From: an uncultured Tateyamaria sp.
Lineage (GTDB): Bacteria > Pseudomonadota > Alphaproteobacteria > Rhodobacterales > Rhodobacteraceae
NCBI GenBank assembly: GCA_905480645.1
Contig: CAJQRC010000049.1
Coordinates: 1-64,000 of the forward strand
Length of the DNA: 64,000 nt
Reading direction: 5' to 3'
Numbering within the stretch: position 1 is the first letter of the stretch; the number at the start of each line of letters is the position of its first letter. The position numbers and the translations under genes are program-made. This document shows, piece by piece, positions 1-64,000 of this stretch. The notes beneath the pieces were generated by a model. That model saw only the letters and a list, made by a program, of their open reading frames with translations. It did no database searches and was not told where the DNA came from.

Positions 1-340
1 TGGCGGCGGTTAAAAGAATTAAATTTTGTCATATCAGTCCCCAGATTAGATACTGTTAAGTAACACGTTTTTTTATCGCTTGGTCAAGAATTTATCTGAT
101 CTAAGACTTTTGTCGTACTATTGGTGGAATTTATCTTGGTAAAATTTAGTCAACTGTCCGCAGATTTTGTAAGAGGTAGTATAGAAAATGCATATAGCAT
201 AATAGCTCTAACTATTTATATAGCGCTATGGGTCGGGTCGATAGGTCGGACTATGATTATGCACCTCCAGCGATGTTCCGGTACTGTAATTAAGAGATGC
301 CCGAGTAAATAGATTTCTCTTCAAAAAAGAAGATTAATGG
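1..340. other. Left-edge stretch without a recognised gene
   Basis: AT-rich sequence between the window edge and the end of the lysozyme-like gene. Two plus-strand frames are open from base 1 and stop at 57-59 and 61-63, so the last ~20 codons of a gene entering from the left could be here, but the residues are not recognisable. A TTG-initiated frame at 121-312 has no ribosome site and no family resemblance. I see no RNA gene. Confidence 0.4.
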
Positions 341-1162
341 CTAATCTGGCCAATTTCTCCATTCCTTGAGCGTACCCGCAAAAACGTTTATGTCTACTGG
401 AGTTTGCACACCGGGAACAATACCGGTGCCGGTGTATTGCCAGAATATCCATTTCTGTCCAGGGTAAGTTTTGCGGGGATGGGCGGCAACAGACCGCAAC
501 CAAAATTGAGTATTTTTTAATAGTTTGATATTGGTATCACGATAAAAGTCGACGGTTGTATAGATAATTGGACGCTGGCCATAGTGTTTTTCAAGAATGT
601 CTAAAAAGCGTTTGGCTTCCTCACGGACTTTAGCGCCAGTTGGACGGAGTGGGCAAGTTCGTGATAGATGGTTCCATTCCATATCCAGAACATGTGGTAG
701 CGCCTTAGCTTCCCGTGGTACATGACTGATAAACCATCGTGCCTGTTCTACCGCGGGACGGCAAAAGTAAAAATAATGATATGCTCCCTGACGCACACCG
801 GCTTTTTGGGCCCCATTCCAATGCGCAAGAAACATTGGATCAAAAATATCTCCACCCTCAGTAGCTTTAATATAGGCAAATGAAATACCGGCGGAACGTG
901 CAGTTTGCCAATCAATGTCGCTTTGCCATCGTGATGCATCTATACCGTGGACAGCAAAGTTTTGCGGCTTGTCGCCAATCCCCTCGTGTGGTTTGGCGTC
1001 TTGAAAAGTGGGGTAGCTGCGCAAAACTTCTTGACCGATCAATATATTAACCGTGTCTGGATCTTTAGAAGTTAGTGAGGGTGCACATGATAAAAGCCCA
1101 ATTAATAATGTTCCTAAAACAGTTTTTCTGACCAATTTGAGCACTGAAACTCCCTGTAACAA
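341..1162 (-). CDS. GH25 lysozyme-like lipoprotein
   Basis: Predicted peptidoglycan muramidase of glycoside hydrolase family 25, 273 residues. The N-terminus has a basic stretch, a hydrophobic segment and a lipobox-like GLLSC around residues 22-26, so it is probably exported and lipidated on Cys26. The GH25 fold follows from about residue 70: the GIDASRWQ strand with Asp75, the motif FAYIKATEGG (95-104), GAYHYFYF (126-133), and the acid pair Asp160-x-Glu162 in LDMEWN that serves as catalytic centre in this family. The C-terminal FWQYTGTG strand is also typical. The gene stands alone, upstream of a 440-base gap with an 18-bp palindrome. Bacterial GH25 proteins of this type can remodel the cell's own wall or be phage-derived. 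Nothing nearby is phage-like apart from the holin-like gene at 1923. Family assignment is firm; the role is inferred. Confidence 0.85.
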   Translation of the reverse strand: MLQGVSVLKLVRKTVLGTLLIGLLSCAPSLTSKDPDTVNILIGQEVLRSYPTFQDAKPHEGIGDKPQNFAVHGIDASRWQSDIDWQTARSAGISFAYIKATEGGDIFDPMFLAHWNGAQKAGVRQGAYHYFYFCRPAVEQARWFISHVPREAKALPHVLDMEWNHLSRTCPLRPTGAKVREEAKRFLDILEKHYGQRPIIYTTVDFYRDTNIKLLKNTQFWLRSVAAHPRKTYPGQKWIFWQYTGTGIVPGVQTPVDINVFAGTLKEWRNWPD

Positions 1163-1604
1163 GGTTCAAAATCTTAAAATTTTTATCAAAATGAATGCAA
1201 ACTCTGTCCTTATTACAAAGCCCGCGTTGTCATGTTTGAACTAAAAAATCATATGTACATATGATAAGGATCTCTCCAAATTTTTGATTCAATTAGGCGT
1301 ATATGAGCGGGATTGTAGACGTAAGCGCTGATATGATAAATAAAGAAAGTCTTTTTTCTATCCAAATTGTATAATTGTATTTGTATGAAAAGTAGCACAT
1401 TCATTATGTGCTCTACACCATTCATCTTAGCACAGGATAGATTGAGTGTTCAATTGAATTTGCTTATTCATCTACTGATGCATACGATAAAAAATTAGGA
1501 AAATAAATGCTTGGTAAAAATAATAACAACTTCAGTAAAAACACATAAGATATGTTGTTAGGCTAGGACGCAGTAGCTGATAATTACTTGAGGGGTACAA
1601 TTAA
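1163..1604. other. Divergent intergenic region with palindromes
   Basis: About 440 bases between the GH25 gene (leftward) and the YqjD-like gene (rightward), so both promoters should lie here. It holds a perfect 18-bp palindrome at 1248-1265 and a 7-bp stem with a 5-base loop at 1394-1412. Part of that stem sequence recurs at 1429-1434 (AGCACA). No coding frame with a start and ribosome site was found. Confidence 0.5.
1248..1265. promoter_or_regulatory. Perfect 18-bp palindrome, possible operator
   Basis: ATCATATGTACATATGAT reads identically on both strands. It sits 86 bp upstream of the GH25 start codon and about 340 bp upstream of the YqjD-like gene. Perfect dyads of this length with no spacer fit a homodimeric repressor site. 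No matching regulator is encoded next to it, so the binding protein is unknown. Confidence 0.4.
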
Positions 1605-1913
1605 ATGGCGACTAAAGCAGAGCTCGAAAAGGAACTTTTAAGCCTCAAGTTAGAATTGGAAAACAGCCGCCTTGCCTATGATGCAAAAAAAAGAAACATG
1701 AATAAAACTGATGCAGAATTAATGGGTAAAACAGAACATGATACCGAAGGTTTGTCGCAAATTTTGGTTAACCATGGCCTTGACTTGGACCAGATTGAAG
1801 ATCTAGGCGCAACTTTGATAGATGAACTTAAAATGCTGCATAAAGAAAAGCCTGTGACCGTTTTAATAGCTACTTTCATTCTGGGGCTTTTTGTTGGTCG
1901 AGTGTCAAAATAG
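1605..1913 (+). CDS. YqjD/ElaB-like membrane-anchored protein
   Basis: A 102-residue protein built like the YqjD/ElaB (DUF883) family: an N-terminal charged helix rich in Lys, Glu and Leu (residues 1-28, likely coiled coil), a middle acidic region, and one C-terminal membrane helix (about 81-98) ending in GLFVGRVSK, a short glycine-containing tail segment. In enteric bacteria relatives are inner-membrane proteins induced in stationary phase that bind ribosomes. That role is not shown here. A purine-rich GAGGGG ribosome site precedes the ATG. The next gene starts 9 bases downstream and is a holin-like protein, the same pairing as yqjD-yqjE, so the two probably form one operon. Confidence 0.65.
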   Translation: MATKAELEKELLSLKLELENSRLAYDAKKRNMNKTDAELMGKTEHDTEGLSQILVNHGLDLDQIEDLGATLIDELKMLHKEKPVTVLIATFILGLFVGRVSK

Positions 1914-1922
1914 GAGATCAAC

Positions 1923-2378
1923 ATGAATCGAATTAGTCGTAGTATCACAACGATTTATCGAACTGAAAGCCTTATTGCGCGACGGCGTTTAGCAGTCATT
2001 CAAAATCAGACAATCTTGATGGCTTTAGCAGGTGTTTTAGCAATGATTGGCTTGGTTTTTTTGAACCTTTGCTTTTACTTCATTCTTAGTGGACTAGTCT
2101 CTCCCACATGGGCGGCCTGTATTCTGGCTATTTTGAATTTAATATTGACCCTTGTCCTAGCGATCACTGCAGCGAAGTTGAACGTTGAACGAGAAATTGC
2201 GCCGGTAGTAGAAGTTAGGGATATGGCAATTGCTGACCTTGAAGTAGAAATGCAAGATCTTGGGTCCGATGTACGTCAGATTGTTGGGTCATTGAAAAAT
2301 ATTCCAACTGACCCGTTGGGATCCCTCACCACGCTTCTGGTCCCAATTATAACGCCTTTATTAAAAAAGAAAAAGTAA
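1923..2378 (+). CDS. Holin-superfamily III / YqjE-like membrane protein
   Basis: A 151-residue protein with two strong membrane helices (about 35-58 and 65-87) joined by a short loop. They are followed by a cytoplasmic tail with an acidic helix (EVEMQDLGSD) and a terminal run of lysines. This is the architecture of phage_holin_3_6/YqjE proteins, which are usually chromosomal and not prophage genes. It is translated from an ATG preceded by GGAGA and is coupled to the YqjD-like gene 9 bases upstream. Its function is unknown. The GH25 lysozyme transcribed divergently could be a muralytic partner, but only the proximity suggests this. Confidence 0.6.
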   Translation: MNRISRSITTIYRTESLIARRRLAVIQNQTILMALAGVLAMIGLVFLNLCFYFILSGLVSPTWAACILAILNLILTLVLAITAAKLNVEREIAPVVEVRDMAIADLEVEMQDLGSDVRQIVGSLKNIPTDPLGSLTTLLVPIITPLLKKKK

Positions 2379-2579
2379 TTGTAAGTTTTGTATATTTTGT
2401 GGTTAAAAATATGGTCAAGTTATTTATTCAATCAACGGCTGTGTCCGCTTTTAATCTGAGTTTGAACCCCAGATAATCATGAAGTGAGTACTGTAATGGA
2501 GACAGCTAAAGATCGATTGGTACTGAAGCAGATCATAAAAATTTTTAGTACTGCCGTGATTTAACATTGAACTTGATAG

Positions 2580-3113
2580 TTACAAATGGACTAAATCGTC
2601 ACCAAAAATTGTGTTTGCATGTTCAGCCATATAAATTTTTAACCATGGTGTGAAGCGTTCAGGGTTTTGTTCAATAGCAGATTTTATATCTATAAAACTG
2701 AGCCACTCAATCGCCATTACTTCATCTGGGTTGAGCTCGACTTGAAAATTTGGAGGTGCGTACCCGACGTACACGTCTACAACTTCATGTTCGATTAAAC
2801 CTCCACCCACTTTGGCACGGTATTCAAGATGATGACGGTGCTCGAGGTTCAGATTTTTAATGCCTAGTTCTTCATTCAACCGCCGAACAGCGCAATCATT
2901 AGGGTCTTCGTCCCAGTCAGGATGGGTGCAGCAGGTATTGGCCCACAGACCTGGTGTATGGTATTTTTCCAACGCTCGTTGTTGTAATAATACATTGTCG
3001 TCCTGCAATATAAAGACTGACACGGCTTTATGTTTAAAACCGCGTTTATGTGCTTCAAGTTTTTCAACGGGGACTAAGTTGCCATTTACCCAAGCAGGGA
3101 TCATTATACTCAT
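2580..3113 (-). CDS. idi: Isopentenyl-diphosphate isomerase, type 1
   Basis: A Nudix-fold enzyme interconverting isopentenyl and dimethylallyl diphosphate, which supplies the C5 units for the geranylgeranyl/phytyl tail and for carotenoids. At 177 residues it has the normal type 1 length. Visible are the TCCTHP segment with the catalytic Cys at about 62, the Nudix-like helix RRLNEELGI (78-86), and the Glu-bearing strand around 108-113. Its ATG overlaps the bchP stop by 4 bases (ATGA), so it is translationally coupled as the last gene of the bchG-bch2-bchP-idi run. It is also the left edge of the photosynthesis block: the next genes to the left are unrelated. Confidence 0.95.
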   Translation of the reverse strand: MSIMIPAWVNGNLVPVEKLEAHKRGFKHKAVSVFILQDDNVLLQQRALEKYHTPGLWANTCCTHPDWDEDPNDCAVRRLNEELGIKNLNLEHRHHLEYRAKVGGGLIEHEVVDVYVGYAPPNFQVELNPDEVMAIEWLSFIDIKSAIEQNPERFTPWLKIYMAEHANTIFGDDLVHL

Positions 3114-4288
3114 ACGTAGTCTGCCTTAACCAAACCTGTTAAATGGGCTATATTTTTTATGCCAATTTTAATATGAGCCATAGGGCGCGCTGATACTAGT
3201 TTTTTGTTCATATAAGCCTCAAAGGTTAATTTTTGTACGTCAACATCGTGACAAAGAGATACAAATCGCTCACGTCTATCATCAGATCGGTAATAGGCAT
3301 TCTGCATTGAAGCAAGAACTCGAAACACTGTTTTATGCTCACGCATAAAGAGTTTACGCGCTAATTTGAGATCTTTAACTCTGCCAGATGCAAGCATCGC
3401 AGTACAAGCTGTGGCAGCCACACGCCCACCAACCATAGCGTAATAGATCCCTTCACCTGAGGATGGGGCCACAACACCCGCGGCGTCGCCAGCTAATATG
3501 ACATCTTTCCCGTTATCCCATCTGTCAAGTGGCTTAAGTGGGATGGGTGCGCCCTCTTTGCGCAGAGTTTCACAATCTGCGAGCCCCGAGGCTATGCGTA
3601 AATCTGCAGTAGCTTGCTTTAGGTTTACGGATGATAACTCGGATCCCATGCCAACACTGGCACTGTCTCCATGTGGAAAAACCCAACCATAAAAATCAGG
3701 TGAGATAGCACCGTCATAGATGACGTCACATCGTGCAGGGTCATAGATTTTGTTCTTGGGTGGAGCTTTGATAATTTCATGATAAGCAAAAACCAGAGGT
3801 ACTTTATCAGCATCTTTAACTTCTGCTAAACCAACGCGAGATTTTGCTCCGTCAGCCCCAATTACGGCTCTGCAAGGAAGTTTGTGTTCTTCCTGAGTAG
3901 CCTTGTCTCGGTAGATAACCACAGGGTTTCCTTCGGGACGTTCAATTCTAACAAATGTGCCTGTAAAATATTTTGCTCCGGCTTCTTTGGCGCGGGAGCG
4001 AAGGAATGGATCAAAGTCTTTGCGATCCACCATTCCAACATAACCGTTTTCGATGGGAATATCGACGTGCCTCCCGCTTGGAGATATCATGCGGGCTGTA
4101 GTTACTTTTGTGAGCAACTGATCTTCAGTTATCTGAAAATCTTTCATCAAGCGTGGTGGTATTGCTCCACCACAAGGTTTAATCCGTCCTTCGCGATCCA
4201 GCAAAGCTACAGAGTGACCTGATCGTGTGAGATCTTCGGCAGCTGTGGCACCAGATGGTCCACCGCCCACAACGACAACATCATACAT
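3110..4288 (-). CDS. bchP: Geranylgeranyl reductase (bacteriochlorophyll)
   Basis: An FAD-dependent reductase that hydrogenates three double bonds of the geranylgeranyl tail to the phytyl tail of bacteriochlorophyll a. It has 392 residues, the family length. The N-terminal dinucleotide-binding motif GGGPSG (8-13) opens the protein, followed by LLDREGRIKPCGGAIP, typical of BchP/ChlP, and the second FAD motif VILAGDAAGVVAPSSGEG around residues 270-290. It lies between bch2 (4-base gap) and idi (4-base overlap) and downstream of bchG, which makes the tail it reduces. Assignment is secure. Confidence 0.96.
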   Translation of the reverse strand: MYDVVVVGGGPSGATAAEDLTRSGHSVALLDREGRIKPCGGAIPPRLMKDFQITEDQLLTKVTTARMISPSGRHVDIPIENGYVGMVDRKDFDPFLRSRAKEAGAKYFTGTFVRIERPEGNPVVIYRDKATQEEHKLPCRAVIGADGAKSRVGLAEVKDADKVPLVFAYHEIIKAPPKNKIYDPARCDVIYDGAISPDFYGWVFPHGDSASVGMGSELSSVNLKQATADLRIASGLADCETLRKEGAPIPLKPLDRWDNGKDVILAGDAAGVVAPSSGEGIYYAMVGGRVAATACTAMLASGRVKDLKLARKLFMREHKTVFRVLASMQNAYYRSDDRRERFVSLCHDVDVQKLTFEAYMNKKLVSARPMAHIKIGIKNIAHLTGLVKADYV

Positions 4289-4292
4289 ATTT

Positions 4293-5552
4293 TTATCCCC
4301 CCGGAATCAAGGTTACATCATTCATATTGGAGGGCAAACGCATCACTCGGGCTGCTACAATAGCTGCTATAATGAAGAGAATAGCCTCGAGCATAAATAC
4401 GACACCATAAGCTGTCGAATCTGGCAAAATCAAACGGGTCAGGTCCAGCATGCCTGTTGCAACAATTCCTGCAAGGCCGGCAGCTACAGCCTGTGCGGCT
4501 CCAAAAACACCCATGCGCATGCCGGTTGCTTTGGCGTGGGCAGTTGCTAGTTGCATCATCGATCCTACAGCGCCTACTACAAAAAGACCATTACCAAAGC
4601 CTAGAACAATAGTGCTGGGTACCAGTGGTAGGCCAGTTGCAAATCCGACCAGGCCTGCTGCTGAAAGAACACAACCTAGCACAGCCCAGAAGCGCAAGTT
4701 ACCACGTCCAAAATGTGAAAGTACACCTGCGCCAACCATGCCCAGTAATGCTGCGCCATCTTTTCCACCGGAAAGTTTGGTGCTGTCCTCAGGATTAAGG
4801 CCGTGGATGTGTCCTGCAAAAGGCTCGAAGATCAACTCTGAGAGGTAGAAAGCAAGGATTGATAAAAAGACAAAGCCAGTGAATTTTCGCGCTACTGGAT
4901 CATTCCATGTTTTGCTTAAACCCTCAAAAAACGGTGTTCCTGTGTCCATATGAACACCGGGAGCGTGTGTTTCCACGTTCCATGTGGCAATTAAACAGAG
5001 CACAAAAGCTATTAAGCAAACTACTGCTACGACACTGACCAGCCGTGTGGAGCTATAAGGCTCCAGCATAATGCCCGTTCCTACTGATGCGATGATTGCG
5101 CCTGCTATTAGCAGTAACCATGCTAACGTCGCCGGAGCTCCTTTACGTGGTCCAGTTACGCTTGCAAGTAAGGCGAGAAAAGAAGTTCCTGCCGCCCCAA
5201 TTCCTAAACCGATAGCTGCGTAAGAAACCACCCATATAAAAAGTGCTAAAGGCACTGATTCATCTGCAACCTGAATTCCCCAAGCAGCCCCCAAAACACC
5301 AAGACAAACGACGAGGATACCTATTAAAATAAAAGGTGTTCTACCGCCCTTTAAGTCTGAACGATGCCCCCATAATGGCCTGGTTAGTTGTACACCATAA
5401 TGCAAGGCCACCAAAAGCCCTGGTAACAAGGCAGGTAGTGCTAACTCTACCGTCATCAAACGGTTGAAAAGGTTAACTGGTAGTGCTGCGAGGCCGCCAA
5501 TCGCAGCATTAACCAGACAGAGACGAATAAGAGTACCCCAGCTTATTGTCAT
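4293..5552 (-). CDS. bch2: PucC-family MFS protein (Bch2/ORF428 type)
   Basis: A 419-residue membrane protein with about twelve helices of the BCD/PucC branch of the major facilitator superfamily. Relatives between bchG and bchP are called bch2, ORF428 or pucC-like. They are thought to move or deliver bacteriochlorophyll during antenna assembly, though the direct reaction is not established. Visible family features are the RPLWGHRSDLKGGRTPFI loop near residues 58-75 and the GFGNGLFVVGAVG segment in the second half. Its start overlaps the bchG stop by 4 bases (ATGA). A paralogue, lhaA, is encoded on the other side of the cluster. Confidence 0.88.
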   Translation of the reverse strand: MTISWGTLIRLCLVNAAIGGLAALPVNLFNRLMTVELALPALLPGLLVALHYGVQLTRPLWGHRSDLKGGRTPFILIGILVVCLGVLGAAWGIQVADESVPLALFIWVVSYAAIGLGIGAAGTSFLALLASVTGPRKGAPATLAWLLLIAGAIIASVGTGIMLEPYSSTRLVSVVAVVCLIAFVLCLIATWNVETHAPGVHMDTGTPFFEGLSKTWNDPVARKFTGFVFLSILAFYLSELIFEPFAGHIHGLNPEDSTKLSGGKDGAALLGMVGAGVLSHFGRGNLRFWAVLGCVLSAAGLVGFATGLPLVPSTIVLGFGNGLFVVGAVGSMMQLATAHAKATGMRMGVFGAAQAVAAGLAGIVATGMLDLTRLILPDSTAYGVVFMLEAILFIIAAIVAARVMRLPSNMNDVTLIPGG

Positions 5553-6448
5553 GTCAGCCCTCTAAGCGCAAAAGCGGTAATCATCATACCCGCCACATAA
5601 AGTGTGACACCAGTTCCATTATACCAAGGCGCCTTTCCTTTGGGGTCCTTGAACATGATTGTCATGGCCCAGAATTGTAAAAGAAGGACGCAAAATATTC
5701 CCAAAGCATGAAATGGGCGACCCCAAATCACTAACAGCATCAAGACGAGTAACTGTGGCGCAGTCATAACGGCGCAGGCTACCTGCGCTGCTCTGTGCGG
5801 TCCAAGAGTAACTGGCAAAGACTTCAAACCCATTTGCCTGTCCCCGTCCAAGGCCTTGAAGTCATTTAGTGTCATGATGCCATGTGCACCAATACCATAT
5901 AAAAATGCTATGATTATTACTTGGATCAGTGGTGCGCCTGCACTCAGCACTGCTGCCCCGGTGATCCATGGCAATGTCTCATAACTCAAGCCTACAAGAC
6001 CTGGACCCCACCAACCGGATCGTTTCAGTCGCACTGGCTCTGCCGAGTATGCCCAGGCTGCGATTACGCCAATGACCGTAGCGGCAAAGCCCCAAGGACC
6101 AAGATGCCATCCGACAAAGAGTGAAAGGATTGACATGCCCCATGCGATCCACAAACCCCAACGTCCTGGAATGCGGCCTGAGGGGATGGGACGGTTGGGT
6201 TCGTTGATGGCATCGACATGGCGGTCGCACCAGTCATTCGCAGCTTGGCTCATGCCACATACTATGGGTCCAGCGAGTAAAACGCCCAAGAGCATCAAAT
6301 GCCATTTTCCCGTTGGTGAAGTTCCAGACGAGATTACTCCACACAGATAGGCCCACATAGGTGGGAACCAAGTGATCGGTTTGATCAATTGAAAAGCGGC
6401 TAAAGGTTCAGGAAATCTGCGTACGGTGAGGGAGTGACTAGTATTCAT
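5549..6448 (-). CDS. bchG: Bacteriochlorophyll synthase
   Basis: A UbiA-type membrane prenyltransferase that esterifies bacteriochlorophyllide a with geranylgeranyl diphosphate. It has 299 residues and multiple membrane helices. The two Asp-rich Mg-diphosphate motifs are present: NDWCDRHVD (71-79) and DFKALDGD (196-203), with the adjoining INEPNRPIPSG (81-91) diagnostic of chlorophyll synthases. The start at 6448 fits the N-terminus of known BchG proteins (EP...LIKPITWFPPMW at 14-32). No good Shine-Dalgarno sequence precedes it. Instead a PpsR-like palindrome and a long hairpin lie directly upstream, in the short gap to ppsR. Confidence 0.96.
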   Translation of the reverse strand: MNTSHSLTVRRFPEPLAAFQLIKPITWFPPMWAYLCGVISSGTSPTGKWHLMLLGVLLAGPIVCGMSQAANDWCDRHVDAINEPNRPIPSGRIPGRWGLWIAWGMSILSLFVGWHLGPWGFAATVIGVIAAWAYSAEPVRLKRSGWWGPGLVGLSYETLPWITGAAVLSAGAPLIQVIIIAFLYGIGAHGIMTLNDFKALDGDRQMGLKSLPVTLGPHRAAQVACAVMTAPQLLVLMLLVIWGRPFHALGIFCVLLLQFWAMTIMFKDPKGKAPWYNGTGVTLYVAGMMITAFALRGLT

Positions 6449-6449
6449 G

Positions 6450-6467
6450 TGTAAACTATGTCTGACA
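6450..6467. promoter_or_regulatory. PpsR-like operator next to bchG start
   Basis: TGT-N12-ACA (TGTA...GACA), matching the PpsR/CrtJ consensus TGTcN10gACA except at one inner position. It ends one base from the bchG ATG and overlaps one arm of the 6460-6492 hairpin. A site this close to the start codon would act as a roadblock or on a nearly leaderless promoter. A chance match is possible. Confidence 0.45.
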
Positions 6468-6492
6468 CTTTGAGTTCACGCAAGTGTCAGAC
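6460..6492. repeat. 11-bp perfect inverted repeat between ppsR and bchG
   Basis: GTCTGACACTT (6460-6470) pairs perfectly with AAGTGTCAGAC (6482-6492) around an 11-base loop. In the ppsR-bchG transcript this makes a strong hairpin after the ppsR stop. No U-tract follows, so it is a poor intrinsic terminator. An mRNA-stability or processing element, or a protein-binding dyad, is more likely. Confidence 0.6.
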
Positions 6493-6503
6493 GGCTTTGT
6501 CAG

Positions 6504-7916
6504 TCACTCTTTTGCAAGCAAGCCAAATTTGCGTAGTTTGACATAAAGTGATTGTCGCGATAACCCAAGCATTTCAGCCGCTGCGACCCGATTGTTTCGA
6601 GTTAGGCTTACTGCCGTTTCGATGCACATCTTTTCAACAACGTCTGTGGTCTCAGCCACAATGTCTTTTAAGGATGCGGAACCAACCAAATCCATGACAT
6701 TGTGAGCAGGATCGTGCATGGTGGGCTGGCTTTCTGTCGTTCGGATCACATCAAGCCTGCTTACATCGCGCATGATCAATGCAATAACAGGGTTCTGCGG
6801 ATCATTAAGACGCGTTGTAGATGCCTCAACTGGTACGCGCGCACCAAGATCATTAATCAAGCGTGTCGCATATGCTCTCATATGACCGGTTTGATTTGTA
6901 TTTTCTAACAGCACATCGAGGTCAATTTGGCCTCGTGCCATAAAATCTGAGAGTTTGCTTCCAACAACATCGGTAGTATTGGCTGCGCCAACAAGATTAA
7001 GAAACGCATCGTTCACAGACAAAACTGAACCTTGTAAATCCATAAAAATTATTCCGTCGGTAGTCTGTTGGATCAGTGCCCCATCATGATCCGATGACGT
7101 ATAATTGGTGATGAAAGGTTTCGCGTTCTCTAGTACACGGCACATCAGCACCCGCTGACCTCCCGCCCGAAATACAACGGGCACTAGCGACAACGTTTTT
7201 TGTGTGCGGGTTGCGCGAACACTTATTGGTTCCGCATCGTTTGATAGTGTTGCATTCATTAGGCTCTCAAGAAGTTCAGCTCCTGTACGGTCAGAAAACA
7301 ATTTTGAGAAAGTGGCTCCAGTTAATGTGTCTGCTTTCATGCCGAGAAGATTAGCCGCTTTGTCATTAGCCCCTTCAATCCGACCAGTTTGAACTGATAA
7401 GAATACAACAGCATCTTCAATATTTGCCATTACAACACGATAACGCGCATCAAATTCTCGGCGAGCTTCATATCCTTTTTCTAAAGCAATTTGCGCTTTA
7501 ACTAACTGCTGTTGTGTTTCTGCGATGGGACGCAAATCGCGGCCCAATAGTAAAACTGCGTTGTCTTGACCAAACCTATGAAAGGTATAGCGCACTGGAT
7601 ATTGCCAGATGGCGTTATCAGAGTGATTCAGCTCCAGTGATTTTTTTGGGACTTTGCCAGATAAATATACACCATGCGAAGCTTTAAATTTGCTTATGCT
7701 TTCAACTGTGAGAAAATCAGCAATGGGCCGTCCCTCCCAATGTTTCAGATTCCCAAAGGAGTCATCCTGATTATTGACTACAACTGAGAGTATGACACCC
7801 TGAGATGATACAACTAAAGCGATGTCAGAGGCTGCGCCTATTATGCTGCTTAGGAATTCAGGCTCAATAAGTGGTACAGCTCCACTGGTCCAAAAATTAT
7901 TTTTTGGGTTGGTCAT
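6504..7916 (-). CDS. ppsR: PpsR/CrtJ photosynthesis repressor
   Basis: Redox-responsive transcriptional regulator that represses bch, crt and puc genes under oxygen by binding TGT-N12-ACA palindromes. It has 470 residues from the chosen ATG. Order: N-terminal domain, Q-linker helix (about 135-160), two PAS domains (about 160-280 and 280-390), and a Fis-type helix-turn-helix at the C-terminus (NNRVAAAEMLGLSRQSLYVKL). The two cysteines used as redox pair in Rhodobacter PpsR (251 and 424) have counterparts at 259 and 431 with nearly the same spacing. I chose the ATG at 7916 over one 33 bases upstream because it forms an ATGA overlap with the ppaA stop. It is encoded between its co-regulator ppaA and the target bchG. 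Confidence 0.95.
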   Translation of the reverse strand: MTNPKNNFWTSGAVPLIEPEFLSSIIGAASDIALVVSSQGVILSVVVNNQDDSFGNLKHWEGRPIADFLTVESISKFKASHGVYLSGKVPKKSLELNHSDNAIWQYPVRYTFHRFGQDNAVLLLGRDLRPIAETQQQLVKAQIALEKGYEARREFDARYRVVMANIEDAVVFLSVQTGRIEGANDKAANLLGMKADTLTGATFSKLFSDRTGAELLESLMNATLSNDAEPISVRATRTQKTLSLVPVVFRAGGQRVLMCRVLENAKPFITNYTSSDHDGALIQQTTDGIIFMDLQGSVLSVNDAFLNLVGAANTTDVVGSKLSDFMARGQIDLDVLLENTNQTGHMRAYATRLINDLGARVPVEASTTRLNDPQNPVIALIMRDVSRLDVIRTTESQPTMHDPAHNVMDLVGSASLKDIVAETTDVVEKMCIETAVSLTRNNRVAAAEMLGLSRQSLYVKLRKFGLLAKE

Positions 7917-8692
7917 TTTCCACCCAGTGCCTTTTGGCGTTTCGCACAAAAACCGAGCACGTCTTTCGCTGAATTTGTCATCAAATCAACACCAGTGTGT
8001 TCTTTTATACTTTTTAGATTACCTCTGATAGGTCCACCTAGTGCAAGCACTGGAGGCGTTTTTGTTGACGATGTAATTTTATCAACCAATCGAGTAACAT
8101 ATTTTAGCGGCTCGATTCGTGCACATGAAAATAAAACCATATTTGGTTGATCAAATTTAACTCGTTCTGTGACTTCTTTGACATCTTCACAAAAAGATAT
8201 GCTTGCATCACAGCCAAGGCGGCGTAATTGACCTGCTGCAACGCTAGCACCTAGAAAATGCTGTTCGCCTTCAGGTACAACGATTAAGGCACTCAAAACT
8301 TCTACATCGCCAATAGTGTGAAGGTGTGGAATCTCTACTGAGGCCTCGCTCAATAACGCCTGAAGTCGAAGTGCTCCCACCGTAACTGCAGCAAAATCAA
8401 TATCTGAAGACACCCATAGCTCACCTAAGCAAATCGCAGTTTGTGGTATGTATAGATCGATAACAGAGTCTAGTGTGAGCCGGTAACCGCGTAATTCGTG
8501 CATGACTTGAATAGGGTCAAACCAAGAAGGTGACAAAGTGGCCCTAACTAGATAGTCGAGAATAACACCTCGTGCACCTACTGCATTCACAGCTTGGCGC
8601 TCTGAAAGCAGTGTAATTACTTGCGAGGCCAGTGGCTCAAAGTCTTGAGCCACTTTCAAATTGATTGGACTCAATGTGTCGTCACGCGTCAT
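7913..8692 (-). CDS. ppaA: PpaA/AerR cobalamin-binding co-regulator
   Basis: Antirepressor of PpsR/CrtJ that senses light through bound cobalamin in Rhodobacter. It has 259 residues. A helical SCHIC-type region (about 60-118, ending LGELWVSSDIDF...LRLQALL) is followed by a B12-binding Rossmann domain carrying EQHFLG, equivalent to the DxHxxG signature. The histidine falls at residue 145, the position reported to ligate B12 in R. capsulatus AerR. The ATG at 8692 is preceded by GGAG at good spacing; a TTG 12 bases upstream is less likely. It is first in the leftward run ppaA-ppsR-bchG. Its promoter region faces bchF and holds three PpsR-type sites. Confidence 0.93.
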   Translation of the reverse strand: MTRDDTLSPINLKVAQDFEPLASQVITLLSERQAVNAVGARGVILDYLVRATLSPSWFDPIQVMHELRGYRLTLDSVIDLYIPQTAICLGELWVSSDIDFAAVTVGALRLQALLSEASVEIPHLHTIGDVEVLSALIVVPEGEQHFLGASVAAGQLRRLGCDASISFCEDVKEVTERVKFDQPNMVLFSCARIEPLKYVTRLVDKITSSTKTPPVLALGGPIRGNLKSIKEHTGVDLMTNSAKDVLGFCAKRQKALGGK

Positions 8693-8760
8693 TAAACACT
8701 CCAAATCGGAAGTAACGCTGTAGACGACTCTGGCGCATCAGAGCCGTAGATTCGATAAAA

Positions 8761-8789
8761 ATTGTCTGCCTTACAGGAAGAAATGTCAA
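8761..8789 (-). promoter_or_regulatory. Candidate ppaA promoter
   Basis: On the minus strand TTGACA (8789-8784) is followed after 17 bases by GACAAT (8766-8761), a perfect -35 and a four-of-six -10. The -35 is the left half of a PpsR palindrome, so PpsR binding would block this promoter. The predicted start is about 60 bases before the ppaA ATG. Confidence 0.5.
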
Positions 8790-8801
8790 CCATAGATGAC
8801 A
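8784..8801. promoter_or_regulatory. PpsR operator 1 (ppaA side)
   Basis: TGTC-N10-GACA, an exact match to the extended PpsR/CrtJ palindrome. It overlaps the -35 of the candidate ppaA promoter. It is one of three sites in the 296-base ppaA-bchF gap. Confidence 0.8.
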
Positions 8802-8879
8802 CAAAGACAATTCACAAAGATGTGGTATGCGGCCAAAAAGTGACATTTATAGGCAAATAATGGTATTTAATTGGATTTA

Positions 8880-8897
8880 TGTCAATTTAAAATAACA
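8880..8897. promoter_or_regulatory. PpsR operator 2 (middle)
   Basis: TGTC-N10-AACA, a TGT-N12-ACA match with one deviation in the inner positions. It lies between the two outer sites, 17 bp from operator 3, where it could take part in cooperative binding as described for paired PpsR/CrtJ sites. Confidence 0.65.
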
Positions 8898-8914
8898 ATT
8901 CTCTTTGAATTGAG

Positions 8915-8932
8915 TGTAAGTTTTAATTGACA
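8915..8932. promoter_or_regulatory. PpsR operator 3 (bchF side)
   Basis: TGTA-N10-GACA. Its right half contains TTGACA (8927-8932), the best -35 for bchF, followed after 18 bases by TACGTT (8951-8956) as a weak -10. Binding here would cover the bchF promoter. The start codon is 56 bases downstream. Confidence 0.75.
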
Positions 8933-8988
8933 CTTTTCACCTGACGCCAGTACGTTTGTATTAACTGCTAGCAAAGAGGTTTGTGTTA

Positions 8989-10766
<1,778 letters not shown>

Positions 10767-10809
10767 TGATTTTTTATCTCAATTCAAATAACTACATGGA
10801 TATTCACGT

Positions 10810-12369
10810 ATGAAGCTGACGGTCTGGACATATGAAGGGCCGCCTCATGTGGGTGCCATGCGTGTTGCGACTGGAATGACAGGGCTGCATTATGTTTTGC
10901 ACGCACCTCAAGGCGATACATATGCTGATCTACTTTTTACTATGATCGAACGGCGTAACCATCGCCCACCAGTCACATATACGACATTTCAAGCCCGTGA
11001 CTTGGGGGCGGATACGGCTAATCTCTTTAAAACTGCTGCACAAGACGCTTATGATCGCTTCCAGCCTGAGGCTATCATTGTTGGCGCATCTTGTACTGCT
11101 GAACTCATTCAGGACGATCCAGGTGGTATGGCTGAAACAATGGGTCTGCCTGTACCGGTTATTCCGCTGGACTTGCCGTCATACCAACGTAAAGAAAATT
11201 TTGGTGCAGATGAGACATTCTTTCAAATTGTTAAGGCACTGGCCAAACCGATGGAGCGGACGGCTCAAGTTACTGCAAACTTGATAGGGCCTACTGCGCT
11301 TGGGTTTCGGCATCGCGATGACATTCAAGAAGTAACAGCACTGTTGTCGGATATGGGAGTCAGTGTGAATGTTGTAGCGCCAATGACTGCGTCTCCAGGC
11401 GACATTAAACAAATGGGCGCAGCTCATTTCAATGTTTTAATGTATCCTGAAACTGCTGAATCTGCTGCGCGCTGGATGGAGCGTGAGTTTGAACAGCCTT
11501 ATACTAAAAATGTTCCGATTGGTGTTGGTGCAACACGTGATTTTGTGGCTGAGATTGCTGTCTTTTTAAACAAAGACTGTTATCTGGATGAAAGTCGTTT
11601 GCGTCTGCCTTGGTATTCAAAATCTGTGGATAGTACCTACCTAACGGGGAAGCGCGTATTTTTATTTGGTGATGGAACACATGTGCTGACCGCAGCTCGT
11701 GTGGCTCGAGACGAGATGGGCTTCGAAGTTGTTGGTATGGGGTGCTACAACCGAGAAATGGCACGCCCAGTGCGTGCGAAAGCCAAAGAATTTGACCTGC
11801 AAGCTACAATTACTGACGATTATCTTGAAGTTGAGCGCGTTATTGAGGCGCTTCAACCAGAAATGATTCTTGGTACACAAATGGAGCGGCACATTGGTAA
11901 ACGCCTTGGTATACCCTGTGCCGTGATCTCTGCCCCAGTGCATGTTCAGGACTTTCCGGCTCGTTATTCTCCACAAATGGGCATTGAGGGAGCAAATGTG
12001 TTGTTTGACACCTGGGTCCACCCGTTAGTTATGGGCTTGGAAGAACATTTACTCCATATGTTCCGAGATGATTTTGAATTTCACGATGATGCTGGGCCAT
12101 CACATCACGGCGGTCATCTGGCTGCGGCGCGCGTTGAAGAAGGACAAATCCCCGAGATCGTAGGCAATTTAAAAAACACCTCCAGTCAAGATAACGTGTC
12201 GGATACGAATGTTATTTGGATGGATGAAGCGGAAAAAGAGTTAAAGAAAATTCCATTTTTTGTACGTGGAAAAGCCCGTCGGAATACAGAACATTACGCA
12301 GTTGAGCGTGGTGTTGCCAAGATTTCAATTGATACACTCTATGAGGCAAAGGCCCACTATGCGCGATGA
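10810..12369 (+). CDS. bchB: Dark-operative protochlorophyllide reductase subunit B
   Basis: Partner of BchN, 519 residues. Asp36 (PQGDTYAD), the unusual aspartate ligand of the NB cluster, is at the expected residue number. The nitrogenase-like body has [16 protein letters not shown] (94-109) and [20 protein letters not shown]. The C-terminal segment with [16 protein letters not shown] is the DPOR-B tail domain. The last 11 bases overlap the proposed bchH start. It is a full-length gene in the middle of the operon. Confidence 0.97.
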
Positions 12370-15300
12370 AACTGGAATATTTGGGCGTATGCCAGGCTAC
12401 CGCGTGGTAATCCTTACGCTGGATAGCCATGCTGCAGGTCCTGCACGCCGAGCTATGAAAGCTTTGGAGAGTGACTATCCTGGTCTTGATTTGCAAATTC
12501 ATGCTGCTGCAGAATGGGGAGAAAGCCCCAGTGCCTTTGAGGCTGCCAAAGAAGCAGTCTATAGTGGTGATATTATTATTGCGAACCTGCTCTTTCTCGA
12601 AGAACATGTATCACGTATTTTACCAGCGCTTCAGGCCCGACGCGACGAATGTGATGCGATGATCGGCGTTATTGCCGACGCTGAAATTGTTAAGCTAACT
12701 CGCATGGGAACGCTGGATATGGCTAAACCTGCGTCAGGCCTTAGCAAGATGATGAAACGCTTGCGTGGCTCTTCCAAACCATCCAGTGAGGATGGAGCTA
12801 AAAAGATGCAAATGCTCCGTCGTTTACCTAAAATTCTAAAGTTCATTCCAGGCAAGGCTCAGGATTTGAGGGCTTGGTTTCTTGTTATGCAATATTGGCT
12901 CGGTGGCTCGGATGACAATGTCCGCAGTATGATACAATTTTTGTTGAATCGCTATGCAACTGATACAGTTTGGCGAGACACTCCTGAAGCCCCAGCGCCA
13001 ATCGAATATCCAGATGTGGGATTATATCATCCTGATCTGCCTGCGCGTATAACTAGTGACCCTGCGGCTCTACCTGGTCCTAAAAAAGCAGAGCTTACAG
13101 TTGGTATCGTAATGTTGCGCTCATATGTTTTAAGCTCAGATACAGCACACTATGATGGTGTGATCCGTGCACTTGAAGCTAAAGGTATCCGCGTTTTGCC
13201 GGCATTTTCCGGTGGGTTAGATGCGCGACCTGCAATTGAGGCATATTTCAAAGGTAAAGTTGATGCTTTGGTATCGCTTACTGGTTTTTCACTTGTTGGT
13301 GGCCCTGCTTATAATGACAATCAGGCGGCGGTAAAAGTACTTACTGAACTAGACGTTCCATATCTTGCGGCACATTCGCTGGAATTCCAAACTCTGGGCC
13401 AATGGGCCAACAGTGCAGGTGGGCTTGGACCAATTGAAACAACCATGTTGGTTGCTCTGCCCGAATTGGATGGTGCGACAAATCCAACAGTTTTTGGTGG
13501 TCGTTTGGGCCCGGAAGGCTGCGACGGATGCGCCATTAAGTGTAGAGTTGCGCTAGAACCAAAGGCTATGGTTGGTTGCATTGAGCGCATTGAAAGCCTC
13601 GCTGAAAAGGTTGAGCGGTTTGCCCGTCTGCGCCGCAAAAAAAATTCAGAGAAAAAGATTGCCATTGTTCTGTTTGGTTTCCCCCCAAATGCAGGTGCAA
13701 TTGGTACGGCCGCTTACCTGAGTGTTTTTGAAAGCCTTTTCAATACTTTAAAGTCAATGAAAACACGTGGCTATAATGTTGATGTGCCGGATACAGTAAA
13801 TGAGCTACGGGATTTGGTTTTGACTGGTAATGCTAAACATTACGGGCAAGAGGCGAATGTAGCGGCTCATGTGGATGCTGATTCAATTGTGCGTAAAAGC
13901 CCTCACCTTAATGAAATTGAGGCAGTTTGGGGTCCTGCTCCTGGTCGTATTCAATCCGATGGTCGCGGCGTCTTTGTTTTAGGCAAGGAACTTGGCAATG
14001 TTTTTGTCGGCGTGCAGCCTGCGTTTGGATATGAAGGTGATCCGATGCGATTACTTTTTGAGAGGGGTTTTGCTCCAACTCATGCTTTTGCGACTTTCTA
14101 TCTCTGGATGCGCAACATGTACAAGGCAGATGCTGTTTTGCATTTTGGTATGCATGGCGCGTTGGAATTCATGCCCGGAAAGCAAGCAGGACCCGGTGCA
14201 CAAGATTGGCCAGATCGACTAATTGGAGAGATGCCCAACATTTATCTTTATGCCGCAAATAATCCTTCTGAGGCATCTTTGGCCAAGCGTCGTTCGGGCG
14301 CTGTCACGATAACTCACTTGACGCCCCCATTAGCACAATCTGGTCTCTATAAAGGTTTGGTCGAACTTAAAGACAGTCTTACCCGTTGGCGTGGACTAGC
14401 AAAAGGTGACCCGATCCAGTCTGAACTAGAAGATTTGATCATTGAGCAGGCAGAAAATGTAGATATGGGCGGAACCACACCTGAAAATCTATGGCTAAAA
14501 CTGCTCGAAACGGAAGAAGCACTTATTCCAGATGGGTTACATGTCGTTGGTGCTCCGCTCACTGACAAAGCGCGTGCGGAATACCTTGATCTGATGCCGC
14601 ATGCCGACTCCGCGGCTCGAGAACATGCTGATACATTGCTTAAAGACGAAACTGAGCTTGGTGCTTTGATGGATGCTTTAGAGGCTCGATTTATCCAACC
14701 AGTACCTGGTGGTGATTTGATACGCTCTACGGAGATCTTACCCACTGGTCGTAATATTCATGCATTTGACCCTTTCCGAATGCCCACAGCATTTGCCTGT
14801 CGTGATGGTATGAAGCAAGCACAGCTATTAATCGATGCGCACCCCACACTGCCACGGTCAATTGCACTTGTGTTATGGGGTTCTGACAACATCAAGTCTG
14901 ATGGTGTTCCGATTGCACAAGCACTCGCTCTGATGGGATGTAAACCGCGCTTTGATAGCTTCGGTCGCCTTGCAGGTGCTGATTTGATCCCACTTAAAGA
15001 GTTGGGTCGTCCACGTATTGATGTGATCATGACCCTATCAGGAATTTTCCGCGATCTGCTACCTTTGCAAAGTAAAATGTTAGCTGAAGCTGCATTTAAA
15101 TGTGCGAAAGCAGATGAACCGTTAGAGCAGAATTATATTCGTGCCCATTCCCTTGCTTATGCGGAAACTCAGGACTGTGATTTGGAAACGGCTGCTTTAC
15201 GCGTTTTCTCTAATGCCGAAGGGGCTTATGGATCGAACGTAAATCAGCTGGTTGATAGCTCCGCTTTTGGGGATGAAGATGAGTTGGCCGATGCTTATGA

Positions 15301-15919
15301 GGCCCGGAAAAGCTTTGCCTACGGCGTTGATGGGAAATCAGCGGCTAATCCAAAGCTTCTGCAGCAGGCTTTAGCCGATGTTGAGGTGGCTTACCAAAAT
15401 TTAGAATCTGTTGAGTTGGGCGTAACCAGTGTTGACCACTATTTTGATACACTAGGTGGGATTGCGCGGGCAGTTAAACGTGCACGTGGATCTGATGCGG
15501 CAATCTATATTGGTGATCAAACACGAGGTGGAGCAAAGGTTCGGACCCTTAAAGATCAAGTGGCACTTGAGACACGATCCCGGTCTTTGAATCCTAAATT
15601 TTTTGAAGGATTGCTCAAACATGGTGCCGAGGGAGTACGGCAAATTGAGGCTCATGTGACCAATACTGTTGGCTGGTCTGCAACGACTGGGCAGGTTGAT
15701 GACTGGGTCTACCAGCGGATTTCTGAGACCTTCGTTCTCGATGATGAAATGCGACAACGCTTAGCTGATTTAAATCCGACAGCGTCCAGTCGCATGGCTA
15801 ATCGGTTATTGGAAGCTTCGGACCGAAATTACTGGCAACCAGATGCTGATACATTAACGGCTCTTCAAGATGCTGCTGATGGACTGGAAGATCGACTTGA
15901 GGGGATTGCAGCAGAATGA
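12359..15919 (+). CDS. bchH: Magnesium chelatase subunit H
   Basis: Large porphyrin-binding subunit that, with BchI and BchD, inserts Mg into protoporphyrin IX, the first committed step. It has 1186 residues from the chosen ATG, the usual size for BchH. CobN/Mg-chelatase family segments are visible, such as [37 protein letters not shown] and [14 protein letters not shown]. The frame is open for another 33 codons upstream inside bchB. I chose ATG 12359 because the sequence [20 protein letters not shown] resembles known N-termini and it gives an 11-base overlap with bchB. BchI and BchD are not encoded in the window and must lie elsewhere. Confidence 0.95.
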
Positions 15920-16003
15920 CAATGAAATTTTATCGTTGCCGTCAAAATCTCTGGCAGGAATATTCGAATAAAAATATAGGGTGCGTGCCCCATGTAACAG
16001 AAG

Positions 16004-16020
16004 CGGACACAAAATGTCCG
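16004..16020 (+). repeat. Hairpin ahead of bchL
   Basis: CGGACA (16004-16009) and TGTCCG (16015-16020) form a 6-bp stem with a CAAAA loop in the 117-base bchH-bchL gap. It ends 6 bases before the ribosome site AAAGGAGG. No U-tract follows, so this is more likely a 5' stabilising or processing hairpin for the bchL-M part of the transcript than a terminator. Confidence 0.45.
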
Positions 16021-16024
16021 ATGA

Positions 16025-16935
<911 letters not shown>

Positions 16936-16936
<1 letters not shown>

Positions 16937-17619
16937 TGCTCGTTTATGAACAGACCCGTGCAAGAATTGAAGATTATTTTGATCGTACGGCAACTAAGAC
17001 CTGGGAGCGTTTGACCTCAGATGCTCCGGTTAGCCGCATACGGGAAACTGTACGTATGGGTCGGGATCGTATGCGTGCGTTGATTTTGTCGCGTTTGCCT
17101 GATGATTTAAGTGGAGTTCGCGTTCTCGATGCTGGCTGTGGCGCTGGGCCTGCAACGATCGAAATGGCACAGCGTGGGGCACATGTAGTAGCCGCCGATA
17201 TTTCACCCCAGTTAATTGATATTGCTAAGCGTCGTTTGCCCAGAAAGCTTCACAAAAAAGTTCAATTTCACGCTGGCGACATGTTTGATAAGAAGCTTGG
17301 TAACTTTGATGCCATTATTGCAATGGATAGTATGATTTATTATGCTGCAGATGATATTGGTGCTCATCTTGCTGCCCTTGAGTCTCGCGTATCTGGTCCA
17401 ATTGTATTTACTGTCGCCCCACGCACTCCTGCTCTGATGGCCATGTGGTACGCAGGTAAGGCTTTTCCTCGTTCTGACCGTTCCCCGATTATGATCCCAC
17501 ATGCTCATCCGGCATTAGTAAAAGCTGCGCACCAAAATGGGGTGCGTCGTATGCTACGTCCTGTTGATCGGATAACTTCAGGTTTTTATATTTCTGAAGC
17601 AATGGAGTTGCGTGCATGA
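16936..17619 (+). CDS. bchM: Mg-protoporphyrin IX O-methyltransferase
   Basis: SAM-dependent methyltransferase that esterifies the C13 propionate of Mg-protoporphyrin IX, 227 residues. The N-terminus (YEQTRARIEDYFDRTATKTW) is typical of BchM. The SAM motif VLDAGCGAGPATIEMA falls at about 56-71. The ATG at 16936 overlaps the bchL stop by one base (TGATG); a TTG one codon earlier is possible. It overlaps lhaA by 4 bases. Substrate order in the pathway puts it between BchH (upstream in the operon) and the AcsF/BciE cyclase encoded 4 kb downstream. Confidence 0.95.
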
Positions 17620-19040
17620 GCCAGTTGAGCCAGCTCACCAAGCGAATTTTACCGTTTTCTGATGCTGTTTCGGAGGGCTTGCCTTTGAGCGATCTCCTGC
17701 GCCTGTCGCTGTTTCAGGTATCGGTTGGTATGGCTTCAGTTTTACTTTTGGGAACGCTCAATCGTGTAATGATTGTTGAGCTGAACCTCGCAGCTACCAT
17801 AGTGGCTGTGATGATCGCTTTGCCGGTATTAATTGCGCCGTTCCGGGCTCTGCTAGGCTTCCGTTCGGATAACCACAAGTCAGCAATTGGCTGGAAACGG
17901 GTTCCCTATATTTGGTTTGGTTCGCTCTGGCAGTTTGGTGGTTTAGCACTGATGCCTTTTGCTCTTTTGGTACTTGGTGGCGACGTTTCTATCAATGTGC
18001 CGTTTGCGGGTGAGGTATTTGCAGCTCTTGCCTTCCTGATGACGGGTCTAGGGCTCCACATGACACAGACAGCTGGTTTGGCACTAGCGAGTGACCGGGC
18101 CACGGATGAAACTCGGCCTCGCGTTGTGGCCCTACTATATGTGATGTTTCTCGTTGGTATGGGCGTTTCAGCAATTATTATTGGTGGATTGCTGCGTAAT
18201 TATAGTGATTTAACATTAATTCGTGTAGTGCAGGGAGCCGCTGTAGTTGGTGTTGTTTTAAACCTTATAGCACTCTGGAAACAGGAATCTCTAAAGCCGT
18301 CAACAAGGCAAGAGCGTGAAGTGCACCGCCCATTGTTTCGTGATGCTTGGAGCGACTTTATGGCGGGGGGCAAAGCTGGACGTTTGTTGGTTTGTGTTTT
18401 TGTTGGCACAATGGCTTTTAATATGCAGGACGTTTTACTTGAACCATATGGTGGCGAAATTCTTGGCCTATCAGTCTCAGCAACCACTTGGTTAACGGCC
18501 TTGTGGGCCACAGGTGCATTGGCAGGCTTTGCCTGGGCTGGCAGGCGTCTTGCTGCTGGATCAAATCCCTATCGTCTTGCGGGCACTGGTATCCTTGCAG
18601 GAATATGGGCTTTTAGTTTAGTAATCTTTTCGGCACCCATGCAAGCCAATATTTTATTTTACTGTGGAGCTATCCTTATCGGCTTTGGCAGCGGTTTGTT
18701 TGCGATCTCAACACTTACAGCTGCGATGACCATGCCTACACAAGGTAAGGCAGGCCGAGGTCTTGCTCTTGGAGCGTGGGGGGCGGCTCAAGCAACTGCT
18801 GCTGGCATCTCTATTGCTCTGGGAGGCGGACTATGCGATTGGGTCCGTGCTATCGCACAATCTGGTCGATGGGGAGAAGCGATGAACGCGCCCTCTATTG
18901 GTTATTCCTTTGTTTATCACCTCGAGATTGGCCTTCTATTTGTCACTCTCGCAATTCTGGGACCACTCGTGCGCCAATCTGGTCCTATCACCCAGCTGGA
19001 AAAGCCGCAGCCTATTGGGCTTGTGGATTTTCCCACATGA
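17616..19040 (+). CDS. lhaA: Light-harvesting 1 assembly protein, PucC family
   Basis: A twelve-helix MFS-like protein of 474 residues that in Rhodobacter promotes assembly of the LH1 antenna, probably by handing bacteriochlorophyll to LH1 polypeptides. Seen here: the loop FRALLGFRSDNHKSAIGWKR (about 73-92) characteristic of LhaA/PucC, FNMQDVLLEPYGGEILGLS in the seventh-helix region, and FGSGLFAISTLTAAM. Its start overlaps bchM by 4 bases (ATGA), and puhA follows after 25 bases. It is paralogous to bch2 at 4293-5552. Confidence 0.93.
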   Translation: MSQLSQLTKRILPFSDAVSEGLPLSDLLRLSLFQVSVGMASVLLLGTLNRVMIVELNLAATIVAVMIALPVLIAPFRALLGFRSDNHKSAIGWKRVPYIWFGSLWQFGGLALMPFALLVLGGDVSINVPFAGEVFAALAFLMTGLGLHMTQTAGLALASDRATDETRPRVVALLYVMFLVGMGVSAIIIGGLLRNYSDLTLIRVVQGAAVVGVVLNLIALWKQESLKPSTRQEREVHRPLFRDAWSDFMAGGKAGRLLVCVFVGTMAFNMQDVLLEPYGGEILGLSVSATTWLTALWATGALAGFAWAGRRLAAGSNPYRLAGTGILAGIWAFSLVIFSAPMQANILFYCGAILIGFGSGLFAISTLTAAMTMPTQGKAGRGLALGAWGAAQATAAGISIALGGGLCDWVRAIAQSGRWGEAMNAPSIGYSFVYHLEIGLLFVTLAILGPLVRQSGPITQLEKPQPIGLVDFPT

Positions 19041-19065
19041 CCTTGTCCAGAAGAGGAAACCTGAC

Positions 19066-19836
19066 ATGACCGGGACATTTTTTGGCGAATTTGATTTAGC
19101 GAGCCTCTCACTTTGGCTTTTCTTTGTCTTCTTTGCTGCTTTAATAATCTACATTCAGCGAGAAAATATGCGTGAAGGATATCCGTTAGAGGATGACGAG
19201 GGCGAAAAGTCGTCAAATTCTAGCATGTGGCCTTTACCTGCAGACAAGACCTTCAAACTGCCCCATGGACGGGGTGAAGTAACGGTGCCATCGGGGCAAG
19301 TGCCTGAGCGGGAAAATCTGCCACTTAAGCGAGTTGGGCCTGGCAACGGATATCCATTGGAACCTACTGGTGATCCGATGGCTGACGGCGTTGGACCAGC
19401 GTCTTGGGCGCCACGCAAGGATGCACCTGAGCTTGACGGCCATGGTCATCCCAAAATCATTCCTATGTCCGCCAATGAGGCCTTTAAATTCGCATCTGGT
19501 CGTGATCCACGTGGATTGCCTGTAATGTCTGGCGACGGTGAAGTGGTCGGTAAAGTTGTTGATATGTGGATTGATGAGCCTGAACAGTTGGTTCGCTATT
19601 TAGAATTCACTCTTGATGCAAAATGGGGAGTGGGTAATCGCCTTGTCCCACTGACACTTGCCCGGATCAATCGGGACAGGGTCAAAGTTAGATGTCTCTA
19701 TGGTAAGCATTTTGGTGGAGTGCCAATAATCGCAAGCACCAGGCAAGTGACATTGCTCGAAGAAGATAAGATCTGTGGCTATTATGGTGGTGGCACTCTT
19801 TATGCTGATGCTAGCCGTCAGGAAGCGCAGTTTTAA
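19066..19836 (+). CDS. puhA: Photosynthetic reaction centre H subunit
   Basis: H subunit of the type II reaction centre, 256 residues: a short periplasmic N-terminus, one membrane helix (about 12-32, rich in Leu and Phe), then a PRC-barrel cytoplasmic domain that caps the L and M subunits and guides protons to QB. The segment YIQRENMREGYPLE after the helix and GDPMADGVGPASWAPR in the cytoplasmic domain are RC-H hallmarks. The frame is open upstream inside lhaA. ATG 19066 was chosen because it gives the conserved MTGTFFGEFDLASL start. The L, M and cytochrome subunits (puf operon) are not in the window. Confidence 0.96.
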   Translation: MTGTFFGEFDLASLSLWLFFVFFAALIIYIQRENMREGYPLEDDEGEKSSNSSMWPLPADKTFKLPHGRGEVTVPSGQVPERENLPLKRVGPGNGYPLEPTGDPMADGVGPASWAPRKDAPELDGHGHPKIIPMSANEAFKFASGRDPRGLPVMSGDGEVVGKVVDMWIDEPEQLVRYLEFTLDAKWGVGNRLVPLTLARINRDRVKVRCLYGKHFGGVPIIASTRQVTLLEEDKICGYYGGGTLYADASRQEAQF

Positions 19837-19846
19837 GAAAGATAGA

Positions 19847-19870
19847 CCGCGCGGCTTTTGGGTCGCGCGG
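19847..19870 (+). repeat. GC-rich hairpin between puhA and puhB
   Basis: CCGCGCG (19847-19853) pairs with CGCGCGG (19864-19870) around a 10-base loop, in an otherwise AT-rich region, directly after the puhA stop. There is no U-run, so it probably protects the puhA mRNA 3' end and gives more puhA than downstream message, much as the puf intercistronic hairpins do. That role is inferred. Confidence 0.55.
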
Positions 19871-19905
19871 GGAAATCAGTATTATTAAAAAGGGGAATGT
19901 GCGCC

Positions 19906-20547
19906 ATGTCCCATAATGATTTTGAAATCGAACCTATCTTGGGGCTTCCTGAAAAGCCCCCCAAGGGTGAAGATATTTTGTGGCGAGGTAAGCCATCTAC
20001 ATTGGCTCTGGCGCGTGATGCACTGAACTTAAATTGGATTATTGGTTATTTTTTAATTTTAATGGGATGGCGGTTTGTGTCAGTCGTCGATTTTCTGCCT
20101 ATTGGGCAAGCTATAGGTGCAACAGTACCCTTTTTACTATTAGGAGTGCTTGTCTGCGCAATTCTTATTGGAGTGGCTTGGGTCTTTGCGCACAATACAG
20201 TCTATACTATCACATCAGCTAGAATTGTAATGCGGATTGGTGCGGCTTTAACGCTCACCCTTAATTTACCGTATCGTGAATTGGGTAATGCGTCGCTCAA
20301 GTTGCACAAGGATGGTTCTGGGACGATTGCTTTAGAAACTACTGGCAATATTAATCTGAGCTATCTAGTTTTGTGGCCGCATGCTCGGGCTTGGCGATTC
20401 AGCCCCGCGCAACCTGCTTTACGGTGTATCCAAGATGCCCAAAACGTAGCTAATATTTTGGCCGAAGCTGCGGAAGATCGAATTAATACACCATTGATTA
20501 CACGTGATAAATTATCTTTTGATGCTATGACCGCGGAGAAGGCATGA
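19906..20547 (+). CDS. puhB: Photosynthetic complex assembly protein PuhB
   Basis: Assembly factor for the reaction centre and LH1, 213 residues with a PH-like (bPH2) fold and about three membrane helices. The N-terminus MSHNDFEIEPILGLPEKPPKGE followed by LWRGKPS matches PuhB proteins, and TVYTITSARIVMRIGAAL is the second recognisable block. ATG 19906 is preceded by AGGGG with about 10 bases spacing. An in-frame ATG nine bases upstream would sit almost on that site. It overlaps puhC by 4 bases. Confidence 0.92.
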   Translation: MSHNDFEIEPILGLPEKPPKGEDILWRGKPSTLALARDALNLNWIIGYFLILMGWRFVSVVDFLPIGQAIGATVPFLLLGVLVCAILIGVAWVFAHNTVYTITSARIVMRIGAALTLTLNLPYRELGNASLKLHKDGSGTIALETTGNINLSYLVLWPHARAWRFSPAQPALRCIQDAQNVANILAEAAEDRINTPLITRDKLSFDAMTAEKA

Positions 20548-21014
20548 TGGCCCATACATCCGAAACTCGTATTCATGCAAAGGAAGAGCAGCTCGTTCCC
20601 AAGGTAATGGTTCGAGCCGTAGTGGCCCTGCTCTTATCCATCTTAGCCTTAGTTACTATTGCAAAGATTACAGATAGACCGTTGGAAAGTAAGCCTAACG
20701 AAGGTACTATACTCTCTGAAAGAGCCATTTTTATTGATAGTGATGCAACAGGAGCTGCACGTGTGTTCGACAGTTTTGGGGTACTCTTAGCTGATTTTTC
20801 TGCTGAAAAGGGCGGTTTTGTTGCTGGAGTTGACCGTGTTATAATCCGTGAACGTAGTAGATCTGGAGCCAAAATGAGCTCTCCTGTGATGCTTCGGTTA
20901 AGAGAAGGCAATCGCCTTTCCATTTACGACCCTGAAACTAAATGGTCTGCTGAGCTTATGGGCTTTGGCACCACGAATCTCCGCACCTTCGCTAGGTTGC
21001 TGAAACAACCCTAA
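20544..21014 (+). CDS. puhC: Photosynthetic complex assembly protein PuhC
   Basis: A 156-residue protein with a cytoplasmic N-terminus, one membrane helix (about 23-42) and a periplasmic domain. In Rhodobacter PuhC is needed for efficient assembly of the RC-LH1 core. The family segment RAIFIDSDATGAARVFDS is visible after the helix. The ATG is in a 4-base overlap with the puhB stop; a second ATG follows directly. bciE begins after a 19-base gap with the strong ribosome site GAGGAGG. Confidence 0.9.
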   Translation: MMAHTSETRIHAKEEQLVPKVMVRAVVALLLSILALVTIAKITDRPLESKPNEGTILSERAIFIDSDATGAARVFDSFGVLLADFSAEKGGFVAGVDRVIIRERSRSGAKMSSPVMLRLREGNRLSIYDPETKWSAELMGFGTTNLRTFARLLKQP

Positions 21015-21033
21015 TCCTGAGGAGGAAGCCACC

Positions 21034-21330
21034 ATGGGACTATTGAAAAAAGAAGTTGAGCATGCTCCTTGCACAGTTGAGATTTCTCACAAATTTGAGA
21101 GCCTGCACGCACATGTGCGTTTTAACAATGGTGCTGTGATCTACCCTGGTGACGAAGTGCAAGTACAAGGTCCTGAAATTATGGCGCCTTTTGGCGAAAT
21201 TGTTTCTGAAGAACGGGAAGCCAAAATCATTCGTGCTAGTAGGCTGGAGCAACTTTGGACCCGTTTAACCGGTGATTTTGAAGTAATGGAACTGTGTGAA
21301 TTTTCTTTTTCTGAGGATGCCAGACTATGA
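21034..21330 (+). CDS. bciE: BciE, accessory subunit of the oxidative cyclase
   Basis: A 98-residue soluble protein between puhC and acsF. In alphaproteobacteria this position holds BciE, which is required together with AcsF for the O2-dependent Mg-protoporphyrin IX monomethylester cyclase; the betaproteobacterial enzyme works without it and the oxygenic one uses Ycf54. The sequence has no membrane helix. It has a YPGDEVQVQGPEI segment and an acidic C-terminus, and it overlaps acsF by 4 bases, consistent with a stoichiometric partner. The call rests on position and size plus resemblance to the family as I remember it. An alternative label in older annotations is hypothetical protein. Confidence 0.85.
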   Translation: MGLLKKEVEHAPCTVEISHKFESLHAHVRFNNGAVIYPGDEVQVQGPEIMAPFGEIVSEEREAKIIRASRLEQLWTRLTGDFEVMELCEFSFSEDARL

Positions 21331-22433
21331 ACGCCCCGATCAAGCATACAGCTGATGCTACAACAGTTGAAGAAGGTCTCGCTATCGCTGAGGCTCAAGA
21401 TAAAAAATTTAATAGCGAAATGGCTACTGAAACGGCCATGGCCAATACACTTCTAACCCCACGCTTTTACACCACTGATTTTGAAGAAATGGATGCCATT
21501 GATGTGTCATCCGTACGTGAAGATTGGGACAATCTGATCGACCAGATGGTTCGGGATCCTAATAAAGGACATTTCAAAAAGAACGAAGATTGGGATCAGG
21601 TTGATTGGGAGGGGATGGAGCCAGAACTAAAAAAGGAATTTATTGATTTTCTCATTAGTTCCTGCACTGCGGAATTCTCTGGTTGTGTGCTTTACAAGGA
21701 AATGAAACGCCGAGGAAACAACAAAGACATTACGCAACTTTTTCAACTAATGGCGCGAGATGAGGCACGCCATGCAGGTTTTATTAATGATGCTTTGCGA
21801 GAGGCAGGCCTTCGGGTCAATCTAGGCTTTTTAACCCAAAAAAAGAAATATACCTATTTTAGGCCCAAATTTATTTACTATGCGACGTACTTATCGGAGA
21901 AAATTGGCTATGCACGTTACATCACTATCTTCCGTCATCTAGAGGCCAATCCTGAGTACCGCTTCCACCCAATTTTTAAATGGTTTGAAGAGTGGTGTAA
22001 TGATGAGTTTTCGCATGGCGAGGCATTTGCGCTGTTGATGAAAACAGATCCTAAACTAACATCTGGAATCAATGTTTATTGGATAAAATTTTTCCTGACG
22101 GCGGTCTATGCTACGATGTATATCCGCGACCATCAGCGACCTGCTTTTCATAAAGCGCTTGGAGTTGATCCAGACTGGTATGCTCATGAGGTGTTCACTA
22201 AAACCTCTAAGTTAACAGAACAAATCTATCCAATTACTCTGGATATCGAGCATCCTCGCTGGCAACGAAACCTTGAACGTCTGCAAAAGGCAAATGTCGA
22301 TATGGTTGGAGCTACGGGTATTAATAAACTGATTGCTCAGGTTCGTGCAGGCTGGGCTTTTGTTTTGCTTTATACGATCCCAACCAAAAAGCATGCTACT
22401 CCAAAATCTGTCCGTCTGGAACCAGTGTATTGA
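21327..22433 (+). CDS. acsF: Aerobic Mg-protoporphyrin IX monomethylester cyclase
   Basis: Di-iron oxygenase that forms the isocyclic ring E using O2, 368 residues. The diiron ligand helices are clear: TAEFSG with Glu116, DEARH (145-149), and EWCNDEFSHGEAF with Glu227 and His230. The N-terminal ~45 residues are low in conservation, as usual. It is coupled to bciE by an ATGA overlap. No anaerobic counterpart (bchE) is seen in the window, so the visible route to ring E needs oxygen, which fits an obligate aerobe. Confidence 0.97.
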   Translation: MNAPIKHTADATTVEEGLAIAEAQDKKFNSEMATETAMANTLLTPRFYTTDFEEMDAIDVSSVREDWDNLIDQMVRDPNKGHFKKNEDWDQVDWEGMEPELKKEFIDFLISSCTAEFSGCVLYKEMKRRGNNKDITQLFQLMARDEARHAGFINDALREAGLRVNLGFLTQKKKYTYFRPKFIYYATYLSEKIGYARYITIFRHLEANPEYRFHPIFKWFEEWCNDEFSHGEAFALLMKTDPKLTSGINVYWIKFFLTAVYATMYIRDHQRPAFHKALGVDPDWYAHEVFTKTSKLTEQIYPITLDIEHPRWQRNLERLQKANVDMVGATGINKLIAQVRAGWAFVLLYTIPTKKHATPKSVRLEPVY

Positions 22434-22479
22434 AGCAACAATCAACACATATAATTTTTCCAGTGGTGGAGGAATTGGC

Positions 22480-23292
22480 ATGATTCCTTGGGTAGCGGCT
22501 GTAATTGCACTGTTTATATGGTGGTTTTCCACTGGTACGATTCTGCTGGCTGTAAAATATGCTGATCGTGCGGGTCGTCGTGCTCGCGTCAACACCACAC
22601 TTATTGGCCTACCTCTTGTTGTATTAGGTGTTTGTGGTGCGATTTGGTCTCAATCGCATATAGATATTCTAGGAACTTATGTGGCTTTCCTCTCTGCTCT
22701 CGCACTGTGGGGCTGGATTGAGTTAGCATTTCTAACTGGTATTATAACTGGGCCAAACTGCGCACCATTACCTAAAAATGTGCCTGAGTGGGAACGCTTC
22801 ATTCGTGCTTGGGGAACACTAGCCTATCACGAAATGTTGCTTGCAGCTACATTGATTGGGCTTGGGGTATTGCTCTGGCATGCTCCAAACGCTTTTGCTC
22901 TTTGGACTTTTGCGGTACTCTTTTTTGCTCGTGTTTCTGCAAAATTAAACCTTTTTTTGGGTGTGCCACGTATAAATGTTGACTTTCTACCAGATGCGCT
23001 TGGCCATTTGGCAAGCCACTTCCGAATTGCGTCCCTAAACTGGCTCTTTCCAATTTCAGTAACGGTTCTTACTTTTGCAGTCGCCTGCTGGCTTGAGCGG
23101 TTATATGCTAGCCAAACAATGGGTGAGATTACAGGATTTGCTTTACTGACCGCACTTACCGCTCTTGCGGCGCTGGAGCACTGGGTGATGGTGCTTCCCA
23201 TCCCCGATGAGAAACTTTGGCGCTGGATGCTGCCGACGCCAAAAACAACACCAGAACAACAAACAAACCAAGGGGGACATCATGGACTTTGA
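22480..23292 (+). CDS. puhE: Photosynthetic complex assembly protein PuhE
   Basis: A 270-residue membrane protein with about seven helices (DUF3623, putative photosynthetic complex assembly protein 2). In R. capsulatus loss of PuhE changes reaction-centre and antenna levels. The core segment [20 protein letters not shown] (about 95-114) and [18 protein letters not shown] (about 150-167) are diagnostic. The frame is open upstream into acsF, but ATG 22480 has the ribosome site GGTGGAGGA just before it. Its last 11 bases overlap the hemA start. Confidence 0.92.
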
Positions 23293-24496
23293 TGTATTGT
23301 TCCAAACACAACTGGATGCGTTGAAAGAGGAAGGGAATTATCGCGTTTTTGCCGAATTGGAACGCAAGTCTGGTGCATTCCCACGCGCTCTCTGTCACGA
23401 TACCGAGGCCCCTGATGAGGTTACAGTGTGGTGTTCTAATGACTACCTAGGTATGGGGCAGCATCCCACCGTAACCAATGCTATGAAGGATGCAATAGAC
23501 TTGTGTGGCGCTGGTGCCGGTGGCACCCGTAATATCTCTGGCACAAACCATGCTCACAAATTGCTTGAAGCTGAGTTGGCGGGCTTACATGGCAAGCAAG
23601 ACGCCCTTCTTTTTACCTCTGGATACGTGTCGAATTGGGCTGCCCTCAGTACCTTGGGCGGTCGTTTGCCTGACGCTGTAATCCTCTCAGATGAGCTAAA
23701 CCATGCTTCCATGATCGAAGGTATTCGTCATAGCCGAGCCACTAAAGTTATATGGAAGCACAATGACCCCGAAGACCTTGATCGGAAGCTAGCTTCGTTA
23801 CCCGCTAACGCTCCAAAAATTGTAGCTTTTGAATCAGTATATTCCATGGACGGTGATATTTGTCCAATGAAAGAGATCGTTGAAGTTGCCCAAAAACATG
23901 GTGCAATGACCTATCTGGACGAAGTCCACGCGGTTGGTCTTTATGGACCGCACGGTGGCGGTATTTCTGAGCGTGAAGGGCTAGCTGACCAAATTACTTT
24001 AATTGAAGGTACATTGGGTAAGGCATATGGGGTCGTCGGAGGTTATGTTACCGGATCAGAGGCCATGTGTGACTTTATTAGAAGCTTCTCCTCAGGATTT
24101 ATTTTTACAACAGCACTTCCACCAGCCGTTGCCGCTGCAGCCCAGGCTTCTGTCAGACATTTGAGGCAATCTGATCAGGAACGTAAAACTCATCGTGAGC
24201 GGGTCGCCTATCTCCGTAAAAGGCTGGATCAAGAAGGTATCCCGCACATGGATAACGAAAGTCATATCATTCCAGTAATGATCAAGGACCCGGTTAAGTG
24301 TCGGATGTTGTCAGACTATTTAATGCAGCGCTATGGCATTTATGTGCAACCAATCAATTATCCAACGGTGCCTAAAGGTACTGAACGGCTTCGATTTACG
24401 CCTTCGCCGTTGCATAGTATTGAAGATATTGAACATTTGGTCTTTGCTCTCAAGGATTTGTGGAAGCAATGTGCTATATCCCACGCAGTAGCTTAA
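23282..24496 (+). CDS. hemA: 5-aminolevulinate synthase
   Basis: PLP enzyme joining glycine and succinyl-CoA to 5-aminolevulinate, the entry to tetrapyrroles by the Shemin route. It has 404 residues. Markers: [17 protein letters not shown] (76-92), [12 protein letters not shown] (211-222), and the PLP lysine Lys247 in EGTLGKAYG. The start overlaps the puhE stop region by 11 bases and is preceded by AGGGGG. Placing ALA synthase at the end of the puh operon couples precursor supply to photosystem synthesis. A second, housekeeping copy may exist elsewhere. Confidence 0.97.
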
Positions 24497-24598
24497 CGTG
24501 AAATCATCAGTTCAACTTAATACAAGACGATGTTACTATTGACTTTTACAAAGAACTTCTAGTTGTTAATGTTGTAACATATCCAAGGAGTTCCACCA

Positions 24599-25036
24599 AT
24601 GTTTCGCACCGTCGTTTTTATGGCAGCCACTATGTTAGCTGCCCCAGCCTTTGCTGATGGACACGCTTCAGGAGATGTCGCCGCTGGTGAAAAAGCGTTT
24701 CGGCAATGCGTGTCGTGTCACGTTGTTGTAAATGATGCAGGCGAAACGTTAGCTGGCAAAAAAGCTAAAACGGGACCTAATCTTTACGGTATTGTAGGTC
24801 GAACCGCAGGTTCCGTTGATGGATTTAAATACTCAAAAATCATAATGCTGGCGGGTGAACAAGGCATTACCTATGATGAAGCTAACTTCGCTGGATACGT
24901 TCAGGATCCGACTGGATGGCTGCGTGAAGCTACTGGTGACAAGGGAAGAGGTAAAATGACGTACAAAGTACGTAAAGAGGCCGACGCTATAAACTTGTAC
25001 GCTTACCTTGCATCGTTGAGTGGAGACGGTAGTTAA
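24599..25036 (+). CDS. cycA: Cytochrome c2, periplasmic electron carrier
   Basis: Soluble class I cytochrome c of 145 residues that shuttles electrons from the cytochrome bc1 complex to the reaction centre. A signal peptide (about 1-19, ending AFA-D) is followed by the haem motif CVSCH (37-41), and Met120 in GRGKM is the likely sixth ligand. The protein is longer than mitochondrial cytochrome c because of insertions around 45-55 and 85-100, typical of cytochrome c2 in Rhodobacteraceae. It has the ribosome site AAGGAG and lies 102 bases after hemA, a gap large enough for its own promoter (TTGACT at 24539 as a possible -35). Confidence 0.9.
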   Translation: MFRTVVFMAATMLAAPAFADGHASGDVAAGEKAFRQCVSCHVVVNDAGETLAGKKAKTGPNLYGIVGRTAGSVDGFKYSKIIMLAGEQGITYDEANFAGYVQDPTGWLREATGDKGRGKMTYKVRKEADAINLYAYLASLSGDGS

Positions 25037-25401
25037 GTTTTTAAAGCATTTTGAATCTACATTGGGCTGCTCGGTGGCTTTCTGGGCAGTGCATTATCTA
25101 TTCAAAATAAGTCGCACCTAAAGTTTTGTCTGTGTTGGATGAAAATAAACAAATTACCATCTAGTACTTAATTAGGTGATCAAGATTGCACAGAGGTTTA
25201 ATTTCCTCAATCTCTCTTCATAATAAACCGTACCGGTTTTTCTAAATACGTCTTAGCCTTGCTATTATTAATAGCCAGAACTTATTTGATATGGCTTAAG
25301 ATATTTATCCCTTAGTTTTTTGGTTTCGATTATATTAAGGGTGTATGAGCGTACCAGTGTTATATGCACAAACTGTTTTTCATCTGAATGATAGTTAAAT
25401 A
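25037..25401. other. Convergent intergenic region at the end of the photosynthesis block
   Basis: 365 bases between cytochrome c2 (+) and the Sel1 protein (-). No coding frame was recognised. The only terminator-like structure is the small one at 25225-25241. The rest is AT-rich. Confidence 0.5.
25225..25241 (+). terminator. Weak terminator-like hairpin after cytochrome c2
   Basis: AAACCG-TAC-CGGTTT, a 6-bp stem with a 3-base loop whose 3' arm continues into a short T-run (five T from 25237 to 25241). It lies 190 bases past the cycA stop. The stem is weak and AT-rich, so confidence is low. Confidence 0.3.
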
Positions 25402-26856
25402 TTAGCTACAATTTGTATAGTCGCTGTTCATGCATTCTTTAGCAATATCTTGAGCTATAGAAATATCAGCTGTAGTCATTTCGTCCGCTATATCATTTCT
25501 ATTTTTGCCGCCTTGCGCGTTTCCATTGGCATTTCCAATATTATACCACATGTGTGCTATGATGTTATTTTCAGAAACGCCCAGACCGTATTCATACATT
25601 GTACCCAAGTTGGTTTGGGCTTTTGCATGGCCCTGTACTGCAGCTTTACGATACCACCTAACAGCTTCTTCATTATTTTCTGAGACGCCTTCACCATTAT
25701 CATAACTAATAGCTAGATTATATTGGGCTTTAGCGAAGCCTTGTTCGGCAGCTTTAAGGTACCAATTAACAGCTTTTTCGTCATTTTCGGGGATGCCCTC
25801 ACCATTGTCATACATAAGCGCCAGATTGAATTGAGCTTTGATATGGCCTTGTTCAGCCGCTTTTAGATACCACATCACAGCCTCTTGATCGTTTAAAGTA
25901 ACGCCCTCACCATCATCATACATGAGAGCGAGATTATATTGAGCTTTAATGTGTCCTTGCTCGGCCGCCAGTCGATACCATTTAACGGCTTCTGTTTTAT
26001 TTGTAGGGATGCCTTCACCATAATCGTAGCTGAGTGCCAAGTTGTACTGTGCACTAACGTACCCCTGCTCGGCTGCCAGCTGATACCACTTGATAGCCTC
26101 GTTATAATCCTGTGAAACGCCCTCACCTTCATCGTATTTAAGGGCTAGATTAAACTGAGCTTTAGTATGGCCTTGTTCGGCTGCCAATCGATACCATTTT
26201 ACAGCTTCCTTGTAATCTTGAGGGACACCTTCGCCGTAATCGTAACTTATAGCTAAATTATACTGAGCATCTTCGTCGCCTTGTTCAGCCGCAAGACGGT
26301 ACCACCTAACAGCTTCTTTGTTATCCTCTGGAACACCCTCGCCGTTATCGTACATGAGAGCCAGATTGAATTGTGCAAAAGGGTTTCCTTGTTTAGCAGC
26401 TTTAAGATACCATTTAACGGCTTCTTTATAGTCCTGTAGAACGCCATTACCTAATTTAAACATGTAACCTAGGTTATTTTGCGCGTCGGCATCTCCTTGT
26501 TCGGCTGCTTTGAGGTACCACTTGAAGGCTTCTTTGGAGTCTTGAGGAACCCCCTGACCTTGCTCGTAACTAACGCCCATGTTGTATTGGGCATAGGCGT
26601 TGCCTTGTTCAGCAGCTTTACGATACCATTTGGCGGCCTCCTCATAGTCTTGAAGTACCCCTTCACCATTGTCGTACATATAGCCTAGTCCAAATTGAGC
26701 GTCAGCGTCGCCCCGCTCTGCTACAATCTTCCAAACCTCAAGCGCAGTGGTAAAATCACCTGAGTTATAAGCATTTAAACCTGTATCATAGTTTTGTGCG
26801 AATACCGCGGTGTTAAGGCTTAAAATAAACGCAAGGGTTAAAGTGATGTTTTTCAT
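25402..26856 (-). CDS. Secreted Sel1-repeat protein
   Basis: A 484-residue protein with a signal peptide (cleavage after VFA-20), then eleven consecutive 36-residue Sel1-like repeats of the form AQxNLALxYDxGEGV...EAVKWYxLAAEQGx, and a short C-terminal region with cysteines at the end. Sel1 repeats fold as alpha-solenoids that bind other proteins. Periplasmic members often serve envelope stress, signalling or assembly. The repeats are well kept at the DNA level as 108-bp units, so copy number may vary between strains. The gene is single, with no operon partner. The specific partner is unknown. Confidence 0.9.
   Translation of the reverse strand: MKNITLTLAFILSLNTAVFAQNYDTGLNAYNSGDFTTALEVWKIVAERGDADAQFGLGYMYDNGEGVLQDYEEAAKWYRKAAEQGNAYAQYNMGVSYEQGQGVPQDSKEAFKWYLKAAEQGDADAQNNLGYMFKLGNGVLQDYKEAVKWYLKAAKQGNPFAQFNLALMYDNGEGVPEDNKEAVRWYRLAAEQGDEDAQYNLAISYDYGEGVPQDYKEAVKWYRLAAEQGHTKAQFNLALKYDEGEGVSQDYNEAIKWYQLAAEQGYVSAQYNLALSYDYGEGIPTNKTEAVKWYRLAAEQGHIKAQYNLALMYDDGEGVTLNDQEAVMWYLKAAEQGHIKAQFNLALMYDNGEGIPENDEKAVNWYLKAAEQGFAKAQYNLAISYDNGEGVSENNEEAVRWYRKAAVQGHAKAQTNLGTMYEYGLGVSENNIIAHMWYNIGNANGNAQGGKNRNDIADEMTTADISIAQDIAKECMNSDYTNCS
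25520..26710. repeat. Tandem 108-bp repeats inside the Sel1 gene
   Basis: About eleven imperfect 108-bp units, each encoding one 36-residue Sel1 repeat, for example recurring TTGTTCGGCTGC and CACCTTCACCATTGTCATAC blocks every 108 bases. These can recombine to gain or lose whole repeats without frameshift. Confidence 0.8.
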
Positions 26857-27282
26857 ATCAATGCTCCCTAAGTGACTTCCTGAGTAGATAAATATTATTT
26901 TATTAGCACAAAATTAAATTTTTTGATTTAACTTTTAGTATGTTAAAGTGCAATAACTATAATTGCATCACATCAAATTCTCACTGTCAATCAGGCGAGA
27001 TAAGAGTGATTAAATATTGGGTATAACTTTTGAGTTTGTTCGTTTATTTGTCAATTATCCATAAGATTTAAAAGCACCAGGGTGCTCCAAAAGAAACTGC
27101 TCTATCAAGGTACTTTAAAATGCTGGTTGTGTAGCGCATCGTCTTTGGACCAAAAATATTCCCATTAGTATAATTAATAATGGAATGAAAAATAGCTCTT
27201 TTAGCATGCTATCATTTTTTATTTGTACTTGGATATTTTGTACCAGGCTGTCGCCGCAAAAATCATACTCATTGCCAATAAC
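26857..27282. other. Gene-free stretch downstream of a decayed locus
   Basis: About 425 AT-rich bases between the Sel1 start and the TRAP-permease remnant. It includes short hairpins (27073-27086, AGCACC/GGTGCT; and an ATTCCCATTA...TAATGGAAT pair near 27160-27190). I recognise no gene. It should contain the Sel1 promoter. Confidence 0.45.
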
Positions 27283-27624
27283 TTAGAAAAAAGGTGTGCT
27301 TGGAAAAAGCTCATCCATAGTAAGTTTGTCGTCTTGAGGTAAAATATTTAGTCCCTGAGCTGAAAAGTTTGCATCTGCATTCTGCTCAGAAGCGGGTATT
27401 ATGATCATCGTTGGCTGAATGGCACCAGTATCAAAGTCCGGGCTCTCAATTATCACGCGTATTGCTTCGCCTGTTTCAGCACTGGCTATTAACCTAACTG
27501 CAGCGGAGCCGTTGGCTGATGAGTATTTTTCACTGACCTGGTCTAGAAAAAAGTCTGGCCGAAAGAGCATGAAGGCGCTGCAGAGTAGTATTACAGGCTC
27601 CCATGCCCTACTTTTGGAAATGAA
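27283..27624 (-). pseudogene. C-terminal remnant of a TRAP permease (DUF3394-like)
   Basis: The minus-strand frame is open from 27630 to the stop at 27283. From about 27606 it reads AWEPVILLCSAFMLFRPD, then FFLDQV, and further on EGEAIRV-like and ESPDFDTGAI segments, ending in LFPSTPFF. This resembles the C-terminal DUF3394 extension of large fused 4TM/12TM TRAP transporter permeases, whose full length is over 800 residues. Here only about 110 residues remain, with no start codon context at the beginning, and the upstream side runs straight into a transposase fragment. An intact small gene starting at the internal ATG (27570, 95 residues) cannot be excluded but has no ribosome site. Confidence 0.6.
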
Positions 27625-27626
27625 AT

Positions 27627-27779
27627 CCTCTTAAGACGGCACAACTCGGCAATAAAGTCCTCACCACCAAGACCATCCAGAATAATAAGGAACTTCTTTT
27701 CCGAAGAATATTATTTTTGGGTCGCCCGCTTGATGTCTTTGACGAGCTTCTCGCCTTGGCCCTTACTTGTCTGTCTCAT
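27627..27779 (-). mobile_element. Decayed IS3-family OrfA fragment
   Basis: From an ATG at 27779 with ribosome site AGGAG the minus strand encodes 22 codons, MRQTSKGQGEKLVKDIKRAT..., then an in-frame TAA (27713-27711). The same frame continues with YSSEKKFLIILDGLGGEDFI and AELCR. This is the N-terminus of an IS3-type OrfA transposase (LVKDIKRxTRKxYSxEEKIRIVLDGLRGEDSIAELCR in intact copies), broken by one nonsense change and truncated. Sequence upstream to about 27850 may be the IS left end. The fragment abuts the TRAP remnant at about 27625, which suggests insertion followed by deletion. Confidence 0.6.
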
Positions 27780-27908
27780 TTTCTACTCCTTAGTGGTTAC
27801 GATGAGCCAGAAACACTCTCTGATCAAGTTATCCTATTTGGACCCATAAGTGCTGACGGTAGACAGCAGAGAAATTGGAGCTTTGCTAGGCATTTATGAC
27901 TTAGCAGA

Positions 27909-28280
27909 TTAAATTTTAATTGCAGCAGCCATTAGCTGGCTATCATCGTAAAAATTGAATTCGACTTCAAGTCCGTCTTTTACAACAAAGTGATGTATGG
28001 ATTTAGAACTCAACCCATCGGCAGTCACGTTCAAAAATACGCATACATCGGTTTCATTGGACACGACCTTTTCTATATCAAGATTAAAGTTGGGCCATGC
28101 ATCATTCAATCTGGAGAGTATACCGTCCGCAAATTCTTTGAAACCTATATATGTTCCTGAAAAAGCGTGGTTTCCATTACAAGTAATTTTACATTCTGGA
28201 TGATAAATGGAAGCTAAGCTTTCCATGTCTCCAGAGGCAAATGCAGCATATCCCCCTAACACTATTTCTTCTGCAGTCAT
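27909..28280 (-). CDS. SnoaL-like / NTF2-fold protein
   Basis: A 123-residue protein of the SnoaL/NTF2-like alpha+beta barrel superfamily: an N-terminal helix with YAAFASGDMESLASIYHPEC (10-30), then the strand GTYIGFKEFADGIL, and a C-terminal hydrophobic sheet. Many such proteins are small-molecule isomerases or hydrolases, or have only binding roles. No catalytic assignment can be made from sequence. A ribosome site (GGAGAAAG) precedes the ATG. It is a single gene between the IS remnant and htpG. Confidence 0.75.
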   Translation of the reverse strand: MTAEEIVLGGYAAFASGDMESLASIYHPECKITCNGNHAFSGTYIGFKEFADGILSRLNDAWPNFNLDIEKVVSNETDVCVFLNVTADGLSSKSIHHFVVKDGLEVEFNFYDDSQLMAAAIKI

Positions 28281-28527
28281 AATCTTTCTCCAAAACCTAC
28301 CAAGCTAAAAGTGTTTTAAAGTTGATATATTTAAACAGTGTTAGCAAGAAAAACTTCCCATGGCGCTCTAAGCGCTAGCTCGACTTATCCGCTTTTAAGA
28401 AAGCTGTAATGAACCCTATTATCATAGCAATAATCTATTTATGCATGCAGGTTTATAGCCATAAGAGCGATCTACTGGATTGAAAACTCAACTGCAGAAA
28501 TTGGAAATCTTTAAGCTAAAATGAGTT

Positions 28528-30393
28528 TTACAATGCACTTTCCATTACTGAACCAAGTCTGCGAGCAAACGAGGCTGGATCAGAAGGAACTTCTCCATCA
28601 GCAATTCGAGCCTGATCCAAAAGCAAATGAGCAGCATCCTGAAGTAAGCTGTCTGATGTTGCTTCACTACCCTTGGCGCGATCAGCAAGCTTTTTGATAA
28701 TTGTGTGGTTAGGGTTCAGTTCAAGCACCCTTGGCATATTTTGCTGCAACTGGCCGTGTCTTTTCAGTAATCGCTCCATATTGACGTCCATATCTCCGTC
28801 ATCAGCAATGAGGCATACAGGGCTGTCTGTGAGACGTTTGGAGGGTCGTACATCTTTTATGGCATCACCTAGTTCAAGCTTTATGGATGCAATCAAGTCA
28901 GCAATATCTGGTGTTTCCACATTTTCCTTGCTGTTTTCATCTTTCTTTTCCTCAGCAATATTATCGAGATCCGCGGCTCCGCGGGTAATCGACTTGAATG
29001 GCTTGCCTTCAAATTCGGTAACATGCTGCAGCCAGAACTCGTCAACTGGATCTGATAACAGCAATACCTCAATATTTTTGGCCTTGAAACCTTCAAGGTG
29101 AGGAGATTGTGCAATTTTTGTCGCATCCTCGCCAGCCATGTAATAAATTGCCTCTTGCCCTTCTTTGCATCTACCAATGTAATCTGACAAGCTGGAGAGC
29201 CCTTGATTATGCGTAGAGGTGAAGCGACAAAGCTCCAAAACTCTATCACGTAAAGATGGATCCTCGATTAGACCTTCTTTCAGAACAGCTCCAAAATTAG
29301 TCCAGAATTCTGTAAATTCTTCTGGTGCTTTGTTTGACTTTTTCTTCAGCTCCCCAAGTACCTTTTTGGTAATTGAAGTTTTGATTTTTGCCAGTTTGGG
29401 ATCTGTTTGCAGCATTTCCCGAGAAACGTTGAGAGATAAATCTTGTGAATCAACAATTCCTCGCAGGAATCTTAGATAAGAAGGAATAAGATCTTTGGTA
29501 GTGTCAGAGATAAAGACTCGATTTACATATAGCTTCACATGGCTTTTGCGCTCTGCATCAAAGAGATCAAATGGAGCAACTGATGGAACAAAAAGAAGGC
29601 TAGTATGGTTTACTGTGCCTTCAACACGATTGTGCATTATATGCCATGGTTTATCGAATGCATGTGACGCATGTCGGTAAAATTCCGTATACTGTTCTTC
29701 GGTGATGTCCTTGGGTGCACGAGTCCATATTGCAGAAGCCGAGTTAAGTGTGTCATCGCCCAGTTTTACCGGGAAACTGATGTGCTCTGAATACGTATTT
29801 ATGATATGACGAATACGACTTTCATCTAAAAATTCTTTAGCATCTTTTTTAAGATGTAAAATTACAGTCGTACCTGACGTTTCACGTGCTCCAGGTTCAA
29901 TTGTAAATTCACCTTTTCCGTTAGACGACCACTGCCAACTTTCCTCTTCGCCTGCTTTGCGGGTTAGAACGTCAACGTTATCTGCAACCATGAAGGCAGA
30001 GTAAAACCCTACTCCAAATTTACCAATTAAACCCAAATCGTCTTTTTTGCTGGATTTAAGAGCTTCAAGGAAGGCGCCAGTTCCAGATCTTGCAATTGTA
30101 CCAAGGGTCTCTAAAAGATCGTTATGGTTCATACCGATCCCGTTATCAGAAACTGATAGCGTTTTTTCTTTTTTACGTACATCCAGTGAAATGGCTAATT
30201 GGTTAGATTCCACAGCAATATCAGAATTGGTGAGGGATTCGTACCGTAATTTGTCACAAGCATCAGAAGCGTTTGAAACTAATTCTCTCAGAAAGATTTC
30301 TCTATTTGAGTATAATGATCCTGCAACAATATCGAGGAGTTGCCCCACTTCAGTTTGAAAGGAAAACGTCTCTTTTGTATTGGTATCGCCCAT
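28528..30393 (-). CDS. htpG: Chaperone HtpG (Hsp90)
   Basis: ATP-dependent Hsp90-type chaperone, 621 residues from the chosen ATG. The N-terminal GHKL ATPase has YSNREIFLRELVSNASDA (28-45), DNGIGM and GKFGVGFYSAFMV. The middle domain contains SREMLQ and the C-terminal dimerisation domain ends near residue 620. The frame is open 35 codons further upstream, but MGDTNTKETFSFQTEV is the normal start and is preceded by AAAAAAGG. It stands alone. Bacterial HtpG has also been linked to tetrapyrrole enzyme stability, though nothing here ties it to the photosynthesis block. Confidence 0.97.
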   Translation of the reverse strand: MGDTNTKETFSFQTEVGQLLDIVAGSLYSNREIFLRELVSNASDACDKLRYESLTNSDIAVESNQLAISLDVRKKEKTLSVSDNGIGMNHNDLLETLGTIARSGTGAFLEALKSSKKDDLGLIGKFGVGFYSAFMVADNVDVLTRKAGEEESWQWSSNGKGEFTIEPGARETSGTTVILHLKKDAKEFLDESRIRHIINTYSEHISFPVKLGDDTLNSASAIWTRAPKDITEEQYTEFYRHASHAFDKPWHIMHNRVEGTVNHTSLLFVPSVAPFDLFDAERKSHVKLYVNRVFISDTTKDLIPSYLRFLRGIVDSQDLSLNVSREMLQTDPKLAKIKTSITKKVLGELKKKSNKAPEEFTEFWTNFGAVLKEGLIEDPSLRDRVLELCRFTSTHNQGLSSLSDYIGRCKEGQEAIYYMAGEDATKIAQSPHLEGFKAKNIEVLLLSDPVDEFWLQHVTEFEGKPFKSITRGAADLDNIAEEKKDENSKENVETPDIADLIASIKLELGDAIKDVRPSKRLTDSPVCLIADDGDMDVNMERLLKRHGQLQQNMPRVLELNPNHTIIKKLADRAKGSEATSDSLLQDAAHLLLDQARIADGEVPSDPASFARRLGSVMESAL

Positions 30394-30598
30394 TATGGAA
30401 CCTTTTTTGAAATTTTTGAGGTCTTCATGTAATCGTAGGTGCATATATGGATTTAAAAAACTGTATTCAAGGCGCTGGTCGTCGTAGACGATAAACAAAA
30501 ATATGCAAATGATTAGATCTGGTGTATGATTGAGCGTTATATCGCGCTACATAAAGCTCTGCTTGTGAATATTTTTAATTTTTGCTTAGCAACGTTTT

Positions 30599-31597
30599 TT
30601 AACAATATCGTTCAGGTCCATCCCATTGCTCACGTGAATAGCGATCCCCGTGTGCCCAGCCAATTGGTAACACAGTCTCAATTTGTTCGAGATCAGTTTC
30701 TGATAAGATTAAGGAGGCTCCAGACATACTCTCCCGAAAATGCTCAACTGACCGAGTGCCCGGGATTGGGAGTACATGAGATCCTCTGGTGAGCAGCCAT
30801 GCGTTTGCCAGTCCAGCTGCCGATGCGCCCATCTCTTTTGCTAAATTTCGAAACCCATCCGTAATGCGTAGGTTTTCGGTTAGGTTTGGCTCAATAAAAC
30901 GAGGATTTCCAGCTAAAAATGGCAGAGTCAGGATACGCTCGCGTGGGATCGGGTTATTCGTTAGTAATGAGCGTCCCAAAGGTGAAAAAGCTACAAGCGC
31001 TACGCCAAGTTCAGCACAGGTTTGTAAAAGCCCTAAATCTGGAAACCTTGTCGATAAAGAATATTCTGATTGAACAGCAGCAATTGGATAGGTTTTCATG
31101 GCGCGACGCAACGTAGAGGGCGCCACTTCTGATAGCCCAATTGCTTTAGTTTTTCCTTTCTTAACTAAACGACTAAGGTTTGCCACTGTTTCCTCTGGAG
31201 TAAGGAGTGGATCTAGGCGGTGTGCGTAGAATAGGTCGACGCATTCTACACCGAGGCGCTGCAAAGATTTGTCCAATTCAGTTTCGAGGTGCTCAGCAGA
31301 ATTGTCAAAGATGCGATTGCCGTCTGCATCGCTGGTTATGCTAGCCTTTGTTGCGATTGTGAACTCGCTTAAAGCATTTGGGTTAGATTTTAAGTAGCTG
31401 CCAATAGCAGTTTCTGATTTTCCCACGCCGTATACATTAGCAGTGTCAATGTGCGTAACCCCTAAGTCACGACATGTATTAAGAATTGCGTGGCTCTGAG
31501 TTTCGTTTGTTGGACCGTACATGTCGGAAAATGACATTGCACCATAGCCTACTGCGCTGACTTCTGGCCCGTTTGCTCCAAGTTTGCGTTTTTCCAT
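30599..31597 (-). CDS. Aldo/keto reductase
   Basis: NADPH-dependent oxidoreductase of the AKR superfamily, 332 residues, closest in form to the AKR13/YajO-like branch that opens with RKLGANGPEVSAVGYGAMSF. The catalytic tetrad is in place: Asp51, Tyr56 (HIDTANVYG), Lys84 (ATKAS) and His126 (FYAHR). The C-terminal cofactor-binding segment LPIPGTRSVEHFRES is also typical. The substrate is unknown. It is divergent from the small unknown gene at 31741. Confidence 0.9.
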   Translation of the reverse strand: MEKRKLGANGPEVSAVGYGAMSFSDMYGPTNETQSHAILNTCRDLGVTHIDTANVYGVGKSETAIGSYLKSNPNALSEFTIATKASITSDADGNRIFDNSAEHLETELDKSLQRLGVECVDLFYAHRLDPLLTPEETVANLSRLVKKGKTKAIGLSEVAPSTLRRAMKTYPIAAVQSEYSLSTRFPDLGLLQTCAELGVALVAFSPLGRSLLTNNPIPRERILTLPFLAGNPRFIEPNLTENLRITDGFRNLAKEMGASAAGLANAWLLTRGSHVLPIPGTRSVEHFRESMSGASLILSETDLEQIETVLPIGWAHGDRYSREQWDGPERYC

Positions 31598-31740
31598 TTT
31601 ATCCTCTTGTTATGCATCTTTATATACTTTTAAGATTATGGTGATTTTGAGTTACTGCCCTAGAGCTTTTTTTGTGGAAGCACTCAATAACATTTAACTG
31701 GTAGCTCAGAAAATTCACTAATAAAATTGGAACAGTTCTT

Positions 31741-32049
31741 ATGCCGATAATTAAGCGTTTAAATATAAATAAATTCACATCTGAAAAAGATAATGATGCG
31801 TTCATAGCAGAGTTAAATCAGATGTGGCTGGATTGGGATGACCGGTCCATTTCCTCACAATTATCTGTGGACATATGCAAAGATATCAATGACCCCACTC
31901 GAATGACCGCTTTTGTAACCATAGTTGGGGCAGACGCTTTAGATACTTTAAATGAGTGGAGTAAAAAAACAGTACTTCCAGTGCGGTCTAAATATGATCA
32001 TGAAAATATCATGATTGATGCTGATTTAATTGCATCAATCAGCAAGTAG
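31741..32049 (+). CDS. Small protein of unknown function
   Basis: A 102-residue soluble protein, acidic, with no membrane helix or signal peptide and no motif I recognise. It contains WLDWDDRSI in the middle and ends in IDADLIASISK. It starts with ATG and no obvious ribosome site. It is flanked by an aldo/keto reductase (divergent) and an SDR (convergent). Codon usage looks like its neighbours and the frame is clean, so it is probably a real gene. Confidence 0.5.
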   Translation: MPIIKRLNINKFTSEKDNDAFIAELNQMWLDWDDRSISSQLSVDICKDINDPTRMTAFVTIVGADALDTLNEWSKKTVLPVRSKYDHENIMIDADLIASISK

Positions 32050-32074
32050 TTAATGTAATACTGTGTGAACTGCT

Positions 32075-32827
32075 TTATGTTCTGAGCGCAGGCAGCCCTA
32101 CACCCGCACTTTCGAAGCCACCATCTGATGCAATAATCTGACCGGTCACATAGCTGGCTTTATCCGAGCATAGAAAAGTAATAACTTCCGCGATTTCGCG
32201 CTCTGATCCGTAACGATTTAATGGGATTGCGTCGTGATAGCTGGCGATGATTTCTGGTGAATGAACTGCATTGGACAGTTTGGTGCGCACAGGGCCGGGA
32301 CATACGCAATTGGCTCGAACGCCAATTTCGCCTAATTCTACAGCTTGTTGTTTGGTTAGCTGAATTACCGCGGCCTTGGATGTGCCGTACGCCACTCTTA
32401 AGGTTGAAGCACGTAATCCAGAAATCGAAGCAATGTTTACGATTGCGCCGCGCGTTTTTTTCAAAGTAGGTAGGCAAGCCTGCGAAACTAAAAAAGTCCC
32501 ATCAAGATTGGTTTGCATGATTTTTCTCCATTGAGCAAAATCTGTAGTCTCGATTGGACCAAAATCAGCAACGCCCGCATTGTTAACCACTGCATCAATC
32601 CGCCCAAATGTGGAGGTGACCTTATTTACCATACTGTCAACCTCTTTGGGTTCTGAGATATCGCATATAAACGAACTGGTTTCGTTTAGGCCATCGGTAG
32701 CATCTTTGAGAGCCTCGCTGTCTCGATCTACCAAAGCAACGCGCCAGCCCTGTTCGATAAACAAGCGGGCCGTTTCAAGACCAATTCCACGAGCTGCTCC
32801 TGTAATCAATGCGACTTTTTCCGGCAT
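32075..32827 (-). CDS. Short-chain dehydrogenase/reductase
   Basis: Classical SDR, 250 residues: the cofactor motif TGAARGIG (9-16) with Asp34 after the second strand suggesting NAD(H) preference, NNAG (82-85), and the catalytic Ser (134/136), Tyr147 and Lys151. The C-terminal GQIIASDGGFESAG is also standard. ATG 32827 has AGGA eight bases upstream; the frame is open 33 codons further but without support. The substrate is unknown. Relatives act on 3-oxoacyl groups, sugars or secondary alcohols. Confidence 0.9.
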   Translation of the reverse strand: MPEKVALITGAARGIGLETARLFIEQGWRVALVDRDSEALKDATDGLNETSSFICDISEPKEVDSMVNKVTSTFGRIDAVVNNAGVADFGPIETTDFAQWRKIMQTNLDGTFLVSQACLPTLKKTRGAIVNIASISGLRASTLRVAYGTSKAAVIQLTKQQAVELGEIGVRANCVCPGPVRTKLSNAVHSPEIIASYHDAIPLNRYGSEREIAEVITFLCSDKASYVTGQIIASDGGFESAGVGLPALRT

Positions 32828-33080
32828 TCTGATTTTCCTGCAATTTTGTTGGTTTAAGCTTAATCTATGGGTTATTTGTATTAATGAATAAGAAGTTATT
32901 CTAAGAATTTTATTGTAGCACTTCACTCCGCCTTTTACGTTTAGGGCAATAATCCAATTTCACTGCCTTGCGTTTAGAATTTTCCGCAGGGAAGATACTG
33001 GTTAAACAAAATCAGCTTTTGGTAATGATACAAATACTCTAAGCTTTGGATGCAATCATTCATTTGGATTAAATGTAGAC

Positions 33081-35000
33081 GTGAAAAAAATATCAGTAGA
33101 TTCGGCGCTTTCAAAGGCAAAACTATGCGTAAAAAGAAATGAATTACTAGAAGCCAGAAAGCTTTATCAAGCTGTTTTGATTGCGTTTCCAAAAAACAAA
33201 ACAGCTAGGCAGGCGTTAGCTTCTCTCAATAATCGTAAGCAATTGGGCGGTGATCAAAACCCTCCTAAAGAAATTACACAAGAATTGATAACATTATATA
33301 ATCAAGGACGACTTGCGCTAGTGGTTGACAAGGCCAAAGCACTTTTAAAATTGTACCCTAGGTCTTCAATAGTTTGGAACATTTTAGGTACTTCTGCTGC
33401 TCAAATTGGTAAGTTAAGCCAAGCAATAGATGCGTTTAAAAAAACTGCTATTCTTCAGCCCAAAGATGCCGAGCCTCACTTTAATATGGGAACGGCTTTT
33501 CAAGATAAAGGTAAACTGGCAGAAGCAGTTAAAGCGTATAGAAAAGCACTTTCACTTAAGGCTGATTACGCAAAAGCATTCAATAATATGGGTACGGCTT
33601 TGCACGATCAGGGTAAATTGGAAGAAGCGCTTGAAGCTTATAAAAATGTCATTTCTTTAAAGCCTAATGATGCGTTGGTAATCATAAACATGGGTGCCGT
33701 TTTGCAAGATCTTGGTAAGCTAGAAGAAGCGGTTAGAGTTTATAAAAATGCACTGTCTATAAACTCAAACGATGCAGACCTCTATTACAACCTTGGCAAC
33801 GCTCTAAGTGACCAGAGCAAGTTAGAAGAGGCAGTAAAAGCATACAATAACGCTCTTTCAATTAAGCCTGATTATGTTGAAGCTTTAAATAATATGGGCA
33901 CATCATTTCGGCATCAGGGTAAGCAAAAAGAAGCGCTATCAGCTTATAATAAAGTATTATCCTTAAACCCTAATCATTTTGGAGCCCACCGAAATTTAAG
34001 TACTTTAGTTACATACAAAAAGGATAACCCGCAGATAAATAAAATTAAGGAATTAATGAATCATAGTGATTTATCAGCTGATAGTAGATGTCTGCTTCAT
34101 TATACATATGCAAAAATAAATGAGGATTTGGGTGATCTGGAAAAGGCTTTCGATCATTACGCAATTGGTGGAGCGCTTAGAAAAAAACAACTGGCTTATG
34201 ACATAGGTCAAGATCAACGCTTATTTAAAAAGATAAAGACCGTCGCCCCCAAACTATTAGAACATTCACTGACGGAAACAGTTAGAAAATTGGATATCAC
34301 GCCAATTTTTATTTTGGGCATGCCGCGATCTGGGACTACTCTAGTTGAACAAATAATATCTTGCCATTCGCAAGTCCACGGTGCTGGTGAATTGCCATTA
34401 TTGGCACGTTTTAGTAGCTCAATTATGGCTGGAAAACAGGATGTAAGTGTTGAAAATCTTCAAGAAGTTCGCAAAAATTACCTAGATGGGTTGAAAAAAG
34501 TTTCTGAAGGTAAGTTTATTGTCACAGATAAAATGCCCCATAATTTTATGTATATTGGATTAATTTGTAATGTTTTTCCCGAAGCAAAAATTGTCCATGT
34601 TAGACGTAATCCTGCAGCAACTTGTTTATCAAATTTTAAGCATTATTTCCATTCGAGGGGTTTGGGGTACCCCAATGATATTAAAGACATTGTAAATTAT
34701 TTCGAACTTTATTGTGATTTGATGAGATTTTGGGATGAGTCCTATCGAAATAAGATTTACCACCTAGACTATGACAAGCTGACACTTGAACAAGAGGTCG
34801 AAACAAAAAGCTTGATGAGTCATTTAAACTTAAATTGGGAAGCGTCGTGTCTTTCACCCCATAAAAACAACCGTATCGTTAGAACTGCTTCGCATCAACA
34901 AGTAAGACAAAAGATTTACCGAGATAGTTCGCAAGCTTGGCGTAAGTTTCAGCCATATTTAGGCGGTGCTTTTGATGAATTAATCGGCATATCAGATTAG
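33081..35000 (+). CDS. TPR-repeat sulfotransferase fusion
   Basis: A 639-residue two-part protein. Residues 1-320 carry about seven or eight tetratricopeptide repeats (GKLEEAVKAYxxALSLKPDYAxA pattern, 34-residue period). Residues 405-635 form a sulfotransferase domain with the PAPS 5'-phosphosulfate loop GMPRSGTT (about 413-420), the following HGAGELPLL, and the 3'-phosphate site VHVRRNPAATCLSNFKHYF. Such TPR-sulfotransferases are common in marine alphaproteobacteria and probably modify proteins or surface glycans. The acceptor is not known. A GTG at 33081 is the only reasonable start. It is a single gene. Confidence 0.88.
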   Translation: MKKISVDSALSKAKLCVKRNELLEARKLYQAVLIAFPKNKTARQALASLNNRKQLGGDQNPPKEITQELITLYNQGRLALVVDKAKALLKLYPRSSIVWNILGTSAAQIGKLSQAIDAFKKTAILQPKDAEPHFNMGTAFQDKGKLAEAVKAYRKALSLKADYAKAFNNMGTALHDQGKLEEALEAYKNVISLKPNDALVIINMGAVLQDLGKLEEAVRVYKNALSINSNDADLYYNLGNALSDQSKLEEAVKAYNNALSIKPDYVEALNNMGTSFRHQGKQKEALSAYNKVLSLNPNHFGAHRNLSTLVTYKKDNPQINKIKELMNHSDLSADSRCLLHYTYAKINEDLGDLEKAFDHYAIGGALRKKQLAYDIGQDQRLFKKIKTVAPKLLEHSLTETVRKLDITPIFILGMPRSGTTLVEQIISCHSQVHGAGELPLLARFSSSIMAGKQDVSVENLQEVRKNYLDGLKKVSEGKFIVTDKMPHNFMYIGLICNVFPEAKIVHVRRNPAATCLSNFKHYFHSRGLGYPNDIKDIVNYFELYCDLMRFWDESYRNKIYHLDYDKLTLEQEVETKSLMSHLNLNWEASCLSPHKNNRIVRTASHQQVRQKIYRDSSQAWRKFQPYLGGAFDELIGISD

Positions 35001-35016
35001 GGTTTTACAGAACCCT
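34999..35016. terminator. Hairpin between convergent genes
   Basis: AGGGTT-TTACAG-AACCCT, a 6-bp stem starting at the sulfotransferase stop codon. It is placed for a terminator between convergent genes but has no U-tract on the plus strand. Confidence 0.3.
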
Positions 35017-35179
35017 CTATAACGATAACAACATGTTACTCCCGTACCTATGCTTAGTTTTCTTTACATTTTTCTTTAATTTAAAATCTTCTGAAGCTAA
35101 ATTTGCTATAAAGTGATCAATTAAATCAATAGTGGCCCGCAAAGGCACAGTTGGCAGATTCTGTACAAAAAGTTATAGC

Positions 35180-35803
35180 TTATGTAGGTTTTTCGAAACC
35201 ACCCATGGAAGCAAGTAAGGTAATCACTTCAGAAACGCCTTGGCCGTTCCGTAACCCTGTAAATACAAATGGTTTGTCACCACGCATTTTCTTTGCATCA
35301 CGATCCATAATTTCTAAAGAGGCGCCCACATATGGTGCCAAATCAATTTTGTTTATCACTAAAATATCAGATTTTGTAATTGCGGGCCCGCCCTTGCGTG
35401 GAATTTCCTCACCTGCGGCTACGTCTATCACATAGATAGTCAAATCAGCTAATTCGGGGCTGAAAGTAGCAGAAAGGTTGTCCCCACCGCTTTCGATTAG
35501 AACGATTTCAACATCCTGATAGCGTTTTCGCATTTCGGCGATGGCGGCCAAATTAATTGAAGCATCTTCGCGGATCGCTGTATGTGGACAGCCACCGGTT
35601 TCAACGCCTATTACACGATCTTTTGGCAAGATCTGCATACGCATTAACGCTTCAGCATCCTCTTTGGAGTAGATGTCGTTAGTAATCACTCCAATAGATA
35701 TTTTTGGATGCAACACACGCGCTAAAGCCGCGGTTAAGGTTGTTTTACCTGCACCTACAGGGCCGCCTATGCCAATGCGGAGTGGTCCGTTAATGGGTGT
35801 CAT
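35180..35803 (-). CDS. ureG: Urease accessory GTPase UreG
   Basis: SIMIBI-class GTPase that powers nickel delivery to urease, 207 residues. The P-loop GGPVGAGKT is at 13-21, followed by the metal-binding dimerisation motif CPH ([13 protein letters not shown]) and [13 protein letters not shown]. The ATG at 35803 follows AAGGATC; the frame continues 25 codons upstream but overlaps ureF. It is the last gene of the leftward ureDABCEFG operon. Confidence 0.97.
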
Positions 35804-35814
35804 AAAAAGATCCT

Positions 35815-36444
35815 TTAACTGCGGAAAACGCGTGAATATTGGGTTTCGTGCCGCATTGCTGCGATGTCTGACATCCAAGCAGAACTGTGAAGATCTTCGA
35901 GCGTCCCACCAATTGATTTGGCGGCTATTTCAACGATGCGTGGTTTTAACATTGTTTGAATTTTTTGTCCGGCAACTTGCCCCAAGGGTAATAATCGCAT
36001 TGCAGCGGTTGTTAAATTTCCAATAAATGCTTGCAAATACATTGCCGTTGTCAGCTCAGGATCAAGATTTAAAATTTTAGCAGTACGTCCAACTGCGACA
36101 GGATAGCAAAGCTGTCCGATTTCATGCCCCCAAATTGCACTTACCGTATCGCAAAAAGCAGCTCCCTGAAGATCTATTTCCATCAGTCGTTCTGCTGACG
36201 TTGCGAATGATCTTGCGGTTGTATCTATATCTGGATCGTCCGAATTATAAGCTGCGTTTAAAAATGTAGCATCGGATTGCGCACCTCCAAAGTCCAATAA
36301 GTCTAATAACCAACCCTGCAAGGTTATGGCGTCATAGATTAATCGATCATTAACAGCTGTTTCCAACCCATGTGAATAAGCAAACGCGCCTACTGGAAAG
36401 CTCGGTGAAAGCAATTGGGTCAATGTTAATATATCAGTGATCAT
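35815..36444 (-). CDS. ureF: Urease accessory protein UreF
   Basis: Helical accessory protein that bridges UreG and UreD on apo-urease, 209 residues. The N-terminal [18 protein letters not shown] is the family signature. ATG 36444 overlaps the ureE stop by 11 bases. Two upstream in-frame starts (36465, 36543) would overlap ureE more deeply. ureG follows 11 bases downstream. Confidence 0.94.
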
Positions 36445-36901
36445 GGGCCGTTGCACCGTGTTCATGGCTATGAGTCCGGCCGTGGCCGTAGGCTCCACCT
36501 TCTGGGGTGAAAGGTTCCAAGGTTTCGTTAATCTGCGCACCAAGATGCTCTAACATATGCCCTATGACTAGATCGCGTTGAATGACTAGGCGTTTGGCTT
36601 CGATCTGGCATGGTGTGTGGCGGTTTCCGATATGCCATGCCAGTTGAACCAGATCGCCAGTGACGGAAAATAATGGTTCTTTGGCAGCTATCACTTCGAT
36701 TATGCGGCCGTCATCAATTATAAAGGCATCTTGATCATTCAGTGATGTCGTGTGCTTTAAATCAACTAAAAGTTGGAAATTTTTTTCTGTTTTAAGAATT
36801 TTCCGACGTAAAAACCGTGCGTCATAATTCATAACACAGCGATCAAATGCTTCGATCCATGTGCCCGCTCTACGGATTTCATATGATGTAAAATCAGCCA
36901 T
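36434..36901 (-). CDS. ureE: Urease nickel chaperone UreE
   Basis: Nickel metallochaperone, 155 residues, with an N-terminal peptide-binding domain, a ferredoxin-like metal domain (AWHIGNRHTPCQIE with the interface His) and a histidine-bearing C-terminal tail (GHGRTHSHEHG...HDH) that can hold extra Ni. The ATG overlaps the ureC stop by one base (TAATG), which suggests translational coupling. Confidence 0.94.
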   Translation of the reverse strand: MADFTSYEIRRAGTWIEAFDRCVMNYDARFLRRKILKTEKNFQLLVDLKHTTSLNDQDAFIIDDGRIIEVIAAKEPLFSVTGDLVQLAWHIGNRHTPCQIEAKRLVIQRDLVIGHMLEHLGAQINETLEPFTPEGGAYGHGRTHSHEHGATAHDH

Positions 36902-38640
36902 TAGAATAAAAAGTATCGTTGTGCCATTGGCAGTTCTGTGGCGGGTTCGCAGGTTAATAATTCACCGTTTGCACGGACTTCATAGGTTTCGGGGTTCACT
37001 TCCATATGAGGTGTTGCAGAATTATGAATTAGATTGGATTTACCTATATTGCGGGTATTCTCGACAGCGACAGTTTTTTTTGACAACCCAAGCTTGTCAC
37101 TGATTCTATCTTCTTGGGCTGCTGCAGATACGAAACAAACAGCAGAATGCTCAACAGATCTACCAAAAGCCCCAAACATGGGCCGAGAATAGACTGGTTG
37201 TGGTGTGGGAATTGAGGCATTTGGGTCGCCCATCTGTGCACAAACAATTGTACCTGCCATTAATACCATTTCGGGTTTTACGCCAAAAAATGCAGGGTTC
37301 CAAAGTACCAAGTCTGCACGTTTACCCTCTGTGATGCTGCCGATTTCAGAACTTATACCATGGGCAATTGCAGGATTAATTGTATATTTTGCGATGTAGC
37401 GGCGTACACGAAAATTATCGTTTTCACCAGTTTCCTCGTGAAGGCGCCCACGCTGTTTTTTCATTTTATCTGCTGTTTGCCATGTACGGATTAACACCTC
37501 TCCCACCCTGCCCATAGCTTGGCTATCAGACGCAATAATTGAAAATGCACCCATATCATGCAAGATATCCTCCGCTGCAATAGTCTCTCGGCGGATACGA
37601 CTTTCGGCAAAGGCTACGTCTTCCGGGATGGATTTGTCTAAATGGTGACAAACCATCAACATATCCAGATGTTCTTCCAAAGTGTTGACCGTATATGGTC
37701 GTGTGGGGTTGGTAGAGGAGGGAAGCACGTGTTCTTCACCGCATATTTTGATGATATCAGGCGCGTGGCCACCTCCCGCTCCTTCTGTATGAAATGCGTG
37801 GATGGTGCGATTTTTCATGGCTGCTACGGTGGTTTCTACAAAGCCAGACTCATTTAAAGTGTCGGTGTGGATCATTACCTGGACGTCCATGTCGTCTGCG
37901 ACCGAAAGACAGCAGTCGATGGCGGCTGGTGTAGTCCCCCAATCTTCATGTAGTTTCAGAGCGCAAGCACCGCCTTTAACCATTTCCACCAATGCATCTG
38001 GCTGGCTGGCATTACCTTTGCCTGCAAAGGCTAGATTCATTGGAAAGGCATCAGCGGCTTGTAGCATTCGCCCTATATGCCAAGGACCTGGGGTGCAGGT
38101 CGTTGCAAGAGTGCCATGCGCTGGTCCCGTACCACCGCCCAGCATTGTAGTTAGCCCAGAGTGTAGTGCATCTTCAATTTGTTGGGGGCAGATAAAATGA
38201 ATATGGCTGTCAAAACCACCAGCGGTCAAGATTTTCCCTTCCCCTGCAATAGCTTCGGTTCCTGGACCTATAATTATGTCAATGCCTGGTTGCGTGTCAG
38301 GATTGCCTGCTTTGCCAATCTTATGAATTCGCCCATCGCGTAAGCCAACATCTGCTTTGTATATGCCGGCGTGATCAACAATCAAAGCATTGGTGATCAC
38401 AGTGTCAACGGCTCCTGCTGCACGCGTTATTTGAGATTGCCCCATACCATCACGGATGACTTTACCGCCACCAAATTTAACTTCCTCTCCGTAGGTTAAC
38501 CCTTTTTGGCCATTGGTGCGTTCTGCTGTCAAATCACGCTCGACCTCAATAATGAGATCCGTATCGGCAAGGCGAATCTTGTCGCCAACAGTTGGTCCAA
38601 ACATGGCAGCGTAATCTGCGCGGCTGATTGAACTTGCCAT
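36901..38640 (-). CDS. ureC: Urease alpha subunit
   Basis: Catalytic subunit of urease, hydrolysing urea to ammonia and carbamate, 579 residues. Active-site landmarks: SHIHFI (His146, His148) as Ni ligands, Lys229 in ALKLHEDWG as the carbamylated bridging lysine, and the mobile-flap segment [13 protein letters not shown] with the flap Cys-His. The ATG at 38640 overlaps the ureB stop by one base; a TTG one codon earlier is not needed. A few extra residues compared with the common ~570 are spread through the C-terminal half. Confidence 0.97.
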
Positions 38641-38945
38641 CAAAGTTTTCCCATTATTTTTTTATTAAAACCAAATACACGACGTGCACCTGAAATCTCG
38701 ATAAGGCTCACTTCTCGACGTTGGCCAGGCTCGAAGCGTACAGCGGTGCCGGGCGCAATATTGAGGCGATAACCATGCGCGGCACCCCGATTGAATTCCA
38801 GAGCTGCATTGCATTCTGCAAAGTGGTAATGGCTTCCGACTTGAACAGGTCGATCGCCTGTATTGGAAATCATTAAAATAATTTCTTTACGTCCTTCATT
38901 TAATTTTAACGCGCCATTAACAGGAAAAATTTCTCCGGGAACCAT
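38640..38945 (-). CDS. ureB: Urease beta subunit
   Basis: Small structural subunit of the (alpha-beta-gamma)3 urease, 101 residues. The segments PGEIFPVNG at the start, [18 protein letters not shown] and [22 protein letters not shown] are standard UreB. Separate beta and gamma genes are the usual arrangement in proteobacteria. It lies 9 bases after ureA and is coupled to ureC. Confidence 0.96.
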
Positions 38946-38954
38946 ATTGCGCTC

Positions 38955-39257
38955 CTACCGTATTGGGTTGTGCACTGTGACGAGTTTTGTGCCATCGGGG
39001 AAGGTAGCTTCAACCTGAACGTCATGGATCATTTCAGAGATACCAATCATGCATTGGCTGCGAGTTATTATGTGGGCACCAGCTTCCATCATATCGGCAA
39101 CGGAACGACCATCGCGAGCACCTTCTACTACTGCGTCCGTGATAATTGCTATTGCCTCTGGATAGTTGAGCTTAACCCCACGGCTCAAGCGCTTGCGAGC
39201 AACTTCAGCGGCCATTGCTATTAATAGTTTGTCTTTTTCTCTTGGGGTCATTTGCAC
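38955..39257 (-). CDS. ureA: Urease gamma subunit
   Basis: Gamma subunit, 100 residues, with [20 protein letters not shown] at the start and [21 protein letters not shown] in the middle, as in the family. It begins 3 bases after the ureD stop. Confidence 0.96.
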
Positions 39258-39260
39258 AGG

Positions 39261-40094
39261 TCAGAGCCTCCAGTTTTTTGGTATTGCATTGTCGGTGAGC
39301 AAATTGAGTATCGGAACCAATGTACTTCGCATTTGGTAACTATCAGTGCTCAAAATTCGCATAACTAAGATTGTGTCAGTTAGAAGGCTGGCACCACCAT
39401 TGGACGGCAGAAGACCTCGAACTGATTTAAGTAGTGATTTTGCGTGTAGGTCGATTAGTATAATGGAAGCCATGGCCCCTGCTTTGCTTCCCAAAGCTGC
39501 CCGGTTAAGCATTTTATTGATTTTGCCTTCCAGTTTGATACGGTCTAAATAACTTCGCTTTCCATCAATCCGGATGGATATAAGGTCATCCAACAAGCCA
39601 GTAGTCAATGTTTCACCAGAATCTCTACGGCCAAAAACAAGTGGTTCGACCATTAGAAATTTTGCGTTGCGATGCAGGTTGACATCAAAACGTCGTTCTA
39701 ATCGAGCACCATCGAACAGGATTGTTTCTTGAGGTAACCAATAAAGTTGTGCGCTACTTTCTGCGTAAAGAGTAGTTTTTATTGTACCAGCTTTTTCATC
39801 TGCTGAGCGGTAAATACGTTCAGCAGCTTGGGTTGTTATACTAATCTGGGCTTTTTCATATGCTGTTATTGATGTAGAAAATTTATCCCCACCCGTTACA
39901 CCACCTGCGGTATTTATGATCACTGCTTCGACACTGGTTCCAGTGGTTTTTGGAAAAATTGCGCGATACGAAGCCTGCTGGTGTAGATCTTTTAGTCGTG
40001 TAATGTCTTTTGGCGCGCGTGAGGCTGTTATGTTTAATATCCCTCGGGCGCGCTGAAGTACTGGCGCTAGTTTTATAGGGATAGGAGCTGTCAC
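39261..40094 (-). CDS. ureD: Urease accessory protein UreD
   Basis: Scaffold that binds apo-urease and recruits UreFG for nickel insertion, 277 residues. It contains NTAGGVTGGDKFSTSITA (61-78) and TQAAERIYRS, the conserved core. It is first in the seven-gene operon; the promoter should lie in the 240-base gap to the plus-strand gene at 40335. No nickel transporter or urea ABC transporter (urtABCDE) is encoded in the window. Confidence 0.94.
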   Translation of the reverse strand: MTAPIPIKLAPVLQRARGILNITASRAPKDITRLKDLHQQASYRAIFPKTTGTSVEAVIINTAGGVTGGDKFSTSITAYEKAQISITTQAAERIYRSADEKAGTIKTTLYAESSAQLYWLPQETILFDGARLERRFDVNLHRNAKFLMVEPLVFGRRDSGETLTTGLLDDLISIRIDGKRSYLDRIKLEGKINKMLNRAALGSKAGAMASIILIDLHAKSLLKSVRGLLPSNGGASLLTDTILVMRILSTDSYQMRSTLVPILNLLTDNAIPKNWRL

Positions 40095-40334
40095 TTAAAC
40101 CTCCAAACATGCTTTGGAATAGTTTTATTAAGTTCCTTTTAATGGGCAAGTTATCAGTATTGAGGAAGCGAAGAAAAAGACCCTTTTTTATTAATGATTA
40201 ATTTTTATGCGAAAAAGTTTAAAAATTAAGCGTCAGTGATATTACGATATTTTACACAGATAGTGCCGTTTAATTGTAATTGTGATACGTACATGCTTTG
40301 GTACCTTACTAAGGCCCGTTATTTGGGAAGATAA

Positions 40335-40880
40335 ATGACAGACCAATTAGGCATCTTTGTACTTCTGAGCGTAGCTTGGGTCATTTCATCTAGTCTAACG
40401 ATTGGTTTAGTACTGCCATTGCAGCAAATGCTTTTTGTTAACTTTTCGATAAATATCGGACTCTGCTTTCTACCCCACGGAATTCGTATTTTAGCATTTT
40501 ATTACTTTGGTTGGAGGGCAATTTTTTACCTGCTACCAGCAAGCTTTCTGATGATCATATTGTCAAATCAAATGGGGACGAGTTTGCATTTGCTAGCCCC
40601 AATTGTTTCATTGATATCCTGTTATGTAGGTTTCCATGTTGCATCATTGATTATTAACGCACAAACGCGGTTTCCATCAATCCGTTCGTGGAAGTTCCTT
40701 GTTTTTGCGGGAACTCTATCGTCATTGTTTAACGGATTGGTTTTGTCCGTCCTACACCATAATGATGCGTTGATCGCAACTGTAGTGGGTTACATCGTAG
40801 GAGACGTATTGGGGTTAATAATATGTTTATTGTTGTTAATGTACGGATTTCGGCTTTTTACGAATTTAAAGAATTACTGA
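40335..40880 (+). CDS. Multi-pass membrane protein of unknown function
   Basis: A 181-residue protein with about five or six hydrophobic helices and few charged residues. It includes FLPHGIRILAFYYFGWRAI, which is reminiscent of the start of MASE1-type or ECF-S-like integral membrane sensor domains. No catalytic or output domain follows. It starts with ATG after GGGAAG. It is divergent from the urease operon, so it could conceivably be a urea or nickel-related membrane protein, but the sequence does not show it. Confidence 0.6.
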   Translation: MTDQLGIFVLLSVAWVISSSLTIGLVLPLQQMLFVNFSINIGLCFLPHGIRILAFYYFGWRAIFYLLPASFLMIILSNQMGTSLHLLAPIVSLISCYVGFHVASLIINAQTRFPSIRSWKFLVFAGTLSSLFNGLVLSVLHHNDALIATVVGYIVGDVLGLIICLLLLMYGFRLFTNLKNY

Positions 40881-41102
40881 TCAGGTATTTTAAATAATTG
40901 AAATAAAATATTTATTGCGAGTGATCACAGAAATAACAGACATAAAAGGAATGATTTGAGCTTAATTTAATCGCTTGGTCGGGACCCAAATCATATAAAA
41001 AACATCAGTAAAATTGTGTAATCAAAGAAACAATGGAATTTTAAATTTGATAAACGATTTATATCTGGTTAAATAAGATTAAATTATTAAAAAGTCGCCT
41101 TG

Positions 41103-41387
41103 ATGAAAACACCGCTTAAAAAACTAGCGAGCCTTCGCATGCTGCTATCCGAAATGGAGCAAGATTTGGGTATTAATGAGCTAGGGACTATAGAAACAGC
41201 AGTTTTACTTTCCGTAGCAGATTTAGAAACTACAAATCATAACGTAACAACTAAAGAGATTTTAGGACATACGTTGAATAGTAGATGTTCGAGACCCTCT
41301 CTCTTTCGGGCATTGAAAAGTCTTGAAAAGTATGGAAAAATTAAAAAAGTTGGTGATATTCGCGGCTATTATAGGGTGGTGTCTTAG
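41103..41387 (+). CDS. Small winged-helix DNA-binding protein (predicted)
   Basis: A 94-residue protein predicted as all-helical with a wing: helices around 5-20 and 27-40, then VTTKEILGHT and RPSLFRALKSLEKYGKIKKVGD (a recognition helix plus strand-wing), ending in RGYYRVV. This is the layout of a minimal MarR/PadR-like transcription factor. ATG 41103 is used; a TTG directly precedes it. It is isolated between the membrane protein and the P450 operon. Targets are unknown. Confidence 0.55.
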   Translation: MKTPLKKLASLRMLLSEMEQDLGINELGTIETAVLLSVADLETTNHNVTTKEILGHTLNSRCSRPSLFRALKSLEKYGKIKKVGDIRGYYRVVS

Positions 41388-41434
41388 ACACAAGCATCGA
41401 ACTATAATTTGTATAAAACCCTTGTAGAAAATGC

Positions 41435-41452
41435 ATGATAGATGCCTATCAT
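41435..41452. terminator. Inverted repeat between convergent genes
   Basis: ATGATAG-ATGC-CTATCAT, a perfect 7-bp stem with a 4-base loop between the winged-helix gene (+) and the P450 gene (-). On the minus strand it is followed by GCATTTTC, a weak U-tract, so it may terminate the P450 operon. Confidence 0.35.
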
Positions 41453-41553
41453 TCTATCTATAAATTTACTTAAAATGTCCACTTAGCTGTTAGATTAGTC
41501 TATACATAAAAAACTATTATATCTATATTTTTCGTGCTTGTTCTGAGCTTAAA

Positions 41554-42759
41554 TCAGGCTTTATCTGATAGTCTAACTTGTAAATCTTTAGGTCCTCGAA
41601 ATGCGAAGCCTTTAAAGCTTGTCCGATCTGGTTGTGCAATTTTAAGCTCTGGAAAACGGGTAAATAATTTAGGTAACGCAATTTGCGCAACTAAAAGTCT
41701 ATAAACAGAGCCTCCAAGGCAGGCATGCGCGCCTTCACCGAAGGATTGATGAAGTTTTGTGTTTCGGTGAATGTTAAACCGTTCTGGTTCTGGTCCAAAT
41801 TCTGAATCGTGATTGGCTGATCCTTGAACCGCCATTACGGTTTCACCCTCGGGAATATACAGGCCGCGCATCACCATCGCTTTTTTAACAATTCGTGGGC
41901 TCGCTTGAATAGGCGCGACCCAACGTAACCCTTCCTCACAAGCAATTGACCAGTTATTAGTATCTATGCAATATCGGAGTTGTTCAGGATTGTTCAGCAG
42001 GCCGTATAGTGTGGAAAGTAGCGCATCCCGGGTTTCAATTACTGCACCCCCAATACAGATTTTCATGTTTGTTCTGACTTGCGATAGTGCGATTGGACTT
42101 TGAGCATTCACCATGGCTGACAACACTGATTTATCAGGTGAAATCTGGTACTGTTCTATCATCTTGTCAAAGCATTCATCCATCTCTGTATTTGCCTGAT
42201 CACTGTTGAAGAATATCTCAGGATCGTTGCCAGCATTCATAGCGCCTCGCACAAGTGCGTTGGCCCATTCAAACAGATGGCCTGAGCTTACGTCGTCTAT
42301 GCCAAGAACGCATTTTAAGTAACCTACTGAAAGTGGCTTTGCAAAAGCTGACGCCAGATCGACGGTCTCCTGTGAAACTATTTTATCGAGAAGATTGTCG
42401 GTTATTTGTTTAAAAGCAGCAGACCAATTTTCTAAATATTCTGGCGTAAATGCAGGCTCCATTGCGTGGCGCTCGCGTAGGTGTTGACAGCCATCTTTCC
42501 GCATCAGTGTATGACCGCCAAAGGCACGTTGCATCGGGGTGGTGGTATCACTTGACCAGAAATGCTCTGCATCTGTTTTTACGCGGGTGACGTCTTTAGC
42601 CTTTGTAAAAATAATGCGCCCGCCCAAGGCTTTAAGCCGTACAATAGGCGTTGTTTTCCGAAGCCAAGCGTAAACTGCCACAGGGTTATCTTCCAACATC
42701 TCAAATGTTGTGAAGGCATCGAGAGGAACCTCCCCACCGGATATTGGGGTGTCAGCCAT
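41554..42759 (-). CDS. Cytochrome P450
   Basis: Soluble bacterial class I P450, 401 residues. The haem-thiolate loop is FGEGAHACLGG with Cys347 as the proximal ligand, the K-helix ExxR is at 276-279, and the I-helix is GGAVIET (237-243). The usual acid-alcohol pair appears as Glu242-Thr243, in place of the usual Asp-Thr or Glu-Thr one turn later. The gene ends a leftward operon TRAP-OsmC-P450 and overlaps the OsmC-like gene by 8 bases. No ferredoxin or reductase gene is adjacent, so it must use general redox partners. Likely role: oxidation of the compound imported by the TRAP system. The substrate is unknown. Confidence 0.9.
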   Translation of the reverse strand: MADTPISGGEVPLDAFTTFEMLEDNPVAVYAWLRKTTPIVRLKALGGRIIFTKAKDVTRVKTDAEHFWSSDTTTPMQRAFGGHTLMRKDGCQHLRERHAMEPAFTPEYLENWSAAFKQITDNLLDKIVSQETVDLASAFAKPLSVGYLKCVLGIDDVSSGHLFEWANALVRGAMNAGNDPEIFFNSDQANTEMDECFDKMIEQYQISPDKSVLSAMVNAQSPIALSQVRTNMKICIGGAVIETRDALLSTLYGLLNNPEQLRYCIDTNNWSIACEEGLRWVAPIQASPRIVKKAMVMRGLYIPEGETVMAVQGSANHDSEFGPEPERFNIHRNTKLHQSFGEGAHACLGGSVYRLLVAQIALPKLFTRFPELKIAQPDRTSFKGFAFRGPKDLQVRLSDKA

Positions 42760-43159
42760 TTATAGCATCCATGGAAACGTTAACGTCGCAGTTCAAAGTG
42801 TTGCTTACTGTACATATAGCCTTTGCTTTGTTCATTATCTGGGTAGATATTGCGAAGTCATCTACCAAAACTCCGATTAATGTAATATCAATCATTGCGA
42901 CACGCCCTGGCTCATTGAGCGCTTTGGTGCCTGTGACCTTTACTTTAAAAGGATGTGGTGTGACGTCGTAATCTTTAGCTGCCCAGATAACTGATACCAC
43001 TATGCAATAGGCGAGTGAGGCTAACATCATATCAATTGGTGTGCCGTCAGGAGGATGTGCCGTCCGTTTGGATTTTTTGCTTGAGTAATTAACTTTTTTT
43101 GTACCATCAAAGTAGGCAAAAATAGGCCCAAATATTCTGGGTTTTGTGGTCTCTATCAT
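42752..43159 (-). CDS. OsmC/YhfA-like protein
   Basis: A 135-residue OsmC-fold protein. Visible are PPDGTPIDMMLASLAYCI with Cys52 and KAKAICTVSNTLNCDV, which matches the second OsmC motif (A..CPVSNTL) with Thr in place of Pro after Cys116. OsmC/Ohr proteins reduce organic hydroperoxides with a Cys pair. Members with altered motifs may have other thiol chemistry. ATG 43159 has AAGGAGCG upstream; the frame runs 32 codons further into dctM and is not used. It is translationally coupled to the P450, which makes a shared role plausible, such as handling peroxides or reactive products of P450 turnover. Confidence 0.8.
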   Translation of the reverse strand: MIETTKPRIFGPIFAYFDGTKKVNYSSKKSKRTAHPPDGTPIDMMLASLAYCIVVSVIWAAKDYDVTPHPFKVKVTGTKALNEPGRVAMIDITLIGVLVDDFAISTQIMNKAKAICTVSNTLNCDVNVSMDAING

Positions 43160-43173
43160 AATTTTTTCGCTCC

Positions 43174-44466
43174 TTAAAAAAGCAGATTTGGGAGGAAAAG
43201 CGCTAGCACTGGAAACAGAGTAAGAATGCCAATCGCGCACAGATGGATTAGCCAATATGGTACGGTAGCATAGGCTACGCGGCCCAATGATACATCATTG
43301 TTAGTGAGCGCGGTCAGCACCGATAGATTCAGACCTACGGGCGGTGTTATTTGTCCGATTTCGATCACAATAGTGATAATTACACCAATCCAAATTGGGT
43401 CAAACCCAAGTCCGGTAAGTAGTGGAAACACAACGGGCAGCGTCATGATCATCAGGGATAGCCCGTCAAAGAAACACCCAAGGATCAGATAGATTAAGAT
43501 TACGATAAGTAGAACGCTGTAGGTATCAAGACCACTTTCAGCAACGTTTTCCAAGATTTGTTGAGGCAGTCCGAGGATACTAACGGATTGGGCAAGGATC
43601 GTTGCGCCTAACACGAGGAAACCGATGGAGGAAAAAAGGAGTGCTGACTGGTAGATTGCCTCAAGTAGCTTTTTGAATGTTAAATCACCCCAAATATAAC
43701 AAATGATTATGGCGAGTACCACGCCGACGCCTGCTGACTCTGTTGGTGTGGCTATACCACCAACAATGGAGCCTATTACGGCAGAGATCAGCACCAAAAG
43801 AGGCCAGATGTGATGAAAACCCTTAAAGATATCAATTATTGAGGATCGGTCAGGATCGCGAGGCGCAATCATAGGATTACGTATGCATTTAATCAGGAGG
43901 TACATCATAAACATTGTACCCACTAAAATGCCAGGAATGATGCCTGCAGCAAATAAGCGGCCTATGGAGGTTTCAGTTAATGCGCCATATATCAAAAAGG
44001 ACAAACTAGGTGGAATAAGCAGGCCCAGTGTGCCACCGCCCGCAAGACTGCCCACAACTGTGTCCTTATCATAGCCTCGTTTGGACATTTCTGGATAGGC
44101 CACTGATCCAACAGCCGCGGCAGTTGATAAGCTAGATCCGCTGACTGCCCCAAATAATGTACAAACCGCAATATTGGTGTGTAGCAGCCCGCCTGGAACT
44201 CTGCGAAAAATTGGGGAAAAGGCAGAATATGCTCGCTCACTAATCCCACTACGCAATAAGATTTCACCAAGTACGATAAACATTGGTACAGCGCTAAGTG
44301 TGAAGGAATTAAATACATTCCAAATTGCGTCAATTGCGATGTAAGTCGCTCCATTAGAGTAAAAATGCAGGATACACAGCCCGGTCAATCCAAGTGCAGC
44401 ACCCAGTGCAACGCCTGTGCTGGCTGTAGCGATGACACCGCCAACTAATGCAAACCAGAGGGACAT
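43174..44466 (-). CDS. dctM: TRAP transporter large permease, DctM family
   Basis: Twelve-helix large membrane subunit of a tripartite ATP-independent periplasmic transporter, 430 residues. Family motifs: FVVLGEILLRSGIS-like early segment, PGGLLHTNIAVCTLFGAVSGSSLSTAA, GGTLGLLIPPS, and FIDGLS-type FFDGLSLMIMTLPVVFPLL. It uses the Na+ gradient to pull in organic anions delivered by DctP. It overlaps dctQ by one base. The operon order is dctP-dctQ-dctM-osmC-P450. Confidence 0.93.
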   Translation of the reverse strand: MSLWFALVGGVIATASTGVALGAALGLTGLCILHFYSNGATYIAIDAIWNVFNSFTLSAVPMFIVLGEILLRSGISERAYSAFSPIFRRVPGGLLHTNIAVCTLFGAVSGSSLSTAAAVGSVAYPEMSKRGYDKDTVVGSLAGGGTLGLLIPPSLSFLIYGALTETSIGRLFAAGIIPGILVGTMFMMYLLIKCIRNPMIAPRDPDRSSIIDIFKGFHHIWPLLVLISAVIGSIVGGIATPTESAGVGVVLAIIICYIWGDLTFKKLLEAIYQSALLFSSIGFLVLGATILAQSVSILGLPQQILENVAESGLDTYSVLLIVILIYLILGCFFDGLSLMIMTLPVVFPLLTGLGFDPIWIGVIITIVIEIGQITPPVGLNLSVLTALTNNDVSLGRVAYATVPYWLIHLCAIGILTLFPVLALFLPNLLF

Positions 44467-45002
44467 TAAGGAGCCTCTCGTTTAATGGAAACCTTGAGGT
44501 TATTTTTTGTTTGATTGTCTATGAAACCCGTTAGTCGTGCAATTAATATTAGACCTGTTACAATTAAAGACAGCGGCATCAGCGCCATCCATGGATAAAG
44601 TAAGATGCGGGTGGTTTCTGTTTTTAAGCTGCGTTTAAAAGCAAATTCAAACCATGGAATTGTTTCCAAAATTAGCCACCCAAAAAACACGATACCTACG
44701 ACCAGTCCTGCGGTTTGTAACACGGTTTTCGTTATCCCACTTACGTAAGTGGTTAAAAGTGAAACCTGCACGTGCTTGGTGCGAAATGTAACAATCGGTA
44801 GGCCTAAAAATAGCGTAACGCTCAAAAGTAGGCCAACGACTTCTTCAGTGATGTGAAGTGGGGTATTGGCGAATTTACGCATTATGACGCTAGTGGTAAT
44901 GATTGCTATAATCGAAGTCAGTCCGATAGCTGCTAATGCAGCAAGTGCCAGGGCTAGATACTCTAGCCCCAGCGATACGGCGTTCTTCAACGTGCTTATC
45001 AT
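44466..45002 (-). CDS. dctQ: TRAP transporter small permease, DctQ family
   Basis: Four-helix small subunit, 178 residues, with ITEEVVGLLLSVTLFLGLPIVTFRTKHVQVSLL in helix 2 as the DctQ signature. Helices lie at about 12-35, 50-68, 88-108 and 135-158. It is placed between the binding protein (6-base gap) and dctM (1-base overlap). Confidence 0.9.
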   Translation of the reverse strand: MISTLKNAVSLGLEYLALALAALAAIGLTSIIAIITTSVIMRKFANTPLHITEEVVGLLLSVTLFLGLPIVTFRTKHVQVSLLTTYVSGITKTVLQTAGLVVGIVFFGWLILETIPWFEFAFKRSLKTETTRILLYPWMALMPLSLIVTGLILIARLTGFIDNQTKNNLKVSIKREAP

Positions 45003-45008
45003 TAGGTT

Positions 45009-46019
45009 TTAACGGCCTAATGCTGTTAAAACCCGATCTCGATAAGCTGGTGCGTTACCGCCTGCTTCCTCTGCCAACTCCGCCCAGATTTCAGTAACGG
45101 CACCGACAAATGCTGCGCGATCATCATCTGAATAATCATCGCCCCAAACAATTCCACCTGCCGTTAGCTTTTCGCGAGCATCAAGTTCACGCTGATAGTC
45201 GGCCTCATATTGGTTGGTGCGGTCCCATAAGTCATCAGCAGCGGTTTTGATCGCTGCCTTGATGGTATCATCTGTTGCATCCCAACGGTCCTGAGCAACG
45301 CCGATTACGTATGGACCAGAAGCCATTGGATAAAGGAAAGAGGCATATTTGGATACTTCCTGTAGGGAAACTGTGTGTGCATAAAGTGCAGGGTATAACG
45401 CACAATCGACCACACCAGTTTTCATGGCAACATACATTTCGTCTTGTGGAATAATTTGCGCGGAAACACCCAGACGAGTAAACGCCTCAACTTGATCGCG
45501 GGCCCAAACACGCAACTTTTTGGACTTAAGGTCTTCAATTGTTTGCACTGGGTCTTCTCGGCAAAAAACAGAGACGGACAACATTGGAATAGCGACATAT
45601 CCCACAGAAGCCACATCCCATTCGGCAAATTCTTCTTCGTAGATTTCCTGTACTGTTGGAATTGCTTTTTCAAACTCCTCGATCGACCCTATCGTGCCTT
45701 GTACTACAACCGAGCTTAGCGCGGGTGCATCGCGGCCGAGGTAGTTTGCCCACATCAGGCTCATCTCTACTGCGCCCTTAGGCAGGAACCGAAGCGTATC
45801 TGTGTTGGGCAATCCAAGTGAGCCACCGCTATACAGTTTGAGCTCGGTTTTGCCTTGAAGCGCCTCATTTACCTCTGTCACAAACTGTTCAAGCTGCGCA
45901 GATTCGGGCCTGGTTTCTGGAAGAAAATTGTTGAAACGCCATTCTTCTGCAGTGGCTGTGGAAAAGTTAATGCCGACAAAAGCCACGCCAAACGCAACTC
46001 TTTGTAAGAGTTTATTCAT
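45009..46019 (-). CDS. dctP: TRAP transporter substrate-binding protein, DctP family
   Basis: Periplasmic solute receptor, 336 residues, with a signal peptide (1-24, ending ATA-E). The conserved DctP core is visible: RVWARDQVEAFTRLGVSAQIIPQDEMYVAMKTGVVDCALYP. The arginine of VWAR is the residue that usually salt-bridges a carboxylate ligand, so the substrate is probably a carboxylic acid. With no Asp/Glu-specific or sugar-acid neighbour, the identity is open; the P450 downstream points to a hydrophobic or aromatic acid. Confidence 0.92.
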   Translation of the reverse strand: MNKLLQRVAFGVAFVGINFSTATAEEWRFNNFLPETRPESAQLEQFVTEVNEALQGKTELKLYSGGSLGLPNTDTLRFLPKGAVEMSLMWANYLGRDAPALSSVVVQGTIGSIEEFEKAIPTVQEIYEEEFAEWDVASVGYVAIPMLSVSVFCREDPVQTIEDLKSKKLRVWARDQVEAFTRLGVSAQIIPQDEMYVAMKTGVVDCALYPALYAHTVSLQEVSKYASFLYPMASGPYVIGVAQDRWDATDDTIKAAIKTAADDLWDRTNQYEADYQRELDAREKLTAGGIVWGDDYSDDDRAAFVGAVTEIWAELAEEAGGNAPAYRDRVLTALGR

Positions 46020-46325
46020 AATTTTTACCCCTATTTAATTTACTGATTATTTTCACAATACAGTGGAATTAAAAGAAACGGATACCCTATTTGAAAAAAA
46101 AATTATATGCTGGATTTACTTAAAAAATTGATAAAAAATTCCAATAATGAGGTATTTTAAATTATATCTGTGTGGGTTTTTAGAAGTCTGCAGTTAGATT
46201 GTAGAAAAACATATCAATTAAAAATTAATTTTTATCATGTTAAGTGATTTGTAATGTCACTTGAGGGCTATTACCCATTATCTATTTCCAATAACTAAAA
46301 GGTTTTTGTCAGGAGATTTAGTTAA
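46020..46325. other. Divergent promoter region, AT-rich
   Basis: 306 bases between dctP (leftward) and the SOUL protein (rightward). It is very AT-rich with long A-tracts, and a small dyad TTAAGTGA...TCACTTGA at 46240-46264 lies about 60 bases upstream of the SOUL start. No coding frame was recognised. Confidence 0.45.
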
Positions 46326-46967
46326 ATGCCACAGTTGTTTTTTTCTAATATATTTAAAATTATGATGAGTGCAAAACGGCAATACAAACGACTGGTCACA
46401 CTAGTAGTCTTTCTCATAAATTTTGGAGCTTGTGCAGCTATGGCTTATGAAGAACCGGAATACGATGTAGTACAAAAAAAACCGAGTTATGAAGTTCGTT
46501 ATTACGGTGACCGCTTGGTTGCACAAACAGATCAAACCGGTAGCTCTAGTAGCGCATTTAGACGTCTCTTTAATTACATATCTGGTGCAAATACCACTTC
46601 TATTAAGCTTGAAATGACAGCCCCCGTTACGCAGTCAGAAAAAATAGAAATGACGGTTCCTGTAACATTTGAAAACAAAATGATGCGCTTTTTTCTACCT
46701 GCATCTTATACTATTGGCACGGCTCCTCGTCCAACTGATCCAAGTGTCGAATTAGCGACTGTGAAAGGGGGTTACTATGCCGTTCGAACTTATAGTGGCC
46801 GCGCGTCAGATCGTAACTTCAAATCTAATTCAGTTGAATTGCTTGCAGATTTAGAAAAGGATCAGGTGTCGGTGACGGGCCAACCTGTGCGTGCCACTTA
46901 TAACGGGCCACTTACTCCGTTTTTTATGCGCAGGAACGAAGCTATGATCCGGATTGAATGGGAGTGA
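46326..46967 (+). CDS. SOUL-family haem-binding protein
   Basis: A 213-residue protein of the SOUL/HEBP superfamily. An N-terminal hydrophobic segment (about 22-40, ending CAAMAYEEP) is likely a signal peptide or anchor. The SOUL barrel follows with YEVRYYGDRLVAQT, the repeated KLEMTAPVTQSEKIEMTVPVT and RNEAMIRIEW at the end. Relatives bind haem or other tetrapyrroles. In a bacteriochlorophyll-making cell a role in tetrapyrrole buffering is possible but not shown. Ribosome site AGGAG. Confidence 0.88.
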   Translation: MPQLFFSNIFKIMMSAKRQYKRLVTLVVFLINFGACAAMAYEEPEYDVVQKKPSYEVRYYGDRLVAQTDQTGSSSSAFRRLFNYISGANTTSIKLEMTAPVTQSEKIEMTVPVTFENKMMRFFLPASYTIGTAPRPTDPSVELATVKGGYYAVRTYSGRASDRNFKSNSVELLADLEKDQVSVTGQPVRATYNGPLTPFFMRRNEAMIRIEWE

Positions 46968-47394
46968 TACAAATTATAATAATTGTATTAGGTAAAATAT
47001 GCCACCTTCATTGTTTGAAATAGATGGCGAACTAAAAGCAATTTATCATAGTAAAAATATTGTTTGCATTTGGTTTTTACACAAGAGATGAAAGAAATAC
47101 TTTCGTTGATGGAACTACCAGTAAGCTGAGAGCTGAACTGGAAAGCTATTACCAGAAACATTTTCATAAAAATTACAAACTGTGTAAATAGCAGAGGTGA
47201 AAATAAGTGAAATTTGTTTGTTAAACAAAATGTATTTTGAGAGGGAATAGGGTCTGGTCGTTTTTGGCGTCCAGTATTGGACAGTTAGATTTAAATTGCA
47301 GATCCACTCATAAAGAAATGTGTAACATTGGTTTGAGTACGATTTTGAATAAATTATCAATATAATACTTACTGATTTAGAAAAGGAGATTGGA
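46968..47394. other. Intergenic stretch with a possible gene remnant
   Basis: 427 bases. A plus-strand frame at 47036-47191 (51 codons, no ATG) reads protein-like: FGFYTRDERNTFVDG, then TTSKLRAELESYYQKHF, ending KLCK. An ATG at 46999 in another frame gives MPPSLFEIDGELK before a stop, so one frameshift would join them into a ~65-residue protein. I cannot name a family. Small dyads lie at 47213-47229 (TTTGTTT/AAACAAA) and 47269-47282 (GTCCA/TGGAC). Confidence 0.3.
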
Positions 47395-47805
47395 TTGTAT
47401 TTACGAGATATAAAATCACTGGCATTGGCAGCTATTCTGACAATAAGCCTACAGTTGCTCACTGTTTTCGAGGCTAATGCACAGCAGTTTATGAGCCAAA
47501 AAGAATTATTAGCCACATTGCCAGGAAGCCAAATTTCATCAATTGATGACGAAGATAATAAATCTAAGTGGATCCAAGCTTACAGTAAAAATGATGGAAG
47601 CAAAAAAGGATTGGTTGCCGGCATATGGAAAAAAGAAAAGTACCAGTCCACTTGGTACGTTGAAGGAAATCAGTGGTGTGAAAAATGGGATAACGAAAAA
47701 TGGGGCAGTGGTGAGACCTGCATGAAGTTTGTGCGTATCGGGCCCAAGCAATTGCTAAAATATAAAGATGGAGTGCCCTCGAAAAACTTTTGGATTATTA
47801 AGTAA
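47395..47805 (+). CDS. Secreted small protein of unknown function
   Basis: A 136-residue exported protein with a signal peptide (cleavage near ANA-QQ, residue 29), then a domain with LLATLPGSQISSIDD, GIWKKEKYQSTWYVEGNQWCEKW and SGETCMKFVRIG. The two cysteines probably form a disulfide. The W/K/E pattern resembles small periplasmic DUF995-like barrels seen in alphaproteobacteria; this is a loose resemblance. The start is TTG, supported by AAAAGGAG seven bases before it and the absence of any nearby ATG. Confidence 0.6.
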   Translation: MYLRDIKSLALAAILTISLQLLTVFEANAQQFMSQKELLATLPGSQISSIDDEDNKSKWIQAYSKNDGSKKGLVAGIWKKEKYQSTWYVEGNQWCEKWDNEKWGSGETCMKFVRIGPKQLLKYKDGVPSKNFWIIK

Positions 47806-48022
47806 CTGATCGTTACTGAAAGAAAAGCTTGATGATCTCTAAATCGAATGCGAAAATGCATGTTTGAATTAATATTATTCTTATTTCTTTCGGTTTTCGT
47901 AGTTTTTCTACAGCGAAAGAAGAAGCATAGACGTAACCGTAATTTTACTGCCAGACTAATAAGCCGTTCATTCAGTAGAACCCCGTTTATTAAGAAGAAA
48001 AATTAGCTATCTTAGTTGTGCG

Positions 48023-48090
48023 GCTAGGCTCACTCCCCTCCCAAACAGAGAGCCTAGCGACCTAATCTCAAGCGCATGCTGGCATGTGCG
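48023..48090 (+). ncRNA. Candidate anti-SD small RNA 1
   Basis: GCTAGGCTC (48023-48031) pairs perfectly with GAGCCTAGC (48050-48058). The 18-base loop holds TCCCCTCCC, complementary to Shine-Dalgarno sequences. A second hairpin follows at 48072-48089 (stem with CTGG loop). Strand is assumed plus from the loop polarity: on the minus strand the loop would be G-rich. Ends are not defined and no promoter was identified. Confidence 0.45.
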
Positions 48091-48248
48091 AGACATTCTT
48101 TGTTTATAAAGTGATAAGTTATTAATCAGTAACCTGGCTCATTGCCGCATATTTAATACATGTATTGCAGTTACTTATGCATATTTTGCATGGCGGAAAT
48201 GCAATATTGGTGATTGCTGCATCGCAGAATTGCAGGCATATCATACGC

Positions 48249-48347
48249 AACGGATGGTTCCTCCCTGAACATTTGTTTGTTTTGAAAATTCTTCCTCCCA
48301 GAAATTTTCAATGTTATGGCGGTACCTTCGGGTATCGCCTTTTTTTT
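48249..48347 (+). ncRNA. Candidate CcsR/cuckoo-like small RNA
   Basis: Two consecutive hairpins each expose an anti-Shine-Dalgarno loop, followed directly by a Rho-independent terminator. Hairpin A: 48249-48277, GGTTC/GAAC inner stem with loop CTCCCT. Hairpin B: 48282-48311, TTGAAAATT/AATTTTCAA 9-bp stem extended by CT/AG, loop TCCTCCC. Terminator: 48318-48347. In Rhodobacter the CcsR RNAs consist of two stem-loops with CCUCCUCCC loops and are induced by oxidative and other stress. The layout here is the same, but the usual upstream DUF1127 gene (ccaF1) was not found. Confidence 0.55.
48318..48347 (+). terminator. Strong intrinsic terminator with UUCG loop
   Basis: GGCGGTACC-TTCG-GGTATCGCC followed by eight T: a 9-bp stem (one G-U), a super-stable UUCG tetraloop and a perfect U-tract. 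No protein gene ends before it on the plus strand within 500 bases, so it must end a non-coding transcript. Confidence 0.92.
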
Positions 48348-48498
48348 GCTTACAAAGCTCTCAATAAAAAGTTTCTGAGTATGGTATTTTTATTTCATAA
48401 CAGTATTTTTTAATGTCCAAACTCAAAATTAATTATTCTTTGTATAAGGTAATGGGGGACAACTTAAAATTTAGGCTTTGGATTTCTCAAAGATTTTG

Positions 48499-48557
48499 TC
48501 ATGAGCGTCAATCAGGTTAAATCATACTTTCAGCCAGTTTAGTAACCGGTCATGATT
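48499..48557 (+). promoter_or_regulatory. Structured leader of the MetE-like gene
   Basis: TCATGA (48499-48504) can pair with TCATGA (48550-48555), while AATCAT (48520-48525) can pair with ATGATT (48552-48557). Both pairings use the same 3' bases and enclose a CCAGTT-TAGT-AACCGG hairpin (48534-48549). Two mutually exclusive folds upstream of a methionine-synthase-like gene suggest, but do not prove, a metabolite-sensing leader. It matches no SAM riboswitch consensus I can recall. Confidence 0.25.
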
Positions 48558-48610
48558 GAAATAATGGATTTTTGATTTAGGATTCATGCGAAACTATTAA
48601 AGGAGTCAAA

Positions 48611-49681
48611 ATGAAAACGCCTCTTATTACGACAACAATTGGCGCCTTTCCAAAGCCAAATTATGTCCCGGTGCGCGATTGGTTTGATTTATCCCGGGAA
48701 ACAGGTGGAATGAATACCTCGGAGACGACCTATCAATATTCAAAGGATGTCGAAAAAAACAAAGATGCGCATGAAGATTTGTTTATCCGCGCAGCCCGAG
48801 AAGTTTTGGACATTCAGATCCGTTCAGGAATTTTAATTCCAACAGATGGCGAAGTGCGACGCGAAAATTACATCCACTACCATTGCCGGCACTTAAGTGG
48901 TTTTGACTTTAAAAATTTGGAACACCGCGTGCTTCGAGATGGAGCATATGAAACAGATTTACCAGCCATAAGGAGCCCAATTAGCCACTATAATAATAAT
49001 TATAGTGTGCATGATTATTCAGCAAGCCAAAATGTCAGTTCAAGGCCTGTGAAATTTACGCTGCCTGGCCCTTTAACAATCATGGATACTACTGCTGATT
49101 GTTTCTACAATGACCGCCCCAAACTTAATGCAGCTCTTGCGAGCACGATTAATGAAGAAGTTTTGGCACTAGTAGAGGCCGGATGTAGACATATTCAAAT
49201 TGACGAACCGTTGTTTGCCCGTTCAGTAGAAGATGCTCTAGATTTTGGTATGGAAGGTCTGGAAAGATGTTTTTATGGAGTACCAAAATCAGTTGCTCGA
49301 ATTGTACATATGTGTTGCGGATATCCAGATCATTTAGACGATGATAATTATAAAAAAGCCGACCCTTCAAGCTATGATCAACTCAGTCAAGCTATTGATG
49401 AGGCTGCTTTTGATCAAATTTCAATTGAGGACAAGCATTGTTGTAATGATCTGAAATTATTGGAGAAATTTAAAAATAAAAGTGTTATCTTTGGATCGGT
49501 AGCAATTGCATCCAGCACCTTGGAAACAGTTGAGGAAGTTGTTGAAAGGTTGAGGTCTGCACTAAATCACATTGATAGAGATCGGCTAATTGTGGCGCCT
49601 GACTGCGGACTTGGTCTTTTACCAGCATCACTGGCGGAGGAAAAATTAACAGCCATGTGTAAAGCAGCTGCTGTAGTTTAG
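48611..49681 (+). CDS. Cobalamin-independent methionine synthase-like (MetE C-terminal domain)
   Basis: A 356-residue single-barrel protein equivalent to the catalytic C-terminal half of MetE, often annotated methionine synthase II. The N-terminus TTTIGAFPKP is the usual barrel start. Zn-ligand candidates are His233 and Cys235 (VHMCCG) and Cys332 (PDCGLGLLP), with IDEP (197-200) as substrate loop. Core-MetE proteins use methyl donors other than methyl-tetrahydrofolate triglutamate, for example methylcobalamin, or make methionine from alternative donors; the donor here is unknown. Ribosome site AAAGGAG. It is followed after 180 bases by an agmatinase-family gene. Confidence 0.82.
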   Translation: MKTPLITTTIGAFPKPNYVPVRDWFDLSRETGGMNTSETTYQYSKDVEKNKDAHEDLFIRAAREVLDIQIRSGILIPTDGEVRRENYIHYHCRHLSGFDFKNLEHRVLRDGAYETDLPAIRSPISHYNNNYSVHDYSASQNVSSRPVKFTLPGPLTIMDTTADCFYNDRPKLNAALASTINEEVLALVEAGCRHIQIDEPLFARSVEDALDFGMEGLERCFYGVPKSVARIVHMCCGYPDHLDDDNYKKADPSSYDQLSQAIDEAAFDQISIEDKHCCNDLKLLEKFKNKSVIFGSVAIASSTLETVEEVVERLRSALNHIDRDRLIVAPDCGLGLLPASLAEEKLTAMCKAAAVV

Positions 49682-49862
49682 AATAAGCATCAGCGGTTTT
49701 TATTTAATATTGCAAATATAATTATCATCTTCCATTCAATTTAAGAGTGCATAACTCAAGGCTAATGTTGCAAAACATTCGCACTCGCGGGGTTGTTTCC
49801 AGCATGTAACTGGATATGTTTAAAGCAATACTGACAATAGAAAAAACTCATCAGGACCCATT

Positions 49863-50852
49863 ATGACGCACGATGTCGATCCCTTTTTCCAACCGATTTC
49901 GGCAATGGAGCTTGCTCGTTTTGCTGGTGTGCCAACTTTCATGCGGCTCCCCTTTGTTAATCCAGAGCACCCTCGTTTTGATGAGGTAGATATAGGGTTA
50001 TTGGGCATACCTTGGGATGGCGGTACAACAAATAGACCAGGTGCAAGACATGGGCCCCGGCAGCTGCGTGATCTTTCAACGATGATCAGGGCAATGAACC
50101 CGGTTACCAATGTTTCACCCTTTGCCAGAGCCAATTGCGCCGATCTGGGCGATGTGCCGCCAAACCCGGTAGATATTCAAGATAGCCTCAATCGTGTGAC
50201 AGATTTTATTTCAGTCATGAAAGAAAAAAATATTGTCCCAATGACGGCAGGAGGTGATCATTTAGTCACGCTCCCTATTTTACGCGCATTGGCAAATGAC
50301 AGACCAGTGGGCTTGATCCAATTTGATAGCCACACAGATTTATTTGATAGCTATTTTGGAGGCCATAAATTCACTCACGGCACCCCGTTTCGCCGAGCAA
50401 TAGAAGAGGGCCTTGTCGATCCAAAACGCTTTGTACAAGTCGGCATTCGTGGCACCGCTTATAATTTTGATGATATTGAATGGGGTATGGATCAAGGTAT
50501 CAGGATCATCCGCATTGAGGAATTATTTGAGCGTGGAGTTTCTAGCGTCATGGCCGAAGTTCGTGAGATTGTTGGGACGGCACCAACCTATTGCACTTAT
50601 GATATTGATTTTGTTGACCCAACTTTTGCACCAGGAACCGGCACACCAGAAATTGGTGGACCTAATAGTTTTCAAGCGCAACAGGTGATACGTGGACTAA
50701 AAGGCGTAAACCTCATAGGCGCTGATTTAGTTGAAGTTTCCCCACCACTAGACCCTGCAGGCGGTACTGCTTGGTTAGCAATATCACTAGTTTTCGAATT
50801 AATGTGTGTTCTATCAGAAACGATTGAAAATTTAGTTCATTCTCAAAAATGA
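49863..50852 (+). CDS. Agmatinase/arginase-family hydrolase
   Basis: Ureohydrolase of 329 residues with a binuclear Mn site: His133 in GGDH, Asp155-His157-Asp159 in FDSHTD (Ser in place of the usual Ala), and Asp247/Asp249 in YDIDFVDP. It belongs with agmatinase, guanidinobutyrase and guanidinopropionase. These cannot be told apart by these motifs, although the TNRPGARHGPRQLRDLS loop (56-72) is typical of the branch. Products would be urea plus an amine or amino acid. Urea could feed the urease encoded 10 kb away, and a PotDABC-like importer follows directly. Confidence 0.88.
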   Translation: MTHDVDPFFQPISAMELARFAGVPTFMRLPFVNPEHPRFDEVDIGLLGIPWDGGTTNRPGARHGPRQLRDLSTMIRAMNPVTNVSPFARANCADLGDVPPNPVDIQDSLNRVTDFISVMKEKNIVPMTAGGDHLVTLPILRALANDRPVGLIQFDSHTDLFDSYFGGHKFTHGTPFRRAIEEGLVDPKRFVQVGIRGTAYNFDDIEWGMDQGIRIIRIEELFERGVSSVMAEVREIVGTAPTYCTYDIDFVDPTFAPGTGTPEIGGPNSFQAQQVIRGLKGVNLIGADLVEVSPPLDPAGGTAWLAISLVFELMCVLSETIENLVHSQK

Positions 50853-51145
50853 ACTCAAAATTAGAGGATGTAAACTGAGCAAGGCCATAGATTATGCTAA
50901 GTCATTTACAAATAAACGCGTTGGATAACTCGTGATTGATCAACGCTTCCATGTAAACCAATTAAATATTATGTTGGCCTTCTTTAAAACATAACTAACC
51001 TTAATGCGCTGTTTAATATACGTTATTAAAGATTAATCCTTAAAATTTTATAAAATAAGGAGCATAATTCACACTAACTTCAAATATTTTGTTTGTTTTT
51101 TGAAAAATTGTGTGTTGGTCTCAACCAATGAAAAAGGAGGGAACT

Positions 51146-52315
51146 ATGAACGAAGTTAAGAATCCCACTCAGAAAACTGCAAAAGCAGTTAAGAAGTTTA
51201 ACCGCCGCACACTTTTAGCAAGTGGCGCAGCCTTCGCTTCACTTACACCAGTTGCACCAATGTTTGTAAAAAACGCATTTGCTGCCACAAGTGGTGAAGT
51301 AAACGTACTGATGTGGGGCGAATATTTGCCAGACTCAGTGATTGCTGATTTCAAAGCAAAAACAGGTATTAAAGTAAATCACACAAAAATTGGCGATAAC
51401 GGCGAGATCATTTCAAAAATGAAAGCTGGTGGTGGTGCTGGTTATGATCTAGCAAGCCCAACAAATATGAGAGCGCTTCAGTGGGAAAACTTAGGCGTAC
51501 TTCAACCATTTGACATGAACAAAGTAACAAACCTTGGTAATGTTAATCCCGGCATGGTCGCCGTTGGAGAGCGTGACTGGAACTTTGGGAATAAAGGGTC
51601 ACACTGGCTGCCGCAACTTTGGGGTACAGAGTCTATCTCATGGCGAACTGACAAATGGACACCTGATGGGTTACCAAGTTTTGGAGATATATGGGAACCA
51701 AACCCAGGTATAGACGGTGCATTCATGATGGGCCGAACATATTCAATGATGACCGGTTGTGGAATATGGATGCATGCTGAAGGTAAGATGGATTTCTGGT
51801 CTTCCTATAAAGACGAAGAAACTATGAGAAAGAATTGGGAAATAATTACTGCCTATTGTATCTCTAAAAAGTCCAACTTGGTAAAATTCTGGTCAGGTGC
51901 AGATCCTCAGAAACAGGGCTTCACTTCTGATGGCGTTGTTGTGGGTCAAACATGGGACGGACCAATCGTATCTATGATGAAAGCAGGAGAGCCTGTTGCC
52001 TACCAAACAACTAAAGAGGGTGCACTCGCTTGGGTCGACGGAATAACAATGTCAGCAAAAGCAGAAAATATCGATGAAGCTTATGCGCTTATCAATTACA
52101 GTTTCACTCCAGAAGTAGGTGGTCTAACGATCAATGAAATTGGATATAACTCGGCTGTTATTGGTGCCTCGGATTATTATACCGATGAGACAAAGGCTAT
52201 TTCGCAGGCAGTATATCCTGGGGATACAGCATCTAAGTTGAACCCATGGCCTCCTGAGCCACCGTGGTTTGCGGATGCACGGGCTGAATATGCAAATAAA
52301 TTTGAAACAGCATAA
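51146..52315 (+). CDS. potD: PotD-like substrate-binding protein, Tat-exported
   Basis: Periplasmic binding protein of a polyamine/opine/phosphonate-family ABC transporter (type 2, PotD/PotF-like), 389 residues. A twin-arginine signal (NRRTLLASG, Arg20-Arg21) is followed by a hydrophobic stretch and the AFA-AT cleavage near 47. Mature domain: VNVLMWGEYLPDSVIADFKAKTGIKV, and the C-terminal PWPPEPPW. Start chosen at 51146 by the strong AAGGAGGG site; the frame extends 12 codons upstream. It is separated from the rest of the transporter by a terminator-like hairpin. Substrate: a polyamine or guanidino compound is favoured by the agmatinase neighbour, but 2-aminoethylphosphonate is possible given the phn operon next door. 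Confidence 0.82.
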   Translation: MNEVKNPTQKTAKAVKKFNRRTLLASGAAFASLTPVAPMFVKNAFAATSGEVNVLMWGEYLPDSVIADFKAKTGIKVNHTKIGDNGEIISKMKAGGGAGYDLASPTNMRALQWENLGVLQPFDMNKVTNLGNVNPGMVAVGERDWNFGNKGSHWLPQLWGTESISWRTDKWTPDGLPSFGDIWEPNPGIDGAFMMGRTYSMMTGCGIWMHAEGKMDFWSSYKDEETMRKNWEIITAYCISKKSNLVKFWSGADPQKQGFTSDGVVVGQTWDGPIVSMMKAGEPVAYQTTKEGALAWVDGITMSAKAENIDEAYALINYSFTPEVGGLTINEIGYNSAVIGASDYYTDETKAISQAVYPGDTASKLNPWPPEPPWFADARAEYANKFETA

Positions 52316-52337
52316 AATTTTTAATTTGTAAAAATTA

Positions 52338-52370
52338 GAGCGCCTTGGATTATTCAGGGCGCTCTTTTTT
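52338..52370 (+). terminator. Intrinsic terminator between potD and potA
   Basis: GAGCGCC (52338-52344) pairs with GGCGCTC (52358-52364), 13-base loop, then TTTTTT. It lies 23 bases after the potD stop and 51 before the potA start. It would leave potD as the most abundant message and allow partial read-through to potABC. Confidence 0.85.
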
Positions 52371-52420
52371 CGACTGGGTTTTTTATATAATCGTTAGAGA
52401 GTGTTGCAAGGATTTGACCT

Positions 52421-53533
52421 ATGAGTGCTGATGTAGAATTACAAAATGTGTCCGTATCTTTTGGAAACTTTTATGCTGCAAAAAATGTTAGTGTCAAAAT
52501 TGAAAAAGGTGAGTTCTTTAGTTTCCTTGGTCCCTCTGGCTGTGGAAAAACAACTTTACTGCGCGCAATATCTGGCTTCTCCGACCCGTCTGATGGAAAT
52601 ATCCTTATTGGTGGTCAGAATATGGCCGGAATTGGACCAAATAAGAGACCAACATCACTGATATTTCAAAACCTTGCTTTGTTTCCATTGATGTCTGTGG
52701 CAGACAACATCGCATTTTCTTTAGAAGTCAGAGGATCTGGCAAGGCAGAAAGAAGAAAGCGCGCTGATGAACTTTTAGAACTGGTCGCCTTGAGTGGACA
52801 GGGCGATAAAAAGGTTCATGAACTATCTGGTGGACAGAGACAACGAGTGGCAATTGCGCGTGCATTGGCAATCGAACCGGAAGTTCTACTTTTAGATGAA
52901 CCTCTATCCGCCTTGGATTTAAAACTGCGCCAAAAAATGAGAACAGAGTTGAGAGAGATCCAAAAAAGAGTTGGGATCACCTTCATATACATTACTCATG
53001 ACCAAGGTGAAGCACTTACGATGTCAGATCGAATTGCAGTTATGAACCAAGGTGAGTTGGAACAAATTGGGTCATGTAATAGTGTTTACGAAGCGCCGAA
53101 CACTCCATTTGTTGCAACATTTGTTGGCGAGAATAACGCGTTCTATGGAACTATAAGCGCTGTTGATGGTGACATGGTAAATGTATCGGCTATTGGAAAT
53201 AATTTTTTAGCCAAGGCTGGTGATTTGGGCGAAGGCAGAAAACATACCTTTAAGAAAAATGATGAAGTAATAATGTTTGTACGCCCTGAGTCTATTTTTC
53301 TTAAAGATCAAAACAATCAGGCAGACAATATTTTTACCGCTGCGGTTAAAACTGTTGAGTTCGAGGGGAACTTAAAAAACATATATTTAAGCATCAATGA
53401 AAAACAGGATGTTCGTTGTAGCGTTTCTAATGCTGTGGATACTATGGACCTGTCAAACTCAAAGAATGTTGAATTGAAATTCTCCTCACGAGATGCAATT
53501 GTCCTCCCCGTAGGACCATTGGCTGTGGATTAG
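52421..53533 (+). CDS. potA: PotA-like ABC transporter ATPase
   Basis: ATPase of the spermidine/putrescine-type importer, 370 residues. Walker A GPSGCGKTT (37-45), the Q-loop, signature LSGGQRQRVAIARAL, Walker B LLLDEPLSALD, and the H-loop ITHDQGEA are all intact. A C-terminal TOBE domain (about 280-365) follows. It works with the two permeases encoded 11 bases downstream. Confidence 0.93.
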   Translation: MSADVELQNVSVSFGNFYAAKNVSVKIEKGEFFSFLGPSGCGKTTLLRAISGFSDPSDGNILIGGQNMAGIGPNKRPTSLIFQNLALFPLMSVADNIAFSLEVRGSGKAERRKRADELLELVALSGQGDKKVHELSGGQRQRVAIARALAIEPEVLLLDEPLSALDLKLRQKMRTELREIQKRVGITFIYITHDQGEALTMSDRIAVMNQGELEQIGSCNSVYEAPNTPFVATFVGENNAFYGTISAVDGDMVNVSAIGNNFLAKAGDLGEGRKHTFKKNDEVIMFVRPESIFLKDQNNQADNIFTAAVKTVEFEGNLKNIYLSINEKQDVRCSVSNAVDTMDLSNSKNVELKFSSRDAIVLPVGPLAVD

Positions 53534-53544
53534 AGAGAGCCAGA

Positions 53545-54456
53545 ATGAATTATTTCTTCAATAAAAATGGTCCCCTCATATCAACTTATCTACTGATATC
53601 TATTGGGTTTTGGATTGTCTTTCTTATTGTCATTCCTCAATTATATATGTTGGATCTATCATTCCGTCCTAACATACCCCCGCTGCTGAGAGGCGGCCCA
53701 GACGACGTTTATACATTAGTCCATTACAAACATTTTCTTTTTGGTTCTGAAACAAGTGGGGAAAGTTATAATTATGTAGATATCGGGGTTTTCTTAGATA
53801 CGATCCTAACCGCCATTCTAATTACACTTATTAATCTTTGCTTCTGTTACCCTATCGCGTTTTACATCGCCAAAGTAGCATCGCCTAATACAGCAAGATT
53901 ATTGATCGTTTCTTTAATAATTCCTTTCTGGATAAATGAACTTCTTCGCTCCTTCGCACTCCGTATTTTATTTGCTGGCGAGGGGTTTATTAACAATGTT
54001 CTCATTAAATTGGGCGTCATCGATACCGGAATAAATTTTATAGCCATGGATGTAGCTCTCTACACTGGCTTAAACTATGCTTATATTTTATTGATGATTT
54101 TCCCTCTCTACAATGCGTTAGAAACTCTGGACAAAAATCAGCTTGAGGCGGCTGAAGATTTGGGTTCATCGATGATTAGAACTCATTTCCGTATCGTTAT
54201 TCCACACGCCAAGGCTGGGATTGCATCTGGTTGCACCATGGTTTTTATGTTGACCGCTGGTGCATTAGCTACTCCAGTAGTGCTTAGCAGCCCGAATACA
54301 TTTTGGTTTACCCAATTAATTTATCAATGGTTTAATATGAATGATAATTGGCCAAGGGGAGCTGCCTATTCAATTGTATTACTATCAGTTTCAGTTGTTT
54401 TTGTGCTTCTAATGATGAGAATCTTTAAAGTAAAAATAGGCGAGATTGTCCGATGA
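53545..54456 (+). CDS. potB: PotB-like ABC permease
   Basis: First membrane subunit, 303 residues, with six helices and the cytoplasmic coupling loop EAAEDLGSSMIRTHFRIVIP (EAA motif, about 203-222) that docks the ATPase. The first periplasmic loop between helices 1 and 2 is long, as in PotB relatives. Its stop overlaps the next gene by 4 bases (ATGA). Confidence 0.9.
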   Translation: MNYFFNKNGPLISTYLLISIGFWIVFLIVIPQLYMLDLSFRPNIPPLLRGGPDDVYTLVHYKHFLFGSETSGESYNYVDIGVFLDTILTAILITLINLCFCYPIAFYIAKVASPNTARLLIVSLIIPFWINELLRSFALRILFAGEGFINNVLIKLGVIDTGINFIAMDVALYTGLNYAYILLMIFPLYNALETLDKNQLEAAEDLGSSMIRTHFRIVIPHAKAGIASGCTMVFMLTAGALATPVVLSSPNTFWFTQLIYQWFNMNDNWPRGAAYSIVLLSVSVVFVLLMMRIFKVKIGEIVR

Positions 54457-55700
54457 AATCTCAACAAGCTTTAAATATCTTATTGGGTATTTATATTTTT
54501 ATATTCTTTGCTTACCTATTTGGCCCGCTTGTCATAATGAGCATCACTGCTTTTAATTCCGCCGAATTCCCATCAGTAACCCCCTGGGAATGCTTCAGTC
54601 TGCGGTGGTTTAACGAAGGTAAAATTGCCTATGATGGACAACATCTTGCGGGATTGGCAACAGACTGGCGGCTACATGAAGGTTTAATTACATCGTTGCA
54701 AATTGGATTAGGCGTCGTTCTTCTATCAGTCCCAATAGGATTGTCGGCAGCTCTAGTTTTGACGCAAGTTCATAGTAGGTTTCGTACAGCCTTTTATTCG
54801 ATATCTATAATGCCAGTGCTATTTCCAGGCGTTATTATTGGGATCTCTACGGTAGTTCTTTGGGACCGTATTGCCACCATGGGCGGTGGTGGCTTTGCCA
54901 CTGAACTAGGAAGAAACGGGATTTTCTTGACTATATTGGCTCAGACCTGTTTTATTTCCACCTATTGTTTTTTAATTTTTGTAGCCAGATTACAAAGGTT
55001 CGATCAAACTCAAGAAGAAGCTGCGTTAGATCTTGGAGCGAGCCAAACTCAAGTTTTTTTCAAAATATTAATACCTTACTTGATGCCTGCGATTGCTTCG
55101 TCATGCGTAATAGCGTTTCTGGCTTCCTTTGAAAACTACAACACTACAGTTTTTAGTATTTTATCTGACCAAACTTTAACAACTGTTATTGCATCAAAAG
55201 TTCGCCTTGGCATAAGCCCAGCAATTAGTGCGCTTGCACTAGTGATTATCCTAATAACCTTAGCAGTAACAATAACATACGAAATTCTCAGAAGACGAGA
55301 AGACAAAAAGAAAAAGAAGCTTGCAGCAGAGGCTTTATTTGTCCAGACGCAAGATTCACGCCTCTTAAGAAATGGGAAAAGTACAAGTACGATCCCAAAA
55401 TCAATCTTTGTTATAATATTTATCATCATAATTTGCATATTCGGCTTTAATAAATTGGTGGAGAAAGGGCTGTATGGATCCGTCTGTATTGCTGCTACAG
55501 AACAGGAAAAGCAGTCTAATTTTGCAGAGCAGTTAAAGCTATTACAAAATAACGCCGAAGTAGCTGGCCAAACATCGTCAGAAAATGGTGAGGCGGATGA
55601 GAAAAAAGAATATGATGATATTTTTGGAGATCCAAATCTATTCAAAAATTTTGGTGGATTTGATGCCAAGGAAGAGGAAGAACAGGAGACTTCTGATTGA
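54453..55700 (+). CDS. potC: PotC-like ABC permease with extra C-terminal region
   Basis: Second membrane subunit, 415 residues, well above the ~260-290 of ordinary PotC. Residues 1-280 are a normal permease with the EAA loop EEAALDLGASQTQVFFKILIP (about 190-210). Then come a lysine-rich linker (RRREDKKKKKL), a short soluble stretch, a seventh hydrophobic helix (about 312-332), and a ~85-residue tail rich in Glu, Gln and Asp ending EEEEQETSD. There is no stop, frameshift or codon change at the junction. The added part resembles no domain I know. It may be a regulatory or docking extension. Confidence 0.85.
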   Translation: MKSQQALNILLGIYIFIFFAYLFGPLVIMSITAFNSAEFPSVTPWECFSLRWFNEGKIAYDGQHLAGLATDWRLHEGLITSLQIGLGVVLLSVPIGLSAALVLTQVHSRFRTAFYSISIMPVLFPGVIIGISTVVLWDRIATMGGGGFATELGRNGIFLTILAQTCFISTYCFLIFVARLQRFDQTQEEAALDLGASQTQVFFKILIPYLMPAIASSCVIAFLASFENYNTTVFSILSDQTLTTVIASKVRLGISPAISALALVIILITLAVTITYEILRRREDKKKKKLAAEALFVQTQDSRLLRNGKSTSTIPKSIFVIIFIIIICIFGFNKLVEKGLYGSVCIAATEQEKQSNFAEQLKLLQNNAEVAGQTSSENGEADEKKEYDDIFGDPNLFKNFGGFDAKEEEEQETSD

Positions 55701-55787
55701 AAATGAGGCTATTAAAACTGTACGAATTTTGTTTTAATAATGCGTACTCAGGCTATTTGTTCCCGCATTTTCAGTCACTGAATAAGA

Positions 55788-56660
55788 CTAAACCCTTGGT
55801 AACATTGCTCTGGCAAAATCCATAAATATGCGAATGACTTTCACATCGCCGCGCTGGGTTAAATGAACAATGGATTCACTCATTAGGATATTGACGTCCC
55901 GAAGCTTCAGTTTTGTAAACCGGTCATCGCTGCCGTATTCAGCTTGGGAAACAAATCCGATACCCGCTCCGGAAGCAACAACTTCACGGACGGCCTCTCG
56001 CCCTTCCGCAACGATTGCAGGCTTTAGATTAATGCCATGTTTTTTGGCTTCGTCCACCAGTTTTTGACGTGTCTTTGATCCGCTTTCGCGAAAAATCAAA
56101 GGTAATTTGGAAAGGTCTTTAATCGTAATCGATCGTTTTGAATTTAATGGAAAGTCGTTTGCAGCAAACGCCGTAATTTCAGTCGATCCAAGATCTAAAA
56201 TTTCCATATCTTTACCTTGTGGAACGGCACCAACGATGCCAATTTCAGCATTATAGGCACGTAAGTTCTCTAAAATACTTTCTGTATTTCCTGTGTTCAA
56301 TGTCACGGAAACATGCGGATATTGTTTGCAAAATTTTCCAAGTAAAAACGTAATGTGGTGAGCAGAGTCAGCAACGATCCGGAGTTCCCCGTCTAAAACG
56401 GCGCTTGTTGCCGACAGGTATTCCTCAATTTTCTTTTCAACCTCAAAATACTGCTTAGTGTATCGAAATAATTGTTCACCTTCATTGGTAAGGCGGACCC
56501 GTTTTCGTTCTCTATGAAACAATAAAACATCATGATCCTGTTCTAATTTTCTAACCTGTTCGGAAATGGCGGGCTGGGTCAGAAAAAGAAATTCAGCCGC
56601 GCGTGAAAACCCACCCAAATAAGCCACATAGTGAAAAGCGCGTAGTTGACTGTGGCGCAT
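55788..56660 (-). CDS. LysR-type regulator of the phosphonate operon
   Basis: LTTR of 290 residues: an N-terminal winged helix-turn-helix (RAFHYVAYLGGFSRAAEFLFLTQPAISEQVRKLE, 7-40) and an effector-binding domain. It is divergent from phnW with a 117-base gap that contains a T-N11-A-type palindrome and a half-site. By family rule it activates the divergent operon, probably on binding 2-aminoethylphosphonate or phosphonoacetaldehyde, and represses itself. Confidence 0.88.
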   Translation of the reverse strand: MRHSQLRAFHYVAYLGGFSRAAEFLFLTQPAISEQVRKLEQDHDVLLFHRERKRVRLTNEGEQLFRYTKQYFEVEKKIEEYLSATSAVLDGELRIVADSAHHITFLLGKFCKQYPHVSVTLNTGNTESILENLRAYNAEIGIVGAVPQGKDMEILDLGSTEITAFAANDFPLNSKRSITIKDLSKLPLIFRESGSKTRQKLVDEAKKHGINLKPAIVAEGREAVREVVASGAGIGFVSQAEYGSDDRFTKLKLRDVNILMSESIVHLTQRGDVKVIRIFMDFARAMLPRV

Positions 56661-56678
56661 TATTAGACCTCTGGGTTG

Positions 56679-56695
56679 TATAGGCTCAGCCTATA
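56679..56695. promoter_or_regulatory. LysR-type operator before phnW
   Basis: TATAGGCT-C-AGCCTATA, a perfect 8-bp inverted repeat with one central base, containing the T-N11-A core. A related half-site TATAGG sits at 56722-56727, 38 bp further toward phnW. This two-site arrangement is typical of LTTR recognition and activation sites. Confidence 0.7.
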
Positions 56696-56777
56696 TATTT
56701 ATTGTTAATTACAATTTCACATATAGGACAGACTTCTGCAATGGTGCCTTTAAATTGGTACTTCTCGGAGATTCTTG

Positions 56778-57965
56778 ATGACAATCCCAGACATCACTAT
56801 TGAACCACCGCGTCTTGGCGAACCTTACTTATTAACGCCGGGTCCGCTAACCACGTCCTATGCCGTTAAAGAAGCGATGTTGCGTGATTGGGGCAGTTGG
56901 GACGATGACTTTCGCGGTATTACATTAGAAATCCGTACAAGGCTTCTGGACCTTCTTGGGGAAGGCAAAGAAGAATTTGATTGTGTACCCATGCAGGGTA
57001 GTGGCTCATTTTCCGTGGAAGCAATGCTGGCGTCATTCATACCACTTGACGGCAAAACATTGGTTTTGGCCAATGGAGCTTATGGTTTGAGATCTGCTCA
57101 GACTTTGAAGTATCTTGGACGAGATCACACTCTGCTGGATAAGGGTGATTATCTACCTCCACGTGGTGATGAAGTCGCTGAAATTCTGAAAGATGACCCT
57201 TCAATCTCACATGTAGTTGCTATTCACTGTGAGACGAGTTCAGGAATATTAAATCCAATTGAAGAGATTTCGGAAGCAGTTTATGCCGCCGGGTGCAAAC
57301 TGTTGGTAGATAGCATGTCCGCGTTTGGAGCAATTGACCTGAAGCCAAGTGAAATTCGCTATGAGGCAATTGTCAGTTCGGCGAACAAATGCATCGAAGG
57401 TGTCCCGGGTTTTGGTTTTATCATCGCGCGCAAAGATGAATTAGAAGCTGCTAAAGGGAATAGTCATTCTCTTAGCCTCGATGTTCACGCCCAGTGGGCG
57501 CATATGAACAAAACGGGTCAGTGGCGTTTTACACCTCCAACGCACGTTGTTGCTGCATTCCTGGTAGCCTTGCGTTTGCACGAGGCAGAAGGTGGCGTCG
57601 TTGGTCGGGGTAATCGCTATTTTGAAAATCGCGATGTGGTAGTGTCTGGTATGCGTGAACTGGGGTTTGAAACGTTACTTAAAGACCGGTGGCTGTCTCC
57701 GATCATTGTGACTTTTTTTTGCCCGTCGGATGAGAATTTTATATTTGAAAAATTTTATGAACTGATGAAAAACAAGGGGTTCATAATTTATCCAGGCAAG
57801 CTAACTGCAGTAGATAGTTTCCGGGTTGGTTGCATTGGCCAAATGGATGAAAACGTAATGTTGCAGGTTGTTGCTGCGGCTAAAGGAACACTGGAAGAAA
57901 TGGGCGTTACAAGCGCTGCTCCTCCAGCTATTGCACTTGAAGAGCGCGCCAAGCTGGCCGCCTGA
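56778..57965 (+). CDS. phnW: 2-aminoethylphosphonate:pyruvate transaminase
   Basis: PLP enzyme converting 2-aminoethylphosphonate and pyruvate to phosphonoacetaldehyde and alanine, 395 residues. Visible: LLTPGPLTTSYAVKEAMLRD (19-38) and RDWGSWDDDF, VDSMSAFGAID (177-187) and the PLP lysine Lys204 in SSANKCIEGVPGFG. The ATG at 56778 is used (CGGAG upstream); a TTG precedes it by one codon. It is the first gene of the LysR-controlled operon phnW-phnA-phnY, where the following genes show that phosphonoacetaldehyde is oxidised and not cleaved by PhnX. Confidence 0.94.
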   Translation: MTIPDITIEPPRLGEPYLLTPGPLTTSYAVKEAMLRDWGSWDDDFRGITLEIRTRLLDLLGEGKEEFDCVPMQGSGSFSVEAMLASFIPLDGKTLVLANGAYGLRSAQTLKYLGRDHTLLDKGDYLPPRGDEVAEILKDDPSISHVVAIHCETSSGILNPIEEISEAVYAAGCKLLVDSMSAFGAIDLKPSEIRYEAIVSSANKCIEGVPGFGFIIARKDELEAAKGNSHSLSLDVHAQWAHMNKTGQWRFTPPTHVVAAFLVALRLHEAEGGVVGRGNRYFENRDVVVSGMRELGFETLLKDRWLSPIIVTFFCPSDENFIFEKFYELMKNKGFIIYPGKLTAVDSFRVGCIGQMDENVMLQVVAAAKGTLEEMGVTSAAPPAIALEERAKLAA

Positions 57966-57986
57966 TCCAAACAAAGGAAGCACTTG

Positions 57987-59231
57987 ATGACTATTAAATC
58001 ACCCATCGTGGCCAATGGACGCGCCTATCCTGCTCCAAAGGTTTGTGCGATTTCGATTTGCCTTGATGGATGTGAGCCAGAATATCTGGACAAAGCTATT
58101 GCAGACGGCTTGATGCCGACATTACAGCGGATGCGTGAAACAGGCACTGATCGTCTGGCGCATTCTGTAATTCCATCCTTCACAAACCCTAATAATTTGT
58201 CGATCGCGACAGGCCGTCCGCCCGTCGTGCACGGTATTTGTGGCAACTACCTCTACGAACCGGAGACGGGCGAAGAGGTAATGATGAATGACGTCCGTTT
58301 TTTGCGAGCACCCACTTTGTTCAGTAAGTTTTATGAAGCTGGTGCTCGAGTTGCTATTGTGACTGCTAAAGATAAATTGCGTGCTTTACTTGGAGCAAGT
58401 TTGAAATTTGATGAAGACCGAGCGAAATGCTTTTCAGCGGAAAAATCTGATATAACCACTCAGGCGGAGCACGGCCAGGAAGTGGCAAGCGACTGGTTGG
58501 GTATGGAAAAACCGGATGTTTATTCTGCGGAACTGTCTGAATTTGTGTTTGCGGCAGGTGTTAAGCTGTTGCGTGAGTGGAAGCCGGACGTAATGTATTT
58601 GACAACGACGGATTATGTTCAACATAAATATGGGCCTGATCAAGCCGAGGCGAAATCGTTTTATCAAATGTTTGATAAGTATCTGGCAGAACTCGATGCT
58701 ATGGGCGCGGCTATTGTGGTGACTGCCGATCATGGTATGAAACCCAAGCATCATGCGGATGGAAGTCCTTCTGTCGTTTATGTACAGGATTTATTGGACG
58801 AATGGCTGGGTGAGGCTGAAGCAAGGTTAATTCTGCCGATCACAGATCCATATGTTGTTCACCATGGTGCATTGGGCTCGTTCGCAACGGCCTATTTGCC
58901 TGAAAGTGCAAATCAGGGCGAAATTATTTCCAAGTTGCGTGCAACGGATGGTATAACTGATGTATTAACCAAGGCTGAAGCTGTCGCCCGATACGAACTT
59001 CCAGCCGATCGAATTGGTGACATTATTTTAGTTTCTGGTGAAAATATCTGCATTGGGACATCTGAGCACCGTCACGATCTCGCGGCATTGGATGAACCTT
59101 TGCGTAGCCATGGTGGTCTTACAGAACAGGAAGTACCGTTTATTGCAAACCGTGTACTGCCTTTGCCAGAGCGGCCTGTGCTTCGCAATTTTGATGCTTT
59201 CTTTTATGCCACAATAGCGGCAGCTTTATAA
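57987..59231 (+). CDS. phnA: Phosphonoacetate hydrolase
   Basis: Alkaline-phosphatase-superfamily C-P hydrolase giving acetate and phosphate, 414 residues. Metal and nucleophile residues match: Asp28 (CLDGCEPEY), Thr66 nucleophile in SFTNPNN, Asp209 and His213 ([11 protein letters not shown]), Asp248-His249 in [11 protein letters not shown]. Start at ATG 57987 with AAGGAAG upstream. It lies between phnW and phnY. Because C-P cleavage gives free phosphate without Pi-starvation control, such operons can be substrate-induced through the LysR protein. Confidence 0.94.
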
Positions 59232-59245
59232 TTATGGATGGAATA

Positions 59246-60694
59246 ATGAGCAAACCAGAGATACGCCATGAAGGCATGCGGATTGGTGGAGAGATAGTCT
59301 TTACCGATAAAGTAGTTGAGGTGAAGTATCCATATACTGATGAAGTCATTGGTACCGTCCCAGCGGGAACTGCGGAGCATGCGGCCAAAGCTTTTGAGAT
59401 CGCTGCGAACTATAAATCTTCACTTAGCCGCTATGAGCGAAGCCAAATTCTCCAACGGGCTGGCGAACTTATTGGAGAAAAGCGTGAGTTTCTAGCCAAA
59501 TGGCTGACGTTAGAGTTGGGCATTTGTCACCAGCATGCCATTTATGAGACAAAACGTGCTCAGGACGTTTATCAATTCGCCGCTGCTCAGGCTTTGAATG
59601 ATGACGGCGAAATCTTTTCATGCGATCTCACGCACAATGGAAAAGAGCGTAAGATCTTTACAAAGCGCGAACCAGTAAAAGCAATTTCGGCTATTACGCC
59701 CTTTAACCACCCACTAAATATGGTAAGCCACAAGATTGCTCCGTCGATTGCGACCAATAATTGCATGGTTTGTAAACCAACCGAATTAACGCCACTAACC
59801 GCGATTGCATTGGCAGACATTTTATATGAAGCTGGTCTTCCGCCAGAAATGTTCCAAATCGTAACGGGTTTGCCAGAAGATATCGGTGAGGAGATGATGT
59901 TGAATGAACATATCGATATCATCACGTTTACTGGTGGTGTACCGGTTGGGAAGTTAATCGCCTCTAAAGCCGGTTACAAACGCCAGGCATTGGAATTAGG
60001 TGGAAATGATCCACTGATTGTCTGTAACGACCTCACCGATACTGACCTGGAAAAAGCTGCAACAATAGCGGTTGCCGGAGCGACAGGAAATTCAGGCCAG
60101 CGCTGTACTGCGATAAAACGTATTCTTGTTCAGGAAAGCGTTGCTGACAAGTTTGTACCTATGGTTCTGGAAAAGGCAAAGGCGATTAAGTTTGGTGATC
60201 CACAGGATCCTGAAACGCAGCTTGGGTGCGTTATCCATGCTCAGGCGGCCGAGCTTTTTGAAAATCGCGTTTTTCAGGCGGAAAAAGAGGGTGCAGAGAT
60301 CCTTTATCACCCTGGTCGAAAGGGTGCATTACTACCTCCAATTGTTGTGGATAAGGTTCCCCATGGTAGCGAATTGGTAATGGAAGAGACATTTGGACCA
60401 ATTATTCCAATTGTACGCGTGCCTGATAATGATGAAGAGGTCATGGTTATCTCAAATTCAACAGAGTTTGGGCTGTCTTCCGGGGTGTGCACTAATGATT
60501 TGAACAGAGCCATTTCCTACATTAATGGCCTTGATGTTGGTACCTGTAATATATGGGAACAGCCGGGATACCGGATTGAAACATCTCCTTTCGGTGGGAT
60601 TAAAGACAGCGGTAATGCCGTTAAAGAAGGTGTTACTGAGGCGATGAAATTCTTCACCAACGTAAAGACTTATTCGCTCCCTTGGCCGAACTAA
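59246..60694 (+). CDS. phnY: Phosphonoacetaldehyde dehydrogenase
   Basis: NAD-dependent aldehyde dehydrogenase, 482 residues, oxidising phosphonoacetaldehyde to phosphonoacetate. Catalytic Cys287 is in [11 protein letters not shown] and Glu250 in LELGGND. Positions agree closely with the S. meliloti PhnY. The N-terminus [11 protein letters not shown] supports the start at 59246; an ATG twelve bases upstream is also in frame and gives four more residues. A terminator hairpin follows. Confidence 0.93.
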
Positions 60695-60727
60695 GGGTAC
60701 TCGATTACTGACTAAATCTACTCCAAT

Positions 60728-60759
60728 GTGAAACCCATGATATAGGGTTTCACCTTTTT
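60728..60759 (+). terminator. Intrinsic terminator after phnY
   Basis: GTGAAACCC (60728-60736) and GGGTTTCAC (60745-60753), a perfect 9-bp stem with an 8-base loop, then CTTTTT. It lies between phnY and the PbfA-like gene, whose start is 12 bases beyond. It may attenuate, not fully end, the operon. Confidence 0.88.
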
Positions 60760-60771
60760 AAGTGAGGTAGC

Positions 60772-62127
60772 ATGTCCCAGACACTTGTGCATACCGAAGG
60801 TGAGTCTAACACTTCATCGGCGCGAAAAAAATGGCTTGAGAAAACAAGTGGAGAGAAATCTAATCCGCTTTTGAAAAGAGATGCTGCAGTCTTTTTGCAT
60901 CAAAGCCTGTCTAGTCCCTGCGTAAGTACAATCGCTAAAGCAGAAGGGATCTGGATCGAAGATCTGGATGGGCGTCGCCACATGGATTTCCATGGTAATT
61001 CAGTACATCATATCGGCTGGGGTCATCCCAAATTAATTGAGGCTATTAAATCTCAATTAGATGATTTACCCTTTGCACCGCGCCGTTTTACCAATGAACC
61101 TGCAGTGGAGCTAGCGGAGAAGCTGGCTGGTATTGCCCCAGGAAATCTTGGGAAGACCCTATTCACAACGGGTGGGTCTGATGCAAATGAGGTGGCCCTG
61201 AAAATTGCTCGCGCAGCTACGGGTCGATTTAAAACAGTCAGTTTTTGGGATGCGTATCACGGCGCTGGTTTTGGAGCAGCAAGTGTTGGAGGTGAAGCAA
61301 CTTTCCGCAGTCACATTGCAGGTCCTTTGTTGCCAGGGGCCGAGCATGTTGCACCTTTTGCCTGCTATCGTTGCCCTTATAATCATGCAGGTCCGGAAAC
61401 TTGTGGACTGGCCTGTGCAAATATGGTTGATTATGTCCTTGGGCGTGAAGGTGACGTTGCTGCAGTGATTGCGGAACCGATGCGTGCTGTGCCTTATGTG
61501 CCGCCCGTAGGTTTCTGGAAAGCCGTTCGAGAGGCATGCAATCGACATGGTGCTTTGCTTATTATGGACGAAATTCCAACAGGTTTGGGAAAAACTGGAA
61601 AGATGTTCGCGTTTGAACATGATGACATCATTCCAGATATAGTTACGATAGGTAAAGCTTTGGGTGGTGGCGTGCTTCCCATTGCGGCCTGCATTGCAAG
61701 GACCGAGCTGGATGTATGTGGTGATTTTGCTATCGGTCATTATACGCATGAGAAAAACCCAGTAACCGCCCGCGCGGCTTTAACGACTATCGAAATTATT
61801 GAGGAAGAAGGTTTGGTAGCGCGTTCGGAAGAATTAGGCACTTACGCTATGAGCCAGCTTCAGGACCGTTTGGATGATCTTGCAATCGTAGGGGATATTC
61901 GAGGACGCGGTTTAATGTTTGGTGTCGAGATTGTTCTGGATCGCATTGACAAAACGCCTGGTAACGATCTTGCAGAAAAAATTTATTATGCGTGTTTGAG
62001 TGCTGGGTTAAGCTTTAAGATATCTCAGGGCAGCGTTCTGACACTTTCGCCGCCACTGACCATTTCACGTACTGATCTGGATAGGGCACTTGATATTGTG
62101 GTGAACGCGATACGAGAGGTTGCGTGA
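60772..62127 (+). CDS. pbfA: PbfA-like (R)-1-hydroxy-2-aminoethylphosphonate ammonia-lyase
   Basis: Class III aminotransferase-fold PLP enzyme, 451 residues, with Lys295 (VTIGKALGGG) as the Schiff-base lysine and MDEIPTGLGKTGK. In phnWAY/phnWX clusters the class III member next to PhnW is PbfA, which eliminates ammonia from (R)-1-hydroxy-2-aminoethylphosphonate to give phosphonoacetaldehyde, widening the substrate range. Assignment here relies on operon context and family fold, not on a recognised active-site difference, so an ordinary aminotransferase remains possible. It overlaps the EamA gene by 4 bases. Confidence 0.75.
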   Translation: MSQTLVHTEGESNTSSARKKWLEKTSGEKSNPLLKRDAAVFLHQSLSSPCVSTIAKAEGIWIEDLDGRRHMDFHGNSVHHIGWGHPKLIEAIKSQLDDLPFAPRRFTNEPAVELAEKLAGIAPGNLGKTLFTTGGSDANEVALKIARAATGRFKTVSFWDAYHGAGFGAASVGGEATFRSHIAGPLLPGAEHVAPFACYRCPYNHAGPETCGLACANMVDYVLGREGDVAAVIAEPMRAVPYVPPVGFWKAVREACNRHGALLIMDEIPTGLGKTGKMFAFEHDDIIPDIVTIGKALGGGVLPIAACIARTELDVCGDFAIGHYTHEKNPVTARAALTTIEIIEEEGLVARSEELGTYAMSQLQDRLDDLAIVGDIRGRGLMFGVEIVLDRIDKTPGNDLAEKIYYACLSAGLSFKISQGSVLTLSPPLTISRTDLDRALDIVVNAIREVA

Positions 62128-62963
62128 CCTTAGCCATAGGTCTTTTGGTACTTTCCGCGGCTTTATTGCATGCAGTTTGGAATGCCTTGGTAAAGGGGTC
62201 TGATGATAAGGCCATTGTTCTTGGTTTAATTTCTCTTGGCCATGTCATACCGGGGCTTTTTATCGTGATGGTGGTTCCGCTACCACCCATAGAGTCGGTC
62301 CCTTACATCATCGCATCAACGATCATTCACTGGGTTTATTATTTCCTGTTGAATACTGCCTATCGTATTGGCGATTTTAGTTTAATTTATCCAATAGCAA
62401 GGGGGTTGGCACCCGTTTTAATAGCGCTGGGTTCACAAATCTGGATAGGTGAAAAACTTCCTGTTTTAGCATGGACTGGAATTTTGACCGTGTCCGGTGG
62501 AATAATGATATTAACGCGTGGCAGTTTTAGTGGTGCAATACCGCCTAGTGCTATAGTTGCTGCTGTCGGTGTCGCCTTAGCTGTGACAGCATATTCACTG
62601 GTTGATGGAGTAGGTATCAGGATTTCAGGTAATGCTCTGAGTTACATTGGTTGGCTCTTTGTTAATGAGATTTTTGTGGCTGCGTTTATTTTCTCTTCAC
62701 AATTTAGACGACTTCGTGTCGTATCAGTACGAACTCTTTACATAGGCTTTGCAGGAGGAGTGATTTCTGGGTTGGCTTACGCAATGGTTCTTTATGCAAA
62801 GACACTTGCTCCACTTGGAATTATTTCTGCACTTCGTGAAACATCTGTTATATTTGCAGCAATAATTGGGGTAATCTGGTTTAAGGAAGGCCCCAGAAAC
62901 CAGCGTCTTTTTGCGGCCTTAATTGTTGTTGTTGGAATTGGACTTATAGCGGTGTCAGCATGA
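62124..62963 (+). CDS. EamA/DMT-superfamily transporter
   Basis: A 279-residue ten-helix membrane protein made of two EamA repeats (ALLHAVWNALVKGSDDK at the start and SALRETSVIFAAIIGVIWFKEGP near the end of the second). Members export or import amino acids, nucleotides or sugars. Lying between the PbfA-like enzyme and the GlpD-like oxidase in one operon, it may move a phosphonate or a product. The start overlaps the pbfA stop and the end overlaps the next start by 4 bases each, so it is tightly coupled. Confidence 0.85.
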   Translation: MTLAIGLLVLSAALLHAVWNALVKGSDDKAIVLGLISLGHVIPGLFIVMVVPLPPIESVPYIIASTIIHWVYYFLLNTAYRIGDFSLIYPIARGLAPVLIALGSQIWIGEKLPVLAWTGILTVSGGIMILTRGSFSGAIPPSAIVAAVGVALAVTAYSLVDGVGIRISGNALSYIGWLFVNEIFVAAFIFSSQFRRLRVVSVRTLYIGFAGGVISGLAYAMVLYAKTLAPLGIISALRETSVIFAAIIGVIWFKEGPRNQRLFAALIVVVGIGLIAVSA

Positions 62964-64000
62964 TAAGTGGGATTTTGAATAACTTGGATGGGCAGCATTT
63001 TGATGTGGCTATTATTGGTGCAGGCATAAATGGAGCCAGTGCCGCTCAACATATAAGTGCTGCCGGATACCGCGTTTTAATCGTGGATCAAGAAGATTTT
63101 GCGAATGGGGCTAGCAGTCGGTCCAGCCGTTTGTTGCATTGTGGTTTGCGTCATCTGGCAAATGGATCAAGCGTTTATGAAATCCTAATGCGGCCGGATA
63201 AGCTGCTTCGTTCGTTGAAAACTGTACGCGATGATATGGTTGCGCGTGACGAAATTGTCCAAACTATTCCTGATCGCGTCAAAGCGATAAATTTTTGTTT
63301 GCCAATCTATCAGAGTGACACGTATGCGCCATGGCATTTGGATTCTGCATTCGCAATGTTGCGTCTATCCAGCCCTGCAGGTGTTCCGCTTGATTATCGT
63401 CGTTACAGTGCAAATCAATTGGATCAAGTTCCAATTGCCCCGTGGTTTAGGGATGTTGAACAGTTGCGCAGTGTTGTAGTATTTCGCGAATATATATTTG
63501 ATTGGCCGGAACGGATTGCCTTGGATGCGTTATTTGATGCCCGTCGTATGGGGGCGGAAGTCCACAATTACGTAAAAGTTGTATCACTGCGGCAAGACAT
63601 CTCTAAAGACATCTGGAAATTAAAACTCCAAGATGTGTCCAAAAAGGACAATGTGCAGGAAGTGACCTCCACTCTTGTGCTCAATCTATCAGGGGCTTGG
63701 GTTGACACCGTCGTTGGTAGTACCGGGCAAAATACATCACAAAAATGTATGGGTATAAAGGGGATCCACATTGCAGTGCAATTACCGCCTGAGTTTATCG
63801 ATTGGGGTATATTCACTTATAACAGTCTTGGTGAGCCACTTTATTGCTTGCCTTGGCGCGGCATCCATTATGTTGGTCTGACCCGCACGCCCCATATGGG
63901 TGATGCAAGTGGAGTTTTCGCCACTGATCAAGAAATAGACTGGATGCTCAGAGAAACCAATCGTTGCTTGCCCGCTTTAGGTCTGACGCGCACGGATATT
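62960..64000 (+). CDS. GlpD-like FAD-dependent oxidoreductase, cut by window end
   Basis: Open from ATG 62960 (ATGA overlap with the EamA gene) to the last base, 347 residues seen. The FAD motif VAIIGAGINGAS (16-27) and the following NGASSRSSRLLHCGLRHL match the glycerol-3-phosphate dehydrogenase (GlpD/GlpA) fold. GlpD usually acts on glycerol-3-phosphate with quinone as acceptor. In phosphonate operons other flavoenzymes (DAAO-type PbfB/C/D) act on amino- or N-methyl-phosphonates. A GlpD-type protein here could oxidise a glycerol-phosphonate or simply glycerol-3-phosphate. The C-terminal domain that would help decide lies outside the window. Confidence 0.75.
   Translation, partial: MISGILNNLDGQHFDVAIIGAGINGASAAQHISAAGYRVLIVDQEDFANGASSRSSRLLHCGLRHLANGSSVYEILMRPDKLLRSLKTVRDDMVARDEIVQTIPDRVKAINFCLPIYQSDTYAPWHLDSAFAMLRLSSPAGVPLDYRRYSANQLDQVPIAPWFRDVEQLRSVVVFREYIFDWPERIALDALFDARRMGAEVHNYVKVVSLRQDISKDIWKLKLQDVSKKDNVQEVTSTLVLNLSGAWVDTVVGSTGQNTSQKCMGIKGIHIAVQLPPEFIDWGIFTYNSLGEPLYCLPWRGIHYVGLTRTPHMGDASGVFATDQEIDWMLRETNRCLPALGLTRTDI

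Follow-up and report, generated by a model that had tools for sequence, protein, structure and literature searches.

Positions 48249 to 48347 of the window (the whole stretch of 64,000 nucleotides of DNA from an uncultured Tateyamaria sp. that was analysed) are best read as the gene of a divergent, solo small RNA of the cuckoo type (ar14/CcsR) with anti-Shine-Dalgarno (anti-SD) loops. The gene would stand behind a CIN1-like control region, would probably be regulated by a LysR-type protein, and would be one part of an operon that has been split; we put the probability of this reading as a whole at roughly two in three. The evidence was obtained computationally and concerns the structure, its compensatory changes, its duplication, its homologues and its upstream resemblance. 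Judging from the sequence, the interval most likely holds a small RNA gene that is conserved and duplicated, and by analogy the module probably works like a cuckoo RNA.

The module occupies 325 bases (48023-48347), in which three hairpins and a terminator are found, and lies inside a larger repeat. The features are as follows:

48018-48529, plus strand: repeat unit, with a second copy on contig 17 (L021 8342-8853) at 96.7% identity over 512 bases
48023-48058, plus strand: HP0, an isolated upstream hairpin with CCCCUCCC in its loop and two 12-nt arms, 92% complementary
48175-48233, plus strand: CIN1-like upstream region, matched by model R1 (17.3 bits, E 3.1e-4 over 125 kb)
48187-48201, plus strand: first VtlR/CIN1-like box, TGCATGGCGGAAATG, with 2 mismatches to TGCATRGCRGCATTG and 3 to the published VtlR motif
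48218-48232, plus strand: second box, TGCATCGCAGAATTG, overlapping a palindrome at 48215-48229 that fits the PhaR consensus on both strands
48239-48251, plus strand: predicted -10 and start-site region, placed by alignment with CIN1 upstream regions and by the start of the first stem
48249-48277, plus strand: HP1, an anti-SD hairpin of 11 pairs and one bulge, loop CUCCCU (UUCCUCCCU with the closing pairs)
48282-48311, plus strand: HP2, an anti-SD hairpin of 9 possible pairs, loop CUUCCUCCCAGA
48318-48347, plus strand: Rho-independent terminator, with a stem (48318-48339) of 9 pairs, one of them G-U, a UUCG loop, and then 8 T

A preliminary description of this DNA had proposed three stem-loops and a terminator in a cuckoo-like architecture with anti-SD loops, a divergent loop motif, and an isolated anti-SD hairpin upstream. 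All four elements were found where it had placed them, as hairpins with CUCCC-type loops followed by a terminator. The loops of HP1 and HP2 hold UUCCUCCC instead of CCUCCUCCC, the loop motif of cuckoo RNA and ar14, which is absent from the module's loops. HP0 proved to be part of the module, since the same hairpin in the same order was found in another genome (G378, see below). Folding, a check suggested at the time, gave -29.2 kcal/mol for 48240-48347, far better than the shuffles (mean -18.9, sd 2.9; z -3.6; none of 200 as good), whereas the HP0 region (48005-48110) was less striking (z -1.45; 15 of 200 shuffles equally good). Two of the 25 CTCCC sites on the plus strand of the window lie in a perfect stem (at least 6 pairs, offsets up to 6 nt), and these are the loops of HP1 and HP2; on the minus strand one of 19 passes the same test, which misses HP0 because of its wider loop. 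Directly before the module lies a putative 52-aa frame (47848-48006), which ends 17 nt upstream of HP0 and has no Pfam family.

Cuckoo RNAs, which include ar14/NfeR1 (RF02344), CcsR1-4 of R. sphaeroides (CcsR1, RF02791) and those of the CIN1 loci, share with the module variable stems, anti-SD loops, a terminator and several copies per genome, and the upstream element of the family's CIN1 loci bears a resemblance, modest for the window copy, to the region ahead of the module. Their loop motif is given as CCUCCUCCC (PMC3927594, PMC10746234). The module differs from them in its two UUCCUCCC loops, in a predicted transcript without a DUF1127 gene, in the separate HP0 with its conserved stem letters, and in scoring below both Rfam cut-offs. 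Membership of CcsR or ar14, for which the preliminary description had pointed to the Rfam models, was not borne out by them: the module scored 23.7 bits with ar14, against a gathering cut-off of 58.8, and was absent from the matches to CcsR1 (cut-off 65.3 bits) at E <=10. At E <=10 the module was matched by suhB/mmgR (24.7 bits), sbrA (24.2 bits) and ar14 (23.7 bits), all far below cut-off, and only in the alignment with ar14 do the two CCUCC motifs fall within hairpin loops. The only match in the window at gathering score, 5_ureB_sRNA (38169-38458, 114 bits), is unrelated to the module and is perhaps just conserved urease coding sequence.

A search of the organism's own genome with ar14, filters on, gave no match at E <=10. 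Of 61 genomes searched with ar14, 39 gave a match, often as arrays and in 4 above cut-off; all 19 genomes labelled with the same genus were among the 39, whereas the own genome was not. The label may be loose, as GC content is 43.7% in the window and about 58-65% in the ar14 loci so labelled, and those genomes are 1-2 Mb larger. One ar14 locus (L023 of genome G025, 1520-2123 in the oriented locus) carries a long anti-SD array with 30 overlapping CCTCC matches, which amount to about 15 loops over a span of some 600 bases.

Homologues were sought by BLAST with 48225-48535 as the query (E <=0.001) in 394 genomes that cover the family at close to one per genus, and five of these, the own genome included, gave matches. 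Homologues, partial or complete, thus occur in three other genera: G365 (L142) carries two hairpins plus the terminator, G378 (L143) carries the complete module, HP0 included at a distance of about 200 bases upstream and with CUCCUCCC in three loops, and G088 (L144) carries one CCTCCC hairpin plus the terminator. The match in G291 (L145) covers only bases beyond the terminator and was rejected. When the 394 genomes were scanned with 24 bases of HP0 as a pattern, allowing 3 mismatches at most, it occurred in 2, the own genome and G378, and in both without mismatch. The neighbours of the solo RNA vary, being a GcvT-type protein in G378, MoeA in G365 and a tRNA in G088. The G378 RNA, which takes an intermediate position, scored 31 bits with ar14, and those of G365 and G088 gave no match at E <=1.

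Conservation of the stems had been named beforehand as a test, and the stems were found to be kept by compensatory changes. In an alignment of HP2 and the terminator, comprising four rows of which two are nearly identical, 5 of 18 pairs showed changes on both sides, with 94.4% of cells paired; none of 500 shuffles scored as high, and slid controls reached 39-53%. Four of the changed pairs belong to the terminator, where 100% of cells are paired, and one to HP2, where 88.9% are paired and 5 of 9 pairs are invariant in the four rows. HP1 was excluded from this count because it was misaligned by MAFFT; folded singly, its stems are paired in the window, G365 and G378 with different letters. The variable helices that are characteristic of cuckoo RNAs are therefore clear in HP1 only, the stems of HP2 being partly conserved.

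The own genome (G000; 3.07 Mb in 67 contigs) carries its second copy of the module on contig 17, where it is also intergenic, and the flanks of the two repeat copies are unrelated. The repeat starts at 48018, at the base of HP0, and ends at about 48529. The copies differ at 17 positions, of which 8 lie before 48497; none falls within 48248-48496, where 249 bases are identical, and the similarity weakens after 48496. Five of the eight early differences sit in the 16 nt of 48232-48247, in the predicted -10 and start region, an outcome reached in 0.00016 of trials in which 8 differences were placed at random in 479 bases, although this value is optimistic because the interval was picked after the cluster had been seen. 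We infer that the RNA has been retained while its start region changes. The HP0 stem is shorter in the window than in the contig-17 copy (-16.3 vs -24.2 kcal/mol). BLAST of 361 bases against 61 relatives returned the second own copy and otherwise only short matches (E >=0.0017), and no match to the module was found by BLAST in plasmids or in phages.

Two near-identical copies at unrelated sites, in a repeat that begins at the HP0 base, could also be expected of a small mobile or dispersed DNA element, whose hairpins would serve movement or form the element's ends instead of acting as RNA; that HP0 and the module together are common to just 2 of 394 genomes, in different gene neighbourhoods, points the same way. 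However, only two copies were found in the genome, there is no transposase, no terminal inverted repeats were found, and no target-site duplication was seen by eye. Compensatory changes keep the pairs, and the terminator lies on the RNA strand. We consider this explanation improbable, and duplication is compatible with RNA function.

It is also conceivable that no regulatory RNA exists here, and that the hairpins stand before a terminator by chance or are part of a small coding gene, for which an 82-aa frame (48165-48413) is available that is open in both copies. A look-alike with two TTCCTCCC sites and a terminator does occur behind traC of IncP plasmids. Nonetheless, the stems are kept with different letters in other genera, the 82-aa frame crosses the terminator, and the differences between the copies cluster at the predicted start site, so that we hold this account to be very improbable indeed. 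The look-alike came to light when the genome collection was scanned for two occurrences of TTCCTCCCWG followed by T6, a pattern that gave 28 stretches (L069-L096). Twenty-two of these are one identical sequence behind traC and were rejected as homologues; the sequence, seen also in L139 and L140 (4001-4110), places its two sites and a perfect terminator 31 bases after traC, and is nearly unchanged on 1761 plasmid records. A comparable pair of TTCCTCCCAG loops was seen in an uncultured Pseudovibrio (L085 5606-5693), the second apparently, by eye, on the terminator stem, and the other five stretches were set aside as chance-like by eye. A looser pattern scan of viral contigs gave 39 stretches, which were viewed by eye.

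For the control region, 30 ar14 loci from the search of 61 genomes were examined. The element TGCATRGCGGCAWTGCA, sought on the sense strand with no more than 3 mismatches, was present in 27 of them, always ahead of the array's first CCTCC, and was lacking in L026, L034 and L052; a DUF1127 frame was present in 29. One locus (L050 of G026) has two CIN1-like elements and several DUF1127 frames. These ar14 loci fit the CIN1 locus as described in PMC10253847, where a DUF1127 gene often adjoins the RNA. Their upstream regions can be aligned from ATGCAATTGC to TCAACG, across the box, another half box and a TAT stretch that resembles a -10 element. A sequence-only model, R1, was built from 26 of the 27 element-bearing loci, L051, the most divergent, being omitted by hand and the own genome unused.

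R1 was run on 16 sources outside model building, 125 kb in all, where the best match (1.3e-16) was L137, a DUF1127 locus of the own genome. It also matched the DUF1127 loci L155, L157, L160 and L158, as well as L056, and detected four of the five solo RNA loci (G365, 1.2e-4; contig 17, 2.7e-4; the window, 3.1e-4; G088, 0.011). In the same 125 kb it missed the solo RNA of G378, the DUF1127 loci L136, L156, L159 and L161, and L055. In the window with filters off, 48175-48214 was the top match (11.4 bits, E 0.011), the next reaching 6.9 bits. On the whole own genome, among the ten matches listed, L137 (3.2e-15) was followed by the phaC-phasin region (0.0029), a site at an ATP synthase-like gene (by eye, 0.0033), the contig-17 RNA (0.0068), the neighbour of a pyruvate carboxylase-like gene (0.07), two matches at 0.21, one of which is the window RNA, and three weaker ones. 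The second of these lies at L166 1501-1553, between phaC and the phasin gene and upstream of phaR; PhaR boxes are similar in appearance to the CIN1 element. The upstream resemblance to CIN1 is thus firm when the loci are taken together and modest when the window copy is taken by itself.

An RpoH- or EcfG-type promoter between 48090 and 48249 had been put forward for testing. A sigma-70 scan found no site between 48090 and 48250, and 48175-48250 instead resembles the upstream regions of DUF1127-cuckoo operons, with boxes like those of the LysR-type regulator VtlR. A core promoter of the RpoH type may still serve the module, because an RpoHI/RpoHII promoter is described for the ccaF1-CcsR operon of R. 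sphaeroides (PMC10253847). The VtlR-binding motif of Brucella is quoted in PMC12595884 as CAATGCAGCCATGCA, which reads TGCATGGCTGCATTG on the opposite strand. It was fitted in all 26 upstream regions of R1 with 1 mismatch (11 regions) or 2 (15 regions), that is, at 13-14 of 15 positions, while the best of 5200 mononucleotide shuffles had 3 mismatches, in 7 cases. L137 has 2 mismatches, the solo RNAs of the window, contig 17, G365 and G088 have 3 (12 of 15 positions), which within the window alone is chance level, and that of G378 has 4. Counts of control boxes in the window against expectation were 4 vs 0.89 (2 of 100 shuffles), 2 vs 0.89 (24 of 100), 1 vs 1.05 (69 of 100) and 6 vs 3.1 (10 of 100); as they are mostly at chance level, the case is made by R1 and by position. 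VtlR activates AbcR2 and three DUF1127 genes in Brucella (PMC12595884), and LsrB activates NfeR1 in S. meliloti (PMC10746234). Together with these precedents, the upstream region suggests a LysR-type protein of the VtlR/LsrB kind as the probable regulator of the solo RNA.

The palindrome at 48215-48229 raises a different explanation, namely that the module is a member or relative of alphaR8 (MmgR, SisA-D; RF00519) and answers to polyhydroxybutyrate (PHB) stores through PhaR. The palindrome fits the consensus TGCRNYGCASMA (PMC6201568) on both strands, and PhaR represses mmgR in S. meliloti (PMC12542648). Among 174 loci, the three other such palindromes all lie near PHB genes, at a phasin gene (L003), at a 3-hydroxybutyrate dehydrogenase gene (L002), and, in the own genome, in the phaC/phasin interval upstream of phaR (L166), the region that R1 ranked second. 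But the palindrome is absent from G365 and G378, and 24 of 100 shuffles of the window contain as many by chance. The RNA itself shares with alphaR8 RNAs a UUCCUCCCU core, a terminator and sibling copies at separate places, the siblings SisA-D having unrelated upstream sequences (PMC12559287). HP1 with its UUCCUCCCU equals 9 of 10 bases of UUUCCUCCCU (PMC12559287), suhB/mmgR was the top lax Rfam match, and its top two matches in the own genome are the two module copies (E 0.0086). The suhB score of 24.7 bits is nevertheless below the cut-off of 41, and the alignment places CCUCCC out of register. Whereas alphaR8 RNAs carry their 10-mer once, single-stranded and preceded by a weak hairpin, and in most cases adjoin an N-formylglutamate amidohydrolase (FGase) gene, the module has its motif in two hairpin loops, and no such protein was found among the nine scanned. 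This explanation as a whole is in our view unlikely, and a cuckoo-type RNA is preferred. VtlR-type and PhaR regulators could both act on the module.

The preliminary description had also remarked on the missing DUF1127 partner, and rightly so: no DUF1127 was found among the nine neighbour proteins scanned at the module, and the two DUF1127 genes above cut-off in the own genome are both on other contigs. One of them, L137, has a CIN1 box without mismatch, and no CCTCC follows the DUF1127 gene in L137 up to 2524 or in L136 up to 2407 (about 900 bases). In G365 the DUF1127 locus (L157) has the element, and the next CCTCC stands at 1851 of the oriented locus. In G378 (L155) one CCTCCC hairpin follows the DUF1127 gene (CcsR1 26.4 bits, below cut-off), and in G088 (L158) two CTCCTCCC loops do so (ar14 41.2 and CcsR1 33.3 bits, both below cut-off); both genomes carry solo RNAs besides these linked hairpins. 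The DUF1127-cuckoo operon therefore appears to be split in the own genome, where one DUF1127 gene would retain the upstream element without hairpins behind it and the RNA would stand alone at two other loci. The genomes look like a series from joined to separate, in which the direction of change, from a joined operon, is our supposition.

As to mechanism, we infer that 48249-48347 is transcribed into a trans-acting RNA of about 100 nt with two anti-SD loops, from a control region like those of the family's DUF1127-cuckoo operons and probably under a VtlR/LsrB-type LysR regulator. NfeR1 needs its anti-SD seeds to repress ntrB (PMC10746234), and by analogy the loops of the module would pair with the ribosome-binding sites of several mRNAs and halt their translation. 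Duplex energies at 350 candidate starts in the window were best at 21034 (-18.1 kcal/mol; a 98-aa frame with no Pfam family), and no target is claimed, as any strong SD scores well. HP0 may be a third anti-SD hairpin, a remnant of an array, a DNA element, or a sponge on the opposite strand.

The Brucella regulon (PMC12595884) resembles the present case in that related control elements stand before DUF1127 genes and a small RNA at separate loci; the boxes here fit 12 of 15 positions, and the likeness concerns the control element. A wider, tentative and rather doubtful proposal is that across this alphaproteobacterial family one VtlR/LsrB regulon of the LysR type controls DUF1127 proteins and cuckoo RNAs, as with AbcR2 of Brucella, that the operon has been split in some lineages, with solo RNAs duplicated and diverging at their start sites, and that HP0 is a functional component as well, either a third anti-SD RNA or, from the opposite strand (GGGAGG loop), a sponge for the RNA itself. 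A link between DUF1127-CcsR and VtlR was not found in the best-ranked open-access full texts, and may be in print.

The module may connect the DUF1127-CcsR/cuckoo operons of Rhodobacteraceae, which are related to stress, with the regulon that VtlR/LsrB governs in Brucella and rhizobia, in which a LysR regulator turns on DUF1127 proteins and anti-SD RNAs. Since protein and RNA would lie at separate loci, such genomes would reveal any action in trans of the DUF1127 protein on the RNA, and a duplicated solo RNA with a similar control region suggests how regulators of this kind become separated and rewired.
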